In this document: positions 1 through 64,000 of the stretch, piece by piece
How the letters are laid out: each line of letters begins with the position of its first letter
How positions within the stretch are numbered: the stretch's first letter is position 1
Assembly: GCF_041435015.1 (NCBI RefSeq)
Contig: NZ_CP107989.1
Coordinates: 6,510,001-6,574,000, forward strand
Reading direction: 5' to 3'
Source of the DNA: Streptomyces canus
GTDB lineage: Bacteria; Actinomycetota; Actinomycetes; Streptomycetales; Streptomycetaceae
Length of the DNA: 64,000 nt
Position numbers and translations under genes: made by a program
The notes under the pieces: generated by a model
Seen by the model: the letters and a program-made list of their open reading frames with translations, nothing else
Told to the model about the DNA's origin: nothing
The model's database searches: none

Positions 1-1
1 G

Positions 2-157
2 GCGATCGGCCACGACCTCGCGCGCGGCACCTCGGCCTTCCGACGCACACAGCGGCCGGAGAACACCGGCGCGTGTTCGTCCGCGCAGCCCGAACCGGTC
101 TGGGAGACACCGCCTGGTGAGACCGCGGATCGACAGGAGGCGGTCGCGGTGACGTGA
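2..157 (+). CDS. C-terminal end of an unidentified protein (partial)
   Basis: An open frame runs from the window edge to a TGA at 155-157 and supplies about 51 C-terminal residues. Third codon positions are mostly G or C, as expected for real coding DNA here, especially in the first half. The tail is polar and acidic (for example PEPVWETPPGE) with no recognisable domain. It could be the disordered end of a membrane or regulatory protein; the rest lies outside the window, so I assign no function. Confidence 0.45.
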   Translation, partial: AIGHDLARGTSAFRRTQRPENTGACSSAQPEPVWETPPGETADRQEAVAVT

Positions 158-193
158 CGTCGGTCGAGGGCGCGGAGACGCCGACCGAAGTGC

Positions 194-244
194 GGCTTAT
201 CGGCGAATGGTTCGGGATTCCTTCGGTCGATTTGTCGATAAGCC
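194..244. promoter_or_regulatory. inverted repeat upstream of the thioester surface protein gene
   Basis: The 264-bp gap before the surface-protein gene holds a 9-bp inverted repeat, GGCTTATCG at 194-202 and CGATAAGCC at 236-244, separated by 33 bases that are A/T-rich for this DNA. It could be an operator, a leader structure or a weak terminator for the preceding gene. I see nothing else recognisable in the gap. Confidence 0.3.
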
Positions 245-423
245 CTGCGTGTGGAAGCGCTTGGCGATAACGATTCCGAGTCGGATCGATCTTCCGGCCG
301 CATCCCCGGGAAGAGGGGGGCGGCCGCGTCCCTAGGATGCCGAACACAGCTCCCGGGGTCACTGATTCTGCTGGTGGGACCGCCACCCCGCTCGTCAACG
401 GGTCCTGTTCGAAGGGGAATTCC

Positions 424-1836
424 GTGTTTTCTGCGTTCTCTGCGCTGTCCGTGCGCGGACGGGGGGCGGCTCGCCTCGCGGCCGTCACGTTCGTCTCCGG
501 CCTGCTCGCCACCGGTGCGACGGTGGCCGTCGCCGGCACGGCGTCCGCGGACGAGGCGGCGCAGAGCCAGAGAGGGGCGACCGCCACCATAGAGGGCCTG
601 AAGACCTACGGTGACGCGGTGATTCACGACACCGACAGCGATCTGCGGGTGCCGGCCGGGCTGTTCGAGATGTCCGTCGAGGGCGGCGGCACTCTGCAGA
701 CGTACTGCGTCGACCTCTACAACCCCACGCAGAAGGACGCCAAGTACCACGAGACCGACTGGAGCGGCACCTCGCTGGGCGCCAACAAGGGGGCAGGCAA
801 GATCCGTTGGATCCTGCAGAACTCCTATCCCCAGGTCAACGACCTCGCGGCGCTCGCCGCCAAGGCCGGTATCGCCTCGGGGCTGACCGAGCAGGACGCG
901 GCGGCCGGCACCCAGGTGGCGATCTGGCGCTACTCGGACCACGCCGACGTCGACGCCGTCGACCCGCGGGCCGAGAAGCTCGCGGACTACCTGGAGAAGA
1001 GCGCCCGTGACCTCGTGGAGCCGGCGGCGTCGCTGACGCTCGACCCGCCCGCGGTCTCCGGCCACCCCGGCGAGCTGCTCGGCCCGGTCACGGTGCACAC
1101 CAACGCGGTCGGCGTGACGGTCACCCCGCCGGCGGACGCTGCCACGAGCGGCGTGCGGATCGTCGGCAAGGACGGCAGGCCGGTGACCTCCGCGGGCAAC
1201 GGCAGCGAGCTCTACTTCGACGTTCCCGAGGACGCGGCGGCGGGCTCGGCCGACCTCACCGTGCAGGCGTCGACGACTGTGCCGGTCGGCCGTGCGTTCG
1301 CCTCCGAGAGCCGGAGCCAGACGCAGATCCTCGCCGGCTCCAGCGAGTCGACGGTCTCGGCGACGGCGGGCGCGACCTGGGCGAAGGAGGGCGCCGTACC
1401 GGCCCTCTCCGCAGCCCGGAACTGCACCGAGGGCGGCCTGGACATCACCGCGGTCAACCAGGGCGACGAGGAGTTCGCGTTCGAGCTGATGGGGACGGAG
1501 TACGCCATCGCGGCGGGCGAGTCCCGCACGGTGACGGTCCCGCTCCAGGAGGACCAGGCGTACGACTTCACGATCACCGGCCCCGACGGTCTCGCGAAGC
1601 GCTTCACCGGCGTCCTCGACTGCCGCACCCGCAGCAGCGAGACGGGCGCCACGACCCAGACGCTCAGCGAGCCCAGCCCCGCCACGGTGGCCGTCCCCAC
1701 CACCGACGTCAACCTCGCCGAGACCGGCGGCTCGGCCACGACCCCGCTGATCGCCGGCACCGCCATCGCCCTGGTGGTGATCGGGGGCGCGGCCCTGGTC
1801 CTCACCGGCAGGAAGCAGAACCGGGCACAGGACTGA
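424..1836 (+). CDS. LAXTG-anchored surface protein with thioester (TQXA-type) domain
   Basis: A wall-anchored surface protein of 470 residues, read from the GTG at 424, which follows GAAGGGGA at a good distance; an in-frame start at 337 would add a non-signal-like tail. The N-terminus is a Sec signal peptide (hydrophobic core about residues 20-37, cleavage near ASA). The thioester domain shows Cys95 in TYCVDLYNP and Gln164 in GTQVAIWRYS, the pair that forms the internal Cys-Gln isopeptide-like thioester in TIE adhesins. A beta-rich region follows. The C-terminus has the sorting signal LAETG at 431-435, a hydrophobic helix and a basic tail. In Streptomyces LAXTG is the motif of class E sortases, so the protein is probably linked to peptidoglycan and may bind a surface covalently. 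No sortase gene lies nearby. Confidence 0.9.
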   Translation: MFSAFSALSVRGRGAARLAAVTFVSGLLATGATVAVAGTASADEAAQSQRGATATIEGLKTYGDAVIHDTDSDLRVPAGLFEMSVEGGGTLQTYCVDLYNPTQKDAKYHETDWSGTSLGANKGAGKIRWILQNSYPQVNDLAALAAKAGIASGLTEQDAAAGTQVAIWRYSDHADVDAVDPRAEKLADYLEKSARDLVEPAASLTLDPPAVSGHPGELLGPVTVHTNAVGVTVTPPADAATSGVRIVGKDGRPVTSAGNGSELYFDVPEDAAAGSADLTVQASTTVPVGRAFASESRSQTQILAGSSESTVSATAGATWAKEGAVPALSAARNCTEGGLDITAVNQGDEEFAFELMGTEYAIAAGESRTVTVPLQEDQAYDFTITGPDGLAKRFTGVLDCRTRSSETGATTQTLSEPSPATVAVPTTDVNLAETGGSATTPLIAGTAIALVVIGGAALVLTGRKQNRAQD

Positions 1837-1869
1837 CCGCGGCGCGTCGGTGACGGGCACAATGGCGTC

Positions 1870-2253
1870 ATGACCAAGCCATCCGCATCGCGGGCGCGTC
1901 ACACCTCCTCGGACTCGGTGCTGTCCCTGTGGTCGCAGGACTCGGTGCTGTCGATCGGCTCGGTGGGCTCGGTCCTGTCCATCGGCTCCGTGGGCTCGGC
2001 GCTCTCGGTCGGCTCGATCGGCAGCGCCCTGTCCGTGGGCTCGATCGGCTCGGCTCTGTCCCTGATCTCGGCGGGGTCCTGGCTGAGCACGGGGTCGCTG
2101 CTGTCGGCGCAGTCGAAGTGGTCGGTGCTGTCGTGGCGCACGTCCCACGGGCTGATGCGGTCCGCAGGGGCGGTGGGGGCGGTGGGGGCGGTGGGGGCGG
2201 TGGCCGTGGGCGCCGCCGTGTTGCTGGCGGTGCGGGGCGGTTCCGACACCTAA
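1870..2253 (+). CDS. small protein with serine at every third residue and a hydrophobic tail
   Basis: A 127-residue protein of unknown function. From residue 13 to residue 88 serine occupies every third position without exception (26 serines), and residue 91 is threonine. Within this is a nine-residue period, (D/G)S(V/A)LS(I/V)GS(V/I), seen about five times in good form and then decaying. The other positions are mainly V, L, I, A and G. The C-terminal third contains AVG tandem repeats from a 9-bp DNA repeat near 2166-2200 and a hydrophobic stretch ending in a short basic/polar tail, which may be a membrane anchor. The regular pattern suggests a solenoid or 3-10-like rod with a serine face; this is inference. 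Its end overlaps by three bases the end of the minus-strand gene at 2250-2910. Confidence 0.75.
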   Translation: MTKPSASRARHTSSDSVLSLWSQDSVLSIGSVGSVLSIGSVGSALSVGSIGSALSVGSIGSALSLISAGSWLSTGSLLSAQSKWSVLSWRTSHGLMRSAGAVGAVGAVGAVAVGAAVLLAVRGGSDT

Positions 2254-2910
2254 GGGCTGCCCGGCGGGATTTCCGGGGCGGCTCGCGTGTCGGCGAACCG
2301 GGTCACGAGAGGCTGGGCGGCGCCGAGAACGACGGCCCGCGCAGCGCGCTGCGTGCCGACGCCGAGATCGCTCGGACCGGGAGCGCCCGCGTCCATCGTT
2401 CAGGAGGCCGGCGTAGCCGCGGGCCTGTTCGGAAGCGTTGCGGTGCCAGTCGGACTGGGTGCGGTGTTCCTCGGCCAGGGAGGGCTCGGCGGTGACGAGC
2501 TGGTCGCAGACGGCGGTGATCTCCGCGTGGACGGCCGCGATGGCGGGCCGGTAGGCGCGGACGGCCTCCGCATGTCCGCGGTGGCCGTCGAGGGCGAGGG
2601 GGTCGTCCCTGATGGGCGCGTGGGCAGGGCCGTGCGCATGCAGCGTGCTGTACGCCTCGTGGAGCTTCGTGGCGCGCGCGTCCGGTTTCGTGCGCCGGGC
2701 GTGCAGGGCGGACCCGCGGACCCGCAGGCCGGCCTCGTAGGCGTGGGAGCGGGGAAAACGGACGGCGTCCAGCCCTGAGGTGACCGCGTGCGGCCGGTCG
2801 GGACGCAGCCGGGCGTACCGGGCGTCGGCCTCGGCGGCGACCTCGAGTGTCTTCAGGCGTGGCGGCAGGACAGTCGAGCGACCACCGGTGACAGAGAACC
2901 CCCAGGTCAC
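2250..2910 (-). pseudogene. hypothetical gene with an apparent frameshift near 2397
   Basis: No known family recognised. Reading the minus strand from GTG 2910-2908, a well-coded frame gives about 170 residues, mostly helical and rich in Ala, Arg and His, for example TKLHEAYSTLHAHGPAHAP and RAYRPAIAAVHAEITAVC. Coding character collapses after LLND at about 2397, where the frame turns into Arg/Ser-rich nonsense. The frame one base over picks up exactly there (MDAGAPGPSDLGVGTQRA) and stays well coded to a TAG at 2252-2250. A TGA in that second frame just upstream (2402-2400) rules out one continuous second frame. The simplest reading is one gene of about 220 residues with a one-base indel, either real or a sequencing error. 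A separate 49-residue downstream ORF is the alternative. The TTG at 2940 is another possible start. Confidence 0.5.
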
Positions 2911-3008
2911 AGCCCCCCGACCAAACGGGTTACCACCCAAGGGTGGACCTCAGGCAAGATGGGGTGTATCTGCCCACTGCCAGATCTCAAGTTGCCGGAC
3001 GGTTTCTC

Positions 3009-4673
<1,665 letters not shown>

Positions 4674-4679
4674 TCGATC

Positions 4680-5093
4680 TTGCGCTACGTCTACCGCTGT
4701 CCCCTGCGCTGGTCGGACATGGACGCCTACGGCCATGTCAACAACGCGGTCTTCATCCGCTACCTGGAAGAAGCCCGTATCGACTTCCTGTTCCGCCCGG
4801 AAAAGGACTTCAAGCAGGGGTCCGTGGTGGCGCGCCACGAGATCGACTACAAGCGGCAGCTCGTCCACCGGCACCACCCGGTGGACATCGCGCTGTGGAT
4901 CACGGAGATCAGGGCCGCGTCCTTCACCATCACCTACGAGGTGAAGGACGACGACCTGGTCTATGTACGGGCCTCTACGGTGGTCGTTCCGTTCGACTTC
5001 GAGGCGCAGCGGCCGCGCAGGATCACCTCGGAGGAGCGGGAGTTCCTCGAGGGGTACCGCGACGACGACGAGGAGGAGGCCGTCGCCGCATGA
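4680..5093 (+). CDS. acyl-CoA thioesterase, hotdog fold (4-hydroxybenzoyl-CoA thioesterase type)
   Basis: A 137-residue hotdog-fold thioesterase, predicted to hydrolyse an acyl-CoA in the cytoplasm; the natural substrate cannot be read from the sequence. The N-terminal motif RWSDMDAYGHVNNAVFIRYLEEAR is the conserved 4HBT signature, with the Asp of DMDAYGHVN in the usual catalytic position. The start is a TTG six bases after the ettA stop. The end overlaps the next ATG as ATGA, so the three genes ettA, thioesterase and unknown are probably co-translated. The acidic tail DDDEEEAVAA is unusual but harmless. Confidence 0.88.
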   Translation: MRYVYRCPLRWSDMDAYGHVNNAVFIRYLEEARIDFLFRPEKDFKQGSVVARHEIDYKRQLVHRHHPVDIALWITEIRAASFTITYEVKDDDLVYVRASTVVVPFDFEAQRPRRITSEEREFLEGYRDDDEEEAVAA

Positions 5094-5758
5094 CGGTGCT
5101 CCACCTCGCCGACGAGGGGGAGGCCGCGGACCTCGCCGCCTTCCTCTCCCGGCTGCTCCACTACGACCGCTCCGCCGCGGTCCGGCTCCAGGGGGCCGGG
5201 ACCGCGCTCGCCGTCTTCGGGCGTCCGCCGTCCTTCGAGGTGCTGGCGATCCGGGCGGCGCGGCTGGCCAAGCCGTACGAGAACGGGCTCGACGTCACGC
5301 TCGACGTGACCGTGTCCGCCGGGGAGCTCCTCGAGTCCGTCGACGAGGGCGCGGGCACGGCTGTCGTGCCGCAGGCGGTGACCGGCCCGCCGTGGGCCGG
5401 AGTACTGCCGCCGCGCGGCGGGTGGCAGGCGGTGGCCGGGTTGCCGGGGCCGGAGGCGCTGCGAGCGCTCGTCCACGCCGGGGTCGCCGAATTCCGGGCC
5501 CGTACCGAGGAGTTGGGCCCGGAGGCGCGTACCCGGGCCGAACTCGACCGGCTCGGGCGGGAGATCTGGTCCCGCACCGTGGCGGACACGCGGCTTCCCG
5601 TGCGGGCCGTGCACGCGGCCCAGTCCCTGGGATTCCTGCGGTCCGGCGGGGAGTTGGCGCTCTTCTCGTCGGGGGCGTGGCTGCGGCTTCGTACGCCGTA
5701 CGGCTCGATCGCCGTACGGCAAGGGGGACTTGGGACCCTCGGAGTCAGCGTGCGCTGA
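5090..5758 (+). CDS. conserved protein of unknown function
   Basis: A soluble protein of 222 residues that starts at ATG 5090 within an ATGA overlap with the thioesterase gene. I recognise no catalytic motif and no signal or membrane segment. The sequence is Leu/Ala/Arg-rich with alternating beta and helix character, a central GVLPPRGGWQAVAGLPG loop, and a C-terminal stretch (SLGFLRSGGELALFSSGAWLRLR) that looks like a folded domain. Translational coupling to ettA and the thioesterase suggests co-expression, not a specific role. It converges on the ABC ATPase gene with only seven bases between them. Confidence 0.8.
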   Translation: MTVLHLADEGEAADLAAFLSRLLHYDRSAAVRLQGAGTALAVFGRPPSFEVLAIRAARLAKPYENGLDVTLDVTVSAGELLESVDEGAGTAVVPQAVTGPPWAGVLPPRGGWQAVAGLPGPEALRALVHAGVAEFRARTEELGPEARTRAELDRLGREIWSRTVADTRLPVRAVHAAQSLGFLRSGGELALFSSGAWLRLRTPYGSIAVRQGGLGTLGVSVR

Positions 5759-5765
5759 TCGGCCG

Positions 5766-6722
5766 TCAGTCCCGGTCGCCGGCGTCCGGCCAGACGCCGA
5801 TGTGGTCCGGTTCCAGCTCGAGCGCCACCCTGTCGCGCATGCCCAACGCCTCGGTGTACTCCTTCGGGAGCTGGAGGCGGCCCGCGCGGTCCAGCATCGC
5901 GTACTCACGGGCGACCAGGGTCTCGTGGCCCGTCGTCGCGTCCACCTCGCTGCGGCGCAGGACCTCCGTGGACGTACGGCCGTCCCTGATGGCCACCGTC
6001 CGGCGGACCTCTCCGGCCACCGCCTGGTCATGGGTGACGATGACGATCGTCGTGCCGAGCTGTTCGTTGGCGGTGCGGAACGCGGCGAAGATCTGTTCCG
6101 CGGTGTGGGAGTCGAGTTCGCCCGTCGGCTCGTCGGCGAGAAGGACCGCAGGGCTGTTGGCCAACGCCACCCCTATCGCCACGCGTTGCTGCTGGCCGCC
6201 GGACATCTGGTGGGGACGGCGGTTGCGGCAGTCGGCCACCTCCAGCAACTCCAGGAGTTCCAGGGCGCGTTCGGTGTGGGCGCGACGGGGTGTCCTGGCG
6301 CCCGAGAGCTGGATGGGAAGGGTGATGTTCTGGGCCGCGGTGAGATAGGGGAGAAGGTTGCGGGAGGTCTGCTGCCAGACGAAGCCGACCGTCGTGCGGC
6401 GGTAGGCCAGGCGGTCCTTCGCGGTCATGGTGAGGAGGTCGTGGCCCGCGACTCTGGCCGCGCCGGCGGTGGGGGTGTCCAGACCGGCGAGGATGTTCAT
6501 GAGGGTGGACTTGCCGCTGCCGGACGCGCCCACGAGGGCGAGGAGTTCGCCCTCGCGGACGAGGAGGTCGAGGCCCTGGAGGGCTTGGACCTCCACGCCG
6601 TCCGTGGTGAAGATGCGGACGAGCCGGTCGCAGGTGATCAGGGCGTCGTGGCCGTAGGCGGGGCGGTTGCGGGCGGCGGTCGCCTTCTGGGCCAGGTCCG
6701 TGAGGGTGGGGTTCGTCGTCAT
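5766..6722 (-). CDS. ABC transporter ATP-binding protein with C-terminal AbrB/SpoVT-like hairpin
   Basis: The ATPase of a MacB/LolCDE-type ABC system, 318 residues from ATG 6722, which follows CAGGAGA at a good distance; an in-frame GTG further upstream would add a Pro/Arg-rich leader. Walker A GASGSGKST is at 65-73, Q-loop WQQTSRN near 116, signature MSGGQQQR at 173-180, Walker B AVLLADEPTGELD to residue 204 and the switch His at 231 (VTHD). After the ABC domain, residues about 275-310 (DRAGRLQLPKEYTEALGMRD) read as a MazE/AbrB-like swapped beta-hairpin, usually a DNA-binding fold. It may serve as a dimerisation or regulatory tail. It is the last gene of an operon with two large permeases, which it presumably energises. 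Confidence 0.92.
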   Translation of the reverse strand: MTTNPTLTDLAQKATAARNRPAYGHDALITCDRLVRIFTTDGVEVQALQGLDLLVREGELLALVGASGSGKSTLMNILAGLDTPTAGAARVAGHDLLTMTAKDRLAYRRTTVGFVWQQTSRNLLPYLTAAQNITLPIQLSGARTPRRAHTERALELLELLEVADCRNRRPHQMSGGQQQRVAIGVALANSPAVLLADEPTGELDSHTAEQIFAAFRTANEQLGTTIVIVTHDQAVAGEVRRTVAIRDGRTSTEVLRRSEVDATTGHETLVAREYAMLDRAGRLQLPKEYTEALGMRDRVALELEPDHIGVWPDAGDRD

Positions 6723-6786
6723 GGGCCGTCTCCTGGACTGTGGTCCGGCGTCAGGGCTGTTCGGGAGGTGGGGCTTCCGCAACGGG

Positions 6787-9573
6787 TCACCGGGTCTCAC
6801 CCGCTCTCAGTTCCCGCACCGACCCCCGTCTCCCCGACCACCACGCCTGTCCGACCCCCACTCCCACCGCCAGCAGCAGCACCGCAAGCGCCGGCACTGC
6901 CAGGGACAGGGCGTCCATGCGCAACTGCACTGCTCCCGCGTCGGGTTGGGCCGAGGGAAGGGCGATGGCGGTCAGGTCGATTCCGGGAGAGAGGAGGCGG
7001 ATTGTGGCCCAACCCGTGAGGGTGCCGCCCAGGGCGGCCAGGACCGCCTGGGGCAGGGACTCCAGGATCAGGAGGCGGCGGCCCGCCGCCCGGGTGAGGC
7101 CCATCGTGCGGAGGCGGGCCAGCAGGGCCGTGCGTTCGGGGGCCGTGCGGAGCAGGGTGAGGAGGAGGGCCAGGACTGCGTATCCCGTGCCGGCCGCCAC
7201 CGCCGTCGTGTAGACGCGTTCCGCGCCGGTCTGGAGTGGGGAGTCGATGTAGCGTTCCCGCTCCTCGGACTTGAGGCGCACGGACGCATCCTTCGGGGCC
7301 GCCTTGCGCAGCGCGGTCCCGTCCAGGTTCTCGCCCGTCAGCAGCAGTGTGGTCGGCCGGGCCGCCGCCGCGCTCAGCGCCGCGCGGTTCACGACCAGGA
7401 AGTCCGTGCCCGCGACCGCCGGGGTGCGTTCGAGGACGGCGGTGACGCGGACGGTGAGGTTGCTGCCGTCCGGGAGGAGGACCGGGAAGGGGCGGGTGCC
7501 GTACGTCCGGGCGGTGGCCGTGGAGGCCAGGGCGGGGAACGCCCCGCCGGAGGGCTGCGCCTTCAGCCGGGCCTGTGCGAAGGAGCCCAGGCCCGTTCGT
7601 GTCGACAGGGCCGCGTAGTCGGCGGGGTTCACCCCGACCAGCGGCACCGACTGTGCCCCGTCGGCCGGCTTCGCCTCGAAGCTGACGCTCACCGCGGACA
7701 GGTCGCTCACCCCGGGAGTGCGCCGCACCCGGTCCGGGAGCCCGGACGGGAGCGAGGCCGCCGTCTCCACGCGGGCGTCGGCGCCGACCGACAGCAGGGC
7801 CGCGTGGTCGCGGGCCTCCCGCACTCCGGCGAGGACGGAGCCGCCGAAGGCCGCCGTGGTCAGGGCGGTCAGCAGGGCGAGGAGGGGCAGGACGGCGGAG
7901 GCCGAGGTGCGGCCCGCCCGGGCCACGGACAGATGGGCCACCGCCCCACGAAGGCGGGCGGCGGGGCGGGCGAGGCCCCGCAGCGGCAGCGGGTACAGGC
8001 GGACCAGGAGCAGTGCCGCGATCACCCCCACCAGCACCGGTGCCAGGGAGACGAGATCGCCGGACGAACCCGAGGTACCTCGGCGGCGCAGCGACTCCAC
8101 CGCCCCCGCCGCCAGCACCAGCAGCGTCAGCTCGGCGACCGTACGGCGCGGGGACGGCCGTACGGCGGAGACGTCCTCGCGGCCGGTGTGGACGCGGACC
8201 AGACGGTGGGCGGCCGCGGCGCGCAGGGGGAGGGCCACGCAGGTGACGGCGGTGACCGCGACCGCGGCCCAGACGGCGTGGCCGGCTCGGCCGCCGGGGA
8301 TCGCGAGCACCGCGGCGGCCAGGCCCGCCGCCCCCGCGGGGACGGCGGCGGCCGCCGTCTCGGCGCAGAGGCGGGCCGTGATTCCCCGCAGGGAGGCGCC
8401 CCGGGCGCGCAGCAGGGTGAGTTCGGAGCGGCGGCGGTCGGCGGTGAGGCCCCCGGCCATCAGCAGGACGACGGCGGCGACCGTGCCGGTGCCGACGGCG
8501 GCGACGGCGACGAGCGGGGCGACGCCCGCACGGAGCCGGTCGTAGGCGATGAAGACCTCGTCGAGGTCGGTGGTGACCTCGGTGCTGCCGTACAACTCCG
8601 CGAACTCCGTCGACGGACCGTCGACCTCCCGGCGCACCTCCCGCAGCGCCGGACCTGCCTCGAGGGAGGCGATCGCGGACCGCAGGGCCGGCAGGTCGCG
8701 GGCCCGCAGGGTCCGCACCTCGGGGGCCAACTGCCAGTAGCGCTCCGGCTTTCCGGAACCGGCGAGCAGAGCGGGGGCAGCCTTCGGGGAGAGCAGCAGG
8801 GCGCCGACCCAGTACATGTCGGTGGACGGTATGGGTTCGCGGAGCAGGGCCGGGGTGCGCAGGATGGTCTTCTTGGACCAGTACGCGCCCCGGGGGTCGC
8901 GCGGGGTGACGATGCCGGTGACCCGGACGGTATAGCTGCCGGCGTGGATCACCGAACCGACCTTGATATGCAGGGACTTGGCCGTCTCGGCAGTGACCGC
9001 CGCCTCCAACTGGCTTGTCCTGGAGGTCACTTGGTCGTCTGCGCGCGGCAACCGCCCCTGTGTGACGGAGGAATGGCCGACGAGATCCGACTGCGCGACC
9101 AGCGTCACCTGCGGGGGCTTGCCGGTCGGCATCGGCAGCCACGGGTCCGGCGCCTCGAGGTTCTCGCTGGTGCGCACACCGTACGACGACTGGTCCCGGT
9201 CGACGACGAGCGGGGCGGGGACCTGTGCGCGGATCTCGGCGTACTGCGAAGCCAGCGCCTGGGGGCGCAGGGCGTCCTCGCGCATGCGGGTGGTGTCCAT
9301 CGGCGAGGGCGGCGGGGCGTACACCTCGATACCGGACCGGTCGGGGCGGGCCTGTTCGGCGGCCCGGCGCAGCCCGGTGTCCTCGTAGCGGTCGACCGCG
9401 CGGGGGAACGCGGCCGCGAGGCACGCGGTCAGCCCGACCAGCAGTGCGAGCGCGCACGCGGCGCCGGGTGCGGTCCGCAGCCGGGTACGGACCCAGGGCA
9501 CGCTCACCCTGGCCCCGGCCCCTGGCTCCGTCCTTCCGGGGCTCTTTGCCTCACCCCTCCTGAAGAACCTCAT
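6787..9573 (-). CDS. FtsX/MacB-like ABC transporter permease (large)
   Basis: A 928-residue membrane protein of the FtsX/MacB permease superfamily. The start is taken as ATG 9573, one base after the stop of the upstream permease and behind GAGGGGG; an in-frame start at 9591 would overlap that gene. An N-terminal helix (ALALLVGLTACLAAAFP) is followed by a large extracytoplasmic domain (about 50-370), then several helices (LVAVAAVGTGTVAAVVLLMAG and others), a second periplasmic-like domain and three closing helices. This two-FtsX-module arrangement is typical of actinobacterial macrolide-export-like or lipoprotein-handling ABC systems, which use mechanical coupling instead of classical import. 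Substrate unknown. It is the middle gene of the 12799-to-5766 operon and is followed by the ATPase gene after 64 bases. Confidence 0.9.
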   Translation of the reverse strand: MRFFRRGEAKSPGRTEPGAGARVSVPWVRTRLRTAPGAACALALLVGLTACLAAAFPRAVDRYEDTGLRRAAEQARPDRSGIEVYAPPPSPMDTTRMREDALRPQALASQYAEIRAQVPAPLVVDRDQSSYGVRTSENLEAPDPWLPMPTGKPPQVTLVAQSDLVGHSSVTQGRLPRADDQVTSRTSQLEAAVTAETAKSLHIKVGSVIHAGSYTVRVTGIVTPRDPRGAYWSKKTILRTPALLREPIPSTDMYWVGALLLSPKAAPALLAGSGKPERYWQLAPEVRTLRARDLPALRSAIASLEAGPALREVRREVDGPSTEFAELYGSTEVTTDLDEVFIAYDRLRAGVAPLVAVAAVGTGTVAAVVLLMAGGLTADRRRSELTLLRARGASLRGITARLCAETAAAAVPAGAAGLAAAVLAIPGGRAGHAVWAAVAVTAVTCVALPLRAAAAHRLVRVHTGREDVSAVRPSPRRTVAELTLLVLAAGAVESLRRRGTSGSSGDLVSLAPVLVGVIAALLLVRLYPLPLRGLARPAARLRGAVAHLSVARAGRTSASAVLPLLALLTALTTAAFGGSVLAGVREARDHAALLSVGADARVETAASLPSGLPDRVRRTPGVSDLSAVSVSFEAKPADGAQSVPLVGVNPADYAALSTRTGLGSFAQARLKAQPSGGAFPALASTATARTYGTRPFPVLLPDGSNLTVRVTAVLERTPAVAGTDFLVVNRAALSAAAARPTTLLLTGENLDGTALRKAAPKDASVRLKSEERERYIDSPLQTGAERVYTTAVAAGTGYAVLALLLTLLRTAPERTALLARLRTMGLTRAAGRRLLILESLPQAVLAALGGTLTGWATIRLLSPGIDLTAIALPSAQPDAGAVQLRMDALSLAVPALAVLLLAVGVGVGQAWWSGRRGSVRELRAGETR

Positions 9574-9574
9574 C

Positions 9575-12500
9575 TCACTCGACCCCCTCACGCAGCGCCC
9601 GCGCCGGATCCGCCCGCCGCAGCGCCAGCGCCGCTGTCACCAGGAGCGGGGCCAGTGCCACCGCCGCCAGCAGTGCGGCCACCCGCGTGAGCGGGAGCTG
9701 GACCAGGACCGTGGGGACCGGCCGGGTCGCCTCGTCCGTGAGCACGATCAGCGGGACCACCGCCCGGGTCAGCACCGTGCCCAGCAGGGCGCCCACCAGC
9801 AGAGCCAGCGCCACCAGGACGCTCTGTTCCAAGGCCACCGCCCGGGCCACCCGCCGACGCGGGGCCCCCAGCGCGCGCAGTACGGCGAACTCGCCGCCCC
9901 GCTCCCGCAGCGAGCCCGCCGCGCTCACCGCGAACCCGACCGCGGCCAGCGCCGCCGCCACCCCGGCCGCCGCCGTGAACGCGGCCTCGGGGCCCGCGCC
10001 GAACGGGTCGTCGCGCAGCTGCCCGGCGAGCTCGTCCCGCGCCACGATCTGCGCGGGGTCCATGTCGGGCCAGGCCTGCAGTGCCGCGGTGACGCGGTCC
10101 GTGGCGCCCGGCGCGGTGGTGAGCCACCACTCGGTCGGCTCCACGCCCTGGGAGTACTGCTCCTGCAGCAGCCGGTTCACGGACCGCAGATCGACCAGCA
10201 GGGCCCCGCCGTTCTCCGTGGCGGTCGGCAGCTCCCGAACGGTGCGCACGATGCGCACCGGCAGGTTCTCGCCGCCCAGCGGTACCTGCAGGCTCTCCCC
10301 GACCGAGGCGCCCGCCGAGGTCAGGAAGCGCTCGGTCGCGACAGCCGTGATGCCGACCGCATTCGGCTGCGGGGCCTTCATCCGGACGGTGAGCACCCCC
10401 ACGCTCCAGGTGTCGTCGAGCGGGATGAACCCGGTGGCGTAGTCCACCGACAGCCTCCTGGATCCCGAACTCATGCGCGGTGGGGCGGGTTTGTTCTTGT
10501 CGTCGGGACTCGATGTCACCCCTTCGCTCCGCGAGGTGACCTTCCAGGAGGTGGGCAACGGCAGTCGGCGCACCGTCCCGTCGGTGCTCTGCGCCGTCAA
10601 CTCGCTCACGGTGAAGCGGTGTCGTTCGGCCTTTCCCCTGGGGACGGGCACGGCCAGCTCCAGGTCCGTCAGGGTCAGCGGGACGCCGGGCAGGTCGATG
10701 TCCAGCGCATGGGCCCGTCCGTCGTCGGGGAGTTGGCCGAGCGGGATCCGGTAGGGGGTGCCGTAGTGGTCCTCCAGGGTGACGGTGGCCGGCACCGTCA
10801 TGCCCGGGACGGGACTGCGCAGGGTCGCCGTCAGCCGCAGCCTGGCCGTGCCCGCGGGCACCTCGACGCCCTCCGTCGCGCCGTTGGGGCCGAGTCCCTG
10901 GAGGAACGGCCCGGAGTGCAGGTCGGAGCGGATCAGCATCGAGGCGCGCGAGGTGTCCAGCGCCAGCACCGTCGCCACCCGGCCTCCGGACAGTGGCAGT
11001 TCGGACCGGGCGGCGGGCGCGGTCCGCCGTACACCGGAGACGGCCGCGAACTGCTCGGTGCGGCCGATCCCCCCGTCGCCGGAGGCCAGGACCCGCACCG
11101 CCACCCCGGCGCGGAAGTCCGCCTGGTCGGACTGCGAACGGTTCCAGGAGGCGCCCTGTCCGATCGCGAGCATGCCCAGCGCCACCGCGAGGACCAGGAG
11201 CAGCACCGGGCCCGCGCCGCGCATCGGGCGGCGGGCGATCTGCCAGCCCGCCAGGGCCGCGCTCAGCCCGCGCCCGCCCGCCGCCCGGCGTTCGGCGAGC
11301 CGGGCCAGCGGCGGCAGCAGCCGCAGCGTCAGCACGGTCCCGGCCAGCAGCGCCAGCGCGGGTGCCGCCACCAGCAGCGGGTCCACGCCCAGCACGCCGG
11401 AGCTGTCGTCGTTCACGGCACCGGAGGTCTGGCGGCTGAGCTGGAAGTACGCCACCCCGGCCACGGCGAGCAGTCCGACGTCCGCGCCCGCGCGCACCGT
11501 ACCGGGCAGGGCCCCCGCCCGGCCGCGCGCGAAGGAGGAGGTCAGTGCGGGCAGCGTCACCGCCAGCGCACACCCGAGCGCGATGCCCGACGCGACCAAC
11601 CACACCCCGGGCCGCCCGTCCCACGGCACCTCCAGACGCAACCCGATCCGGGCCAGCGGGCCCCGCCCTGCCAGCAGACGGGTCAGCGGGCGCGCCAGCA
11701 GCGGGGCGCAGAGCAGCGCGGGCAGCGCGAGCAGCAGCGCCTCCAGGGCGGCGAGGCTCGCGATCCGGCCGCGGGAGGCGCCGCGCGCCAGCAACAGTCT
11801 GCTCTCACCGCTGCGTTCGCTGCTCAGCAGCCCCGCCACCAGCAGCAGGGCGCAGCCCGCGAGCAGTACCAGCTGGAGGGCCACGATCAGGAGGGTGGAG
11901 CGGGACAGCAGCAGGGAGCGGTCGGTGCGGTCGAGGACCTCGGGCAGCGAGGTCGACGCGGTCGTGGCGCCGCTGAGGGAGGGCTCCTTGCGCAGCGCCG
12001 CGTTCCCGGCGAGTGCCGTCTCGCGCAGCGTGTCGGTGCGCGCGCTCGTCACCGTCGCGAAGTCGGCGGACGCCAGCCATCCCGCCGACCCGGCGCTCAC
12101 CGTCCCGTCGGTCAGCACACCGGGATCGGCGAGCAGCGGGCCGTACGTCGTGAAGTCGAGCTTGTTGATGCCCCGCCCATGCAGGTCGTCGAGGAGCCAG
12201 TACGGGTCGTCGACGCGCACGGGCCGGTACACGCCGGTCACCGTGACCCGCACCGAGGGGCCGCGCAGCCGGTCGGTGAGGAGGAAGCGGGCGCCGGGGG
12301 CGAGGCGGAGGGCGCGGGCGGCGGTCTGCGGGAGCGCCACCTCGACGAGCCCGTCCGCAGCGCGCGGTAGCCGCCCCTCGACCACCCGCACCCGCCCGCG
12401 GTCCAGCGCCGCGAAGTGCGTCAGATCCGGGTCCCCGGACCGCCGCGACTCGGGCTGCAGCGACCGCGGCAGCGCGTACGGACCCGACCGCAGGAACGTC

Positions 12501-12799
12501 CGCACGGTCACCGGCAGCCCGTCGAACGTCTGCCGCGCCACCTCGCGTACGGCGGTGTCGGCGGCCGTACGACGATCCTCAGGGACGTCGGCCTTGACGA
12601 CCAGCGCGGTGTCGGCGGCGTTGCGCGTGTCCTTGAGGGCGTGGCGCAGGGCCGCGTCACCGATCGCGCCGGAGTAGGCGGTGAGGGTCGCGAGGACCGC
12701 GGTGGTGAGCAGGACCGTGAGCAGGGCGGCGGCGAGCAGCAGCCGGTGCGCCCGCGCACGCAGGACGACAAAACGTGCGATTCCCCCGAACCCCGTCAC
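9575..12799 (-). CDS. FtsX/MacB-like ABC transporter permease (large)
   Basis: First gene of the ABC operon, 1074 residues. The N-terminal helix (RLLLAAALLTVLLTTAVLATLTAY) anchors a long extracytoplasmic region. A cluster of helices lies in the middle (LIVALQLVLLAGCALLLVAGLLS and others), then a second large soluble domain with a beta-rich carbohydrate-module-like part (LRLTATLRSPVPGMTVPATVTLEDHYG). The C-terminal FtsX module has helices around AAGVAAALAAVGFAVSAAGS and LVALALLVGALLGTVLTRAVVPLIVL. It pairs with the 928-residue permease; together they would form a heterodimer for the single ATPase. GTG and ATG starts near 12799 are close together; 12799 gives a clean signal-anchor start. No substrate can be inferred. 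Confidence 0.9.
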   Translation of the reverse strand: MTGFGGIARFVVLRARAHRLLLAAALLTVLLTTAVLATLTAYSGAIGDAALRHALKDTRNAADTALVVKADVPEDRRTAADTAVREVARQTFDGLPVTVRTFLRSGPYALPRSLQPESRRSGDPDLTHFAALDRGRVRVVEGRLPRAADGLVEVALPQTAARALRLAPGARFLLTDRLRGPSVRVTVTGVYRPVRVDDPYWLLDDLHGRGINKLDFTTYGPLLADPGVLTDGTVSAGSAGWLASADFATVTSARTDTLRETALAGNAALRKEPSLSGATTASTSLPEVLDRTDRSLLLSRSTLLIVALQLVLLAGCALLLVAGLLSSERSGESRLLLARGASRGRIASLAALEALLLALPALLCAPLLARPLTRLLAGRGPLARIGLRLEVPWDGRPGVWLVASGIALGCALAVTLPALTSSFARGRAGALPGTVRAGADVGLLAVAGVAYFQLSRQTSGAVNDDSSGVLGVDPLLVAAPALALLAGTVLTLRLLPPLARLAERRAAGGRGLSAALAGWQIARRPMRGAGPVLLLVLAVALGMLAIGQGASWNRSQSDQADFRAGVAVRVLASGDGGIGRTEQFAAVSGVRRTAPAARSELPLSGGRVATVLALDTSRASMLIRSDLHSGPFLQGLGPNGATEGVEVPAGTARLRLTATLRSPVPGMTVPATVTLEDHYGTPYRIPLGQLPDDGRAHALDIDLPGVPLTLTDLELAVPVPRGKAERHRFTVSELTAQSTDGTVRRLPLPTSWKVTSRSEGVTSSPDDKNKPAPPRMSSGSRRLSVDYATGFIPLDDTWSVGVLTVRMKAPQPNAVGITAVATERFLTSAGASVGESLQVPLGGENLPVRIVRTVRELPTATENGGALLVDLRSVNRLLQEQYSQGVEPTEWWLTTAPGATDRVTAALQAWPDMDPAQIVARDELAGQLRDDPFGAGPEAAFTAAAGVAAALAAVGFAVSAAGSLRERGGEFAVLRALGAPRRRVARAVALEQSVLVALALLVGALLGTVLTRAVVPLIVLTDEATRPVPTVLVQLPLTRVAALLAAVALAPLLVTAALALRRADPARALREGVE

Positions 12800-12881
12800 C
12801 CGGCCCCCCGCCGTGTTGTGCAGATCTCCGGGCGAGGATGTCAGAGGTGATGGTCACGGGTAAGCGCTTGTAGCGCGGGCT

Positions 12882-12938
12882 TGACCGGATTGTGACCGGA
12901 ATCCGGCGTCGGGCCACCGGAAAGCGACCGGAATCCGA
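12882..12938. repeat. short direct repeats (GACCGGAAT) upstream of the ABC operon
   Basis: The 156-bp gap between the haemoglobin gene and the first permease contains GACCGGAT/T once and GACCGGAATCCG twice, at about 12882, 12893 and 12926, plus a related CCACCGGAAAG. The spacing is irregular. It could be a regulator-binding cluster for the ABC operon promoter, which must lie here, or simply low-complexity DNA. Confidence 0.3.
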
Positions 12939-12955
12939 CGTTCAGTGAGAGGTGA

Positions 12956-13369
12956 TCAGTCGGCGGTGTTCACCATCGAAGCGGCCGCGTACGTCAGGTA
13001 GTTCCACAGCTGTGTCTCGTGCTCCTCGGACAGGCCGAGTTCGTCGACGGCGTCCCGCATGTGCCTCAGCCACGCGTCGTGCGCCTCGCGATTGACCACG
13101 AAGGGCGCGTGGCGCATACGCAGCCGGGGGTGGCCGCGGTTGTCGCTGTACGTCGTGGGGCCGCCCCAGTACTGCATCAGGAACAGCGCGAGGCGCTCCT
13201 CGGCCGGGCCGAGGTCCTCCTCGGGGTACATGGGCCGCAGGACCGGGTCCTCGGCGACTCCCTCGTAGAAACGGTGGACGAGGCGGCGGAAGGTCTCCTC
13301 CCCGCCGACCTGCTCGTAGAAGGTCTGCGTCTGAAGCGTGCCGCGCCGGATCTCTTTCACGTCAACCAT
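12956..13369 (-). CDS. glbO: group II truncated haemoglobin
   Basis: A 137-residue truncated (2/2) globin of the group II (GlbO/trHbN-O) family. These bind O2 or NO reversibly through haem and are linked to NO and peroxide defence or O2 handling in the cytoplasm. Visible marks are FYEGVAEDPVLRPMYPEEDL (helix B and the CD region), LFLMQYWGGPTTYSDNRGHPRLRMRHAPF with the proximal His in RMRHAPF, and the group II Trp in AHDAWLRHM. The length is normal. It stands alone and is divergent from the methyltransferase gene, with about 70 bases of shared promoter space. Confidence 0.93.
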   Translation of the reverse strand: MVDVKEIRRGTLQTQTFYEQVGGEETFRRLVHRFYEGVAEDPVLRPMYPEEDLGPAEERLALFLMQYWGGPTTYSDNRGHPRLRMRHAPFVVNREAHDAWLRHMRDAVDELGLSEEHETQLWNYLTYAAASMVNTAD

Positions 13370-13437
13370 GGTCTCAGACGGGGTGGAGGAGGACTCAAGG
13401 CTTAGGACCTCCGGGGCTCAGGGTGCAGAGTGGAGGT

Positions 13438-14418
13438 ATGGGCGCGCACGCTCTCGACAGGGATCTCACCGAACTCGCCGCCTCGGCGCGGACCGCGCTG
13501 GTGCGGGAGATCGACGCGAGCGGGGCCTGGGCCGCCGACCCGGTGTGGCGGGAGGCCTTCGAGGCGGTGCCCCGGCATCTGTTCGTGCCCTACTACTACG
13601 TGGGCGTCAGGGGAGGTTACGAGCGGCGCTGGGGCGAGAGCTCCGACCCGCGCGCCCGGGAGACGTGGGTGCGCGGGGCCTACGCCGACGCCCCGCTCGC
13701 CACCCGGCTGCGCGACGGCGAACTGGTCTCCTCCAGCAGTCAGCCCTCACTGATGGCGATGATGCTGGTCGCACTGCGGGTACGGGACGGCGACCGGGTC
13801 CTGGAGATCGGCGCCGGCACGGGCTACAACGCGGCCCTGCTCGCGCACCGGCTCGGCGACGACCGCGTCATCACCGTCGATCTGGAGCCGGAGATCACCG
13901 AGGCGGCGCGCAGGCATCTGGCGGCCGCCGGGTACCACCCTGCCGTCGTCACCGGCGACGGCGCCCGCGGGGTGCCCGAACGTGCCCCCTTCGACCGGAT
14001 CATCGCCACCTGCACCCTGGCGTCGGTGCCGGTCGGCTGGCTCGCTCAGTGCCGCCCCGGCGCACGGATCCTGGGCCCGCTCGCCACCGGGCTGATCGCC
14101 CTGACCGTCCGGGACGCCGGACACGCGGAGGGACGGTTCCTGCACACGCCCGCCTACTTCGTGCCGTTGCGCGGGGCGGACCGGCACGAGGAGGGGTTCG
14201 TCGACTGGGGCGGGGTGCCGCGCCGGGCCCGGGAGAGCGAGCTGTTCCGCTTCCTGCTGGCGCTGACCCGGGACACCCTCGCACCCCGGGAGGCGTACGC
14301 ACTGTGGCAGCACGAGGGGCAGCCGCGCCGTGAGCGGTACGGCATCACGGTCAGCGGAGAGCGGGAATGGGCGTGGCTGGACGACCCGGAGGGGCCGCAC
14401 GCATGGCCCCTCCGGTGA
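13438..14418 (+). CDS. PCMT-like SAM-dependent methyltransferase
   Basis: A protein-L-isoaspartate O-methyltransferase-like enzyme of 326 residues. The SAM site is VLEIGAGTGYNAALLA (motif I), followed by VITVDLEPE; the PCMT region with SSSSQPSLMAMML precedes it. A C-terminal extension of about 110 residues is absent from the classical 210-residue Pcm. Extended PCMT-like enzymes in Streptomyces include both repair enzymes and RiPP-tailoring methyltransferases, but no precursor gene adjoins this one, so repair of isoaspartate or an unknown acceptor is equally possible. The start is uncertain: ATG 13438 has GGAGG only one base away, and GTG 13423 in the same frame adds five residues. The end lies 12 bases from the convergent FHA gene. 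Confidence 0.85.
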   Translation: MGAHALDRDLTELAASARTALVREIDASGAWAADPVWREAFEAVPRHLFVPYYYVGVRGGYERRWGESSDPRARETWVRGAYADAPLATRLRDGELVSSSSQPSLMAMMLVALRVRDGDRVLEIGAGTGYNAALLAHRLGDDRVITVDLEPEITEAARRHLAAAGYHPAVVTGDGARGVPERAPFDRIIATCTLASVPVGWLAQCRPGARILGPLATGLIALTVRDAGHAEGRFLHTPAYFVPLRGADRHEEGFVDWGGVPRRARESELFRFLLALTRDTLAPREAYALWQHEGQPRRERYGITVSGEREWAWLDDPEGPHAWPLR

Positions 14419-14430
14419 CGCGGCCGTTGG

Positions 14431-16185
14431 CTAGCCGCGGCGGATCGTGATCGTCGTCCAGGCGCCGACGTGCACCCGGTCGCCGTCCTGGAGCGGCACC
14501 GGCACGAAGGGCGTGATGGGCTCCTCGGCGCCGTTCACGGTGGTGCCGTTCGTCGAGTTCTGGTCGACGACCGCCCAGGAGCCGTCCGGTTGCTGGACCA
14601 GCACCGCGTGCTGGTGCGAGACGCCCGGGTCCTCCGGCGGTACCGACAGGTCGACGTCGGGGGTGTCGCCGGTGGAGTGCCGGCGGCGGCCGATGGTGAC
14701 CTGGTTGCCGGTGAGCGTGCGCTGCTGCTCGGGGGAGTACGCGGGCAGGTTCAGGCCCGCGGCCTCGGGGCCGGAGCGCTGCATCATCGCCAGGAAGTAA
14801 TCGCGGTCCGGGCCGATGGTCGCCGTCCAGGTCGCCGGCTGCTGCGGGAAGGACGGGCCGGGGGGCGCGGGCGGAGCCTGGGTGGAACCGGGCTGCGGGT
14901 AGCCGTAGCCGCCGGGTCCGCCAGGACCGCCGGGACCGCCGCCGGGGGCGGTGGAGGACGGCGGGGACAGGACCCAGTCGTCGGCGCCGCCGCCGAAGGA
15001 CTGGCCGCCCGGCTGGGGCCGGTTGGTCTCCTGCGGGAAGGCGGGCGGAGCGCCCTGCGCCTGGAAGCCCTGCGGAGCGCCGCTCGTGGCACCGGGGCCG
15101 GCGGGCGGGGTCGGTCCGGGGGGCGGCGGGACCGGGCGGGAGGGGTCGGCGCCGAAGTTCGGCGGACCGCCCGGGGCGCCGCCGGGTCGGGACGGGTCGC
15201 CGGGGAAGCCCTGCTGGCCGCCGGGGGCGCCGGGACCCGAGGGACCGGGTTGCGTGGGGTGGCCGCCGTAACCCTGCGGGCCGCCGGGGCCGGAGGATCC
15301 GGGCGGGCCGGGCGGGGCCTGGGTGGGGCCGGGCTGCGGGTAGCCGTAGCCACCCGGTCCGGGGTTCCCGGGGCCGCCCTGCCGGGAGGGATCACCGGGG
15401 AAACCGGAGGGGCCGGGGCCGCCCTGGCGGGAGGGGTCCGATGGGAAACCGGAGGGGCCGGGTGCGCCGGGGCGGCCGAGGTCGCCCGGGAATCCCTGCG
15501 GACCACCGGGGCCGGAGGGGCCCGGCGCACCGGGCCGCGACGGATCGCCGGGGAAACCGGAGGGACCGGGGCCACCAGGGCCGCCAGGCCCGCCGGGGTA
15601 ACCGGAAGGACCGGAGGGGCCGGGTGCGCCGGGGCCGCCGGGGCGCGAGGGATCACCGGGGAAACCGGACGGACCGCCGGGGCCACCGGGGCCGCCCGGG
15701 CCCGAACGGCCCGACGGCTCCGAGCCGAAGGGGATCGGTTCTGCGGGGCGGTTCACCTGGGACGGGCGGGAGCCCTGGTACTCGTACGAGTCACCGCCGC
15801 CGAAGGACGGACCGGGCCCCGCCTGCTGCTGGAAGTGCGAGGGCGGGCCGCCGGAGCCGGCCGGCGGGCGCGGGGCGGCCGGGGTGTACGAGGTCGCCGT
15901 GTTGGTCAGGAAGTTCCACCGGCACTCCTCGCAGAAGGGCGCACCGCCCTCACGAGGGGTACGGCACTGCGGGCAGAGCTCCGGCTCGGCGTCCGGTACG
16001 GCGGACAGATGCGGACGTCCACCGGGCTGGCCCCCGGGACCGCCGGGCGGCGGGAAGCCGTATCCGCCTCCACCCGGACCGGGCGGCGGCGGAGGGGGCG
16101 GAGGTACGGCACCGGCCATGCGGTGACCGCAGACCTCGCACCAGTCGTCGGAACCCGACTGGTGTCCGTTCGGGCAGGTCGGCAT
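14431..16185 (-). CDS. zinc-ribbon/collagen-like/FHA-domain protein
   Basis: A 584-residue signalling scaffold in three parts. Residues 1-25 form a zinc ribbon ([17 protein letters not shown]), and a second CxxC pair ([19 protein letters not shown]) lies near 90-115. Residues about 120-480 are extremely Gly/Pro-rich with collagen-like GPxGPxG runs and repeated FPGDPSRPG units, presumably disordered. The last 95 residues are an FHA domain with [13 protein letters not shown] and [10 protein letters not shown], the phosphothreonine-binding residues. It is the last gene of the kinase operon. By analogy with FHA effectors of PknG-type kinases it may be a substrate or reader of the kinase 2.8 kb upstream, but the N-terminal ETTS-like phospho-motif of GarA/OdhI is not seen. 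Confidence 0.9.
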
Positions 16186-16223
16186 GTCGGCGCTTCCCCC
16201 TCTCGGATCAGGGAACTACTACG

Positions 16224-17570
16224 TCACTTCTTTACACGAACAGTCTTTGTCGACCGGGTCTCGAGAGTCATCTCGTCGGCCTCCTCGACCTTCGCCTTCA
16301 GTCGCACAGTACCTGTCGTGGCGTCGACGACGTCGACCACCTTCGAAAGCAGTTTCGCAGTATCGGCGTTCCCGGAGTTGTTCGCGAGCTGGACGGCCCG
16401 GCCCAGTTTGGCCGTTGCTCCGTCGAAATCGCCCGCCTTGCGCAGATCGAGCCCTTGCTGGATGGCTTGTGCCAGTTCGGCCTGGCCGGTGTAGTGGGCG
16501 ACTTGGGGGTTGATCGACGTCGAGGCGACCATGTCGTCGGTCCACACGGCCCTCACGAGACCCTGCGCGCCCAGGTTCTGCGTCGTGCCGTCGGGCTGCG
16601 GGACGACCAGGGAGACCCGGGCCGCGAGCATCTCCTGGCCGATGTTCGCGGCCGGGACCTCGACGCAGACGTGGTAGTCACGGGACTCGTCTCCCCAGGA
16701 GCCGGTGGGGTAGTCCCCGGCGCGCGGACCGGCCTCGGTGCGGCGGCCGGTGAGCTCCTCGACGGTGGGCGCGACCTGCTTGACGAACTTGATGGTGGTG
16801 CCGACCGGGGTCCACACCCTGAGGGCGACGTCCGCGACCTCCTTGCCCATGGCCGCCTCCATCATCTGCGTGAAGTCCGCGGCGAGCCCTGCCGGGTCGG
16901 CGACGATGTCGACGGTGCCGAGCAGGGCGGAGGCGATCCCTGTGACTTCTTTCACTTCCCAGTCGGTGCCCACGCCGCGGGCGTCGCAGGTGAAGCGCCC
17001 CGCGCAGGCGTCGAGGGAGGCCTTGAGGTCCTCCGGCGACTCGTGTTCGTTGCGGCCGTCGGTGAGCAGGATGCCGTGGCGGATGGCGACCTCCGCCGAG
17101 GACAGCAGCCGGTCGGCGAGGCGCAGCCAGGTGCCGATGGCCGTACCGCCGCCCGCGCTGAGCTTGCGCAGCGCCTGCTTGGCCTGGTCGCGGGTGGTGG
17201 CGTCGGCGACCGCGAGACGGCCGTTGCCCGGATACACCTCCTTGGCCACGTGCGTGCCGCCGATCACCGCGAAGTGCACACCGTCGCGCAGGGTCTCGAT
17301 CGCGGCGGCGGTGGCGTCGCGGGCGTTGCGCATCTTGGTCGGCGGGTAGTCCATGGAGCCCGAGCAGTCGACCATGATCGCCACCGCCGCCGAGGGTCCC
17401 TGCTCCGCCGACCAGAGGTGCGGGGCCGCGACCGAGCTTCCGATCGTGCCGCCGCCGGTCGAGGTCACCGTGACGATCGCGTTGACCTCGCGGCCGCCCT
17501 CCGGCAGGTACTCGTTCTGGTAGACGTCCATCGAGAACTGCGGCGCGTTCGACTTCGAGAAATTGGCCAT
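16224..17570 (-). CDS. VWA-domain protein (TerY-like)
   Basis: A cytoplasmic von Willebrand factor A protein of 448 residues without signal peptide or membrane helix. The MIDAS motif is intact: D68-C-S70-G-S72, Thr in GGGTAIGTW, and the Asp in ILLTDGRNEHE. A beta-rich middle domain (about 230-350) and a helical C-terminal tail (QAIQQGLDLRKAGDFDGATAKLGRA, TPR-like) follow. VWA proteins next to a PP2C phosphatase and a kinase form the TerY-P-type triad known from tellurite-resistance-like signalling; the same trio is present here. It lies 38 bases before the FHA gene and 110 bases after the phosphatase gene, which leaves room for an internal promoter. Confidence 0.9.
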   Translation of the reverse strand: MANFSKSNAPQFSMDVYQNEYLPEGGREVNAIVTVTSTGGGTIGSSVAAPHLWSAEQGPSAAVAIMVDCSGSMDYPPTKMRNARDATAAAIETLRDGVHFAVIGGTHVAKEVYPGNGRLAVADATTRDQAKQALRKLSAGGGTAIGTWLRLADRLLSSAEVAIRHGILLTDGRNEHESPEDLKASLDACAGRFTCDARGVGTDWEVKEVTGIASALLGTVDIVADPAGLAADFTQMMEAAMGKEVADVALRVWTPVGTTIKFVKQVAPTVEELTGRRTEAGPRAGDYPTGSWGDESRDYHVCVEVPAANIGQEMLAARVSLVVPQPDGTTQNLGAQGLVRAVWTDDMVASTSINPQVAHYTGQAELAQAIQQGLDLRKAGDFDGATAKLGRAVQLANNSGNADTAKLLSKVVDVVDATTGTVRLKAKVEEADEMTLETRSTKTVRVKK

Positions 17571-17680
17571 GCCTACTCAAATCCCCCTCGCGAACCCCAC
17601 ATCCGTGGGGCGATGACTGATCGCGGACCGGTCCCCTCCGGTCCGGCGCTGCTGCCGCGGCGCATTCCCCGTGTGCGGCC

Positions 17681-18988
17681 TCAGGCCGATCCTGCCCCCT
17701 GCGGAGGGATCGGGAACGGCACGACGGCCACTGTTACGTTGTCGTGGCCCCCGCCGTCCAGGGCGTGGCCGACCAGAACCCGGGCGGTGTGCAGCGGACG
17801 CGCCGCGGCGTCGGCCGGTACGGCCTCCGCCATCTCGTCGGCCGCCTCCGCGTAGTTCCACAGGCCGTCGGTGCACACCACCACCACACCGGGCCGGTCC
17901 GGCTTGAAGGAAGCGGTGTGCGGGTCGAGTTCGTAGGCGTCCGCGCCGAGCCAGCCGGTGATCGCGTGGGCGCGCTCGTCGGCGTACGCCTCGGCCTCGT
18001 TCATCAGGCCCGCGGCGACCATCTGGGCGGCCCAGGAGTCGTCCTCGGTGAGCCGGGCCGGGGGTGAACTGCGGTCCGTCGGCACCCAGTAGACCCGGCT
18101 GTCGCCGACCCAGCCGACGACCAGCAGGCTCGGGGTGACGATCGAGCCGACGATGGTGCACGCCGGGGCGTTCTGGTGCGGCTGGTGCTCACGGGCCGTG
18201 GCGGGCTCCGCGGCGAGCGAGTTGACCGCGCGGGAGGCGGCGACGATCGCCTCGTGCATCGCCTGTTGGGGGTGCGTGCCCTGCGGCAGCGCGGCCAGCA
18301 GCGCGTCGGCCGCGGCCCGGGACGCGGCCAGGGAGGCGTCGTCGGGGCGGGTCGCGGAGGACACGCCGTCGCAGACGACCGCGAAGGTGACCGGCGAGCC
18401 GTCGGGCAGCACGCTGGTGCCGAGGGTGAAGGCGTCCTCGTTGCGGTGGTGCCGCAGGCCGCGGTCGCTGACGGCGGCGATCGGACCGGCCTCCTGCTCC
18501 ATGTGGTCGCGCTCACGCGGCTGGGCGTGCCCGCAGTTCTCGCAGTAGCCGTCGTCGTCGACCCGGCCCGCGCGGCAGGCCACGCAGACCGTCGACGGTG
18601 CGGTGCCCTCGGCCGGGGTGGGCGGTCCGGCGGCCATCCGCGGGTCGGGCGCCTGAAGGACGTACTCGTCGGGCTCCGGCGAGCGGTCGAAGCGCACGCC
18701 GGAGACGGGGGAGACCGGCGAGCCCACGACCGGTCCCGACGGAGGCGGTGCCTGTTCGCCCGACTCGGTGCCCCGCAGGTCGGCCGGCAGATGGACCTCC
18801 GCCGGCGGGTGCGGGACCTCGGGCCAGGGGCCGCCGGGGGGCGCGCCGTTCACGGCGATGGTCGGGCTGTCGTCCGGCCGTGCCGGCACGGCGGACAGGT
18901 CGTATCCGCACGCACCGCAGAAACGGTCGCCCGATTCGAGCGGCCACTCGCAGCTGGGGCAGGCTGACAGCTGGGGCATCTGCGACAT
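17681..18988 (-). CDS. PP2C-family protein serine/threonine phosphatase with zinc ribbon
   Basis: A 435-residue phosphatase predicted to reverse the action of the kinase encoded immediately upstream. An N-terminal zinc ribbon (CPSCEWPLESGDRFCGACG) and a proline-rich linker with a second Cys pair set (CVACRAG, CENCGHAQPRERD) precede the PP2C domain, about residues 175-435. PP2C motifs: SDRGLRHHRNEDAF, FAVVCDGVSSATRPD (metal-binding DG), VVGWVGDSRVYW, LTEDDSWAAQ, VCTDGLWNYAE and HDNVTVAVVPF, so it should be active with Mn or Mg. ATG 18988 is preferred; a TTG just before it directly abuts the kinase stop at 18992-18994. The tight junction argues for strict co-expression of kinase and phosphatase. 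Confidence 0.93.
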   Translation of the reverse strand: MSQMPQLSACPSCEWPLESGDRFCGACGYDLSAVPARPDDSPTIAVNGAPPGGPWPEVPHPPAEVHLPADLRGTESGEQAPPPSGPVVGSPVSPVSGVRFDRSPEPDEYVLQAPDPRMAAGPPTPAEGTAPSTVCVACRAGRVDDDGYCENCGHAQPRERDHMEQEAGPIAAVSDRGLRHHRNEDAFTLGTSVLPDGSPVTFAVVCDGVSSATRPDDASLAASRAAADALLAALPQGTHPQQAMHEAIVAASRAVNSLAAEPATAREHQPHQNAPACTIVGSIVTPSLLVVGWVGDSRVYWVPTDRSSPPARLTEDDSWAAQMVAAGLMNEAEAYADERAHAITGWLGADAYELDPHTASFKPDRPGVVVVCTDGLWNYAEAADEMAEAVPADAAARPLHTARVLVGHALDGGGHDNVTVAVVPFPIPPQGAGSA

Positions 18989-18991
18989 CAA

Positions 18992-21526
18992 CTACACCCA
19001 CGTCCGGGGGCGGTAACGGTTGGCTCGTTCCACCAGGTCGATCCTCTCCTCGCCGCCCTGCGCGAGCCGGGCCAGCGTGCGGTACGAACGCTCCAGGCCG
19101 AAGCGCAGTCCTCGCTCGTCCAGTCCGCTGCCGAGCAGCGCCCGTCCCACGGCGGCCGGGGCGACGGAGTCCTGGCCACCGGAGAGTATCCAGTCCAGGG
19201 CCGCGCCCAGCACCTCCGCCGACAGCTGCTCGCGGCGCGCCGGATCCAGACCGTACGCGTCCAGCGCCTCGACCTGCCCGGCGGCGGCGGTCAGGTCGTC
19301 CAGGAAGGGTACGTCGCCCGCGGTCGTGGTGCGTCCACGCAGCCGCGCGCGGACGGCGGCCACGCGGGCGGCGGTGTAGTGGATGGAGGACTCCGGCACC
19401 GACTCCAGCGTGTTCACCGCGCCACGGTGGTCCCCGGTCGCGAGTTGCACGCGCGCGAGGCCGAAGGCGGAGCTCACATAGCTGGGGTCGGTCGACCAGA
19501 CCAGGCCGTAGTACTCGGCGGCGTTGTCGAGCTGCCCGAGCACCTCCGCGCACAGGCCGAGGGCGAGCTTGGGGGCAGGTTCGCCGGGGAAGGCGTCGTA
19601 GATCGCGTCGAAGGCGAGCGCGGCGGCCTCGTGGTCGCCGGTCACCAGCGCGGCGACGCCCCGGTACCAGACCACCCGCCAGTCGTCGGGCCGTTCCTCC
19701 TCCAGCCGCCGCAACGACTCGTCCGCGGTGTGCGCGTCGCCGTTCTCCAGCCAGGCCCGCACCTGCCGCAGGCGCGTCTCCGCGGATGCCGCCGGCGCGG
19801 CCGAGAGGGCGCCGAGCAGCTCCGCGGGCGCGGTGGTCATGAGCCCGGCGAGGAAACCGGCGTTGGGGTCGGAGGGGTCGACGTGGGGGACGGGGAGCGC
19901 CAGCGCGGCGGCGGGGGCGACGGCGGACTTGACGAGGGCGGTGACGGCTCCGCCGCCGGGCCGCTCGGGACCCGGGGTGCCGACCGGAAGAACAGCGGAG
20001 GTGGGAGCGGCCGTCCTGGGACTCCGCCGCCCCGCCGGAAGCACCCGCGTCCCCAGCCGCGACACCTCCCCGTCCAGCTTCGGGAACAACTCCGTGTCGG
20101 TGACGCGCACTTCGGGGCCGAAGAGCGTCGACAGGGAGGGCCTGGCACGGCCGGTCTGCAGGGAGACGACCTCGCGCAGGACCCCGGTCAGCTGCTCCGA
20201 CATCTCCTGCGCTGAGGCGAAACGGCGGGCCGGATCCGGGTCGGTCGCCCGCACCAGCAACCGGTAGAACGACTCGTACTGGCGGAAGACCTCGATGTGG
20301 TCGGGGTCGGGCAGTGAGTCGACGAAGACGTTGGTGTAGCCCTGGAAGTCGAACGTCAGCACCGCCAGGGTGCGGGCGACCGTGTACAGGTCGGAGGCGA
20401 CCGAGGGACCCACCTCCGCGACCTCCGGAGCCTGGTAGCCCACCGTGCCGTAGATGGCCGACTCCTCGTCGTCCATCCTGCGCACCGCGCCCATGTCGAT
20501 GAGCTTGAGCTGGTCCTCGGTCTGGATGGCGTTGTCGACCTTGAAGTCGCAGTACAGGAGGTTGCGGCTGTGGAGGTGGCCGAGCGCCTCCAGGGCCTCG
20601 ATGCCGTACGCGCACGCCTGCTCGACCGGCAGCGGGTCCCGCTTCCCGCCGGTGGTGCGGCGGTCGTTGGCGATCTCCTTGAGCGACTTGCCGCCGACGT
20701 ACTCCATGACGATGTAGCCGTCGAGCGAGCCGGTGCGCTGGTCGAGGTGTTCGACGAAGTTGTAGATCCGCACGATGTTGGAGTGCTCGATCTCCGCGAG
20801 GAAGCGCCGCTCGGAGATGGCGGCTGCCATGGCGTCCTGGTCGCCGGTGTCCAGCAGACCCTTGAGGACCACCCAGCGGTCGGACACCGCGCGGTCCACG
20901 GCGAGGTAGACCCAGCCGAGACCGCCGTGCGCCAGACAGCCCGCGACCTCGTACTGGCCGTGCACGACGTCACCCGACTTCAGCTTCGGCACGAAGGAGT
21001 ACGGGTGACCGCACTTCGTGCAGAAGCCCTCCGTGCGCCCGGACCGCTCCCCGCGCGAACGCCCCACCGGGGCCCCGCAGTCGGAGCGCGAGCAGAACCG
21101 CTTGCGCTCGGGCACCTCGGGGTTTTCCAGAACCATCTCGCGCGGGTCGGGCCGCGGCACCCCGGGCACCTCGACGAGGCCCGCTCCGAGCCGGCCGCGC
21201 CCGCTCGAACCGGTACCGGAGCCGGAGCTGCGCACCGACACCGAACGGCCCGTGGACTTCCCGGAGACCGAGCGCGACAGCCGTCCCGACACCGAGCGCC
21301 GGGACTTCGACGACTGCGAGGACGTACGCGAGGACGCGCGGCCGGTGGCGCGCGACGTGCCGCTGCCCTGCGAGCCCCTGCCGGTGGGCGCCGAGCCGGC
21401 CCGGCCTCCCTCAGCCGAGACGACCGGCGCCAGGCCGCAGGTGTCGCAGTACAGCTCGCCGCCGCCCATGTCCTCGTACGTACCGTCGCAGCCGGGCCGC
21501 TGGCAGGGCTGCTGTTCCTGACTCAT
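18992..21526 (-). CDS. pknG: serine/threonine protein kinase PknG
   Basis: A soluble kinase of 844 residues with the PknG architecture. An N-terminal rubredoxin-like/zinc region has Cys pairs (CQRPGC, CDTCG; then CSRSDC, CTKCG) split by a Ser/Arg-rich linker (about 40-110). The kinase domain (about 185-440) has an atypical glycine loop AHGGLGWVYLAVD, a Lys in VVLKGL, catalytic YCDFKVDN and DMG in place of DFG. A C-terminal TPR region (about 570-840, for example DDWRVVWYRGVAALVTGDHEAAA) completes it. In mycobacteria PknG is activated through GlnX and GlnH in response to Asp/Glu and controls 2-oxoglutarate metabolism through GarA. The same partners lie just upstream here, so an amino-acid-sensing role is a strong inference. 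The start at ATG 21526 restores a normal N-terminus. Confidence 0.94.
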   Translation of the reverse strand: MSQEQQPCQRPGCDGTYEDMGGGELYCDTCGLAPVVSAEGGRAGSAPTGRGSQGSGTSRATGRASSRTSSQSSKSRRSVSGRLSRSVSGKSTGRSVSVRSSGSGTGSSGRGRLGAGLVEVPGVPRPDPREMVLENPEVPERKRFCSRSDCGAPVGRSRGERSGRTEGFCTKCGHPYSFVPKLKSGDVVHGQYEVAGCLAHGGLGWVYLAVDRAVSDRWVVLKGLLDTGDQDAMAAAISERRFLAEIEHSNIVRIYNFVEHLDQRTGSLDGYIVMEYVGGKSLKEIANDRRTTGGKRDPLPVEQACAYGIEALEALGHLHSRNLLYCDFKVDNAIQTEDQLKLIDMGAVRRMDDEESAIYGTVGYQAPEVAEVGPSVASDLYTVARTLAVLTFDFQGYTNVFVDSLPDPDHIEVFRQYESFYRLLVRATDPDPARRFASAQEMSEQLTGVLREVVSLQTGRARPSLSTLFGPEVRVTDTELFPKLDGEVSRLGTRVLPAGRRSPRTAAPTSAVLPVGTPGPERPGGGAVTALVKSAVAPAAALALPVPHVDPSDPNAGFLAGLMTTAPAELLGALSAAPAASAETRLRQVRAWLENGDAHTADESLRRLEEERPDDWRVVWYRGVAALVTGDHEAAALAFDAIYDAFPGEPAPKLALGLCAEVLGQLDNAAEYYGLVWSTDPSYVSSAFGLARVQLATGDHRGAVNTLESVPESSIHYTAARVAAVRARLRGRTTTAGDVPFLDDLTAAAGQVEALDAYGLDPARREQLSAEVLGAALDWILSGGQDSVAPAAVGRALLGSGLDERGLRFGLERSYRTLARLAQGGEERIDLVERANRYRPRTWV

Positions 21527-21551
21527 GACGTCGCCGCACCCCCTTGGTCGC

Positions 21552-22883
21552 TCACGTTCCGGGCCCCCCACGGTCTTCGGGACCGCTCTGCTGCGGTACT
21601 CGCGGGGCTCCCAGCAGTTCGGCGGCCGCGTGCTGGTAGCGCAGCACGGCCTGTTCGGCGACCCGCAGGTCGCAGGGCGCGCTCCACAGCATCCGCCGGG
21701 CCGCGTCGTAGCGCTCGATCAGGAACGGGTCCTCGGCCAGGCCGTGCCGTGCGACCTTCGCCTTGTACGCGTCGAGACGGCCGCGCAGCTCCGCGCGGAC
21801 CGCCAGCGGGGCGGTGACCGCGGTCAACGACTCGCGGGCGCGCAGCAGTTCGTCCTCCGCCTTCTCCTCCAGGGACTCCAGGAGCGGGGACAGGCGGTGC
21901 CACTGGGCGTGTCTGCGGTACTCGGCGGCCGTCGCCAGCTGCTCCTGCAGCACGGTCGGCGGACCGCTGACCACCGGCACCTCCGTGGCGGCGATCTTCG
22001 CGAGGACCTCACCGCGCGCGGTGCGGGCCTCGGCGAGCGTACGGTCCGCGCGGGAGAGCACGTCCCGCAGCCTGACCAGCCGGGCCTCCGCGTCCTGCCG
22101 GACGGTGAGCACGGCGTCGATCTCCCGGCGCACGTCCTCCAGGGCGCGCGCCTCGCGGTCGTACGCCGTGGTGTCCGGCTTTCCGCCGCCGGGCGCCGAA
22201 CTGCCCTGCGCCTGCCGCCAGAAGGCGAGCGGGTCGGAGATCACCTGCTCGCGCAGTGAGGTGAGCGCGTGGGTGATGCGCTCCAGGTCGTCGCCGGCCG
22301 GGTGTTCCCCGGGGCGCACGCCGACGGAGTGCGCGAGCCGGCGGGTGCGCTGGAGTTCGGCGGCCAGTAAATCTATCCGCGCGGGCAGCGCCGACCAGAC
22401 CGCGTCGGCGGCGACGACCATGTCCAGGCTCGACGCGTACAGGTCGTTCATCCGCTCGACGAGCGTCACCAGCGAGAACCGCTCGCTCAGCTTGCCCGAA
22501 TTGCCGTGCAGAGTGGGTGCGTTGGCCGTGGCGGTCGCCGAGCCCGCGACGGTGACCGACTCGCCGCGCAGCAGCTCGGTCAGCTCCACCAGGTCCTCGC
22601 GGCTGGACCAGCGGCGGCGGGAGCGGATCTCGCGGGCCGAGCGCAACGCGTCCGCGTACGCGTCGAAATACGCCCACAGCAGGGTGATCGAGGCGTCGGC
22701 GGACGTCCAGCGCTCCTTGGTGACGCCGGTCAGTTCGGCGCCCTCGAGGAGCCTGCGGCCCGCGTGGTCCTGCAGGGCGAGGAGCGAGGTCTCGATCGCC
22801 TCGTGCTCCGCGCCGAGCCGCGCCAGCGCACAGTCCACCTCGTCCCGGTCCATCACCGGCCCGGGGGGTCCCGTGACGCCCAT
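21552..22883 (-). CDS. coiled-coil protein of the PknG operon, function unknown
   Basis: A 443-residue protein that is almost entirely alpha-helical, with long charged heptad-like stretches (EDVRREIDAVLTVRQDAEARLVRLRDVL and similar, about 235-400). It has no signal peptide, membrane helix or catalytic motif. The start ATG 22883 follows GAGAGGTGA. It sits between the GlnH-like gene (56 bases upstream) and pknG (25 bases downstream), so it is probably a structural or adaptor component linking the sensor to the kinase; the known mycobacterial set lacks an obvious counterpart. Function not assigned. Confidence 0.82.
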   Translation of the reverse strand: MGVTGPPGPVMDRDEVDCALARLGAEHEAIETSLLALQDHAGRRLLEGAELTGVTKERWTSADASITLLWAYFDAYADALRSAREIRSRRRWSSREDLVELTELLRGESVTVAGSATATANAPTLHGNSGKLSERFSLVTLVERMNDLYASSLDMVVAADAVWSALPARIDLLAAELQRTRRLAHSVGVRPGEHPAGDDLERITHALTSLREQVISDPLAFWRQAQGSSAPGGGKPDTTAYDREARALEDVRREIDAVLTVRQDAEARLVRLRDVLSRADRTLAEARTARGEVLAKIAATEVPVVSGPPTVLQEQLATAAEYRRHAQWHRLSPLLESLEEKAEDELLRARESLTAVTAPLAVRAELRGRLDAYKAKVARHGLAEDPFLIERYDAARRMLWSAPCDLRVAEQAVLRYQHAAAELLGAPRVPQQSGPEDRGGPGT

Positions 22884-22939
22884 CGATCACCTCTCGCTGC
22901 TGAAGGGTTGCTGAGTGGTTGTCTGTCCTTGACGATCCG

Positions 22940-24022
22940 TCAGTTCTTGCGCAGGTACTTCGGTGGCGGTGGCTTCGACTTCGCCGAGCTCTCGTTCAGT
23001 GTGGCCGACAGCCACCTGTCGTACGACGCCTGCCAGCCGTCGGTGGTGTCCTTGCGGTAGTCCACCAGGATCTGGTTGACCCGGCGTACCAGATCGTCGG
23101 CGTCGCTCCTCATCGCCACGCCGTAGTACTCGGTGGTGAAGGGGGAGCCCTTCAGTTCGACCGTGGGGTCCTGGGCGGCCTGGCTCGCGGCGAGCGCGCC
23201 GTCGGTGACCACGGCGTCGACCTCGCCGAGCTGAAGCCTGACGAGACAGTCGAGTTGGTTGGGGACGGTGGTGCCGATGTTCGCGGAGGCGACGAGCTTC
23301 CCCGACTTCTTGTCCTCGTCCAGCTGGCTGAAGGCGGTCGAACCCTCCGCCGTGCAGATCTTCTTGTTCGCCAGCGTGCCGTCGTAGCCCTTGATGCCCG
23401 AGGACTTGGGGGCGAGGACCTGCTGCCCCGTCTTGAAGTACGGCGCGGAGAACGCCACGTCGGCCAGGCGCTTGCAGTTGATCGTCATCGTGCGCACCAC
23501 CATGTCGACCCGGCCTTTCTGGATCGCCGGGATGCGCTGGTTGGTGGGGATCGCCTTGAACTGCACGGCGTTCGGGTCGCCGAGGATGTCCTGCGCGATC
23601 CGGTGCACCAGGTCGATGTCGAAACCCTCCAGGTCGGCCGTCGGGCCGCCGTTGGGGTTGCGGTAGCCCCAGCGGTAGCTGTTCTGGTCGACGCCGACGA
23701 TCAGCTTGCGCTTCTCGCCCTGCCGGGCCTTGATCTTGTCTATGGTCGGGCCGTCCGCGCTCGAGGGGGCCAGCGTCTGGTCCTCCGGGTGCAGCTTGAT
23801 CGCCGGGTTCAGGCAGGGGTCGTCGTCCGCGATCTGATCGGCGCGCGTCACGCCCGGGCCGCCGGTGCCCGTGCTGCCGTCGCCTTGTGACCGGGCCACC
23901 GGCAGGAGCAGCGCGAAGGCGAGCACCAGGCCGCAGACGACCGCCATCGCCCCGACACCGCCCCAACCCTTGAGACCGGTCCGCACACGTCCGCGCATCC
24001 GCATCGTCACGCCCCCTCTCAC
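22940..24022 (-). CDS. glnH: GlnH-like substrate-binding protein (amino-acid sensor)
   Basis: An amino-acid-binding protein of 360 residues tethered by an N-terminal helix (VGAMAVVCGLVLAFALLLPVA); no lipobox Cys is seen, so it is probably a signal-anchored or secreted protein. The SBP_bac_3 fold covers about 85-335: IVGVDQNSYRWGY, GFDIDLVHRIAQDILG, RTMTINCKRLADVAFSAPYF and TDGALAAS. No amino-acid ABC permease or ATPase is adjacent; its neighbour is the GlnX-like membrane protein. This matches the PknG pathway, in which GlnH senses Asp/Glu for signalling instead of transport. GTG 24022 overlaps the upstream stop by four bases (GTGA) with GGAG before it; ATG 24004 is an alternative with its own good ribosome site. 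Confidence 0.9.
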   Translation of the reverse strand: MRGGVTMRMRGRVRTGLKGWGGVGAMAVVCGLVLAFALLLPVARSQGDGSTGTGGPGVTRADQIADDDPCLNPAIKLHPEDQTLAPSSADGPTIDKIKARQGEKRKLIVGVDQNSYRWGYRNPNGGPTADLEGFDIDLVHRIAQDILGDPNAVQFKAIPTNQRIPAIQKGRVDMVVRTMTINCKRLADVAFSAPYFKTGQQVLAPKSSGIKGYDGTLANKKICTAEGSTAFSQLDEDKKSGKLVASANIGTTVPNQLDCLVRLQLGEVDAVVTDGALAASQAAQDPTVELKGSPFTTEYYGVAMRSDADDLVRRVNQILVDYRKDTTDGWQASYDRWLSATLNESSAKSKPPPPKYLRKN

Positions 24023-25482
24023 CGGTACTCCGACAGCCTGCGCCCGATGCCCAGCACCGCGCCGGCCGCGCCGAGGACGGCCAGGACGGCGGCGCCCACC
24101 GGCAGTCCGGTCATCGCGCCCAGGCCGTCACCGGCGGACCGCGCGAACTCGGCCTCCTCGTGGGTCAGGGCGTGGGCGAGGTTGTCGTCGACACTGTCGA
24201 AACACTCGCCCGTGGCGCCCTTGCTCCCTATGACCCGCTTCAGCGCCTCTTCGTAGTTGCCGTAGTCGTCCTGCTCGCGGGCCGCGGAGTGGCGCTGCTT
24301 CCACACCGCCATATTGCCCTCGGCCGCGGTGACCGGCTTCTTGCCGTTGCTGTCGTCGGCGAGCTTCGACGCCTCGGCCAGGCCCTTGCCGAGGGTGTCC
24401 ATGTCCTTGTCGAAGTCGTAGTCGTAGGCGTCGTAGGTGACCTTCTGGCCCTGGGCGTTCTTCACGGTGACCGTCTCGGCGCCGCGGGCCACCAGGGTGA
24501 GGTTCTCGTTGCCGCGTGCCTTCAGGGAGGCGATCCGGGCGTCGTGCAGGACGTTGAGCGAGCGCACTCCGTGGTCGTAGGAGTCGTCGAGCCCCGCGCG
24601 CGCGACGGTGTGGCCGACGACCAGCCACAGCAGCACCACGGTCGCCGTCGCGGTGGCCGCGACCAGGCCGTGGTTGAGAACCCGGTTGGTGCGCCGGTAG
24701 TTGCGGTGCTGGGCCCAGGCGAGCCCGGCGAGGGCCAGGACGCCGAGGCCGATCGCGGCCCACGGGTAGGGCGTGGCGTCGGCGTAGTCGGCGCGCAGCC
24801 GCTGGTTCTCGCTGGTGTAGAGGTTCTGCGCCTTCGGGAGCATCTCCTCCTGCATCTTCTCGTTGGCGTACCGCAGATAGGCGCCGCCGACCGGGAAGCC
24901 CTGGCGGTTGTACGTACGGGCCCGCTCCACCAGGCCCTTGTACTCCGGCAGCAGGGTGTTGAGCTCGGCCACGGTCCTCGCGGCGGGGGAGTCCGGGTCG
25001 GAGTTCGAGGCGGCCTTGACCAGACCGGCCGCGGCCTTGTCGATGTCCTTCTCGTACCGGTCGCGGGAGCCGGCCGTCTCCTGGCCGCCGGCGAGGAAGC
25101 CGCTGGAGGCCGTGGTGTTGGCGTCGGCCAGGTAGCGGTAGATGTCGGCGGCGGCGCTGCTGAGCGGCTGGCTCTTGTGCAGCACGTCGTCCGCGGCGGC
25201 GGCCCGGTCGTTGGTCTGCCAGGCGGTGACCGCGCCGAAGAGGACGACGAGCAGGGCGAGCGCCGCGCCGATGATGCGCAGCCGGCCCGGTTCGGTGGTG
25301 GCGGCCGCGCGCACCTGGTCGAAACCCTCGGCGAAGGCCGTACGGCGGGCGGGCACCCGGTCCGGCGCGGGGGCGGGCGGGGACGCCTGCGGGGCCGGGG
25401 GTCCCGGCTGCGGCGGTACGGCCGGCATCGTGGGCACGCCGGAACCCGGTGGTGCCGTGCTGCTCTTCGGCGGGTGTGTCAC
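24019..25482 (-). CDS. glnX: GlnX-like membrane sensor protein
   Basis: First gene of the signalling operon, 487 residues from GTG 25482, which lies 8 bases after GGGAGG. A Pro-rich cytoplasmic N-terminus (about 1-60) leads to TM1 (IIGAALALLVVLFGAVTAW). A helical extracytoplasmic domain follows, then TM2 (AIGLGVLALAGLAWAQH) and TM3 (LVAATATATVVLLWLVVGHTVA), a second helical extracytoplasmic domain, and TM4 (VGAAVLAVLGAAGAVLGIG). It has no kinase or methyl-accepting module. Two outside four-helix domains linked by inside loops match GlnX of the PknG pathway, thought to relay GlnH occupancy to the kinase. The divergent gene at 25680 leaves about 200 bases for the operon promoter. Confidence 0.88.
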   Translation of the reverse strand: MTHPPKSSTAPPGSGVPTMPAVPPQPGPPAPQASPPAPAPDRVPARRTAFAEGFDQVRAAATTEPGRLRIIGAALALLVVLFGAVTAWQTNDRAAAADDVLHKSQPLSSAAADIYRYLADANTTASSGFLAGGQETAGSRDRYEKDIDKAAAGLVKAASNSDPDSPAARTVAELNTLLPEYKGLVERARTYNRQGFPVGGAYLRYANEKMQEEMLPKAQNLYTSENQRLRADYADATPYPWAAIGLGVLALAGLAWAQHRNYRRTNRVLNHGLVAATATATVVLLWLVVGHTVARAGLDDSYDHGVRSLNVLHDARIASLKARGNENLTLVARGAETVTVKNAQGQKVTYDAYDYDFDKDMDTLGKGLAEASKLADDSNGKKPVTAAEGNMAVWKQRHSAAREQDDYGNYEEALKRVIGSKGATGECFDSVDDNLAHALTHEEAEFARSAGDGLGAMTGLPVGAAVLAVLGAAGAVLGIGRRLSEYR

Positions 25483-25679
25483 TGTTTGACCTCCCCCATG
25501 GTCATCCCTCGCCGCAAGTATCGCTGCCGGGACCGACATCCGCACCGGGCTTCACTGGATCTTGATCGAACCGCAGCGGATCACCTGCGACGCCCGGCCA
25601 TGCCCCCGCACCACCCCTTGCCCATGAATACGCCACCGGAATCGGTTCGGTTCCCCCGGGGGCGCGTAGGGTCGCCCTC

Positions 25680-26270
25680 GTGCGCGGGGTGCGAGTGGTG
25701 ATGATCGGCGGAACGTCCCATACCGGCAAGTCCACGGTCGCCGGGGAGCTGGCCGACCGGCTCGGCTTCGAGCATCGGTCGACGGACCTGCTGGCGAGAC
25801 ACCCGGGGCGTCCCTGGCGCACGCCGGAGCGGGAGGTGCCGCCGCATGTGGCCGAGCACTACGCGACGCTCGCCGTCGACGAGTTGATCGACTCGGTCCT
25901 CGCCCACTACGAGCGGCTCTGGCCCCGCATCGAGGAGCTGGTCAGGACGCACGCCACCGGACCGGGCCTGGTCCTGGAGGGCTCGGCGCTCTGGCCGGAG
26001 CGGGTCGCGACGCTGGACGTGCCGCACACGGCCGCCGTATGGCTCACCGCCGACGAGGACGTCGTTCGCGCCCGCATCCGTGCGGCCGGGCGCTACGACG
26101 GAGCGACGGAGGAGGAACGGTTCCTGATGGACAAGTTCCTGGCCCGCAGCGTGCGTTACCAGTCGCTGATGGTGGAGGCGTTGGGCCGGCTGGGGCTGGC
26201 CCGCGTCGGTGTCGGGAAGGGCGTGTCCGTCTCCGAGGTGGCCGACGCGGTGCTCGCTCAGGCCTCGTAG
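25680..26270 (+). CDS. P-loop small-molecule or nucleoside kinase-like protein
   Basis: A 196-residue P-loop protein with Walker A GGTSHTGKST at residues 10-19 and a kinase-like lid region (RARIRAAGRYDGATEEERFLMDKFLAR). It resembles 2-phosphoglycerate kinase-like, shikimate-kinase-like or zeta-type ATPases; the acceptor cannot be told from the sequence. It starts at GTG 25680 and is single-domain and soluble. It overlaps the convergent BadF-type kinase gene by 13 bases. There is no obvious functional link to the GlnX operon that diverges from it. Confidence 0.85.
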   Translation: MRGVRVVMIGGTSHTGKSTVAGELADRLGFEHRSTDLLARHPGRPWRTPEREVPPHVAEHYATLAVDELIDSVLAHYERLWPRIEELVRTHATGPGLVLEGSALWPERVATLDVPHTAAVWLTADEDVVRARIRAAGRYDGATEEERFLMDKFLARSVRYQSLMVEALGRLGLARVGVGKGVSVSEVADAVLAQAS

Positions 26271-27229
26271 TACGCCCGCGTCCTCGCCTGGATCTCCGCG
26301 GACGCCCCGGCCCGGTCGAGGCCGAGGAGTGCCGCGCCCAGGACCGGACTCGCCGTCACCACCCGGGGTACGGCCTTCGGGGCGCGCGCGGCGAGGAGTT
26401 CCCGCACGCCGTCGTCCAGTTGGGGGTGCCGGGCGGCCAGGACGCTGCCGCCGAGCAGGACCGGAGTCTCCTCGTCGAGGAGGTCGAGGCGGGTCAGGGC
26501 CACCGTCGCCATGGACACCACCTCGTCGGCCAGGCGGTCGACGAGCGAGCGGGCCACCGGGTCGCCGGCGGCGGCCGTGGCGAACAGCACCGGCGTCAGT
26601 TCGTGGCGGCGGGCCGGGGCGATGTCCTCCAGGTGCAGGGCCTCGATGAGGGCGTACATGGAGGGCAGCCCGAAGTGCCGCGGGAGCACGCGCGCGAGGT
26701 CGGTGTCGACGCCCCGCCCGTCCTCCGCGCGGGCCGCGTGCCACAGCGCCTCCTCCGCGAGGCCCCAGCCGCCGCCCCAGTCGCCGGAGATCCGGCCGAG
26801 CGCGGGGAAGCGGGCGGTACGGCCGTCGGGGCGCATGCCGACGCAGTTGATGCCCGCGCCGCACACCACGGCGACCCCGCGCGGTGCGGTGACGCCCGAC
26901 CGAAGGATCGCGAAGGTGTCGTTGCGGACCTCCACCTCCGCGCCCCACGCGCGCGCGTGCAGGGCGGCCGCCAACTGCTGCTCCTCGACGGGGAAGTCGG
27001 CGTTGGCCAGACAGGCCGAGACATGGTCCACCGACCCGACCCCGGCCGCGGTGAACGCCTGCTCCACCGCGTCGGCGATCACGTCCACCGCCGCCTCGAC
27101 ACCCACCACCGGCGGCCGGAACCCACCGCCGCGGGCCGTGGCGAGGACGCTTCCGTCGGCCGCGACGACCGCGACGTCGGTCTTGCTGTTGCCCGCGTCG
27201 ACGGCGAGGACACATGCGGTCAGGCCCAC
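26258..27229 (-). CDS. BadF/BadG/N-acetylglucosamine kinase-family sugar kinase
   Basis: A 323-residue ASKHA-fold kinase. PHOSPHATE-1 is AVDAGNSKTDVAVV, PHOSPHATE-2 is GVAVVCGAGINCVG, the adenosine region is PVLLGGSVLAARHP, and the family mark GRISGDWGGGWGLAEEAL is present. It probably phosphorylates N-acetylglucosamine or a related (amino)sugar released after import. The GTG start overlaps the end of the GH4 gene by ten bases, so it is the last gene of the ROK-controlled sugar operon. An ATP-dependent kinase at the end of a non-PTS pathway fits uptake by the ABC importer of this operon. Confidence 0.9.
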   Translation of the reverse strand: MGLTACVLAVDAGNSKTDVAVVAADGSVLATARGGGFRPPVVGVEAAVDVIADAVEQAFTAAGVGSVDHVSACLANADFPVEEQQLAAALHARAWGAEVEVRNDTFAILRSGVTAPRGVAVVCGAGINCVGMRPDGRTARFPALGRISGDWGGGWGLAEEALWHAARAEDGRGVDTDLARVLPRHFGLPSMYALIEALHLEDIAPARRHELTPVLFATAAAGDPVARSLVDRLADEVVSMATVALTRLDLLDEETPVLLGGSVLAARHPQLDDGVRELLAARAPKAVPRVVTASPVLGAALLGLDRAGASAEIQARTRAYYEA

Positions 27230-28485
27230 GCGAGATGCTCCCGGTTGTGTGCGATCAGTCGGTCGGTGAGGCCCTCGGCGTACGCGTACTGGCCGACGAG
27301 GGGGTGGGCGAGCAGCGCCTTGAAGACCCGGTCCCGGCCACCGTGCAGGGCCGCCGTCAGCGCCAGGTCCTCGTACGCCGTCACGTTCGCCATCAGGCCC
27401 GCGTACAGCGGGTCCACGGCGGGTACCGCCAGCGGGGTCGGCCCCTTCGGGCCCACCGCCGCCTGGACCTCGATCACCGCGTCGTCGGGCAGGAAGGGCA
27501 GCGTGCCCCGGTTGAGGGTGTTGACCACCTGGTAGGGGCTGCCGCCCCCGCCGAGGAGCCCGGCGGCCAGGTCGACCGCCGCCTCCGAGTAGTAGGCGCC
27601 GCCCCGCCTGGCGAGCAGCTCCGGTTTCTCGTCCAGGGCCGGGTCGCCGTACATCGTGAGCAACTGCCGTTCCATCTCGGCCACTTCGGCGGCCCGGGAC
27701 GGCTTGGTGCCGAGTTCCCGTACGACCTCGTCGTGCGCGTAGAAGTAGCGCAGGTAGTACGACGGGACCACGCCGAGCCGGTCAAGGAGCGGGCGCGGCA
27801 GGTGCAGGTCGCCGGCGATCGTGTCGCCGTGCTCGGTGAGCAGCTCGGGCAGGGCGTCCTCGCCCTCGGGGCCGCCGAGCCGTACCGCGGTCTCCCAGGT
27901 GAGGTGGTTGAGGCCCACGTGATCGAGGTGGATGTCGGAGGGGCTGACGCCGAGGAGCCCGGCGAACTTCCGCTGGAAGCCGATCGCCACGTTGCACAGC
28001 CCGACCGCCTTGTGCCCGGCCTGGAGGAGGGCGCGGGTGACGATCCCGACCGGGTTGGTGAAGTCGATGATCCAGGCGTCCGGGTTGGTGCGGCGGACGC
28101 GTTCGGCGATGTCGAGGACCACCGGGACCGTGCGCAGCGCCTTGGCGAGGCCGCCCGCGCCGGTCGTCTCCTGGCCGACGCAGCCGCACTCCAGGGGCCA
28201 GGTCTCGTCCCGCTCGCGGGCGGCCTGGCCGCCGACGCGGAGCTGCAGGAGCACCGCGTCGGCGCCGTCCACGCCCGTGTCCAGGTCGTCCGTCGTCGTG
28301 ATCCGGCCGGGGTGGCCCTGCTTGGCGAAGATGCGCCGGGCGAGCCCGCCGACCAGCTCCAGGCGCTCGGCGGCCGGGTCGACCAGGACGAGTTCCTCGA
28401 CGGGCAGGGTGTCCCGCAGGCGCGCGAAACCGTCGATGAGTTCGGGGGTGTAGGTCGAGCCTCCGCCGACCACGGTGAGTTTCAT
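27220..28485 (-). CDS. glycoside hydrolase family 4, 6-phospho-beta-glucosidase-like
   Basis: A 421-residue GH4 enzyme. These hydrolases use NAD+ and Mn2+ and cleave glycosides by oxidation and elimination. The NAD motif is VVGGGSTYTPELI at the N-terminus; the metal ligands are in GLCNVAIG (Cys) and HVGLNHLTW (His), with the conserved IIDFTNPVG before them. Annotated members act on 6-phospho-beta-glucosides, but several act on unphosphorylated or N-acetylated disaccharides. Here a CUT1-type ABC importer supplies an unphosphorylated sugar and a BadF-type kinase acts downstream, so the real substrate may be a chitobiose-like or beta-glucoside sugar. It lies six bases after the permease gene. 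Confidence 0.92.
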   Translation of the reverse strand: MKLTVVGGGSTYTPELIDGFARLRDTLPVEELVLVDPAAERLELVGGLARRIFAKQGHPGRITTTDDLDTGVDGADAVLLQLRVGGQAARERDETWPLECGCVGQETTGAGGLAKALRTVPVVLDIAERVRRTNPDAWIIDFTNPVGIVTRALLQAGHKAVGLCNVAIGFQRKFAGLLGVSPSDIHLDHVGLNHLTWETAVRLGGPEGEDALPELLTEHGDTIAGDLHLPRPLLDRLGVVPSYYLRYFYAHDEVVRELGTKPSRAAEVAEMERQLLTMYGDPALDEKPELLARRGGAYYSEAAVDLAAGLLGGGGSPYQVVNTLNRGTLPFLPDDAVIEVQAAVGPKGPTPLAVPAVDPLYAGLMANVTAYEDLALTAALHGGRDRVFKALLAHPLVGQYAYAEGLTDRLIAHNREHLAWA

Positions 28486-28491
28486 ACGTGG

Positions 28492-29385
28492 TTAACCCTT
28501 CACTCCGGTCAGCGTGACGCCCTCGACGAACGCCTTCTGCGCGAAGAAGAACACGAGGATCACGGGGGCCATGACCAGCACGGTCGCGGCCATGGTGAGG
28601 TTCCAGTCGGTGTGGTGCATGCCCTTGAAGGACTCCAGGCCGTAACTCAGCGTCCAGGCGTTCTGGTTCTCCGAGGCGTAGATCTGCGGGCCGAAGTAGT
28701 CGTTCCAGGCGTAGAAGAACTGGAAGAGGGCCACCGCGGCGATCCCGGGCCTCGCCATGGGGATCACCACCCGTATCAGGGTGCGGAAGTCGCCGCAGCC
28801 GTCGACCTTCGCCGCGTCCACGTACTCGTTCGGGATCGTCATCAGGAACTGCCGGAGCAGGAAGATCGAGAACGCGTCCCCGAACGCCATCGGGATGATC
28901 AGCGGCCACAGGGTGCCCGACAGGCCCAGCTGCTTCGCCCAGAACAGGTACATCGGGATGATGACGACCTGCGGCGGCAGCATCATCATCGAGATGACCA
29001 GCATCAGGGAGAGATTGCGGCCCCGGAAGCGGAACTTGGCGAGCGCGTACGCCACCGGGATCGACGACACGACCGTAAGGACTGTTCCCAGTCCCGCGTA
29101 GATCAGCGTGTTGCGCCACCAGGTCAGAAAGCCCGGGGTGTCGAAGACCCGCCGGTAGTTGCCCCATTCCCAGGTGTGCGGGATCAGATCGCGGCTGAGG
29201 GCCTGGGTGTCGCTCATCAGCGAGGTCAGGAACACGAACACGAAGGGCAGCGTGAAGAAGAGGGCCGCGGCGAGGCCGAGGGAGTGGATCGCGACCCACT
29301 CCAGGGCGGCCTTGCGCCGGGCGGTGCGCTGTGCGGGCGAGGCCGGGGTCTTCAACTCCACCGGCCGGTCCAGTACTTGGGTCAT
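28492..29385 (-). CDS. carbohydrate ABC transporter permease (MalG-like)
   Basis: A CUT1-family inner permease of 297 residues with six membrane helices, the first at LGLAAALFFTLPFVFVFLTSL. The EAA loop that docks the ATPase is EYVDAAKVDGCGDFRTLIRVVIPMARPG. The C-terminus EGVTLTGVKG is typical of MalG-type subunits. It lies two bases after the partner permease gene. No ATPase gene is in this operon; streptomycete CUT1 importers commonly share the MsiK ATPase encoded elsewhere. Confidence 0.93.
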   Translation of the reverse strand: MTQVLDRPVELKTPASPAQRTARRKAALEWVAIHSLGLAAALFFTLPFVFVFLTSLMSDTQALSRDLIPHTWEWGNYRRVFDTPGFLTWWRNTLIYAGLGTVLTVVSSIPVAYALAKFRFRGRNLSLMLVISMMMLPPQVVIIPMYLFWAKQLGLSGTLWPLIIPMAFGDAFSIFLLRQFLMTIPNEYVDAAKVDGCGDFRTLIRVVIPMARPGIAAVALFQFFYAWNDYFGPQIYASENQNAWTLSYGLESFKGMHHTDWNLTMAATVLVMAPVILVFFFAQKAFVEGVTLTGVKG

Positions 29386-29387
29386 GG

Positions 29388-30356
29388 TCAGTCACCTGCC
29401 TGGATGAGACCGCCCCGGCGCCGCATCAGGAACGCGGTGAACACCATCGACAGGGCGAAGAGGACGAGGGCGACGACACACGCGGAGCCGTAGTCGAAGC
29501 GCTGGAAGCCAAGGTTGTAGACGAGCTGGGGGAGGGTCAGCGTGGACTTCTCCGGATAGCCGGGCTCGAACTGCGTGCCCGCGCCCTGGATCACACCCGA
29601 GGCGACCTTCCCGGCGATGAGTGGCTGTGTGTAGTACTGCATCGTCTGGATCACGCCGGTGACCACGGCGAACATCACGATCGGCGAAATGTTGGGAAGG
29701 GTGACGAACCGGAACCGCTGCCACGCCGACGCCCCGTCCAGCTCGGCGGCCTCGTACTGCTCCTGCGGCACGTCGAGCAGCGCGGCCATGAAGATGACCA
29801 TCAGGTCGCCGATGCCCCACAGGGCGAGCAGGGTGAGGGCCGGCTTCGACCAGGTGGGGTCGTTGAACCAGCCGGGGGCCGGGATGCCGACCTTCTCCAG
29901 GACCGAGTTGACCGGTCCCGTACCGGGGTTGAGGAGGAACGCGAAGGCCATGGTGGCCGCGACGGGCGGGGCCAGATACGGCAGGTAGAAGAGCGTCCGG
30001 AAGATCCCCGTACCCGTCTTGATCTTCGTGATGAGCAGACCGACCCCGAGGCCGAAGACGACCCGGAGGGAGACCATCACCACGACCAGCCACAGGGTGT
30101 TGCGCAGGGCGGGCCAGAAGAAGGGGTAGTGCTCGAAGACGTAGGTCCAGTTCTTCGTCCCGCTCCAGGTCGGCGGCTTGAAGCCGTCGTAGTGCATGAA
30201 CGAGAAGTAGACGGTCGAGAGCAGCGGATAGGCGAAGAAGACCGTGAAGCCGATCAGCCAGGGTGACATGAAGGCGGCCGTGCGAAGTGCTTGTTTCCGC
30301 CGCTTCGCAGCGAGGCCGGACCCGCGGCGCTTCGACGCCAGAGTGACGGTGCTCAT
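29388..30356 (-). CDS. carbohydrate ABC transporter permease (MalF-like)
   Basis: A 322-residue permease from ATG 30356, two bases after the stop of the binding-protein gene; an in-frame upstream start would lie inside that gene. Six helices are visible (FMSPWLIGFTVFFAYPLLSTVYF, NTLWLVVVMVSLRVVFGLGVGLLI and so on), with the EAA motif EQYEAAELDGASAWQRFRFVTLPNISP. A basic N-terminus is cytoplasmic. Together with the MalG-like subunit it should form the translocation pore for the sugar captured by the lipoprotein encoded upstream. Confidence 0.93.
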   Translation of the reverse strand: MSTVTLASKRRGSGLAAKRRKQALRTAAFMSPWLIGFTVFFAYPLLSTVYFSFMHYDGFKPPTWSGTKNWTYVFEHYPFFWPALRNTLWLVVVMVSLRVVFGLGVGLLITKIKTGTGIFRTLFYLPYLAPPVAATMAFAFLLNPGTGPVNSVLEKVGIPAPGWFNDPTWSKPALTLLALWGIGDLMVIFMAALLDVPQEQYEAAELDGASAWQRFRFVTLPNISPIVMFAVVTGVIQTMQYYTQPLIAGKVASGVIQGAGTQFEPGYPEKSTLTLPQLVYNLGFQRFDYGSACVVALVLFALSMVFTAFLMRRRGGLIQAGD

Positions 30357-30358
30357 CG

Positions 30359-31702
30359 CTACTTCGCCTGCGCGATGTCTGTGTCGATCTGCTGTGCCGT
30401 GTCGGCGAGGCCCTTGTCCAGGTCGGTGACCTTGCCGCTCTCGTAGTCGTAGCCGAAATTCTGGATCGTGGCGAGGTAGACACCGCCGTTGATCGACGCC
30501 GGTGACGAGGACGAGTTCGGGTTCGCCGCGATGTCCAGGAACGTCTTGAAGCGCGGGTCGTACTTCAGCTTCGGCGACTTGAGGGCGGCCAGTGTGGACG
30601 GCACGTTGTGGATGTCGTTCGAGAAGCCGACGACCGCGTCCGTGTCCGTGGTGATGTACTTGACGAACTCCCAGGCCGCGTTCTGCTTGGTGCTGTTCGC
30701 GGCGATGCCGGCGATCGTGCCGGTGATGTAGCCCTTGCCGTACTGGTCCGTCTGGTTGTCGGGGACGGGCAGCGGGGCGACACCGATCTCGAAGCCGGGC
30801 TTGGCGTCCAGGGCCATGCCCAGCCGCCACTCACCGTCGAGCTGCATGGCGACCTGGCCGGTCTGGAAGGGGTGCTTGGGACCCCACTCGTCGCCCAGCG
30901 TGGCGCGGAACGTATCCAGCTTCTTGTAGCCGCCGAGGTCGTCGGCCAGCTTCTTCTGGAGGGTGAACGCCGCCTTGAACGCGGGGTCCTTGGCGACGTT
31001 CGACTTGCCGCTGGAGTCGAAGTACGTCGGCGAGAACTGGCCGAGGTAGTGCTCGGTCGTCGTCTCCCAGCCGTGGTAGTTCGGCATGAAACCGAGCTGC
31101 TTGTACGTGCTGCCCTGTGTGATCGTCAGCTTCTTGGCGTCCGCCTCGAACTGGGACCAGGTCTTGGGCGGCGAGGTGATGCCGGCCTTCTCGAACGCGG
31201 TCTTGTTGTAGTAGAGCCCGTACGCGTCGCCCAGCAGCGGCACGGCACAGCGGTCGCCGTCGAACTGCGTGTACTGGTTCATCGCGGCCGGGAAGGTCTT
31301 CTCCGGGTCGACGCCCGACTTCTTGAAGAACGGGTTGAGGTCGACCAGCGCACCCGAGGAGCAGAACTTGCCCACGTTGTTCGTGGTGAACGACGAGATG
31401 ACGTCCGGGGCCTTGCCGCCGCCCGTGCGCAGCGCCTGGTTGATCTTGTCGTCGGTCATGTTGCCGACGACGTTGACGTGGATGTTGGGGTGCGCCTTCT
31501 CGAAACCGGCGACCAGCGTCTTCACGGCCTTGACCTCGGAGTCCGCGCTCCAGGCGTGCCAGAAGTTGATGGTCGTCTCCTTCGAGGCGTCGTCCTCGGC
31601 GCCGGAGGAGGACTGGCCGGTACAGGCGGTGGTGACGAGCACCACGGACACGGTCAGGGCAAAGGCCGCGTTTCGGGCGACTGAGGGTATGGCTGTGCGC
31701 AT
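30359..31702 (-). CDS. extracellular sugar-binding lipoprotein of a CUT1 ABC importer
   Basis: A 447-residue binding protein. The lipoprotein signal ends at VVLVTTAC, so Cys27 should be lipid-modified. The SBP_bac_1 fold is clear: INFWHAWSADSEVKAVKTLVAGFEKAHPN, the GGKAPDVISSFTTNNVGKF hinge segment, an aromatic-rich cleft (YGLYYNK, NYHGWETTTEHY) and DGEWRLGMAL. A negatively charged linker after the lipobox is usual. ATG 31702 follows GGGAG. The gene is 54 bases downstream of the ROK regulator on the same strand, so regulator and importer may form one transcript. Confidence 0.93.
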   Translation of the reverse strand: MRTAIPSVARNAAFALTVSVVLVTTACTGQSSSGAEDDASKETTINFWHAWSADSEVKAVKTLVAGFEKAHPNIHVNVVGNMTDDKINQALRTGGGKAPDVISSFTTNNVGKFCSSGALVDLNPFFKKSGVDPEKTFPAAMNQYTQFDGDRCAVPLLGDAYGLYYNKTAFEKAGITSPPKTWSQFEADAKKLTITQGSTYKQLGFMPNYHGWETTTEHYLGQFSPTYFDSSGKSNVAKDPAFKAAFTLQKKLADDLGGYKKLDTFRATLGDEWGPKHPFQTGQVAMQLDGEWRLGMALDAKPGFEIGVAPLPVPDNQTDQYGKGYITGTIAGIAANSTKQNAAWEFVKYITTDTDAVVGFSNDIHNVPSTLAALKSPKLKYDPRFKTFLDIAANPNSSSSPASINGGVYLATIQNFGYDYESGKVTDLDKGLADTAQQIDTDIAQAK

Positions 31703-31756
31703 GACGGGATCTCCCAGGGACGGGACGGCGTGGAAGAGGGGGGTGGGTACGGGGGT

Positions 31757-32950
31757 TCAGCGTGAGGTGTCGAAGACCTCGTCGCGGGTGGCCGCGAGCG
31801 CGCTCTCCAGCGCGCCGCGCAGCACGGGGTGTTCATGGACGTCGCCGACGACCAGCCGGGGGCGGGAGGCTGCCAGTTCCTCCAGCTCGTCCTGGACGAG
31901 GGCGCGCAGGGTGTCGCCGCCGGCGGTGAGCGAGGCGCCGCTGAGGACGACGAGTTCGGGGTCGAGGACGGAGACGAGGGAGGCGAGACCGGTGGCCAGA
32001 CGGGTGGCGTAGGTCTCCAGGAGCAGCCGGTTCAGGACGGTGTCCTCGGTGGTGGCACGCTCGACGAGGGCGGCGGCGACCTCGGCGTACGGCCCCGAGG
32101 GGATGTCCGTCATGCCGAGCTCACGGGCGAGGTGGGGGATGGCCTGGGAGCCCGCCAGCTCCTGATAGCCACCACTGTTGGCTTTCCTCACCTGCCGCAC
32201 CAGGGGTGCTCCGGGAACCGGCAGGAAACCTACCTCTCCCGCGCCGCCGGTCCAGCCGCGGTGCAGCCGTCCGCCGAGGACCAGGGCGGCACCGAGACCG
32301 CCCTCGTTCCACAGCAGCACGAAGTCCTCGTGCCCGCGGGCCGCCCCGAGCCGTTGTTCGGCCACGGCCACGAGGTTGACGTCGTTCTCGTACTCGACCG
32401 GCATGGGCAGGGCGGCGGCGAGTTCACCGAGGAGGGCGGGGGTGTGCCAGCCCGGCAGGTGGGAGGCGTAGCGCAGTCGGCCCGTGCCCGGGTCGAAGGC
32501 GCCCGGGGTGCCGATGACGAGCCGATGGACGTCGCCGCGGGCGAGTCCCGCCGCCTTGACCGCACCGTCGAGGGCGTCGGTGACCTGCCGGACGACGGGC
32601 TGGGCGGGTCGGCGTCCCGGGGTCGGCAGTGCGAAGGAGCCGACCGTGCGGCCGGTGATGTCGGCGACCGCGGCGAGGATGCGTTCGGGGGTGACGTCGA
32701 GCCCGGCGGCGTACGCGGCGGTCGGATCGACCTCGTACAGCTGGGCGTTGGGACCGGGTCTGCCCTCGGTGGTACCGGTGGCGAGTACGAGGCCGGACGC
32801 CTCCAGGCGGGCCAGGAGCTGGGACGCGGTCGGCTTGGAGAGGCCGGTGAGCTTGCCGATCCGCGTACGGGAGAGGGGGCCGTGCTCCAGCAGGAGGTCG
32901 AGCGCGGCACGGTCGTTCATGGCGCGGAGTGTGCGTGGTGTGCCTGCCAT
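31757..32950 (-). CDS. ROK-family transcriptional regulator of the sugar operon
   Basis: A 397-residue repressor-type ROK protein from ATG 32950, behind GGAGAGGGG. An N-terminal winged helix-turn-helix (GPLSRTRIGKLTGLSKPTASQLLARLEASGLV, about 25-60) precedes a ROK sugar-kinase-like domain. Two departures are visible: the expected sugar-binding GHxxV is GEVGFLPV, with Phe for His, and the zinc motif CxCGxxGCxE is replaced by RKANSGGYQE without cysteines. The protein is therefore probably a pure regulator with altered effector binding. It heads the operon of binding protein, permeases, GH4 enzyme and kinase. A matching palindrome 50 bases upstream suggests autoregulation. Confidence 0.9.
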   Translation of the reverse strand: MAGTPRTLRAMNDRAALDLLLEHGPLSRTRIGKLTGLSKPTASQLLARLEASGLVLATGTTEGRPGPNAQLYEVDPTAAYAAGLDVTPERILAAVADITGRTVGSFALPTPGRRPAQPVVRQVTDALDGAVKAAGLARGDVHRLVIGTPGAFDPGTGRLRYASHLPGWHTPALLGELAAALPMPVEYENDVNLVAVAEQRLGAARGHEDFVLLWNEGGLGAALVLGGRLHRGWTGGAGEVGFLPVPGAPLVRQVRKANSGGYQELAGSQAIPHLARELGMTDIPSGPYAEVAAALVERATTEDTVLNRLLLETYATRLATGLASLVSVLDPELVVLSGASLTAGGDTLRALVQDELEELAASRPRLVVGDVHEHPVLRGALESALAATRDEVFDTSR

Positions 32951-32999
32951 GGGTGCCCCTCTCCGTGACTGCCGGACGACTGTACTGTCCGGCAACTGT

Positions 33000-33014
33000 T
33001 AGGAAGGTTTCCTA
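33000..33014. promoter_or_regulatory. putative ROK operator
   Basis: A perfect inverted repeat, TAGGAA GGT TTCCTA, lies 49 bases upstream of the ROK regulator start. Actinobacterial ROK regulators commonly bind dyads of the form TTAGGAAAnTTTCCTAA, so this is a good candidate for autoregulation and for control of the whole sugar operon, which reads away from it. No second copy is seen before the binding-protein gene. Confidence 0.65.
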
Positions 33015-33070
33015 TTGGATGCATCGGAACATAGGTCTGGACCACCTGTCCGTCAAGAGGGGAACGACAA

Positions 33071-33112
33071 ACCGCCCCCGCAGGAAACGGAGTCGTTACC
33101 TGCGGGGGCGGT
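33071..33112 (-). terminator. rho-independent terminator of the MscS gene
   Basis: A 14-bp perfect stem, ACCGCCCCCGCAGG at 33071-33084 pairing with 33099-33112, with a 14-base loop that can itself pair AACG with CGTT. On the minus strand it is followed by TTGTCGTT. It lies 52 bases beyond the channel gene stop and separates it from the ROK operator region. Confidence 0.8.
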
Positions 33113-33164
33113 CGAGGGGCGGGAGTGGGCGCCTACCTGACGTCGATGGAGTCGCCGGCGGGCA

Positions 33165-34268
33165 CTACTTCGCCGCCGGACGCTGAGCCGGTGCCTGCGC
33201 GAGCGGGGAGGCCGTCGCGGCCTGCGGGGACTCGGAGTTGGAGAAGACCGACGGTGCCGCGACCGCCGCGGTCGGGTCGGCGGCCTCTTCCTCCGGGGGG
33301 ACCGTCGCCCCGCCGACGATGCGGATGTCCGCCGCGTCGAAGGCGCGTTTGATGCGCCAGCGCAGCTCACGCTCGACCGTGAGGGACTTGCCGGGCATCG
33401 TCTTGGCGGAGACCCGCACGACCATGGAGTCCAGCAGGACGCTGTCCAGGCCGAGGACCTCGATCGGGCTCCACAGGAGCTCGTTCCAGGGCTCTTCCTT
33501 GCTCATCTTCTCGGCGACCTCGCCCAGCACTTGCTTCACGTTGTCGAGGTCCTCGGAGGCCCGCACGGTCACGTCCACGCCGGCCGTCGCCCAGCCCTGG
33601 GAGAGGTTGCCGATGCGCTTGACCTCGCCGTTGCGGACGTACCAGATCTCGCCGCTGTCGCCGCGCAGCTTGGTCACCCTGAGGCCGACCTCGATGACCT
33701 CGCCGGACGCCACGCCCGCGTCGATGGTGTCGCCGACGCCGTACTGGTCCTCCAGGATCATGAACACGCCGGAGAGGAAGTCCGTGACGAGGTTGCGGGC
33801 GCCGAAACCGATCGCCACACCCGCGACACCGGCCGACGCGAGCAGCGGGGCCAGGTTGATCTCGAAGGCGGCCAGGACCATCAGGGCGGCGGTGCCCATG
33901 ATGATGAAGCTCGCCACCGAGCGCAGCACGGAGCCGATGGCCTGCGAGCGCTGCCGGCGGCGCTCGTTGTTGACGAGCAGACCGCCGATCGCGGTGCCGT
34001 CGACCGCCTGGGCGGTGCGGTTCATCCGGTCGATGAGCTTGGTGATGGCCCGCCGCACGACCATTCTCAGCACCCCGGCGATCACCAGGATCAGCAGGAC
34101 GCGCAGGCTGATCGCCAGCCAGGTCGACCAGTTCTGCTCGACCCAGCTCGCGGCGTTCGTCGCGCTCTCCTGGGCGTCCTGGAGACTCGGCACGGCCGGC
34201 GTCGAGGTGTCCGAGGGGGACGGCGACGGCGACGGACTCGCGGCCAGTAGGACGGCGGACAAGGACAC
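33165..34268 (-). CDS. small-conductance mechanosensitive channel, MscS family
   Basis: A 367-residue channel for release of solutes under hypo-osmotic shock. After a Ser/Pro-rich N-terminal stretch come TM1 (LAISLRVLLILVIAGVLRMVV), TM2 (SVASFIIMGTAALMVLAAF) and the pore helix TM3 (LASAGVAGVAIGFGARNLVTDFLSGVFMI). The MscS beta domain is next (EDQYGVGDTIDAGVASGEVIEVGLR, RNGEVKRIGNLSQGW), then an alpha/beta domain and an Ala/Pro-rich tail that is longer than in E. coli MscS. GTG 34268 follows GGAGG. The gene is monocistronic with its own terminator. Confidence 0.93.
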   Translation of the reverse strand: MSLSAVLLAASPSPSPSPSDTSTPAVPSLQDAQESATNAASWVEQNWSTWLAISLRVLLILVIAGVLRMVVRRAITKLIDRMNRTAQAVDGTAIGGLLVNNERRRQRSQAIGSVLRSVASFIIMGTAALMVLAAFEINLAPLLASAGVAGVAIGFGARNLVTDFLSGVFMILEDQYGVGDTIDAGVASGEVIEVGLRVTKLRGDSGEIWYVRNGEVKRIGNLSQGWATAGVDVTVRASEDLDNVKQVLGEVAEKMSKEEPWNELLWSPIEVLGLDSVLLDSMVVRVSAKTMPGKSLTVERELRWRIKRAFDAADIRIVGGATVPPEEEAADPTAAVAAPSVFSNSESPQAATASPLAQAPAQRPAAK

Positions 34269-34550
34269 GGCAGGTACCTCCAGGTGCTGCGTCTGCCTTC
34301 CGGTACGGCGGTCAAGGTCACGAAAAGGTCACCGGTAAAGCAGGCTCACCACACTAACGGTGCATCGTGTGTGGATCGTTGCAATGTCCGGGGGAGAGAC
34401 AGCTCTCACCTGGGGATGAAGAAAGGTGTGGTCGAAAACACTCCCAGCCCGTTACCGGGACATGGTGGCGTTTCTCCCGGCAGAGAGGGGAGACTGACCT
34501 CAGATCGTCCCGGCGCGAGCCACGTGCCGCCGACGCCCAAGGAGGCATCC
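34269..34550. other. divergent intergenic region / long leader before the HNH gene
   Basis: A 282-bp gap between the divergent MscS and HNH genes. It must hold both promoters. It contains a small hairpin GTGT...ACAC and purine-rich blocks (GGGGGAGAGA, GGGGATGAAGAAAGG). I looked for a c-di-AMP (ydaO) riboswitch and other known leaders and could not make a convincing match. Confidence 0.35.
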
Positions 34551-35087
34551 GTGCCGCATGTCCTGGTACTCAACGCGTCGTACGAGCCCCTCGGCGTCGT
34601 ACCGCTCCGCCGCGCGCTCGTCCTCGTCCTGGAGAACAAGGCGGTCTCCCTCGAGGAATCCGGCGCCTTCATGCACAGCGCGACCGTCACGGTCCCCGCT
34701 CCCAGCGTGGTCCGGCTCAAGCGATTCGTCCGGGTTCCCTATCGGGGGCCCGTTCCTCTCACCCGCAGGGCGCTCTTCGCCCGTGACGGGGGCCGGTGCA
34801 TGTACTGCGGTGGCGTCGCAACCAGCGTCGACCACGTCATCCCGCGCAGCCGCGGGGGCAAGCACGTCTGGGACAACGTGGTGGCGTCCTGCCGGCGCTG
34901 CAACCACGTGAAGGCCGACCGGCACCTGTTCGAGATCGGCTGGCGGCTGCGCCACAAACCCGCCCCGCCCACCGGTCTGGCCTGGCGCATCATCGGCACC
35001 GGGCACAGGGACCCACGCTGGATGCCGTACTTGCAACCGTACGGCGCCGAAGACGCCATGGCCCGGATCGACGGCATCTCTGCCTGA
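34551..35087 (+). CDS. HNH endonuclease family protein
   Basis: A 178-residue HNH nuclease. The GTG at 34551 follows a perfect GGAGG five bases away and gives the conserved start MPHVLVLNASYEPL; longer in-frame readings run into the leader. The HNH core spans about 80-125: CMYCGG, DHVIPRSRGGKHVWDNVVASCRRCNHVKAD, with both zinc Cys pairs and the catalytic His present. Proteins of this size occur singly across actinobacteria and are not phage-linked here. The true substrate is unknown; DNA repair or restriction are both possible. A bidirectional terminator follows. Confidence 0.92.
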   Translation: MPHVLVLNASYEPLGVVPLRRALVLVLENKAVSLEESGAFMHSATVTVPAPSVVRLKRFVRVPYRGPVPLTRRALFARDGGRCMYCGGVATSVDHVIPRSRGGKHVWDNVVASCRRCNHVKADRHLFEIGWRLRHKPAPPTGLAWRIIGTGHRDPRWMPYLQPYGAEDAMARIDGISA

Positions 35088-35130
35088 CGACGATCCGGGC
35101 CTTTGTGTTGCCGCACGCGGCGGCTCGGAC

Positions 35131-35163
35131 CGGTCCCGGAGGCCCCCCGTACCTCCGGGACCG
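35131..35163. terminator. bidirectional terminator between HNH and ABC permease genes
   Basis: A perfect 12-bp stem (CGGTCCCGGAGG at 35131-35142 pairing with 35152-35163) with a 9-base loop. It lies in the 89-bp gap between two convergent genes. No long T tract flanks it, which is normal for Streptomyces terminators. Confidence 0.75.
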
Positions 35164-35176
35164 GAGTATCACCTGC

Positions 35177-36565
35177 TCACGTGTGCCTGAGTTCCGCCGG
35201 GCGGACCGAGCGGCGCAGCAGCGGCAGTGACGTGGCGGCGGCCAGGAGGCAGGCCGCGTACACCGCGACGGGGACCAGCAGAGCGGCGTACGGCAGGCCC
35301 GTGCCCGAGTGGTGCGTGGTCAGCGAGGCGTACCAGGCGCCGATCGCCGTACCGCCCACACCCGCCACGGCGACCGCGGGGGCCAGCGGCAGCGCGGTCT
35401 CCAGGAGCAGCGCCCTGGCCAGCACCCGGTACGGCACCCCGGCGGCGACCTGGGCGGCCAGGCCCCGGCGCCGGGTGGCGAGGGACTCGACGGTGCCCAC
35501 CGCCAGCCCCGTCACGGTCAGCGCGAGGGCGACGAGGATCGCGGCGGCCGTCAGGTCGATGCCGGTCGTGTAGTACGCCATGTCCGTCCCCAGCGTCCCC
35601 TCGCGGTGCATGGTGTCCAGGACCGCCAGCAGCACCTGACGCACGCCCACGAACCCCGCCCCCACGACTGTCACCAGCAGCACCGCGGCGTGCGTACGGG
35701 CCGCGGCCCGCGGGTCGTCCCGCAGCCGTTCCGCCGCGATCAGCAGCGCGGGGCTCTGGGCGCGGGCCGCGAGAAACCCGCCCAGCCGCCGGGCCGCCGT
35801 ACCGGCCAGCGACACCGTCGCGGCCCCGACGACCAGGACGACGGCGAACAGCGCGAGCGGGCCAAGGGCGAGACGCACGGGGCCGCCGGTGAACGACGAC
35901 AGGCCGAGGAGCAGTGCCGCGACCCCGAGCAGCACGATCACCGCCCGCAGGGTCCGCCCCGGTCCCCACACGGGCCGTACCCGCCGGACCCAGCCCAGCG
36001 GTGAGGCCACCACGCGCCGCAGCGAGAGCGCGCTCACGGCCGCGCCCAGCACCGGCACGGCCACGGCGACCAGGGCGACACCGGTCCAGGCGAACGCGGT
36101 GGGCCGCGCCCACAGGTGCAGCAGCAGCGGTACGGACACGGCCGTGGCCGTCAGCGAACCGGCCAGGCAGGCCGGCCCCGACTCCAGCGCCGCGATCCGC
36201 CGCACCTGCCACGCACCGGCCCCCGCCAGCCGCAGGGCGGCCAGCCGCCGGTCCCGGTGCACCGCGCCGATACGCGCGCACTGCCCGAGAAACCCGAGCA
36301 CCGGGACGAGCAGCAGCCCCATGACGACACTCACGTTCCGCCGGTCGCTCGCGGAGTCGAGCAGGCCGGCCCCGAAGGACACGGAGTAGTACCCGTCCAG
36401 GGAGTTCAGCGCGGCCACCGCCAGCCCGATCCCCGTCGCGAGCGCCGCCCCGACAGCCGTGAGCCCGATCCGCCACCACTCCCGCCGGTCGGAACCGCGG
36501 GTGAGCAGCCAGGCCAGGCGGAGATCGGTGACCAGGACGCCGTTGGTCCTGAGGTCGTTCGTCAC
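35177..36565 (-). CDS. FtsX-like ABC transporter permease
   Basis: A 462-residue permease with about eight to ten membrane helices (GLTAVGAALATGIGLAVAALNSL, ALFAVVLVVGAATVSLAG, ILVALALTVTGLAVGTVESLATRRRG, and so on). It is the third gene of the PadR-ATPase-permease operon. GTG 36565 overlaps the ATPase stop as GTGA. The long upstream in-frame reading is out-of-frame Arg/Gly-rich DNA inside the ATPase gene and is not coding. Such PadR-controlled LolCDE-like exporters often handle antimicrobial peptides or lipids; the substrate here is unknown. Confidence 0.88.
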   Translation of the reverse strand: MTNDLRTNGVLVTDLRLAWLLTRGSDRREWWRIGLTAVGAALATGIGLAVAALNSLDGYYSVSFGAGLLDSASDRRNVSVVMGLLLVPVLGFLGQCARIGAVHRDRRLAALRLAGAGAWQVRRIAALESGPACLAGSLTATAVSVPLLLHLWARPTAFAWTGVALVAVAVPVLGAAVSALSLRRVVASPLGWVRRVRPVWGPGRTLRAVIVLLGVAALLLGLSSFTGGPVRLALGPLALFAVVLVVGAATVSLAGTAARRLGGFLAARAQSPALLIAAERLRDDPRAAARTHAAVLLVTVVGAGFVGVRQVLLAVLDTMHREGTLGTDMAYYTTGIDLTAAAILVALALTVTGLAVGTVESLATRRRGLAAQVAAGVPYRVLARALLLETALPLAPAVAVAGVGGTAIGAWYASLTTHHSGTGLPYAALLVPVAVYAACLLAAATSLPLLRRSVRPAELRHT

Positions 36566-37260
36566 GCCGTCACCCCCACCGGGGCCACGGCTCCGTCGGC
36601 CATCCGCACCTCGCGGTCCCCGTACGCCGCCACCTGGGCGTCGTGGGTGATCAGCAGGACCGCCGCGCCCGACTCGCGGGCCGTGTGGACCAGGGCCGTC
36701 ATGACCTGCTCGGTCGCCAGGGAGTCCAGCGCGCCCGTCGGCTCGTCCGCGAAGACGACCTTCGGCCGGGTGATCAGGGCGCGGGCCAGCGCGGTCCGCT
36801 GGGCCTGGCCGCCGCTCATCTCGCCTGGCCGGAGACCGGCCTGGCCGCGCACCCCGAACCGCTCCAGCCACTCACCGGCCCGCGTGTGGGCGTCGGCGCG
36901 GGAGACGCCCGCGAGCAGCAGCGGCAGCGCCACGTTGTCGACCGCCGTCAGCTCGGGGATGAGCTGCCCGAACTGGAAGACCACGCCGAACTCCGTACGG
37001 CGCAGCTCGCTCAGCCGCTTCTCGGGCAGCTCGTCGAGGCGCTCACCGCCGTAGGACACCGAACCGGCGTCCGGCCGCACGATCCCGGCCAGGCAGTGCA
37101 GCAGCGTCGACTTCCCGCTGCCGCTGGTGCCGGTGACGGCGAGGATCTCGCCGGCGTCCAGCCCGACCGAGGCGCCCCGCAGGGCCTCGGACCTGCCGTA
37201 CGCCTTGACGAGGTCGCGGGCCGCGAGGAGCGGCACCGGGTTCTCCCCCGTGGTGTTCAT
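36562..37260 (-). CDS. ABC transporter ATP-binding protein (LolD/MacB type)
   Basis: A 232-residue ATPase with Walker A GTSGSGKST, Q-loop VFQFGQLIPELT, signature MSGGQAQR, Walker B VVFADEPTGALD and switch His in ITHD. ATG 37260 overlaps the PadR stop as ATGA and the 3' end overlaps the permease start, so all three genes are translationally coupled. The single domain and DEPTGALD motif place it with exporters and extruders of the MacB group, not importers. Confidence 0.92.
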   Translation of the reverse strand: MNTTGENPVPLLAARDLVKAYGRSEALRGASVGLDAGEILAVTGTSGSGKSTLLHCLAGIVRPDAGSVSYGGERLDELPEKRLSELRRTEFGVVFQFGQLIPELTAVDNVALPLLLAGVSRADAHTRAGEWLERFGVRGQAGLRPGEMSGGQAQRTALARALITRPKVVFADEPTGALDSLATEQVMTALVHTARESGAAVLLITHDAQVAAYGDREVRMADGAVAPVGVTA

Positions 37261-37790
37261 GCTGAGTCGACCTCCGCGGTCAGAGTGGTGAGCCGGGCCG
37301 CCGTCGTGTTCATCCAGCGGAGGTCGGCGTCGAGGTGGTTGAGGGCGTAGTCCGCCGAGAGCACGGTCGCGAGGTCGGCCCCATGGGCGGTCTTGACCGC
37401 CGTGAGCTCCCGCATCCGGGCCATGTGGGCGGCGCGCTGGTCCCGGAGATAGGCGTCCGGGTCGCCGCCGGCCAGGATCGACACGACGACCTTGGCGAAG
37501 ATCTCGTTGGTCACGAAGGGCGCGGGCGGGGCGATCTGCCCGGCCCACTGGGTCAGTTCACGCGTCCCCGCCTCGGTCGAGCGGTACCTGGTGCGCTCCG
37601 GGCCGCCGTCCGAGTCGGTGCCGTCGACCTCGGCGAGGCCGTCCCGGACCAGGCGCTGCAGGGTCGTGTAGACCTGCCCGTAGGCCAGCGGACGGGCCTC
37701 GGGGAAACGGTCGTCGTGGCGTCGCTTGAGGTCGTAGCCATGGCTCGGCCCTCCGGCGAGCAGCCCCAGCAGGATGTGGCGGGTGCTCAT
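37257..37790 (-). CDS. PadR-family transcriptional regulator
   Basis: A 177-residue PadR regulator. The N-terminal winged helix has the family signature LLGLLAGGPSHGYDLKRRHDDRF and YTTLQRLVRDGLAEVDG. The C-terminal part is the helical dimerisation domain (Vir_act_alpha_C-like) with DQRAAHMARMRELTAVK. It heads the operon of the ABC exporter it presumably represses. The ATG at 37790 has no clear ribosome site, so the transcript may be nearly leaderless. Confidence 0.92.
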   Translation of the reverse strand: MSTRHILLGLLAGGPSHGYDLKRRHDDRFPEARPLAYGQVYTTLQRLVRDGLAEVDGTDSDGGPERTRYRSTEAGTRELTQWAGQIAPPAPFVTNEIFAKVVVSILAGGDPDAYLRDQRAAHMARMRELTAVKTAHGADLATVLSADYALNHLDADLRWMNTTAARLTTLTAEVDSA

Positions 37791-37800
37791 GGGGATCAGT

Positions 37801-37819
37801 ATGCATCACGTATATGTAT
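37801..37819. promoter_or_regulatory. putative PadR operator/promoter
   Basis: An A/T-rich island directly upstream of the PadR start carries imperfect inverted arms ATGCAT (37801-37806) and ATGTAT (37814-37819) around a 7-base spacer. PadR regulators often bind ATGTnnnnACAT-type sites, and the position over the likely -10 region fits autorepression. Confidence 0.5.
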
Positions 37820-37942
37820 TGAGTGAATAGTGATCGTCGGACCATGACGAAGAGCACGTTCTCCCCTCAGGTACGTCTGCCGTCGCGTCCTGTGGGTAGG
37901 CCTGCGATAACCCCCGTCGTCGTACTCGACAAGGAGGCCCCC

Positions 37943-38155
37943 GTGGCCGCATCGGCACCCCTTCTGCTCTCGGCCCTGTCCAAACCCGAGGCGCCCGCTG
38001 AACACTTCTGTGTCTTCAGCGCCGAGGGCGCCTGCACGGAGACCCCGCTCACCAGCGAACCACCCCTGCCCGACGCCGAGCCCCTCACCAGCGAGCCGCC
38101 GCTCGCCGACGCCGCCCCCCTGACCAGCGAGTCCGACGCATACCTGGAGCCGTAG
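37943..38155 (+). CDS. small acidic protein with PLTSEPPL repeats, coupled to malQ
   Basis: A 70-residue protein from GTG 37943, six bases after a strong AAGGAGG. Its last codon abuts the malQ ATG, so translation is coupled. The N-terminal half has a hydrophobic patch (APLLLSALSKPE) and two cysteines (HFCVFSAEGAC). The C-terminal half has three spaced copies of PLTSE, two as the longer unit PLTSEPPLxDA. It is strongly acidic. I recognise no family. It might be a regulatory or leader protein for malQ. The Thr/Ser/Glu repeats superficially recall graspetide precursors, but no ATP-grasp gene is present in the window. Confidence 0.6.
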   Translation: MAASAPLLLSALSKPEAPAEHFCVFSAEGACTETPLTSEPPLPDAEPLTSEPPLADAAPLTSESDAYLEP

Positions 38156-40210
38156 ATGACGGCGCCCCCCGGTCCGGAGCTGTCCCGCCTCGCCGAGTCG
38201 TACGGCGTGGCCACCTCCTACCAGCCCTCTCCGGACCGTACGGTCGCCGCCTCCGCCACCGCCGTCACGCTGACCCTGGCCGCCCTCGGCGTCGACGCGG
38301 GCGACCCGGCCGCCGCGCTCGCGGCCCGTGAGCGTGAGCTGCGCGAGCGCCTGCTGCCGCCGACGGTGGTGTGCTGGAGCGGCAGCCCGCCCGCCTTCGT
38401 GGCCGGTCTGCCCGAGGGCACCCGGCTGCGTATCGCGACGGAGCAGGGCGAGACCCGCTCCGCCGCCGACCAACTCCTGCCCGGCGTCCACCGGCTGACC
38501 GCCACCGCCCCCGACGGCCGTACCGCCGACGCCCACCTGATCGTGGCCCCGCCCCGGCTGCCGGCACCGCCCGGGCGGTCGTACGGCCTGCTCGTCCAGC
38601 TGTACTCCCTGCTCTCGCACCGCTCCTGGGGCATGGGCGACCTCGGCGACCTCGCCGAACTGACCTCCTGGGCGGGGCGCGCCCTCGGCGCCGGGTTCGT
38701 CCAGGTCAACCCGCTGCACGCGGCGGTGCCCGGCGCCCCCACCGACCCGTCCCCCTACCGGCCGTCCTCGCGCCGCTTCCCCGACCCCGTGCACCTGCGG
38801 ATCGAGGACATCCCCGAGTACGTCCAGGTCGCGGACCCCGACCGGCTGCGGGCCCTGCGCGAGCGGGCCGAGCGGCTGCGTGAAGCGGTGCTGGAGAAGG
38901 ATGCCTTGATCGACCGGGACGCGGTGTGGGAGCTGAAGCGGGAGGCGCTGGAACTCGTCCGCGAAGTCCCTCTCGGACCCGGCCGTCGCGCCGCCTACGC
39001 CGACTATCTCGCCGAGGGCGGCGAGGCCCTGGAGGACCACGCGACCTGGTGCGCGCTGGCGGAGGTGCACGGCTCGGACTGGAGCCGCTGGCCGGCCGGC
39101 CTCCGCGACCCGCGCTCGGCCGAGACGGCCCGTGCCCGCGGCGAGTTGATGGACCGCGTGGACTTCCACTCCCGTCTCGCCTGGCTCACCGAGAGCCAGC
39201 TCGGCGCCGCCCAGCGGGTCGCGCGGGAGGCGGGGATGCCGGTGGGTGTCGTCCACGACCTCGCGGTGGGCGTGCATCCCGAGGGCGCGGACGCGTGGGC
39301 CCAGCAGGCGTACTTCGCGGCCGGGATGTCCGTGGGAGCGCCTCCGGACGCCTTCAACGCGCGCGGCCAGGACTGGGGGCTGCCGCCGTGGCGCCCGGAC
39401 CGGCTGGCGGAGTCGGGGTACGCGCCGTACCGGCAGTTGCTGCGGGCCCTGTTCCGGTACGCCGGCGCGCTGCGCATCGACCATGTCATGGGCCTGTTCC
39501 GGCTGTGGTGGGTCCCGCAGGGGCGGCCGCCGACGGAGGGTACGTACGTCCGCTACGACGCGGAGGCGATGCTCGCCGTGCTCGTCCTGGAGGCGTCGCG
39601 GGCCGGGGCGCTGGTGATCGGGGAGGACCTCGGCACGGTCGAACCCGGTGTCCGGGAGGTGCTGCGCGAGCGCGGGGTGCTGGGGACGTCGGTGCTGTGG
39701 TTCGAACGGGACTGGGAGGGCGACGGGCGTCCGCTGCCGCCCGAGCGGTGGCGGGCGGACTGTCTGGCGACGGCGACCACGCACGACCTGCCGCCGACGG
39801 CGTCTCGTCTCACCGGGGAGCATGTCGAACTCCGGGACGGTCTCGGCCTGTTGACCCGGCCGCTGGACGAGGAGCGCGCGGAGGCCTCGGCGGACGCGGG
39901 GGAGTGGCTGGAGCTGCTGGCCCGTCTCGGTCTGCTGCACGGCACGGGGGGTGGCGCCGACCCCTCCTCGGAGGAGGCCCGGATCCAGGCCGTCCACCGG
40001 TTCCTGCTGCGTACCCCGGCCCGGATGGTGGGCATCTGGCTGCCGGACACGGTGGGGGACCGCCGGCCGCAGAACCTGCCGGGGACGTGGGACCAGTATC
40101 CGAACTGGCGGTTGCCGATCGCGGACGGGGAGGGGCGGGTGATGACGCTGGAGGACTTGGCGGCGTCGCCGCGGTTGCATGCGCTGGTGGATGTGCTGCG
40201 GGCGCCGTAG
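38156..40210 (+). CDS. malQ: 4-alpha-glucanotransferase (amylomaltase, GH77)
   Basis: A 684-residue disproportionating enzyme that transfers maltodextrin segments between glucans in the cytoplasm. It has an N-terminal beta domain (about 1-140), as in actinobacterial and E. coli MalQ, then the GH77 barrel. Catalytic motifs: nucleophile Asp in LRIDHVMGLFRLWW, acid/base Glu in VIGEDLGTVEP, and the third carboxylate in TTHDLPPTA. The 250s-loop region GMSVGAPPDAFNARGQDWGLPP is conserved. ATG 38156 immediately follows the stop of the small repeat protein, with GGAG inside that gene. Confidence 0.95.
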   Translation: MTAPPGPELSRLAESYGVATSYQPSPDRTVAASATAVTLTLAALGVDAGDPAAALAARERELRERLLPPTVVCWSGSPPAFVAGLPEGTRLRIATEQGETRSAADQLLPGVHRLTATAPDGRTADAHLIVAPPRLPAPPGRSYGLLVQLYSLLSHRSWGMGDLGDLAELTSWAGRALGAGFVQVNPLHAAVPGAPTDPSPYRPSSRRFPDPVHLRIEDIPEYVQVADPDRLRALRERAERLREAVLEKDALIDRDAVWELKREALELVREVPLGPGRRAAYADYLAEGGEALEDHATWCALAEVHGSDWSRWPAGLRDPRSAETARARGELMDRVDFHSRLAWLTESQLGAAQRVAREAGMPVGVVHDLAVGVHPEGADAWAQQAYFAAGMSVGAPPDAFNARGQDWGLPPWRPDRLAESGYAPYRQLLRALFRYAGALRIDHVMGLFRLWWVPQGRPPTEGTYVRYDAEAMLAVLVLEASRAGALVIGEDLGTVEPGVREVLRERGVLGTSVLWFERDWEGDGRPLPPERWRADCLATATTHDLPPTASRLTGEHVELRDGLGLLTRPLDEERAEASADAGEWLELLARLGLLHGTGGGADPSSEEARIQAVHRFLLRTPARMVGIWLPDTVGDRRPQNLPGTWDQYPNWRLPIADGEGRVMTLEDLAASPRLHALVDVLRAP

Positions 40211-40331
40211 GGGCGGGCTGCGGGCGTCGGGGGCGCTGCGGGCGCCGTAGGGGCGGGCGCTCGCACGGCGCGGGCGCCTCATACGGCACCCCGGGCGCGC
40301 GGCCCGAACCGCGGTTGGATACTTTGACTCC

Positions 40332-40607
40332 GTGGACAAGAAGAACGCCCTGCGCGCCGGCGCCCTGGTGGCCGGTACGACGCTGATGATGCTGCTCATG
40401 TCGTCCCCCGCCTCCGCGCTGGTCCGCGACGACGGTGACGACCCCGGCTCGGGCCTGAGCGTCATCGAGACGCTGGGCCTCTTCGTCGTGGCCCCGATCG
40501 CGCTGTTCGCGGTCATCGCCGGCCTGGTGATGGTCCTGGACAAGTCCAAGGCGGAGCACCGCGTGCTCGCCCCCAAGAGCAAGCCCAAGGCCGCCTCCAA
40601 GGCCTGA
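40332..40607 (+). CDS. small secreted or membrane-anchored protein
   Basis: A 91-residue protein with a signal-like N-terminus (LRAGALVAGTTLMMLLMSSPASA), a short acidic stretch (RDDGDDPGSG), a membrane helix (TLGLFVVAPIALFAVIAGLVMVL) and a Lys-rich cytoplasmic tail. It probably ends up as a type I membrane protein of about 65 residues after cleavage. Family not recognised beyond streptomycete small membrane proteins. GTG 40332 lacks a clear ribosome site. The 120 bases before it carry GGGCG-rich duplications of the malQ tail. Confidence 0.8.
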   Translation: MDKKNALRAGALVAGTTLMMLLMSSPASALVRDDGDDPGSGLSVIETLGLFVVAPIALFAVIAGLVMVLDKSKAEHRVLAPKSKPKAASKA

Positions 40608-40710
40608 CCCCACGTCGCCTGGGCGCCGACCCCGCCACTCGTACGCGCGTCTGCCGTACGTGGGCGAGGCCGGCGCCTTCGGCATGTCCGGGCGGATCCG
40701 GTGGCCGGGG

Positions 40711-41304
40711 TCAGGGGCTCGGCGCGGTGAGGTACCGCTGCACCGTGGGCGCGAGCCACGCCACGATCTCCTCGCGCGTCAGTGCCACGGTCGGCGGAAA
40801 CCGCAGGACGTACCGGGTCAGCGCGAGCCCCAGCAACTGCGTGGCGGCCAGCGCGGCTCGCGCGGGAGCCTGTTCGGGGTCCGGACACACCCGCAGGGCG
40901 ACCGGCATCACCTGCTCCCGGAAGATGCCCTGCATCCGCTCGGCCCCCGCCTGATTGGTCGCGCCGACCCGCAGCAGCGCGGTGAGCACCTCGTTCTCCT
41001 CCCACAGGTCGAGGAAGCGCGACACGAGTGCGCGGCCGATGTCGTGCCGGGGCAGTGAGCCGGGCTCCGGCAGCTCCAGTTCGACGGAGACGGCCGCCGC
41101 GAACAGGCCCTCCTTGTTGCCGTAATAGCGCATCACCATGGACGGATCGATGCGCGCGTCCTTGGCGATGGCGCGGATGGTGGCCCGCTCGTAGCCGTCG
41201 GCGGCGAAACGCTCACGGGCCGCGGCCAGGATCGCGGTGCGAGTGGCGTCGGAGCGGCGACGCACGCCTGTGGAGCCGGAGTCTGCGCTGTTGCTGCCGT
41301 TCAT
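40711..41304 (-). CDS. TetR-family transcriptional regulator
   Basis: A 197-residue TetR repressor from ATG 41304. The N-terminal helix-turn-helix is RTAILAAARERFAADGYERATIRAIAKDARIDPSMVMRYYGNKEGLF (described in parts: helix about 23-36, recognition helix ending VMRYYGNK). The C-terminal ligand domain matches TetR_C. It diverges from an FAD monooxygenase gene with two palindromes in between, the usual layout for a substrate-induced pair. Confidence 0.92.
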   Translation of the reverse strand: MNGSNSADSGSTGVRRRSDATRTAILAAARERFAADGYERATIRAIAKDARIDPSMVMRYYGNKEGLFAAAVSVELELPEPGSLPRHDIGRALVSRFLDLWEENEVLTALLRVGATNQAGAERMQGIFREQVMPVALRVCPDPEQAPARAALAATQLLGLALTRYVLRFPPTVALTREEIVAWLAPTVQRYLTAPSP

Positions 41305-41318
41305 GCCGGTTAGCCTAT

Positions 41319-41334
41319 GCCAACGTCCGTTGGC
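41319..41334. promoter_or_regulatory. putative TetR operator, site 1
   Basis: An inverted repeat GCCAACG TC CGTTGGC lies 14 bases upstream of the TetR start codon. Its arms match those of site 2 at 41371, so the same regulator probably binds both and represses its own gene from this site. Confidence 0.75.
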
Positions 41335-41370
41335 CAACAAGTGTTGACGTGCTGTGGACCCCGCGCTACG

Positions 41371-41392
41371 TTTGCCAACGATCGTTGGCAAA
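41371..41392. promoter_or_regulatory. putative TetR operator, site 2 (perfect palindrome)
   Basis: A 22-base perfect palindrome whose half-site is TTTGCCAACGA, 25 bases before the monooxygenase start. A further half-site, CGTTGGCAA, follows at about 41397-41405. Position and symmetry indicate repression of the monooxygenase gene. Confidence 0.85.
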
Positions 41393-41417
41393 CAAGCGTT
41401 GGCAACAGGAGGCCACC

Positions 41418-42857
41418 ATGAACGGCACCCCCGTGATCGTCGTCGGCTCCGGCCCCACCGGCCTGCTCCTGGCCGGCGACCTGGCCACCGCCGGTGTCCC
41501 CGTCACCGTCATGGAGAGGCGTCCGCACGGGATCAGCAACCTCTCCCGCGCCTTCGTCCTGCACGCCCGCACCCTCGAACAGCTCGACGCCAGGGCCTTG
41601 GCCGACGGCCTGGAGACGCTCGGACAGCGCCTGGACAAACTGCGCCTGTTCGGCCGCCTGACCATCGACCTCGACGGCCTCCCCTCCCGTTTCCACCACC
41701 TCCTGGTCCTCCCGCAGTACGAGGTCGAGAGGGCCCTGGAGCGGCGGGCGGTGGAGGCGGGCGTCGACTTCAGGTACGAGACCGAGGTGACGGGCCTGTC
41801 CCAGGACGGGAACGGCGTGACGGTGGAGGTAAGAGGCCCGGACGGGTCCACGGAGTCCCTCCGCGCCGAGTACCTCGTGGGTGCCGACGGCATGCGCAGC
41901 GCCGTACGCGACGCGATCGGCCTGCCCTTCCCCGGTCACTCGGTGATCCGCTCGGTGGTCCTCGCGGACGTGCGCCTCGCCGAGCAGCCCGAGACTCTGC
42001 TCACGGTCAACGCGGTGGGGGACGCCTTCGCCTTCATCGCGCCCTTCGGCGACGGCTACCACCGCGTCATCGCCTGGAACCGCGCCCGCGACGTCCCCGA
42101 CAGTGAGCCCCTCGACCTCGACGAGATCAAGGAGGTCACCCGGCTCGCCCTGGGCCGCGACTTCGGGATGCACGACGCCCGCTGGATGTCCCGCTTCCAC
42201 AGCGACGAGCGCCAGGCCCCCGCCTACCGGGTGGGCCGGGTCTTCCTGGCCGGAGACGCCGCCCACGTCCACACCCCGGCGGGTGGCCAGGGCATGAACA
42301 CCGGCCTCCAGGACGCGGCGAACCTGAGCTGGAAGCTGGCCCAGGTGATGGGCGGCCACGCGGGCCCCGAACTCCTGGACACCTACCAGTCCGAACGCCA
42401 CCCCGTCGGCAGGTCGGTCCTGCGCAGCAGCGGCGGCATCGTCCGCCTCGCGATGGCCAAGCGCCCCTGGGAACTGGCCCTGCGCGCCACCGTCACCACC
42501 GTCCTCGACCACGTCACCCCGGCCCGCCGTCGCATGCTCGGCCGGCTCACCGGCATCGGCTACACGTACCCGGCCCCCCGCGGCTCCCACCCCCTGACCG
42601 GCACCCGTGCCCCCGATGTGGCCCTCGCGGACGGCGGCCGCCTCTACGAGTCCCTGCGCGGCGGCCACTTCGTCCTGATCGCCCCCGAGGACTACGACGA
42701 CCGGGGCGCCCACAAGGGCCGCCTCGCGGTGGAACGCTGGGCTAGCGGACGCCGCACGACTGTGCTGGTGCGGCCTGACGGGTATGTGGGGTGGGCGACG
42801 GAGGGCGCGGACGAAGCGGCCGTGAAGGCGGCGCTGGCCGCCCACGTTGGTGACTAA
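41418..42857 (+). CDS. FAD-dependent aromatic-ring monooxygenase (PHBH family)
   Basis: A 479-residue flavin monooxygenase. FAD motifs: VGSGPTGLLLAGDLA (GxGxxG) at the N-terminus, the middle DG motif YLVGADGMRSAVR, and FLAGDAAHVHTPAGGQGMNTGLQDA (GD motif). The C-terminal thioredoxin-like domain ends in a degenerate form. Such enzymes hydroxylate phenolic or polyketide substrates using NAD(P)H and O2, or inactivate antibiotics such as rifampicin or tetracycline. ATG 41418 follows AGGAGG. Inducible control by the divergent TetR protein suggests a xenobiotic or antibiotic substrate. The end overlaps the MarR gene by four bases. Confidence 0.92.
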   Translation: MNGTPVIVVGSGPTGLLLAGDLATAGVPVTVMERRPHGISNLSRAFVLHARTLEQLDARALADGLETLGQRLDKLRLFGRLTIDLDGLPSRFHHLLVLPQYEVERALERRAVEAGVDFRYETEVTGLSQDGNGVTVEVRGPDGSTESLRAEYLVGADGMRSAVRDAIGLPFPGHSVIRSVVLADVRLAEQPETLLTVNAVGDAFAFIAPFGDGYHRVIAWNRARDVPDSEPLDLDEIKEVTRLALGRDFGMHDARWMSRFHSDERQAPAYRVGRVFLAGDAAHVHTPAGGQGMNTGLQDAANLSWKLAQVMGGHAGPELLDTYQSERHPVGRSVLRSSGGIVRLAMAKRPWELALRATVTTVLDHVTPARRRMLGRLTGIGYTYPAPRGSHPLTGTRAPDVALADGGRLYESLRGGHFVLIAPEDYDDRGAHKGRLAVERWASGRRTTVLVRPDGYVGWATEGADEAAVKAALAAHVGD

Positions 42858-43366
42858 GGCTGCTGTGATCCCTGGGTGCCCGCGAGCAACTCCCGCAACA
42901 GGTCGGCCAGTTGGCCGGCCTGTTCGTCGTCGAGGGTGGACAGGGCCGCCGTCTGGGCTGCCAGGCCCGCTCCCACCGCCTCGTCGATGACGGTCAACCC
43001 CTTCTCCGTCAGGGTCACTTGGAGGCCCCGGCGGTCGTGGGGGTCGGGGGAGCGGCGGAGGAGGGCGGCGCGTTCCAGTTTGTCCAGGCGGCCCGTCATG
43101 CCGCCCGTGGTGAGCATCAGCGTCGAGGAGAGCTGGCGGGGGGAGAGGGTGTACGGCTCGCCGGCGCGGCGGAGGGTGGCGAGGACGTCGAATTCGCCGC
43201 GCGAGATGCCGTAGGGGGCGTACGCCTTCTCCGCGCGGTCGCCCATGGTGCGGGAGAGGCGGTAGATCCGCCCGAAGACCTCCATGGCCCGGGTGTCGAG
43301 GTCGGGCCGCACGGCCGCCCACTGGTCGATGATCGCGTCGACGGCGTCCTTGTGCTGTGCACTCAT
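42854..43366 (-). CDS. MarR-family transcriptional regulator
   Basis: A 170-residue MarR protein from ATG 43366. The winged helix is visible in GISRGEFDVLATLRRAG, LSPRQLSSTLMLTTGGMTGRLDKLE and the wing RRSPDPHDRRGLQVTLTEKG. It diverges from an EamA exporter gene across a strong palindrome. Unusually, upstream in-frame readings extend far into the exporter gene; these are not coding. It probably represses itself and the exporter, with release by a small ligand. Confidence 0.93.
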   Translation of the reverse strand: MSAQHKDAVDAIIDQWAAVRPDLDTRAMEVFGRIYRLSRTMGDRAEKAYAPYGISRGEFDVLATLRRAGEPYTLSPRQLSSTLMLTTGGMTGRLDKLERAALLRRSPDPHDRRGLQVTLTEKGLTVIDEAVGAGLAAQTAALSTLDDEQAGQLADLLRELLAGTQGSQQP

Positions 43367-43418
43367 GTGCCGAGTATCCGCAGGCTTCGGGTCACATGCA
43401 AGAAAGTGGCTTGCGGAA

Positions 43419-43442
43419 AAGTAGCTTAGAGGTAAGCTACTT
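43419..43442. promoter_or_regulatory. putative MarR operator
   Basis: A perfect inverted repeat with 10-base arms AAGTAGCTTA and TAAGCTACTT around GAGG. It sits 30 bases before the exporter gene and 52 bases from the MarR start, overlapping both likely promoters. A related AAGTGGCTTGC lies at about 43404-43414 and could be a second, weaker site. Confidence 0.85.
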
Positions 43443-43471
43443 GCTGCCAAGTCAGTAATGAGGGGGGAACC

Positions 43472-44452
43472 GTGAGTACACCGACCGCGAACCGAACCGC
43501 CACCGTCCTCCTCACCGCACTCGCCCCCGTCTCCTGGGGCACCACCTACGCCGTCACCACCGAGTTCCTCCCCGCCGACCGTCCCCTGTTCACCGGGATG
43601 ATGCGCGCCCTGCCCGCCGGACTGGTGCTGCTCGCCCTCGCCCGGGTGCTGCCGCGCGGGGTCTGGTGGGGGAAGGCGGCCGTGCTCGGGGCACTGAACA
43701 TCGGGGCCTTCTTCCCGTTGCTGTTCCTGTCGGCGTACCGGCTGCCGGGCGGGATGGCCGCGGTGGTCGGGTCGGTCGGGCCGCTGATCGTCGTCGGGCT
43801 GTCGGCGGTGCTGCTGGGGCAGCGGCCCACGGCCAGGAGTGTGCTCACCGGGCTGGTGGCCGCGTTCGGCGTCAGCCTGGTCGTGCTCAAGGCGGCCGGG
43901 GCGCTGGACGTCGTCGGCGTGGCGGCGGCGTTCACCTCCGCTGCCTCCATGTCCGCCGGCACCGTACTGACCAAGCGCTGGGGCCGCCCCGACGGCGTGG
44001 GCCCGCTCGCCCTCACCGCCTGGCAGCTCACCGCCGGCGGCCTGCTCATCGCGCCCCTCGCCCTCCTCGTCGAGGGCGCCCCGCCCGCCCTCGACGGCCG
44101 AGCGGTCGGCGGCTACCTCTACCTCGCGCTCGCGAACACGGCGGTGGCGTACTGGCTCTGGTTCCGCGGCATCGGCCGTCTCACCGCCACCCAGGTCACC
44201 TTCCTCGGCCCGCTGTCCCCGCTGACCGCCGCGGTCGTCGGCTGGGCGGCACTCGGGCAGACCCTGACACCGGTCCAGCTGGCGGGCATGACGCTGGCCT
44301 TCGGGGCGACGGTGGCCGGACAGCTGGGGGTGCGGCCCACTGCCGGCAGGACGTTCGGCCCAGCTGAAAGCAACCGCCGAGAGTGCTTCAGCCGATCTGG
44401 CGGGTCCGGCGTTGCGGCGGACGTGACGGGTCCGGCGCTGCGGCAGACCTGA
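43472..44452 (+). CDS. EamA/DMT-family transporter
   Basis: A drug/metabolite exporter of the EamA family with two 5-helix repeats, ten helices in all (for example NIGAFFPLLFLSAYRLPGGMAAVVGSVGPL and TAAVVGWAALGQTLTPVQLAGMTLAFG). GTG 43472 follows GAGGGGGGAA. Conserved sequence ends near residue 285 (GQLGVRPT). The last 40 or so residues, rich in Arg, Ser and Gly, are read from the first copy of the tandem duplication at 44325-44660, so the C-terminus has probably been replaced or extended by repeat DNA. The substrate is unknown; control by MarR suggests efflux of a toxic or signalling compound. Confidence 0.88.
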   Translation: MSTPTANRTATVLLTALAPVSWGTTYAVTTEFLPADRPLFTGMMRALPAGLVLLALARVLPRGVWWGKAAVLGALNIGAFFPLLFLSAYRLPGGMAAVVGSVGPLIVVGLSAVLLGQRPTARSVLTGLVAAFGVSLVVLKAAGALDVVGVAAAFTSAASMSAGTVLTKRWGRPDGVGPLALTAWQLTAGGLLIAPLALLVEGAPPALDGRAVGGYLYLALANTAVAYWLWFRGIGRLTATQVTFLGPLSPLTAAVVGWAALGQTLTPVQLAGMTLAFGATVAGQLGVRPTAGRTFGPAESNRRECFSRSGGSGVAADVTGPALRQT

Positions 44453-44660
44453 CGGGTCCGGCGCCGCGATGGCAAGGCCGCGAGGGCGCCGGAAGCGCTG
44501 CGGGTCGGGGGTGCGGATCACTGTCGGCCGGACGTTCGGCCCCGGTGAAAGCAGCCCCCGAGAGGCAGGCCTGAGGAGTACGGGGCTGCGGCAGACCTGA
44601 CGGGTCCGGCGCCGTGATGGCATGGCCACGACGGTGCCGAAAGCGCTGCGGGTGGCGCCA
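44325..44660. repeat. imperfect tandem duplication spanning the exporter end and the gap before the sigma factor gene
   Basis: Copy 1 (44325-44507) and copy 2 (44508-44660) share GGGGGTGCGG, a 35-base block with GGACGTTCGGCCC...GAAAGCA, GCGGCAGACCTGACGGGTCC with the following 20 bases, and GAAGCGCTGCGGGT or GAAAGCGCTGCGGGT. Copy 1 also contains a 26-base GACGGGTCCGGCG unit repeated about three times, which accounts for the length difference. The exporter gene ends inside copy 1. I see no gene in copy 2; the sigma factor promoter must lie in or after it. Confidence 0.7.
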
Positions 44661-44713
44661 GGGGCGTTATAGCGTCACCCCGATCCCGCGTTACGCAACT
44701 CCCGGAGGCGCGC

Positions 44714-46024
44714 GTGGCCGCAGACGTCTGTCCGGTGTGCGGGAAACCGCTCGCCGCGCGAGCCGGGCGCACGGGCCGCGGCTCGGTGTACTGCTCCGCC
44801 GCCTGTCGGCAGAAGGCCTACCGGGAACGGCGGCAGCCGGAAGGCCTCACCGTGCAGGGACTCATCGACGACATCGGGCGGCAGGCCGGCCGACTGGTAC
44901 CGCAGCCGGCCGACACCCTCTATTCGACCGTCGCCGAACTGTCCACCTCCGTCGCCCGGTTGAGGCGCGTGGCCCGCACCGCACGCGATGCCACCCACGA
45001 CGCCGGGGATTCCGTCACACCCGCCCCCGTGACGCAACTCGCCGAAACCGACTTCGCCGCCCTCACCGAGCAGTACCGCCGTGAGATCCAGGTGCACTGC
45101 TACCGCATGACGGGGTCGTACGACGAGGCCGAGGACCTCGTGCAGGAGACCTTCCTGCGGGCCTGGCGGGCCCGGGACGGGTTCCAGGGGCGGGCGAGTG
45201 CGCGGACCTGGCTGTACCGGATCGCCACCAACGCCTGTCTCGATCTTCTACGGCGGACCGCGCGCCGCCCGCAGCGCTATGAGCCGGTGCCGGGGATGAA
45301 CCACGGCACCGGCGAACCACCCGCCCGTATCACCTGGTTGCAGCCCTGCCCCGACGATGAACTACCGGTCGAAGAAGGGGAGTTGCCGGAGGCCTCCGCA
45401 GTCTCCCGGGAGACCCTGGAACTCGTCCTCCTGGCCGCGATCCAGCATCTGCCCGCCCGGCAGCGGGCCGCCTTCATCCTGCGGGACGCGCTCGGAATGA
45501 CCGCCGCGGAGACCGCCGAGGCCCTGGAGATGAGCGTGGCGGCGGTCAACAGCGCACTTCAGCGGGCCCGGCCGACCCTGCGCGCGCACCTGCCCCGGGA
45601 GCGTGCCGACTGGCGGCCCGTGGCCCCGACCGGAGAGCAACAGGCCGTGCTGGAGCGGTACATGGCCGCCGTCGAGCGTCTCGACCTCGACGCGATGGCC
45701 GCGCTGCTCGCCGAGGACGTCGTCCTCACCATGCCGCCCAACCCGTTCTGGTTCACCGGCCGGGACGCGTTCGTCGACTTCGTGCGGGTCAGCCTCGACC
45801 CCGCCTCACCGGCCTTCCTGGGCCACTGGCGCAGCCTGCCCACACGCGCCAACGGGCAACTCGCGGTGGGCAATTACGTCCGCAGACCCGGGACCGGCGT
45901 CTACCGCGCCCAGGTCCTGGACGTCCTGCGCTTCGACACGGCCGGCCCGGGCGACCGCATCGCGGAGATCACCTCCTTCGAGCCGCATCTCTTCCCCGCG
46001 TTCGGGCTCCCGCTGCGGCTGTGA
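44714..46024 (+). CDS. ECF sigma factor with N-terminal zinc ribbon and C-terminal SnoaL-like domain
   Basis: A 436-residue ECF sigma factor (SigG/SigJ-like group). GTG 44714 follows GGAGG. Residues 1-40 hold a zinc ribbon, CPVCGKPLA...YCSAACRQKAYRER, absent from ordinary ECF factors. Sigma region 2 is about 115-180 (REIQVHCYRMTGSYDEAEDLVQETFLRAW), region 4 about 235-285 (LELVLLAAIQHLPARQRAAFILRD...MSVAAVNSALQRARP), and a SnoaL/NTF2-like domain is about 300-430, which in related factors controls activity in place of an anti-sigma factor. Such factors commonly activate a neighbouring oxidoreductase gene; the SDR-like gene 78 bases downstream is the natural candidate. Confidence 0.9.
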   Translation: MAADVCPVCGKPLAARAGRTGRGSVYCSAACRQKAYRERRQPEGLTVQGLIDDIGRQAGRLVPQPADTLYSTVAELSTSVARLRRVARTARDATHDAGDSVTPAPVTQLAETDFAALTEQYRREIQVHCYRMTGSYDEAEDLVQETFLRAWRARDGFQGRASARTWLYRIATNACLDLLRRTARRPQRYEPVPGMNHGTGEPPARITWLQPCPDDELPVEEGELPEASAVSRETLELVLLAAIQHLPARQRAAFILRDALGMTAAETAEALEMSVAAVNSALQRARPTLRAHLPRERADWRPVAPTGEQQAVLERYMAAVERLDLDAMAALLAEDVVLTMPPNPFWFTGRDAFVDFVRVSLDPASPAFLGHWRSLPTRANGQLAVGNYVRRPGTGVYRAQVLDVLRFDTAGPGDRIAEITSFEPHLFPAFGLPLRL

Positions 46025-46101
46025 CCTCCCGACCGATGAGCATCCGCGGAGTCGTACGTCTGCATGAACGTCACGTCCGCACCACTTCCGAGGAGCTCAC
46101 C

Positions 46102-46860
46102 ATGCTGCTGACCGACAAGACCGCGATCGTCTACGGCGCCGGCGGTTCCATCGGCGGGGCCGTTGCCCGCGCCTTCGCCGAGCAGGGCGCGAGGGTCCAC
46201 CTCGTCGGCCGGACCCGGCAGACCCTGGAGGCCGTGGCCGCGGACATCAAGGACGCCGAGGTCGCCGTCGTGGACGCGCTGGACGAGGCGGCCGTGGAGG
46301 CGCACGCCGACCGGGTCGGGGACATCGACATCTCCATCAACCTCGTCACCCGCGGCGATGTGCAGGGCGCGCCGCTGGTCGACATGTCCGCCGAGGACTT
46401 CCTGCGGCCCGTGACCGACGGCCTGCGCACCACCTTCCTCACCGCCCGCGCCGCGGGACGCCGGATGGCCGCACGGGGTTCCGGTGTGATCCTCGCCCTC
46501 AACAGCGGTTCCGCGCACGGCAGTCCGATGATGGGCGGCACCGGGCCTGCCGACGGGGCGATCGACACGCTCGTGCGCAACCTGGCGATCGAGCTGGGGC
46601 CGAGCGGGGTGCGGGCGGTGGGCCTGTGGGTCGCCGGGGTGCCGGAGACGTTCACCGTCGAGAAGCTCGCCGCGGTCAACCCGGCCATCGACGAGAGCGC
46701 CGTCCAGGGCATCGTCGACCACCTCGCCGGGATGCGCATGACCCGCCGCAACCCCACCCTCGCCGAGGTCGCCGCCACCGCCGTGTTCCTCGCCTCCGAC
46801 CATGCGGGCGGCATCACCGGCACGTTCGTCAACGCCACCGGAGGCATGGTCAGCGTCTGA
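46102..46860 (+). CDS. SDR-fold protein lacking the catalytic Tyr-Lys pair
   Basis: A 252-residue Rossmann protein of the short-chain dehydrogenase superfamily, from ATG 46102 behind GAGGAGC. The nucleotide-binding glycine motif YGAGGSIGGAVARAF is intact, and SINLVTRGD resembles the NAG-like motif. After the catalytic Ser region (LALNSGSAHG) the usual YxxxK is absent: the sequence reads MMGGTGPADGAID. It may be a divergent enoyl-reductase-like or redox-sensing form, or a non-catalytic NAD(P) binder. It follows the zinc-ribbon sigma factor and overlaps the convergent M50 gene by 11 bases. Confidence 0.85.
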   Translation: MLLTDKTAIVYGAGGSIGGAVARAFAEQGARVHLVGRTRQTLEAVAADIKDAEVAVVDALDEAAVEAHADRVGDIDISINLVTRGDVQGAPLVDMSAEDFLRPVTDGLRTTFLTARAAGRRMAARGSGVILALNSGSAHGSPMMGGTGPADGAIDTLVRNLAIELGPSGVRAVGLWVAGVPETFTVEKLAAVNPAIDESAVQGIVDHLAGMRMTRRNPTLAEVAATAVFLASDHAGGITGTFVNATGGMVSV

Positions 46861-48016
46861 GCCCGCGGCCCCGCCACCACGTACGCAGCCACAGGGCGTG
46901 CAGCCCGCCGAGCGCGACGACGACGGCGATCCCGTCCAGCCGGTCCCAAGTCGACGGTCCGGTGCCGGACTTGACCACGGCGCGCGCGAACAGCGTGAGG
47001 TCCGCGGGCAGGGTGACGGCCGCGAAGAACGCGAGACACAGCGCGGTGCCGACGACCAGCACCACGCTGTACACGCGTACGGCCCGCCGTTCGTGGGCGG
47101 GCAGCCCGAGGCTGGGGTCCCGGTCGTCGATATGGCGGTTCCGGCCCCGCAGCAGGCGCCGGGCCCGGTACTTCGTGTACGCCATCCCGTCCCCGAACAG
47201 ATCGCGGCAGCGCGTGAGGTCCTGGAGGACGAAGTACAGGTCCGTGCGCATGAAGACCATGAGCTGGAAAGGGAGCGGAAGCAGGGCGAGCAGGGCCACG
47301 GCGGCCAGGACACGGCGGGGAGTGCCGGTCGTGACGCCCGCGGCGAGGGCGGCCAGGGAGGCGGCCGTCAGGTTTGTCGCGACGCCGGCGAGGTAGGCGG
47401 TCAACCGGTGTCGGCGCGGGGCGAGTTCGATCCCGCTGATGTCCGTCTGCATCACCAGGAACTGCAGCCGGGTCCCGAGCCGCATCCGCCCCGCCACCCC
47501 CGTCGCGCGGGCGGTCAGCAGATGGGCGCACTCGTGAAGCAGCAGCAGGCTCCAGCCGACGCCCGCACCGAGGGCGATGACCGCGCTGCCGTGCGCACTC
47601 CACAGCAGGGCCCGGTGGTCGAGCGGCACCGGAGGACGGGTGAGCAGGGTGACCGCGATCAGCAGCACGACCGCCACGGGGACGGCGGGACTCAGCAACC
47701 AGCGCACATGACGAGGCCGTATCCACGCCAAGGTCGGTGTCGGCGGCGGCTCCTGGTCGATCACGCGGCCGTCCACCTCGGCCACGAACCCGAGTCCGAG
47801 CAGGGCCTCCACGAAATCCGGTACGTCGACGTCGTCGCCGGTGCGGGCGCGGAGCCGCTCGCCGACCTCGGCCGGGGTCAGGCCCTGGCCGAGCAGGTCC
47901 AGGGCCTGCTTGCCCACCTCGGGCAGGGCGACGAAACGGCCGGTCGCCCGGCGGCCCACGATCCACTCGTCGCCGTCGGGGCGGGTGTCCAGCGCGTGCA
48001 GGCGTACCCGGTTCAC
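46850..48016 (-). CDS. membrane M50-type metallopeptidase with N-terminal PqqD-like domain
   Basis: A 388-residue membrane protein; GTG 48016 overlaps the ThiF-like gene stop as GTGA. Residues 1-90 (ATGRFVALPEVGKQALDLLGQGLTPAEVGERL) look like a PqqD/RRE-type winged helix, the fold that binds RiPP leader peptides. Helices follow at about 107-126 and 145-165, the second carrying the zinc motif HECAH at 161-165; Asp259 in MRTDLYFVLQD is the likely third ligand. More helices lie at about 208-228, 235-255, 313-340 and 358-378. M50-like proteins with a PqqD domain (YydH-like) occur in RiPP loci as proteases or export or immunity factors. Here it pairs with the ThiF-like enzyme and lies opposite the peptide genes. 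Confidence 0.88.
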   Translation of the reverse strand: MNRVRLHALDTRPDGDEWIVGRRATGRFVALPEVGKQALDLLGQGLTPAEVGERLRARTGDDVDVPDFVEALLGLGFVAEVDGRVIDQEPPPTPTLAWIRPRHVRWLLSPAVPVAVVLLIAVTLLTRPPVPLDHRALLWSAHGSAVIALGAGVGWSLLLLHECAHLLTARATGVAGRMRLGTRLQFLVMQTDISGIELAPRRHRLTAYLAGVATNLTAASLAALAAGVTTGTPRRVLAAVALLALLPLPFQLMVFMRTDLYFVLQDLTRCRDLFGDGMAYTKYRARRLLRGRNRHIDDRDPSLGLPAHERRAVRVYSVVLVVGTALCLAFFAAVTLPADLTLFARAVVKSGTGPSTWDRLDGIAVVVALGGLHALWLRTWWRGRGLRR

Positions 48017-49326
48017 GCGCGCTCCCCGCACGCCGGGCAGTCCAGGTGGCGGGGGGTGCGCTGGTGGACCGGGTCGCCGGGGAGCATGAGGTTCACGCCG
48101 AAGCGGAAGCCCGGCTCCAGCGCCGGCACCCCGGTCAGCAGGGCGAGGGCGGCGTGCGCGAGCAGGGCTCCCGAGAGCCCGGCGGTGACGGCACTCGCCG
48201 GGTTCCACGGCATCCGCGGCGAGGCGACCTCCGGGTCCTGTCCCGGCCCGAGCCGCAGATCTCGCCGGGCGATCTCCCCGTCCCGCAGACACTCCCAGCA
48301 GGCCCCCCACCCGGGCACGTACACACCGGCGGTGACGAGAGGGCCCCGGTAACCGGCGTCGACCCAGGGCAACCCGGCCGCCAGACAGGCCCGGTTGGTC
48401 CACCGCCGGATCGCGTCCGGGCGGTCGGCGGCGAGGACGAGGAGGTCGTAGGGGGACGGCGGGAGAGCAGGGGCGGGTGTCGCCGAGGAGACCGCTCGCC
48501 CGGGCCCGTCGGCGGTCTCGGCCGGCGGGTCGGCAGGTCCGGGGGTTCCGCCGGGTCTGCGGTGCTCCGCGCCGGTTGCGCCTCGGCCCGCGGCGCTCAC
48601 CGATGGTGGGCCGCCCGGGGGCCGTCCCGCCTGTCGTGATCCGGCCACCAGCTCCGCCAGGTCCTCCGGCCGCGCCACCTCCCTCCGCTCCCCGGTCACC
48701 GTCACGTCCGAGTTCAGTGCCCGTAGCGTCGCCACCGCCGCCTCCACCTTCGGCCGACCGAGGTCGGACTCGCGGTACAGGGGCTGGCGGTTGAGGTTGG
48801 ACAGCTCGACCACGTCCGGGTCCACGCAGTGGACGTGTCCCACCCCGGAGGCGACCAGGGCCTGGGCCGCGTGACCGCCGGTACCACCGACGCCGATCAG
48901 GAGGACGCGGGCCTCGCGCAGGCGGAGTTGGGCGTCCCAGGGGCTGGTGCGGGGGCCGAGGTCCATCCAGCGGAGCAGGGGAACACCGCGGCTGTAGCGG
49001 TCCTCCTCGCGCGGCGGCACCGGCACCGACGCCCGGGCGTCGTCCACGAAACCGGCGGCCAGCAGGTCGGCCATCGCCTGGCGGGCGTCCTCGCCGGGCA
49101 GATCCGGGTGGCTGCGCAGCACCTCGGCGACCACCTCCGACGGCCCCCGCGACCCGTCCATCGCCTCGACCAGCGTCCACACCCAGCCCTGCGGATCCGT
49201 GATCTCAGCGCCGATGCCGTGGATCACGCTGCCGACGCGGACGTTGCCGTCGACCGTGCGGTAGGCGCGGTGCTCGGGCTTGATCCGGGGGCGCCCGAAC
49301 GACTCGACCGTCACCGCCTCCGCCAC
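48013..49326 (-). CDS. ThiF/E1-like adenylating enzyme with N-terminal RRE-like domain
   Basis: A 437-residue enzyme. Residues about 1-100 form a PqqD-like winged helix (GAEITDPQGWVWTLVEAMDG, SEVVAEVLRSHPD) that would bind a precursor leader. The ThiF/MccB-type fold starts at 139: GVGGTGG at 145-151, Asp in HCVDPD at 169-171, the Arg finger in LSNLNRQPLY at R180, and Lys193 in GRPKVEAA. A Pro/Gly-rich linker (230-292) interrupts the domain, then WVDAGYRGPLVTAGVY and the zinc Cys pairs C343/C346 and C430/C433. ThiF-like proteins adenylate a peptide C-terminus (MccB) or present leaders to a cyclodehydratase; no YcaO gene is in the window, so direct adenylation is favoured. GTG 49326 follows GGAGAGGGG. 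Confidence 0.9.
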   Translation of the reverse strand: MAEAVTVESFGRPRIKPEHRAYRTVDGNVRVGSVIHGIGAEITDPQGWVWTLVEAMDGSRGPSEVVAEVLRSHPDLPGEDARQAMADLLAAGFVDDARASVPVPPREEDRYSRGVPLLRWMDLGPRTSPWDAQLRLREARVLLIGVGGTGGHAAQALVASGVGHVHCVDPDVVELSNLNRQPLYRESDLGRPKVEAAVATLRALNSDVTVTGERREVARPEDLAELVAGSRQAGRPPGGPPSVSAAGRGATGAEHRRPGGTPGPADPPAETADGPGRAVSSATPAPALPPSPYDLLVLAADRPDAIRRWTNRACLAAGLPWVDAGYRGPLVTAGVYVPGWGACWECLRDGEIARRDLRLGPGQDPEVASPRMPWNPASAVTAGLSGALLAHAALALLTGVPALEPGFRFGVNLMLPGDPVHQRTPRHLDCPACGERA

Positions 49327-49449
49327 CGGGGCCCCTCTCCTTCATTCGTACACCTTCTTGACACTCTGACCCCACCGGCACAGCCTTGACAAGAGCGGTC
49401 AGCGATCGCTTCGGAAAGGTCAAATCCCGTATAAAAGCGAGGAGTTGAG
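49327..49449. promoter_or_regulatory. divergent promoter region of the micropeptide locus
   Basis: This 123-bp gap separates the ThiF-M50 operon (minus) from the peptide genes (plus). It has TTGACA twice on the plus strand (49358-49363 and 49386-49391) and TATAAA at 49430-49435. Neither TTGACA has a good -10 at 16-19 bases, and TATAAA has no -35 at standard spacing, so no classical promoter can be assigned. The two TTGACA boxes sit 28 bases apart and could be regulator half-sites. The whole gap is A/T-rich for this genome. Confidence 0.5.
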
Positions 49450-49527
49450 ATGCCGAAGAGCATCGTGATCCGCCCCTTGGACAAGAAGGAGACCACGGGG
49501 GACAGTGGCGGCAACGGCGGCAGCTGA
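49450..49527 (+). CDS. micropeptide 1, putative RiPP precursor (25 aa)
   Basis: A 25-residue peptide whose ATG at 49450 follows GAGGAG at five bases. It begins MPKS, then IVIRPLDKKETTGDS, and ends GGNGGS. It shares 15 consecutive residues with the next ORF, at homologous positions, while the tails differ; DNA third positions differ too, so selection acts on the protein. The conserved block has a beta-strand-like IVIRPL that could add to an RRE domain, as RiPP leaders do; the variable tail would be the core. No Cys is present, so thioether or disulfide classes are excluded. The adjacent ThiF-, M50- and M14-type genes support a precursor role. Confidence 0.82.
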   Translation: MPKSIVIRPLDKKETTGDSGGNGGS

Positions 49528-49538
49528 AAGGAGCTGAC

Positions 49539-49613
49539 ATGCCTGTCAAGATCGTGATTCGCCCGCTGGACAAGAAAGAGACCACTGGGGACAGTAATTC
49601 CCAGGGTGCTTGA
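49539..49613 (+). CDS. micropeptide 2, putative RiPP precursor (24 aa)
   Basis: A 24-residue paralogue of the preceding peptide, 11 bases downstream, with its own AAAGGAG. It reads MPVK, then IVIRPLDKKETTGDS, then NSQGA. Conservation stops at the same serine in both peptides. In both, an Asn lies a few residues after GDS (GGN in the first, N immediately in the second), followed by a short tail (GGS or SQGA). Tandem, diversified precursor copies are typical of RiPP loci. It is the second gene of the plus-strand operon that ends with the M14 carboxypeptidase. Confidence 0.82.
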   Translation: MPVKIVIRPLDKKETTGDSNSQGA

Positions 49614-49641
49614 TCGGATCACCAGCGTTCGGAGGACCGGC

Positions 49642-50889
49642 GTGCGGACTTCGCTCTATCCGGCAGTCGACGAACTGGAGCGAAGGGCCCGCACGCTGGC
49701 CCGCGCCGCCCCCGGCCTGCTGCGGCTCGGCCAGGTCGGGGAGAGCCGGGCGGGGCGCCCGCTGTGGCTGCTGTCCGCCGGACACGGCGACCGCCACATC
49801 CTCTCCGTCGCCGGCGCCCATGCCAACGAACCGGTGGGCGGGGCCTCGGCCTTGCGGCTCGCCACCCTGTTCGCCCGCCGGCCCGGCCTGCTCGAACCCC
49901 TCGGCTGCACCTGGCACTTCCTGCTCTGCCTCGACCCCGACGGGGCACACCTCGCGCACAGCTGGCAGCCGGAGGAGCCGGAGCCGTCACTGACGGAATG
50001 TCACCGATACTTCTACCGGCCCGCGTTCGCCCGCCAGCCGGAGTCCCTGCCGCTGCCGCCCGGCACGCCGCTCCCCGAGTCGGCCGCCCTGGTCCGGCTC
50101 CTCGACGAGCTGCGGCCGGTCGCCCAGTTCACCCTGCACGGCATCGAGTTCGGCGGCGCCTTCGTGATGATGACCCGGGAGGTACCGGGGGCCGCGGACG
50201 CCTTCCGGGACACGGCGGCGCGGCTGCGCGTCCCCGTCGACCGCCACCCCGTCGACGGCCCCGACTGGCGGCTCGACCCGCCCGGCGTCCTGGTGCTGCC
50301 CGACGGTCACGGCGAGGGCGAACGCGACCCGAGTGGGTTCGTCGCCGAGAGCACGTGGTTCTATCCCCGCCGCCACGGCACCCTGACCACCCTGATCGAG
50401 ACCCCCGCCTGGGCCGTGCCCTCGGTGAACGACGTCCGGCCCGTCACCGACCCCACCCGCGAGATCGCGCGGCTGGGCGAGGTGCTGCTGGGCCGGAGCC
50501 AGGAGCTCGCGGCCGTGCTCGGGACACGGCTCGACGCGGCCGTACCGGAGGACCTCGCGCCGCTGCGGGACGCCGCGCGGGAACTCCTCGGCGTGGCGCC
50601 GTCGATCGTGGCGAGCTGGGCCGCGGAGCCACCCGGACGGTTCCACGGCCACTTCGCGACCCGGGGCATCTCGGCCCGCCGTATCCCGCTCAGGGTGGCG
50701 GCGATGGCGAGCCGCGCCCTGGCCCGCACCGATCCCCGGGCCGCCGAGATCCTCGACGACCTGGTGCGCGAGTGGAGCCGGGAGCTGGAGAAGACGTACG
50801 ACCTGCGATGGATGCCGGTGGCCGTCCAGACCGGGCTGCATGTGCGGACGATGCTGCACACGGCCCGGTTGGTGTGCGGGGGGAGCTGA
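49642..50889 (+). CDS. M14-family zinc carboxypeptidase of the micropeptide locus
   Basis: A 415-residue soluble M14-type carboxypeptidase. GTG 49642 lies seven bases after GGAGG; an in-frame GTG at 49606 would overlap the second peptide gene. Zinc ligands are H60 and E63 (AGAHANEPVGG) and H166 (FTLHGIEFGGA); the catalytic Glu is E253 in TLIETPAWAVP. There is no signal peptide, so it acts inside the cell. Position directly after the two peptide genes suggests it trims their C-termini, either to expose the residue that the ThiF-like enzyme adenylates or to mature the product. The last 60 bases of the gene resemble the repeat units that follow. Confidence 0.88.
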   Translation: MRTSLYPAVDELERRARTLARAAPGLLRLGQVGESRAGRPLWLLSAGHGDRHILSVAGAHANEPVGGASALRLATLFARRPGLLEPLGCTWHFLLCLDPDGAHLAHSWQPEEPEPSLTECHRYFYRPAFARQPESLPLPPGTPLPESAALVRLLDELRPVAQFTLHGIEFGGAFVMMTREVPGAADAFRDTAARLRVPVDRHPVDGPDWRLDPPGVLVLPDGHGEGERDPSGFVAESTWFYPRRHGTLTTLIETPAWAVPSVNDVRPVTDPTREIARLGEVLLGRSQELAAVLGTRLDAAVPEDLAPLRDAARELLGVAPSIVASWAAEPPGRFHGHFATRGISARRIPLRVAAMASRALARTDPRAAEILDDLVREWSRELEKTYDLRWMPVAVQTGLHVRTMLHTARLVCGGS

Positions 50890-50896
50890 GGGCGAT

Positions 50897-51297
50897 CGGG
50901 GTGCGGGTGCGCCGATGCTGACTACGGCCGGGTTGCGTGTGTGCCGATGGTCATCACGGCCTGGCTGGTGTGCGGGGGAAGGTGAGGGCGGTCGGGGTGC
51001 GTGTGCGTCGATGCTGAGCACGGTCGGGTTGCGTGTGCGCCGATGCTCACCCCGGCCCGGCTGGTGTGCGGGGGAAGCTGAGCACGGTCGGGTTGCGTGT
51101 GCGCCGATGCTCACCCCGGCCCGGCTGGTGTGCGGGGGAAGCTGAGCACGGTCGGATTGCGTGTGCGCCGATGCTCACCCCGGCCCGGCTGGTGTGCGGG
51201 GGAAGGTGAGCACGGTCGGGGTGCGGGTGCGCCGATGCTGAGCACGGTCGGATTGCGCGTGCGGACGATGCTGGGCGCTGCCCCCCCTGGTGTGCGG
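50897..51297. repeat. array of 32/64-bp repeats after the M14 gene
   Basis: The 448-bp gap between the M14 gene and pepN is filled by repeats. A 64-bp unit (starts GTCGGGTTGCGTGTGCGCCG, ends GAAGCTGAGCACG) occurs three times almost unchanged at 51023-51086, 51087-51150 and 51151-51214, with diverged copies at about 50927-50990 and 51247-51297. A 32-bp short unit, identical to the 64-bp unit without its central 32 bases, occurs at about 50897, 50991 and 51215. The long unit matches the final bases of the M14 gene (CGGTTGGTGTGCGGGGG), so the array probably arose by slippage from that end. There are no unique spacers and no credible ORF. Confidence 0.85.
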
Positions 51298-51329
51298 GGG
51301 AGGCGGATGACCCGGGCCACCCGCCTCCC
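51298..51329. terminator. terminator between the repeat array and pepN
   Basis: A perfect 9-bp stem, GGGAGGCGG at 51298-51306 with CCGCCTCCC at 51321-51329, and a 14-base loop. It lies eight bases after the pepN stop (minus strand) and just beyond the repeat array, so it can serve pepN and stop plus-strand read-through. Confidence 0.7.
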
Positions 51330-51337
51330 GCCGCGTT

Positions 51338-53914
51338 CTACTGTCCGGCCTGCGCGTCCGCGGCCTGGGCCATCAGCGCCCGCTCCACGCCCGCGCGGGA
51401 CTCGGAGACGAGCCGCCGCAGGGCCGCGTTGGGCTCGGCCGAGGCCAGCCAGGCGTCCGTCCGGTCCAGGGTCTCCTGGGAGACCTGGAGCGACGGGTAG
51501 AGGCCGACCGCGATCTGCTGGGCGATCTCGTGCGAGCGGGACTCCCAGATGTCCTTGACCACGTCGAAGTACTTGTCCGTGTACGGAGCGAGCAGCTCAC
51601 GCTGATCGGTCTGGACGAAGCCTCCGATGACGGCCTCCTGGACGGCGTTGGGCAGCTTGTCGGACTCGACGACCTGTGCCCAGGCCTCCGACTTCGCCTC
51701 CTCGGTCGGCCGCGAGGCACGGGCGGTCGCCGCGTGGCGCTCGCCCGCCGCCGTCTTGTCCCGCTCGTACTCGCCGGCGATCTCCGACTCGTCGTAGCGG
51801 CCCACGGCGGCCAGCCGCTGGACGAACGCCCAGCGCAGCTCGGTGTCGACGGCCAGGCCCTCGACGACCTGAGATCCCCCGAGCAGCCCCTCCAGCAGGT
51901 CCAGCTGCTCCGGCGTACGGGCCGTGGCCGCGAACGCCCGCGCCCACGCGAGCTGGTGGTCGCTGCCCGCCGCCGCGGACCGCAGATGGGCCAGCGTGGC
52001 GTCGGTCCAGCGGGTCAGCAGGGCCTCACGGGCGGTGGGGGCGGCGTACAGCTCGATCGCCAGCTTCACCTGCCGGTGCAGCGACTGCACGACACCGATG
52101 TCGGACTCCTTGCCGATACCGGAGAGGACCAGGGAGAGGTAGTCGCGGGTCGCGAGCTCCGCGTCCCTCGTCATGTCCCACGCCGAGGCCCAGCACAGCG
52201 CGCGCGGCAGCGAGGACTCGAAGTCGCCGAGGTGCTCGGTCACGAAGGCCAGCGACTCGTCGTCGAGGCGGACCTTGGCGTACGACAGGTCGTCGTCGTT
52301 GAGGAGCACGACCGCCGGACGGCGCTTGCCGACCAGCTCCGGCACCGCCGTCAACTCGCCGTCGACGTCCAGCTCGACACGCTCGTCACGGACCAGCTTG
52401 CCGCTGTCGCCGTCGAGTTCGTACAGACCGACCGCGATGCGGTGCGGACGCAGGGTCGGCTCGCCCTTCGCGCCCGCGGGCAGGGCCGGGGCCTCCTGAC
52501 GGATCGCGAACGAGGTGATGACACCGTCCGCGTCCGTCTCGATCTGAGGGCGCAGGATGTTGATGCCGGCCGTCTGCAGCCACTTCTGCGACCAGGTGCC
52601 CAGGTCGCGGCCGGACGTCTCCTCCAGCGCGCCCAGCAGGTCGGACAGCCGGGTGTTGCCGAACGCGTGGCGCTTGAAGTACGCCTGCACCCCGCCGAAG
52701 AACTCGTCCATGCCGACGTAGGCGACGAGCTGCTTGAGAACAGAGGCCCCCTTCGCGTACGTGATGCCGTCGAAGTTGACCAGCACGTCGTCCAGGTCGC
52801 GGATCTCGGCCATGATCGGGTGCGTGGACGGCAGCTGGTCCTGGCGGTACGCCCACGTCTTCATGGAGTTGGCGAACGTGGTCCAGGAGTGCGGCCAGCG
52901 GCTGTCCGGGGCGTACGCCTGGCAGGCGATGGAGGTGTAGGTGGCGAACGACTCGTTCAGCCACAGGTCGTTCCACCACTCCATGGTGACCAGGTCGCCG
53001 AACCACATGTGGGCCAGCTCGTGGAGGATGGTCTCGGCGCGCATCTCGTAGGCGGCGTCGGTCACCTTGGACCGGAAGACGTACTGGTCGCGGATGGTCA
53101 CCGCGCCGGCGTTCTCCATCGCGCCCGCGTTGAACTCCGGCACGAACAGCTGGTCGTACTTCTTGAACGGGTACGCGTAGTCGAACTTCTCCTGGAACCA
53201 CTCGAAGCCCTGCCGGGTCACCTCGAAGATGGCGTCCGAGTCGAGGTGTTCGGCGAGCGAGGGGCGGCAGTAGATGCCGAGGGGGACGGACTGGCCGTCC
53301 TTCTCGTACACGCTGTGCACGGAGTGGTACGGGCCGACGATCAAGGCCGTGATGTACGACGAGATCCGCGGGGTCGGCTCGAAGACCCAGACGTCGTCCT
53401 TCGGCTCCGGCGTCGGGGAGTTGGAGACCACGGTCCAGCCGGTCGGCGCCTTCACGGTGAACTGGAAGGTGGCCTTCAGGTCCGGCTGCTCGAAGGAGGC
53501 GAAGACGCGGCGGGCGTCCGGCACCTCGAACTGGGTGTACAGATAGGCCTGCTGGTCGACCGGGTCGACGAAGCGGTGCAGGCCCTCACCGGTGTTGGTG
53601 TACGCGGCGTCGGCGACGACCCGCAGGATGTTGCGGCCCTCCAGCAGGCCCGGCAGGGCGATACGGGAGTCCGCGAAGACCTCCGCCGGGTCGAGGGCGT
53701 CCCCGTTCAGCGTCACCTCGTGGACCGTGGGGGCCACCAGGTCGATGAAGGACTCGGCGCCGTTCTCGGTGACGTCGAAGCGCACCGTGGTCACGGACCG
53801 GTAGGTACCGCCCTCCTGCGCGCCGGAGAGGTCGAGATCGATCTCGTAGGACTCGACGCTGAGCAGCGTCGCCCGCTGCCGAGCTTCGTCGCGAGTCAGG
53901 TTTGTGCCAGGCAC
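51338..53914 (-). CDS. pepN: aminopeptidase N (M1 family)
   Basis: An 858-residue cytoplasmic zinc aminopeptidase that removes N-terminal residues from peptides; length and order fit actinobacterial PepN. The exopeptidase motif GAMEN is at 264-268, the zinc motif HELAH at 298-302 and the third ligand Glu321 in WLNESFA. The N-terminal beta domain (1-190) and C-terminal ERAP1-like helical domain (about 520-850) are complete. GTG 53914 follows AGGAGA. The gene is monocistronic and diverges from the DUF1203 gene. Confidence 0.96.
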   Translation of the reverse strand: MPGTNLTRDEARQRATLLSVESYEIDLDLSGAQEGGTYRSVTTVRFDVTENGAESFIDLVAPTVHEVTLNGDALDPAEVFADSRIALPGLLEGRNILRVVADAAYTNTGEGLHRFVDPVDQQAYLYTQFEVPDARRVFASFEQPDLKATFQFTVKAPTGWTVVSNSPTPEPKDDVWVFEPTPRISSYITALIVGPYHSVHSVYEKDGQSVPLGIYCRPSLAEHLDSDAIFEVTRQGFEWFQEKFDYAYPFKKYDQLFVPEFNAGAMENAGAVTIRDQYVFRSKVTDAAYEMRAETILHELAHMWFGDLVTMEWWNDLWLNESFATYTSIACQAYAPDSRWPHSWTTFANSMKTWAYRQDQLPSTHPIMAEIRDLDDVLVNFDGITYAKGASVLKQLVAYVGMDEFFGGVQAYFKRHAFGNTRLSDLLGALEETSGRDLGTWSQKWLQTAGINILRPQIETDADGVITSFAIRQEAPALPAGAKGEPTLRPHRIAVGLYELDGDSGKLVRDERVELDVDGELTAVPELVGKRRPAVVLLNDDDLSYAKVRLDDESLAFVTEHLGDFESSLPRALCWASAWDMTRDAELATRDYLSLVLSGIGKESDIGVVQSLHRQVKLAIELYAAPTAREALLTRWTDATLAHLRSAAAGSDHQLAWARAFAATARTPEQLDLLEGLLGGSQVVEGLAVDTELRWAFVQRLAAVGRYDESEIAGEYERDKTAAGERHAATARASRPTEEAKSEAWAQVVESDKLPNAVQEAVIGGFVQTDQRELLAPYTDKYFDVVKDIWESRSHEIAQQIAVGLYPSLQVSQETLDRTDAWLASAEPNAALRRLVSESRAGVERALMAQAADAQAGQ

Positions 53915-54056
53915 GCGTTCATCTCCTCGTTATGTCTAGGTTCGGCGGTTCGGTCATCCTTCCATGTGACGCGCGTCGCCGGGAGCCGCCGCCCACCCCG
54001 AACACCAGGTCCGTATCCCGCCGGTCGTGCACGCGTGCCCGCGCCAGCCTGGACCC

Positions 54057-55558
<1,502 letters not shown>

Positions 55559-55740
55559 CTATCTCTTCACACTTGACCGAGGCTTTTCCATCATGCGGCC
55601 GACCCGGGTCTCCCTGTCCAATTCTTTGCGCTCCATGCCCGAGGAATGGACTGCCGGACGGTGTGACGTACACCTCTCAGCGACTTTCCGTGGGATCCGG
55701 CGAACGTTTCCGTGCGCTGCGGCGTCGTAGAGGAAACGCG

Positions 55741-56277
55741 GTGAGGGGGTGGCTTGTGCTGCGCAGAAGGGCACGCCGGGTCCACGAAGGGGACGATCCC
55801 CTGGACGCGGCGCAGGAACGCCGGGTGCGGGCCGTGCTCGCCCTGGGCGGGGTGCCGCAGGCGGACCTGCCGGACGGGGTGCAGCAGGTCCGCCTGCGGT
55901 TGCTGGAGCGGGCGGCGAAGGGGTACGAGGCGCCACGGGACGTGTCCGCGTGGGCCGCGGTCGTCGCCTCCAACCTCGCCATGGACTGGCACCGGGCCAA
56001 GAAGCGCCAGGAGCGGCTGGGGGAGCGGCTGGCCTCACTGCGCCAGCACGAGCACCCCTCCGGGGAGGACACCAGCGTGCTCTCCCTCGCCGTCGCGCAG
56101 GGCCTGGACGAGCTGCCCGACCAGCAGCGCCAGGTCCTCGTGCTGCGGTTCTTCGCCGACCTGCCGGTGCGCTCGATCGCCCAGGAGCTGGGCGTCCCGG
56201 AGGGCACGGTCAAGAGCCGCCTGCACACGGCGGTCAGGGCCCTGCGGGCCCGCCTGCACGAGGACGAGGTGGTGTGA
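55741..56277 (+). CDS. ECF-type RNA polymerase sigma factor
   Basis: A 178-residue ECF sigma factor. Region 2 is divergent (LPDGVQQVRLRLLERAAKGY, DVSAWAAVVASNLAMDWHRAKKR) and region 4 is clear (GLDELPDQQRQVLVLRFFADLPVRSIAQELGVPEGTVKSRLHTAVRALRA). GTG 55741 follows AGAGGAAA; GTG 55756 is a close alternative, while earlier in-frame GTG or ATG codons lie in non-coding DNA. The stop is one base from the ATG of a membrane-protein gene, so the two are surely co-transcribed. Confidence 0.9.
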   Translation: MRGWLVLRRRARRVHEGDDPLDAAQERRVRAVLALGGVPQADLPDGVQQVRLRLLERAAKGYEAPRDVSAWAAVVASNLAMDWHRAKKRQERLGERLASLRQHEHPSGEDTSVLSLAVAQGLDELPDQQRQVLVLRFFADLPVRSIAQELGVPEGTVKSRLHTAVRALRARLHEDEVV

Positions 56278-56278
56278 G

Positions 56279-56974
56279 ATGACCGAGGAACACGACGGTC
56301 TCGATGCCTTGATGGCCGCCATCACCGACGAACCGCTGCCCGAGAGCGCCGCCGCCGATCCGGCCTTCCTCGCCGAGCACCGCTCGGCCCAGGACGATGT
56401 CGCCCTCCTGCGCGAGCAGCTGCGGATCATCGGCGAGACCCTGACGGAGGCCCCACCGGCCGCGAAACCCGTTCCCCCACGACCGTCCCGGGCCCGGCAC
56501 CGCGCCCGCACCTTCGCCTTCGGCACCCTCGCGGTGGCCGCCGTCGCGAGTGTGGTCACAGGCCTGGGCTGGCTCCTCGGGCACGGCGGGGCGGACAACC
56601 TGAGCTCGGCCGACTCGGGGTCCTCCAAGGCGGAAGCCGGCGTCCGCTTCGGCAGCCCGTCCTACCTGGCCTGTGCCGTCACCGTCGCCGAGGGCGAGGT
56701 CACCGCGGTCAAGGAACTCCCCGCCACCGGGGAACTCCAGGTCACCGTGCACGTGAGCCGCTACTTCAAGCAGACCCGGGACCTCGATCACCTCACGTAC
56801 CTGGTGAGCGCGTACGACCTCCCCGAACCTCTCACCAAGGGCACCCGCGTCCTGTTCGGCGTGCCCCAGGGCTCGCCCAGCCCCGACCACTGGGTCGTCG
56901 GTGAGCAGGGGATCGCCCGGGAGCGGGCCTGGATCACCGCCTCGCTTCCGGAATCGCGCGAGCTCGGCTGCTAG
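56279..56974 (+). CDS. single-pass membrane protein, likely partner of the ECF sigma factor
   Basis: A 231-residue protein. The cytoplasmic N-terminal 80 residues are acidic and helical (EHDGLDALMAAITDEPLP, AQDDVALLREQLRIIGETL), one membrane helix follows (FGTLAVAAVASVVTGLGWLLG), then an extracytoplasmic beta-rich domain of about 120 residues with two Cys residues. Gene order and topology suggest an anti-sigma factor, although no zinc-binding HxxxCxxC motif is present. A strong terminator follows it. Confidence 0.85.
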   Translation: MTEEHDGLDALMAAITDEPLPESAAADPAFLAEHRSAQDDVALLREQLRIIGETLTEAPPAAKPVPPRPSRARHRARTFAFGTLAVAAVASVVTGLGWLLGHGGADNLSSADSGSSKAEAGVRFGSPSYLACAVTVAEGEVTAVKELPATGELQVTVHVSRYFKQTRDLDHLTYLVSAYDLPEPLTKGTRVLFGVPQGSPSPDHWVVGEQGIARERAWITASLPESRELGC

Positions 56975-57000
56975 GCCCTGTCGGCCCAGGGCACGAGAAA

Positions 57001-57027
57001 GGGCGGGCGCCCACCGGACGCCCGCCC
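57001..57027. terminator. bidirectional terminator between sigma operon and protease gene
   Basis: A perfect 9-bp stem GGGCGGGCG/CGCCCGCCC with a 9-base loop, flanked by AAA on the left and CTTG on the right. It lies 26 bases after the membrane-protein stop and 22 bases beyond the protease stop on the other strand. Confidence 0.8.
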
Positions 57028-57049
57028 CTTGTCGCCGTACGGAGAAGTG

Positions 57050-60000
57050 TTACGGCGTGACCTTCTCGATCTTCACGTTGCCGACGCCCGCGACCGTGCC
57101 GCGCGCGTTGACGAGGCTGACCTGGCCGAAGAACTCACGGCCCGCCGGGGCGGCCGCCAGGGCGGTGACGCTGCCGGAGACGGTCGTCGAGGCGCCCGTG
57201 GCGAGCTTCACCGGCGCGTCGGAGACGGTGACGGTGCCCAGGGCGCTGGAGAAGAACACGTCCTGGTAGTCGTACGCCGTGGAGCCGGCCGGAACCGAGT
57301 AGCCGGCGACCTCGATGGTGTACGTGCCGGCGGCGGGCGAGGCGACCGAGACGGCCTCCTCCGAGTCGCCGTCCGCGGACGTGCCGACCACGGTGCCCGC
57401 CGCGTCGTAGACCGTCAGGTCCAGGTCGGCGGAGGCGTCGGAGACGTTGCCGATGGCGACGTCGAGCGACTTCGCGCCCGCGGGCACCTCGACCGTGGTG
57501 GTCTGGGTGGCGCCCTCGGCGATGGTCGGGCGGGCCGTCTTGGACGAGCCGAGCGGGCCGCCGGCCAGCTTGCCGTCGATCGCGGCGAGGGTGTTGGTCA
57601 CCTTCCAGGAGGCGGTGGCCGGGGTGCCGACCTTGGCCTCGGCGACGGTCACGGTCTCCGGGTCGAAGACCGCGCCGTAGACGGCGACGTCCAGCTTGTA
57701 CGGGTTGTCGAGCAGCGGCGAGGTGCGGCGCGACTCGACCTCGATCTCCCAGACACCGGCCTGCGGGTCGGCGTAGGAACGGGCGTCGGGCTTGCAGCCG
57801 TTGCCGTCGAGGTAGTTGTTGTAGCAGTACGGGGTGCCGGTGTTGTCGACCGGGACGCCGTAGGGGTGGATGGCGATGAAGCGGGTCTGGCTCTTGTCCT
57901 TCAGCCCGCCGATCGCGACCTCCAGCGACTTGGCGCCCGCGGGGACGGTCACGAAGTACGACTGGGTGCTGTTGCGCTGCACGGTGTTCGACGCGGTGTA
58001 GGTGTACTTCACCGGCGCCGAGACGACGACCGTGGTGAGGATCTGCTGGTCGACGCCCTCGGTCTTCGGGTCGTCGACGACCAGGATCGCGCTCTTGAGA
58101 CCCGCGGACTTCGGCTGCGCCTGGACCTTGACGGTCACCGGCTGGTTCAGCGGGAGCCTGATGTCGCCCTTGCCGAGGATCCGGAAGGTGTCACCGGCGT
58201 TGTTGTGGAAGTGCAGATCGTGGCGAATCGCCTTGTCCGCACCGGACGTACGGGTGAGGGTGACGTCGTACGTCTTCTTCTGACCGGCCTTCAGACCGCC
58301 CTCGCGGTCGTAGAGACCGGTGCCGTAGCCCGGGGTCTTCAGGAGCTGGTCGATCGCGGTGTCGACGGGCGCCTTGACCGTGTAGTCGTGGGCGGTGGCG
58401 CCGTCCTTGATGGAGTCCCAGGCGTCCACGATGTCGATGAGGCCCGCGCCCTCCTCGTACGCCTGCACACCCTTGATGTGCTCGGCGGTCGAGGTCAGGG
58501 CGGTGCGCAGGGTGGCCGGCGTCAGCGCGATGTGCTTCTGCTTGGCGGCCGAGATGAGCAGCGCGGACGCGCCCGTGGCCTGCGGGGAGGCCATCGAGGT
58601 GCCCTGGAGCATCGAGTAGCCGGCCGGCAGCGTGTAGCCCGACTCGGCGACCGGGGAGCCCGGCAGCCAGGTCTGCGTGGTGTTGATGGCCGCACCCGGG
58701 GCGGACAGGGTCGGCGTGAAGCCGCCGTCCTCACGCGGACCGCGCGAGGAGAACGGCATCATCGCGTACGACTTGCTCACCTGCGAGCCGTAGTTGGCGG
58801 CCCAGGTCGCCTTGGAGATGGTCGCGCCGACCGAGATGACCTTGTCGGCCAGGCCGGGGTCGCCGATGGTGTTCGCGCCGGGGCCGGAGTTGCCCGCGGA
58901 GATCACCAGCTGGACGCCGTAGGTGTCGATGAGGCGGGTGTAGAGCTCGGCGCGCGCGTTGTTGCCGTCGTTGAGCGCGGGCAGACCGCCGATCGACATG
59001 TTGACGATGTCGACCCCGCGGTTGACGACGAGGTCGATCATGCCCTCGGTCAGCGCCACGTTGGTGCAGCCGCCGGTCCAGGTGCAGGCACGGGAGGAGA
59101 CGAGCTTGGCGCCCGGGGCCGCGCCGTTCATCCGGCCGCCGAACAGGCCGTGGGCGGCGGTGATGCCGGCGACGTGGGTGCCGTGCTCGGACTCGATGAC
59201 ACCGATGTTGACGTAGTCGGCCTTGTTGCCGGCGGCGTCGAAGACGACGTCCTTGCGGATCTCGACGACGAACGGCTGGCGCTCGGCGACATCGGTCGAC
59301 GGGTCGTCGGTGCCGAAGTACCCGACCTGGTAGCCGTCCTTGTACGGCTTCATCGGGGTGTCGTCGGCGAAGTTCTGGTTGTTGTTCAGGTCGACCCGGA
59401 CGGTCCCGGCGGCCTTGTCGTACAGCACGCCCCAGGTGTCGGTGGTGTCGCCGTCGCGGTTCGCGTCGCCCTTGGCGTCGCCGCCCGCGGTCGCGGCCTC
59501 GCGGAACAGGTTGACCTGGTACGACCCGGCGGGCGCCGTCCAGGTGCGGCCGTCGAAGGTGAAGCTCGGGCCGGAGACCGCGGTGGTCATGCGCCGCCAG
59601 GTGGCGTCGCCGTCGGAGACCGGGTCGGTCGACGTCACCCAGTCGACGATCTTCCGCTCACCGGTGGTGGTCTTCTGCAGGGCCGGGTGGCCGAGGTCCA
59701 CACCCGAGTCCAGGATGCCGATGGTGACCCCGCGGCCGTCCGCCTTCGGGTGGTCCTTCACGAAGTCGACGGCGCCCGTCTCGAAGGACGGGTTGTACGG
59801 GTTCTCGGCGGGCGTCTTCGCGCTCGGCGCCGGGTAGGTCTTCGTGGCCTTGTGCGCGGCGCCCTTGGCGGTGTCGGCGCTCGGCGTCGGGTCGTCCAGC
59901 GGGATGTCCTGCTTGACGTCGATGCCGTGCACGGAGGAGAGCTTCGCGGCGGCGGCGATGGCCGAGTCCGCCTTCGCGGTGGGGACGGTCGCCCGGACGT

Positions 60001-60343
60001 AACCGAGCTTGTCGTACGTGAGGCCCACCAGGCCGCCCTTGACCGCGTCCAGCTCCGCGGCGACCTGCTCGGTCTTCCCGGGGGCGGTGGCGACCATCAG
60101 CGTGATGTTCTTGGCGCCGTCGGCCTTGGCCTCGGCGAGCGCGTCGGCGTCGTCCGAACCGAGCTTCTCGTCCGCGGACTTCAGGCCCGGGTCGGAGGCG
60201 GCGGGGGCGTCGTCCGCGGCGGCGGAGAAGGCCATGGGTATCGGCCCCGCCGCGGAGAGCGCGGCGACCAGACCGGCGGCCACCGCTATGCGCGCCACAC
60301 GTCTCGCGCCCGATATCGGAGCGTGCTGGGGGGTGAGGGTCAT
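57050..60343 (-). CDS. secreted subtilisin-like serine protease (S8)
   Basis: A 1097-residue exported protease. The signal peptide is about residues 1-41 (VARIAVAAGLVAALSAAG, cleavage near FSA). A pro-region with I9-like character extends to about 190. The catalytic triad is Asp212 (GILDSGVD), His387 (SEHGTHVAGI) and Ser583 (LQGTSMASPQATG), with the oxyanion Asn485 in SAGNSGPG. A PA-like insert and two C-terminal beta-sandwich (P-domain or Ig-like) regions follow. ATG 60343 has AAGGG at six bases; ATG 60349 is too close to it. Long upstream in-frame reading is non-coding. Probably a nutrient-scavenging or developmental protease. Confidence 0.94.
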   Translation of the reverse strand: MTLTPQHAPISGARRVARIAVAAGLVAALSAAGPIPMAFSAAADDAPAASDPGLKSADEKLGSDDADALAEAKADGAKNITLMVATAPGKTEQVAAELDAVKGGLVGLTYDKLGYVRATVPTAKADSAIAAAAKLSSVHGIDVKQDIPLDDPTPSADTAKGAAHKATKTYPAPSAKTPAENPYNPSFETGAVDFVKDHPKADGRGVTIGILDSGVDLGHPALQKTTTGERKIVDWVTSTDPVSDGDATWRRMTTAVSGPSFTFDGRTWTAPAGSYQVNLFREAATAGGDAKGDANRDGDTTDTWGVLYDKAAGTVRVDLNNNQNFADDTPMKPYKDGYQVGYFGTDDPSTDVAERQPFVVEIRKDVVFDAAGNKADYVNIGVIESEHGTHVAGITAAHGLFGGRMNGAAPGAKLVSSRACTWTGGCTNVALTEGMIDLVVNRGVDIVNMSIGGLPALNDGNNARAELYTRLIDTYGVQLVISAGNSGPGANTIGDPGLADKVISVGATISKATWAANYGSQVSKSYAMMPFSSRGPREDGGFTPTLSAPGAAINTTQTWLPGSPVAESGYTLPAGYSMLQGTSMASPQATGASALLISAAKQKHIALTPATLRTALTSTAEHIKGVQAYEEGAGLIDIVDAWDSIKDGATAHDYTVKAPVDTAIDQLLKTPGYGTGLYDREGGLKAGQKKTYDVTLTRTSGADKAIRHDLHFHNNAGDTFRILGKGDIRLPLNQPVTVKVQAQPKSAGLKSAILVVDDPKTEGVDQQILTTVVVSAPVKYTYTASNTVQRNSTQSYFVTVPAGAKSLEVAIGGLKDKSQTRFIAIHPYGVPVDNTGTPYCYNNYLDGNGCKPDARSYADPQAGVWEIEVESRRTSPLLDNPYKLDVAVYGAVFDPETVTVAEAKVGTPATASWKVTNTLAAIDGKLAGGPLGSSKTARPTIAEGATQTTTVEVPAGAKSLDVAIGNVSDASADLDLTVYDAAGTVVGTSADGDSEEAVSVASPAAGTYTIEVAGYSVPAGSTAYDYQDVFFSSALGTVTVSDAPVKLATGASTTVSGSVTALAAAPAGREFFGQVSLVNARGTVAGVGNVKIEKVTP

Positions 60344-60585
60344 CGGCATCCCTTGTAGGTAAAGGAACGAGCGGGTTGGTGACCGGGTCCGATCGGTCCT
60401 GGTCACGGTGATCCGGAAGAAGACCCCGGATGACCGCACAGCTTTACGCATGGGAAGGATGTTTAGGGAGAGTTGACCGAATCGATATGGGTGTATGGGG
60501 AAAACCCGCGATGCCCTTTGGGGACATCGGCGAAGAGGCGTGCGAAAGCGGGCAATTCGCCGTGCGGGCCCTTTGGTCAGCCTTT

Positions 60586-61128
60586 TCAGACGTGCTTGGC
60601 GCGCGCGTAATGCCGGGACGCCTTCGCGCGGTTGCCGCAGGTCGCCATCGAGCACCAGCGCCGGGTGCCGTTCCTCGACGTGTCGAAGAAGTGGAGCACG
60701 CACGCGTCGTGGGCGCATGAGCGGATCCGGTCCGGCGCGGTGTCGAGCAGCTCCAGGTAGTTGCGCGCGGCGAGCCAGGCGGGGCCCCAGTCGGGGTCGC
60801 TCAACTCGGGTCGCTCGACGGGCCCTTGAGGGGTGAGTGCGACCCGGACCCGCCCGTGCTCCAGGACGGCGTCCACCAGGGGCGCCCCCTTCTCCAGTGA
60901 CCCGTCCACCGCCGTGCGCAGAGCCTCACGGGCCTGCCGGACATGCCGCAGCATCCTGTCGTCGGGGGCGTGACCGCCGCTCAGCCCGGTCGAGTCGAGC
61001 CACACCGCGAGCCCGTCGGCGTCGGCGAGGAGGTCCTGGAGGGTCCCCTCGCTCATCCACCGCGTGTTGAGCAGGTCGAGCGCGAGCGGCTCGCCGGTGA
61101 GCGGGCGGGGGTCGCGGGTGGGGGGCAT
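60586..61128 (-). CDS. CGNR zinc-finger / ABATE-domain regulator
   Basis: A 180-residue protein with an N-terminal ABATE domain (GEPLALDLLNTRW..., substrate-sensing helical region) and a C-terminal CGNR zinc finger (CAHDACVLHFFDTSRNGTRRWCSMATCGNRAKASRHYAR, in two parts) that binds DNA. CGNR proteins are stress-inducible regulators of neighbouring enzymes. It diverges from the glyoxalase-fold gene across 122 bases that contain a likely operator. Confidence 0.92.
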   Translation of the reverse strand: MPPTRDPRPLTGEPLALDLLNTRWMSEGTLQDLLADADGLAVWLDSTGLSGGHAPDDRMLRHVRQAREALRTAVDGSLEKGAPLVDAVLEHGRVRVALTPQGPVERPELSDPDWGPAWLAARNYLELLDTAPDRIRSCAHDACVLHFFDTSRNGTRRWCSMATCGNRAKASRHYARAKHV

Positions 61129-61149
61129 GTGGGGGTTCCCTTCCGTGCT

Positions 61150-61175
61150 AACCGGTCAAGGGTACGTGACTGGTT
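61150..61175. promoter_or_regulatory. putative operator of the CGNR/VOC pair
   Basis: Near-perfect inverted repeat AACCGGTCA (61150-61158) and TGACTGGTT (61167-61175), one mismatch, 8-base spacer. It lies 21 bases upstream of the CGNR start and in the shared promoter region with the glyoxalase-fold gene. A further AACC...GGTT pair (about 61192 and 61213) may be a second site. Confidence 0.5.
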
Positions 61176-61250
61176 GCATCCGTCGCCTCTAACCTCTAAA
61201 ATCGCTTACAAGGGTTAATCAAGCGAGTCATCCAAGCTGAGGGGACAGCC

Positions 61251-61694
61251 GTGACCTTGCGCACCGGCCACATCGGCCTGAACGTCACCGACCTCGACCG
61301 TTCGCTCGCCTTCTACCGGGACGTCCTCGGTTTCACGCCACTCGCCGAGGGCAAGGAGGAGGGCCGCCGTTACGCCTTCCTCGGCGACGGCGAGAACCTC
61401 GTCCTCACCCTCTGGCAGCAGGCCGAGCAGCCGTACGCCTCCCAGCGCGCGGGCCTCCACCACCTCGCCCTGGAAGCGGACACGATCGAGAAGGTGAGGG
61501 AGTACGAGGAGGCGCTGCGGGCGTACGGAGTGGACTTCGCCTACGAGGGCGTGGTCGCCCATCGTGAGGGCGCGGGGTCGGGCGGCATCTTCTTCCACGA
61601 CCCCGACGGCACCCGCCTGGAGATCTCCGTGCCGAGCGGTGCCGAGGAGGCCCCGGCCCCCTCCGGTGCGGCTCCGACCTGCGGGTTCTTCTAG
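61251..61694 (+). CDS. glyoxalase/VOC-superfamily protein
   Basis: A 147-residue vicinal-oxygen-chelate protein with two beta-alpha-beta-beta-beta modules: HIGLNVTDLDRSLAFYRDVLGF and LHHLALEAD, then GGIFFHDPDGTRLEISVP, including the metal ligands His7, His and Glu (RLEI). Members are dioxygenases, lyases, isomerases or resistance proteins of the bleomycin type; the precise reaction is unknown. GTG 61251 is the start. The CGNR regulator divergent from it probably controls it. Confidence 0.9.
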   Translation: MTLRTGHIGLNVTDLDRSLAFYRDVLGFTPLAEGKEEGRRYAFLGDGENLVLTLWQQAEQPYASQRAGLHHLALEADTIEKVREYEEALRAYGVDFAYEGVVAHREGAGSGGIFFHDPDGTRLEISVPSGAEEAPAPSGAAPTCGFF

Positions 61695-61726
61695 CCATAA
61701 GGATCTATCACGCGGGCTCGCGGGCC

Positions 61727-62578
61727 GTGCAGGACCGGGTGGGGGTGCGCGAGCAGGCGGATCACGTGGGCCGCTCGGTCGACCGGGGCATCCGGGACGT
61801 CGCCGCGGCCTTCCTGGAGCTTCAGCCGCTGCTGGTCGCCGGCGCCGCGGACCCCTCGACGGGCCGGGTCTGGGCGTCACCGCTCACGGGGGCACCGGGC
61901 TTCGTCCGGGCGACGGGCCCGCAGCGGATCTCCGTCACCGGCGGCTGGTGCCCGGCCGACCCCCTCGCCACCGCCTTCGCCACGCCCGGCACGCCCGTCG
62001 GCACCGTCGCCCTTGACCCCCGCACCCGTCGCCGTATGCGCCTCAACGGCCGACTCGGGCCCACCGCACGGGGGTTCGCGATCGAGGCGGACCAGGTTTT
62101 CTCGAACTGCCCGAAGTACCTGCAGCGGAGGACGTCATACGAGATCGTGGCCGACCGGCACCGAGGGGTTGCGCGGCACGGCGGTGAACTCACCCCAGGG
62201 CAGGCCGAGTTCGTGTCGGCGGCCGACACCTTCTTCCTGGCCTCCGTGCACGAGGGCGGAGCCGACGTCAGCCACCGGGGCGGCAACCCCGGCTTCGTGC
62301 GCGTCGATTCACCGGGCGAGCTCAGCTGGCGCGACTACCCGGGCAACTCGATGTTCCTGACCCTCGGCAACCTCGCCGCCGACCCCCGGGCCGGCCTGCT
62401 GTTCCTCGACTGGACGACCGGCACGGCCCTCCAGCTGACCGGCGAGGCGAGCACCGAGTTCGGCGAGGACCGAAGGGTCCGATTCACCGTGCGGGAGACC
62501 GTCGAGACCCCGTCGGCGCTCCCCCTGCGCTGGTCAGCGCCCGAATATTCACCGGCCAATCCGGACCCGGCGCACTAA
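61727..62578 (+). CDS. pyridoxamine 5'-phosphate oxidase-like flavoprotein (start uncertain)
   Basis: A 283-residue or slightly longer PNPOx-like split-barrel protein (FMN- or F420-type). The barrel shows LVAGAADPSTGRVWASPLTGAPGF, NSMFLTLGNLAADPRAGLLFLDW and TALQLTGEA; NCPKYLQRR is a family mark. The first canonical start in frame is GTG 61727, but the codons just before it (from 61697: AUA AGG AUC UAU CAC GCG) encode RIYHAGSRAV, which looks like the conserved beginning of this family. The natural start could therefore be AUA at 61697 or an altered ATG. The gene lies just after the VOC gene, perhaps in the same transcript. Confidence 0.82.
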   Translation: MQDRVGVREQADHVGRSVDRGIRDVAAAFLELQPLLVAGAADPSTGRVWASPLTGAPGFVRATGPQRISVTGGWCPADPLATAFATPGTPVGTVALDPRTRRRMRLNGRLGPTARGFAIEADQVFSNCPKYLQRRTSYEIVADRHRGVARHGGELTPGQAEFVSAADTFFLASVHEGGADVSHRGGNPGFVRVDSPGELSWRDYPGNSMFLTLGNLAADPRAGLLFLDWTTGTALQLTGEASTEFGEDRRVRFTVRETVETPSALPLRWSAPEYSPANPDPAH

Positions 62579-62587
62579 CTTCCTCGT

Positions 62588-63034
62588 ATGCGCAAGACGT
62601 TGAGGGTGGCGGCCTACGCCATATGCGTCCGTGACGGACAGATCCTGCTCGCCCGCTGGATCGACGGCGACCGGCGGGAATGGACGCTGCCGGGCGGCGG
62701 CATGGACCATGGCGAGGATCCCCACGACACCGTCCTGCGGGAGGTGGACGAGGAGACGGGCTACCGCATCGAGGTCACCGGCCTGCTCGGTGTCAGGTCC
62801 CGCCGGCACCCGCTCCGCCGCCGTTTCGGCCGCACCGTCGACCACCACGGTGTGGGGCTCATGTACGAGGCCCGAGTCACCGGCGGCGAGTTGCGATTCG
62901 AGGTCGGCGGCTCCACGGACATGGCCCAGTGGCACGACCTCGACGCCGTACCGGGGCTGAACCGCGTGCCGCTGGTCGACTTCGGCCTGCGGCTGTGGCG
63001 GGAGCGGCCGGTGGCCGGGCGGCCCGCGGAATAG
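62588..63034 (+). CDS. Nudix hydrolase
   Basis: A 148-residue Nudix enzyme that hydrolyses a nucleoside diphosphate linked to another group. The Nudix box GGGMDHGEDPHDTVLREVDEETGYRI at about 36-61 has all catalytic residues (Gx5Ex7REUxEExGU). N-terminal RVAAYAICVRDGQILLARW is typical. It starts ten bases after the flavoprotein gene, so a common transcript is possible. Confidence 0.92.
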   Translation: MRKTLRVAAYAICVRDGQILLARWIDGDRREWTLPGGGMDHGEDPHDTVLREVDEETGYRIEVTGLLGVRSRRHPLRRRFGRTVDHHGVGLMYEARVTGGELRFEVGGSTDMAQWHDLDAVPGLNRVPLVDFGLRLWRERPVAGRPAE

Positions 63035-63265
63035 GTGTTGTACCCCGGAAGATGAACACGGAGTGACCGCCCCCGGGCCGTTCGACGAGCGATCCTGAAC
63101 GCGCAGGGTGGCCCAAGATCCACGTACGGTGATCGGCGTTGCGCGTTGCCGTCTCGTTCACGCACAGGTCATCCCCGGTGCCAAGCATCCAGAGCGAGCG
63201 GGAAATTCGCACCAGCGACTCCCGCGACCACTGCCGACGCAGTTCGCACTCGGGGAGATCGCGCC
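63035..63265. other. intergenic region before the metallophosphoesterase gene
   Basis: A 231-bp gap on the plus strand between the Nudix and phosphoesterase genes. It has no ORF with convincing coding character, no strong hairpin and no palindrome that I can see. It must contain the phosphoesterase promoter. Confidence 0.4.
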
Positions 63266-64000
63266 ATGTCGCGCATACGCTCTGTCGCCAGCACCACGCC
63301 GGCGGTCCACCGCCGTACCGTCCTCGCCGCCGCAGGCGCGGCCGCCGTCTCCGCGGGCGTCGGCTACGCCCTGCGGCCCACCGACAGCCAGGCGGCGACG
63401 ACCGCCGGCCCCGCCGAGGCGCCGGTGGCCCAGTCCGTCCACCAGGCCGCTCCGGTCGAGGCCCCCCTCGCCCCGTACACCCGCGGCACCACCGTCGCCT
63501 CCATCGCCGCCCCGCGCACGAGCTCCGGCTACCGGCGCCTCGGCGACGGCGCCGGCTGGAGCCGCAAGGTGCGTTCCGACCTCGCCGCCCCGAAGGCCGG
63601 GCGGGCCGGCCGCCGTACCCCGCTGGCCGCGTTCGTGCAGCTCACCGACCTGCATCTGATGGACAGCCAGCACCCGATGCGCCTGGAGTACCTGCGCTCG
63701 ACCGACGTGCACGCCTGGCGGCCCCAGGAGGCGCTGACCGTGCCGGGCGCGATCTCGCTCGTCGAGCGGATCAACGCCCTGCGGGGCGCCCCCGCCACCG
63801 GCGCCCCGCTCCAGTTCGCCATGACGACCGGCGACAACACGGACAACAACTCCCGCACCGAGCTGGACTGGTTCCTCACCGTCATGAGCGGCGGCCGCAT
63901 CACCCCCAACTCCGGGGACCCGCGCCACTACGAAGGCGTCCAGAACAGCGGCCTCAAGCAGTACTGGCAGCCCGACTCCAGCACCCGCGACGCCGACAAG
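63266..64000 (+). CDS. Tat-exported metallophosphoesterase (partial, cut by window end)
   Basis: The first 245 residues of a secreted metallophosphoesterase (TIGR03767-like). The twin-arginine signal is HRRTVLAAAGAAAVSAGVGYAL near residues 15-36. The first metal motif D-x-H is in FVQLTDLHLMD and the second is MTTGDNTDNNSRTELDWF; the remaining motifs lie beyond the window. ATG 63266 is the start, with GGGGAGAT upstream. Family members hydrolyse phosphodiesters or phosphomonoesters outside the cell. Confidence 0.88.
   Translation, partial: MSRIRSVASTTPAVHRRTVLAAAGAAAVSAGVGYALRPTDSQAATTAGPAEAPVAQSVHQAAPVEAPLAPYTRGTTVASIAAPRTSSGYRRLGDGAGWSRKVRSDLAAPKAGRAGRRTPLAAFVQLTDLHLMDSQHPMRLEYLRSTDVHAWRPQEALTVPGAISLVERINALRGAPATGAPLQFAMTTGDNTDNNSRTELDWFLTVMSGGRITPNSGDPRHYEGVQNSGLKQYWQPDSSTRDADK

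Follow-up and report, generated by a model that had tools for sequence, protein, structure and literature searches.

A five-gene locus of Streptomyces canus with two micropeptide precursors, a predicted variant of the RRE-ThiF RiPPs

The five-gene locus described here, found in a 64,000-nucleotide stretch of Streptomyces canus DNA (the window), is very probably a RiPP biosynthetic cluster, in which a relative of the microcin C synthetase probably helps to turn two micropeptides into small modified molecules of a signalling or antibiotic-like kind. The RiPP interpretation, first proposed in a sequence-only reading, is borne out by the co-conservation of peptides and enzyme, by a conserved leader followed by a variable core, and by the presence of RRE domains and a protease. 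The same reading also raised the possibility of a new class, which goes too far: the RRE-ThiF enzymes already define a recognised group of RiPPs, whose members include microcin C, pantocin, the GRC thiolactone, enterofaecin and IndF (PMC12250964, PMC12150305), and the cluster is a new variant within this group, not a separate class. Judged from homologous loci, it belongs to a family that spans two families of soil actinomycetes, Streptomycetaceae and Streptosporangiaceae.

All five open reading frames are present, as first claimed, in the ORF list and translations, and the locus is laid out as follows.

46850..48016, minus strand: M50 membrane metalloprotease with an N-terminal RRE/PqqD-like domain (residues ~1-85)
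48013..49326, minus strand: RRE-ThiF (E1-like) adenylyltransferase, MccB/PaaA type
49450..49527, plus strand: precursor peptide 1, 25 aa (ORF, motif pattern, pN/pS)
49462..49497, plus strand: leader motif of peptide 1, IVIRPLDKKETT (conserved, pN/pS 0.12-0.23 across loci)
49498..49524, plus strand: predicted core GDSGGNGGS of peptide 1 (variable; tails of this length class have pN/pS 0.60)
49539..49613, plus strand: precursor peptide 2, 24 aa (ORF, motif pattern, pN/pS)
49587..49610, plus strand: predicted core GDSNSQGA of peptide 2 (variable; tails of this length class have pN/pS 0.61)
49642..50889, plus strand: soluble M14 zinc carboxypeptidase (PF00246, invariant residues, profile matches)

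The ThiF and M50 genes overlap by 4 nt, and peptide 1, peptide 2 and the M14 gene are each preceded by a Shine-Dalgarno-like sequence, as read from the DNA. The mechanical ORF of the M14 protein begins at 49606; the GTG at 49642 is preferred as its start because M-R-T or M-R-G opens most of the aligned homologues. The arrangement in two divergent units stands, and since a scan of 49200-49700 found no sigma-70-type promoter, it is the layout that speaks for the single promoter region also proposed earlier. The flanking genes, scanned with Pfam, are those of an EamA-type transporter, a sigma factor, an SDR protein and an M1 aminopeptidase. No dedicated exporter adjoins the five-gene locus, which counts against the RiPP model; the EamA-type gene lies at 43472-44452, with the sigma-factor and SDR genes in between, and represents another transporter family than the MFS exporters, none of which was found among the Pfam-scanned neighbours of the window cluster. 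No YcaO was seen among the Pfam-scanned neighbours, which for the other loci were examples of recurrent genes.

The two micropeptides are real genes, as had been claimed. Neither matches NCBIfam or Pfam, nor do four of their relatives match NCBIfam. They carry a motif, I-x-I-R-x-L-D-K-K-E-T-T followed by 6-9 residues, which recurs near ThiF. Absence of the peptides next to homologous ThiF genes, the outcome against which the sequence-only reading had asked to be checked, was not what was found: a peptide lies near ThiF in 69 of the 71 named-genome loci (79 matches, none in reversed sequences), and of the two misses, L017 runs into a contig end and L066 yielded none. These counts were made after leaving out the window itself (L001, L075), loci with only a distant ThiF (L002, L074) and duplicates (L121, L123 and L124, equal to L210, L119 and L120). 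At the DNA level, a pattern for I-R-x-L-[DE]-x-x-E-T-T gave 38 sites in 29 of 392 Streptomyces genomes and none when reversed. ThiF is missing near the peptide in three of these 29 genomes (G677, G755, and G662, where the site is at a contig edge), and one additional site in G600 is an orphan. Among 37 Streptomyces genomes searched for both peptide and ThiF (ThiF cut-off E<=1e-60), four contain both and 33 neither. In eight loci peptide and ThiF share a strand, and six of these have the order peptide-M14-ThiF. A gene-encoded precursor co-conserved with its modifying enzyme, one hallmark of RiPPs, is therefore present. Genes of 24-25 codons are easily overlooked by gene callers, so the leader motif beside ThiF may serve as a finding tool.

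A phylum-wide search for ThiF at a strict 1e-30 found it in two of 396 genomes, and the leader pattern was found in five of 394, with the reversed control also giving two. In two of the five, ThiF and M50 lie beside the peptide, which led to the Streptosporangiaceae branch; L114-L116 were rejected as chance matches, with neither ThiF nor M50 within 1.5 kb. In Streptosporangiaceae, the same leader with other cores is found near ThiF in 68 of 89 loci (61 by the motif scan and 7 by a looser reading), the 21 loci without a motif match being covered by the looser scan only; 27 of the 89 are shorter than 4.2 kb, so that where M14 or M50 is missing, it is missing from the stretch examined. The 62 clustered loci include MFS transporters (12), DUF6879 proteins (14) and BTAD/NB-ARC (SARP-type) regulators (10), one example of each being confirmed with Pfam. 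In L119 and L120, second precursor-like ORFs adjoin DUF6879 genes; they are included among the cores.

Across 79 peptides from 69 loci, pN/pS of the motif is 0.22 overall; for the two main length classes it is 0.23 and 0.12, compared with 0.61 and 0.60 for the tail. The values are uncorrected and come from pairwise comparisons that phylogeny links, and the regular expression by which the peptides were found itself limits motif change. The values given come from the looser selection expression; a stricter one, which fixed most motif residues, gave a stronger contrast. Together with the 81 distinct tails, 6-13 residues in length, this contrast corresponds to the conserved leader and variable core of RiPPs, and these sequence comparisons indicate stronger selection on the motif than on the tail.

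The claim that ThiF carries an RRE-like N-terminus is upheld by an alignment to PaaA that covers it and by the fold. The protein matches PF00899 (E 3.5e-40), its profile matches are PaaA (1.3e-33, N-domain included) and MccB (5.7e-31), and PaaA is its best PDB sequence match, over both RRE and E1. With the AF2 model (pLDDT 75.4), the best Foldseek E-values are those of MccB, at TM(target) up to 0.84. Residues D171, R180, K193 and D301, whose roles we take to be those of their MoeB/MccB counterparts, are invariant in two alignments (20 and 14 rows), as are cysteines 343, 346, 430 and 433. Sequence and model agree on an RRE-E1 enzyme of MccB/PaaA architecture with predicted catalytic residues intact; the fusion of an RRE to an E1 adenylation domain and the retention of E1 catalytic residues are two of the features by which RRE-ThiF RiPPs are recognised.

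The M50 protein matches PF02163 below the Pfam cut-off in the window (E 0.0012), all 19 homologues matching at E<=1, and H161, E162, H165 and R257-T258-D259-x-Y261 are invariant in 19 rows. Its PqqD-like part, claimed earlier, is weak in sequence (a Pfam E of 0.05 in the window misses the cut-off, and 10 of 19 homologues match at E<=1) and is supported by fold, at E-values of only 0.1-0.6: the AF2 model (pLDDT 88.7) finds matches only via the RRE-like part, the top nine being TbiB1, TigE, McbBCD and ThcOx chains with ~80-90 residues aligned. The M14 carboxypeptidase was identified correctly, with PF00246 (E 5.8e-9), profile matches to carboxypeptidases A2, B and A1, and an alignment of 26 proteins in which H60, E63, H166 and E253 never vary. 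Two further M14 genes in the same genome adjoin genes that read as glycogen/trehalose metabolism, and no motif peptide was seen beside them. Within the locus sequence examined, M50 is unmatched in 21 of the 71 named loci and M14 in 9, so neither peptidase is essential everywhere, and M14 was seen in the Streptomycetaceae branch only. The idea that M14 trims one residue to expose Gly was dropped to a guess, as penultimate Gly occurs in 25 of 26 cores with M14, yet also in 20 of 54 without it.

The gene set, its co-conservation, the leader/core pattern, the conserved catalytic residues and the fold form the established part of a model towards which we lean on balance, namely that ThiF activates the core, M50 releases the product and M14 trims it. 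The order of steps, the choice of carboxylate, the ring, export and function make up its inferred part. The leader common to both peptides (about residues 1-16, ending in IVIRPLDKKETT) would dock on the RREs of ThiF and M50, and the two precursors would supply different cores of 8-9 residues. ThiF, as an E1 of the MccB/PaaA type, would then adenylate a core carboxylate with ATP, and it is likely that this is the C-terminal one: 32 of the 81 cores contain no Asp or Glu, so that the C-terminal carboxylate is the sole core carboxylate there. Carboxylate activation is the published chemistry of RRE-ThiF enzymes, several of which form macrocycles (PMC12250964, PMC12150305). The activated carboxylate may be attacked intramolecularly, with Ser 3 of the core (Cys in one relative) as leading nucleophile, giving a 6-7-residue macrolactone or thiolactone shaped like an autoinducing peptide. 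M50 would free and possibly export this product, and M14, in the Streptomycetaceae branch, may trim the C-terminus before or after modification.

Such a Ser/Cys (thio)lactone is the leading candidate product, and a tentative one. Core position 3 is Ser or Cys in all 33 distinct cores of the window's branch (32 Ser, 1 Cys). Over all cores, Ser/Cys stands at -6 in 50 of 81 (shuffle mean 20.4); because -6 was chosen after the data were seen, an any-position control was used, and none of 5000 shuffles was as high at any position, compared with 2 of 5000 for a thinned set (19 of 38). Ser/Cys is lacking at -5 to -7 in 13 of the 81 cores and altogether in three (IERDEG, LERDEG and GWRVIGAGG), so the lactone cannot be general. 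More speculatively, and with more doubt, an E1-like enzyme, rather than an AgrB-type protease, might make AIP-like macrolactones or thiolactones across this actinomycete family, joining the C-terminus to a Ser/Cys 5-7 residues upstream, with one leader code for the RREs of the cyclase and the M50 release protease serving dozens of signal or antibiotic cores, and with M14 added in Streptomyces. If the Ser/Cys macrolactone is real, AIP-like molecules would have a further, new route of synthesis, and peptide engineering a compact cyclase.

It is improbable that ThiF instead attaches a nucleotide, AMP or another, to the C-terminus, as in microcin C, with M14 as immunity peptidase or trimming the peptide to the acceptor. 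The MccB fold match is in keeping with this chemistry, and Asn is the commonest C-terminal residue (22 of 81 distinct cores), ending five of the six distinct cores of the Streptomyces loci without M14 (L031, L039, L040, L044, L061, L071, L072), while L067 has the order peptide-ThiF-MFS, comparable to mccA-B-C. The succinimide step requires Asn, however (section 2.3 of PMC12250964); the last residues of the window peptides are Ser and Ala, only 1 of 26 cores with M14 ends in Asn, and peptide 2 minus one or two residues ends in Gly or Gln. As neither window precursor ends in Asn, microcin C-type nucleotide attachment is unlikely here, and it was rejected as general chemistry. The earlier suggestion that microcin C offers the nearest logic weakens accordingly for precursors that end in Ser or Ala and have a conserved leader.

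An equally low probability is given to chemistry on the leader side, as in PaaA, where the conserved D/E-K-x-E-T-T would be the modified core, activated at the side chain of its Glu, with the variable tail serving as follower. PaaA tops the PDB sequence matches of ThiF, and its targets are Glu residues in a precursor that has a follower peptide (section 3.3 of PMC12250964). The motif Glu and first Thr are nearly invariant in both families, partly because the search expressions demand them, and activation could fall on the invariant Glu/Asp of the leader, as it does on Glu in PaaA. This Glu is nonetheless Gln in L050 and L210, paralogous precursors within a locus differ chiefly in the tail, and the tails retain a Ser/Cys position, unlike a free follower.

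Still less probable is a reusable, pearlin-like carrier, to whose C-terminus ThiF would add an amine or amino acid and from which M50/M14 would release a small molecule. The precursor is almost constant across large parts of Streptomyces, the M50 proteases TglG/TmoG free C-terminal residues in pearlins (available text of PMC10885120), and EnfB can amidate a C-terminus with amines (section 5.1 of PMC12250964). The tails diversify strongly between lineages, however, and no peptide aminoacyl-tRNA ligase or other such tailoring enzyme was seen among the Pfam-scanned, annotated recurrent neighbours. That the peptide is a small substrate of an E1-like thiocarboxylate or conjugation system outside natural products is very improbable, for despite the E1 fold and a few tails ending in Gly-Gly, there are RRE domains and a leader/core pattern, the C-terminus varies among cores, and among the five genes Pfam found neither a sulfurtransferase nor an E2-like protein.

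The preferred RiPP model outlines, from sequence alone, a coherent ThiF-type branch in antibiotic-producing soil bacteria, with a common leader motif and, in the loci covered here, 81 distinct cores; its set of three to four genes is small enough for reconstruction in E. coli. No description of the cluster was found in the main texts of the available papers searched, and it may be one of the SSN clusters left unlabelled in Figure S1 of PMC12150305. Among known systems, microcin C shares the RRE-E1 architecture, a very short precursor and, with some relatives of the window peptides, a terminal Asn, the residue modified by MccB (section 2.3 of PMC12250964). The window precursors differ in their leader from MccA, a bare 7 residues, and M50 and M14 stand where microcin C has MccC-F genes (available text of PMC7136475). 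Pantocin A is close in its enzyme PaaA and in precursor length (24-25 vs 30 residues in PaaP), whereas no motif-and-tail string contains Glu-Glu-Asn, either in the named loci or in L119-L210, and M50 and M14 are present here. The M50 protein is related, below threshold, to daptide_HExxH (matched at E<=0.01 by 12 of 19 homologues; 20.2 bits in the window against an NCBIfam cut-off of 300 bits) and to the epipeptide LiaK/YydH (1 of 19), and unlike the daptide, epipeptide and pearlin TglG/TmoG enzymes it is far under the family cut-off and has an RRE-like domain. The GRC thiolactone, enterofaecin and Ind systems share RRE-ThiF, a short precursor and carboxylate activation leading to macrocycles, and a (V/I)R motif occurs in the leader of enterofaecin too; they differ in coming from Firmicutes with WWIVI, NWYFI or Glu/Cys cores, and the available text of PMC12250964 and PMC12150305 mentions neither M14 nor RRE-M50 for them. 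The GRC-type Glu/Cys thiolactone pair is missing from the window cores, which contain no Cys, while a minority of their relatives do.

The five genes of the cluster are present as the sequence-only reading had described them, namely M50 and ThiF on one strand and peptide 1, peptide 2, and M14 consecutively on the opposite strand. With the neighbors assigned by Pfam, the features are:

43472-44452, EamA transporter (Pfam)
44714-46024, ECF-type sigma factor with a SnoaL domain (Pfam)
to 46860, SDR (Pfam)
46850-48016, minus strand, M50, 4-base overlap with ThiF
48013-49326, minus strand, ThiF
49450-49527, plus strand, peptide 1, Shine-Dalgarno-like sequence in front
49539-49613, plus strand, peptide 2, Shine-Dalgarno-like sequence in front
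49642-50889, plus strand, M14, Shine-Dalgarno-like sequence in front
51338-53914, M1 aminopeptidase (Pfam)

The layout agrees with the proposal that both units surround one promoter region, but a promoter scan of 49200-49700 returned no sigma-70-like promoter, so that a shared region is suggested by gene order only. A tandem repeat array (50831-51273; 64-base unit, about 6 copies, also readable as 32- or 96-base units) begins within the 3'-terminal part of the M14 gene and extends downstream. The host genome (10.68 Mb) holds a single close ThiF of the cluster type and two peptide sites.

The RiPP proposal turned on such peptides lying beside homologous ThiF genes in other species, and this was borne out. 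Among 71 named loci (72 from a separate scan of named genomes, less L074 from Rhizobiaceae, a short 39% match only), a peptide with the leader motif I-x-I-R-x-L-D-K-K-E-T-T was found in 69 (one in 60 loci, two in 8, three in 1), while the reversed sequences gave none; of the two others, L017 is truncated at the ThiF start and L066 (Nonomuraea) yielded no motif peptide. M14 was matched in 62/71 and M50 in 50/71; 43/71 combine both with a peptide. Seventy-one of the 79 peptides are divergent from ThiF; the other eight include six loci in which peptide, M14, and ThiF stand in that order on the same strand, an arrangement that links the M14 unit with ThiF. In eight loci without an M50 match, mostly from Actinacidiphila (L025, L029, L035, L047, L048, L049, L057, L064), a second M14 gene lies downstream of ThiF in its stead. 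Recurrent neighbors of the named Streptomycetaceae loci, among them PepN-like, EamA (9 loci), ECF-SnoaL sigma factor (7 loci), semialdehyde dehydrogenase, and other genes, look like the surroundings of different chromosomal sites. For EamA and the ECF-SnoaL sigma factor, recurrence may reflect either a connection with the cluster or common synteny.

Within the genus, I-R-x-L-[DE]-x-x-E-T-T, searched as a degenerate DNA pattern, occurs at 38 sites spread over 29 of 392 genomes (reversed pattern, 0 sites), and ThiF lay near a matching peptide in 26 of these 29. Two genomes (G677, G755) have peptide and M14 with ThiF absent within ~13 kb, and in G662 a contig edge lies 2 kb upstream, with no ThiF in that stretch. 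When 37 genomes of the genus were searched both by pattern and for ThiF (E<=1e-60), 4 had both and 33 neither. The second peptide of G600 is an orphan on a separate contig from that genome's complete locus; this precursor, MAQKIEIRPLDKKETTGDSNSQGA (L108 6626-6769), has no ThiF or M14 in 13 kb and lies near a gene reading like an MFS exporter.

Class-wide, the leader pattern matched 5/394 genomes (reversed control, 2/394). In two of the five, G849 and G1026, ThiF and M50 adjoin the peptide; the other three matches have neither beside them and look like chance. The family of these two genomes is taken to be Streptosporangiaceae, because locus L122 shares an identical DNA segment with the named locus L067. 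ThiF matches (E<=1e-40) occur in 103 of 250 genomes of this family, and 68 of 89 loci carry a precursor with an I-x-I-R-x-L-D-K-x-E-T-T-type leader (61 by motif scan, 7 by looser reading); within the DNA covered by these loci, M50 is present in 56 of the 89 and M14 in none (27/89 loci span <4.2 kb). Clustering of 62 of these loci by gene content showed recurrent MFS transporters (12), DUF6879 proteins (14), and BTAD/NB-ARC (SARP-type) regulators (10), and Pfam confirmed one member of each. DUF6879 proteins (PF21806) adjoin the ThiF/M50 unit here (L119 3379-4966) and in some M14-less Streptomyces (L040 8289-8993), and L119 and L120 contain a further precursor-like ORF (..RLLDATETA VCSNSTGN) at 4110 and 9059, respectively. 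On a quick 156-row ThiF tree with several long branches, M14 presence required 4 changes (48.1 on average after shuffling), which fits a gain in the Streptomycetaceae branch with a few later losses. In a separate ThiF branch (L174, L156, L178), each locus has between one and three precursors containing Cys: GVCQDCNYA, QGCPTHGSG, QACPANNPGCGAG, CEEEGCEGAGG, GVCEHDTYNG, and GMICAGGE.

A profile of 20 ThiF homologues placed the pantocin enzyme PaaA first among solved structures (E 1.3e-33), with the microcin C enzyme MccB next (E 5.7e-31); the PaaA match spans query positions 10-211 and therefore covers the RRE. By Foldseek E-value, the AlphaFold model (mean pLDDT 75.4) is closest to MccB (TM by target up to 0.84) and next to PaaA (0.75); ThiF and MoeB come after these and align over the E1 part only (up to 0.89). 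D171, R180, K193, and D301, by analogy to MoeB/MccB the ribose, ATP, and Mg residues, are invariant in both the 20-row and the wider 14-row alignment, as are four Cys that likely form a zinc site. A Pro/Gly-rich insert (residues ~228-290, window ~48450-48650), modeled with low confidence as disordered, is long in the window protein and homologue P0012; P0052, P0059, and P0114 have a shorter or different version, and the remaining members of the 20-protein alignment have almost none. M14, related to carboxypeptidases A and B, keeps H60, E63, H166, and E253 in 26/26 aligned proteins. Two paralogues in the same genome (L212, L213; 43% and 40% identity), a possible source of the locus M14, face each other (L216 7763-10918) beside genes reading as glycogen/trehalose metabolism. 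M50 keeps HExxH and R-T-D-x-Y in 19 aligned rows; its N-terminal 85 residues are modeled as strands, three helices, and a strand, and its nine best fold matches, at E-values of only 0.1-0.6, are TbiB1, TigE, McbBCD, and ThcOx chains, all RRE-bearing RiPP proteins. Given the RRE in ThiF and this RRE-like domain, two proteins may read the same leader.

Taken over all 79 peptides of the named loci, the 12-residue motif (67 distinct DNA sequences) has an uncorrected pairwise pN/pS of 0.22. Of the two main length classes, the one with 37 distinct sequences gave 0.23 for the motif against 0.61 for the tail, and the one with 28 gave 0.12 against 0.60; an earlier run on a narrower selection gave 0.14 and 0.12 versus 0.70 and 0.63. 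The lower motif values, from phylogenetically non-independent pairs and with motif change limited by the search expression, indicate selection on the protein, stronger on leader than core. The 81 distinct cores (6-13 residues) end in N (22), S (17), G (17), A (13), T (6), or others, so no single terminal residue is required, and 32 lack Asp/Glu, which leaves the C-terminus as their only core carboxylate. Ser/Cys stands at -6 in 50 cores (shuffled mean 20.4; 50 at any position in 0/5000 shuffles), in 19/38 after thinning of near-copies (1/5000 as high at -6, 2/5000 at any position), and at -5, -6, or -7 in 68/81. In the window branch, core position 3 is Ser in 32 and Cys in 1 of the 33 distinct cores, with neighboring positions variable, and related Streptosporangiaceae tails exchange the two (TTYCGNSNS versus NTYSGNSNS). 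A position tolerating only Ser or Cys points to a nucleophile; against this reading stand 13 tails, among them those of the INRGGQSG, KLREGSG, and IERDEG types.

The cluster comprises a precursor, an RRE-E1 enzyme, an RRE-like M50, and an M14 with its catalytic residues. The leader would dock, ThiF would activate the core C-terminus with ATP, and an intramolecular attack on it would follow; M50 would remove the leader and M14 would trim the C-terminus. As described in PMC12250964 and PMC12150305, RRE-ThiF enzymes activate a carboxylate that different nucleophiles attack: MccB yields an Asn-derived N-P bond, PaaA acts on Glu residues, GrcB forms a Glu-Cys thiolactone, EnfB a backbone imide, and IndF uses Trp indole attack. 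A (thio)lactone formed with Ser/Cys would add to these outcomes, a tentative proposal somewhat likelier to fail than to hold. M50 proteases are described for epipeptides and pearlins in PMC10885120. In the literature searched, neither this precursor family nor a combination of ThiF with M14 and RRE-M50 was seen described, and the words Streptomyces, M14, M50, and carboxypeptidase are absent from the main text of PMC12250964. By the features tested, the cluster belongs to the enzyme-defined RRE-ThiF RiPP group, but it lacks features that define microcin C, pantocin, and GRC; its ThiF enzymes may correspond to an unlabelled cluster in the global SSN of 27,400 RRE-ThiF fusions in PMC12150305.
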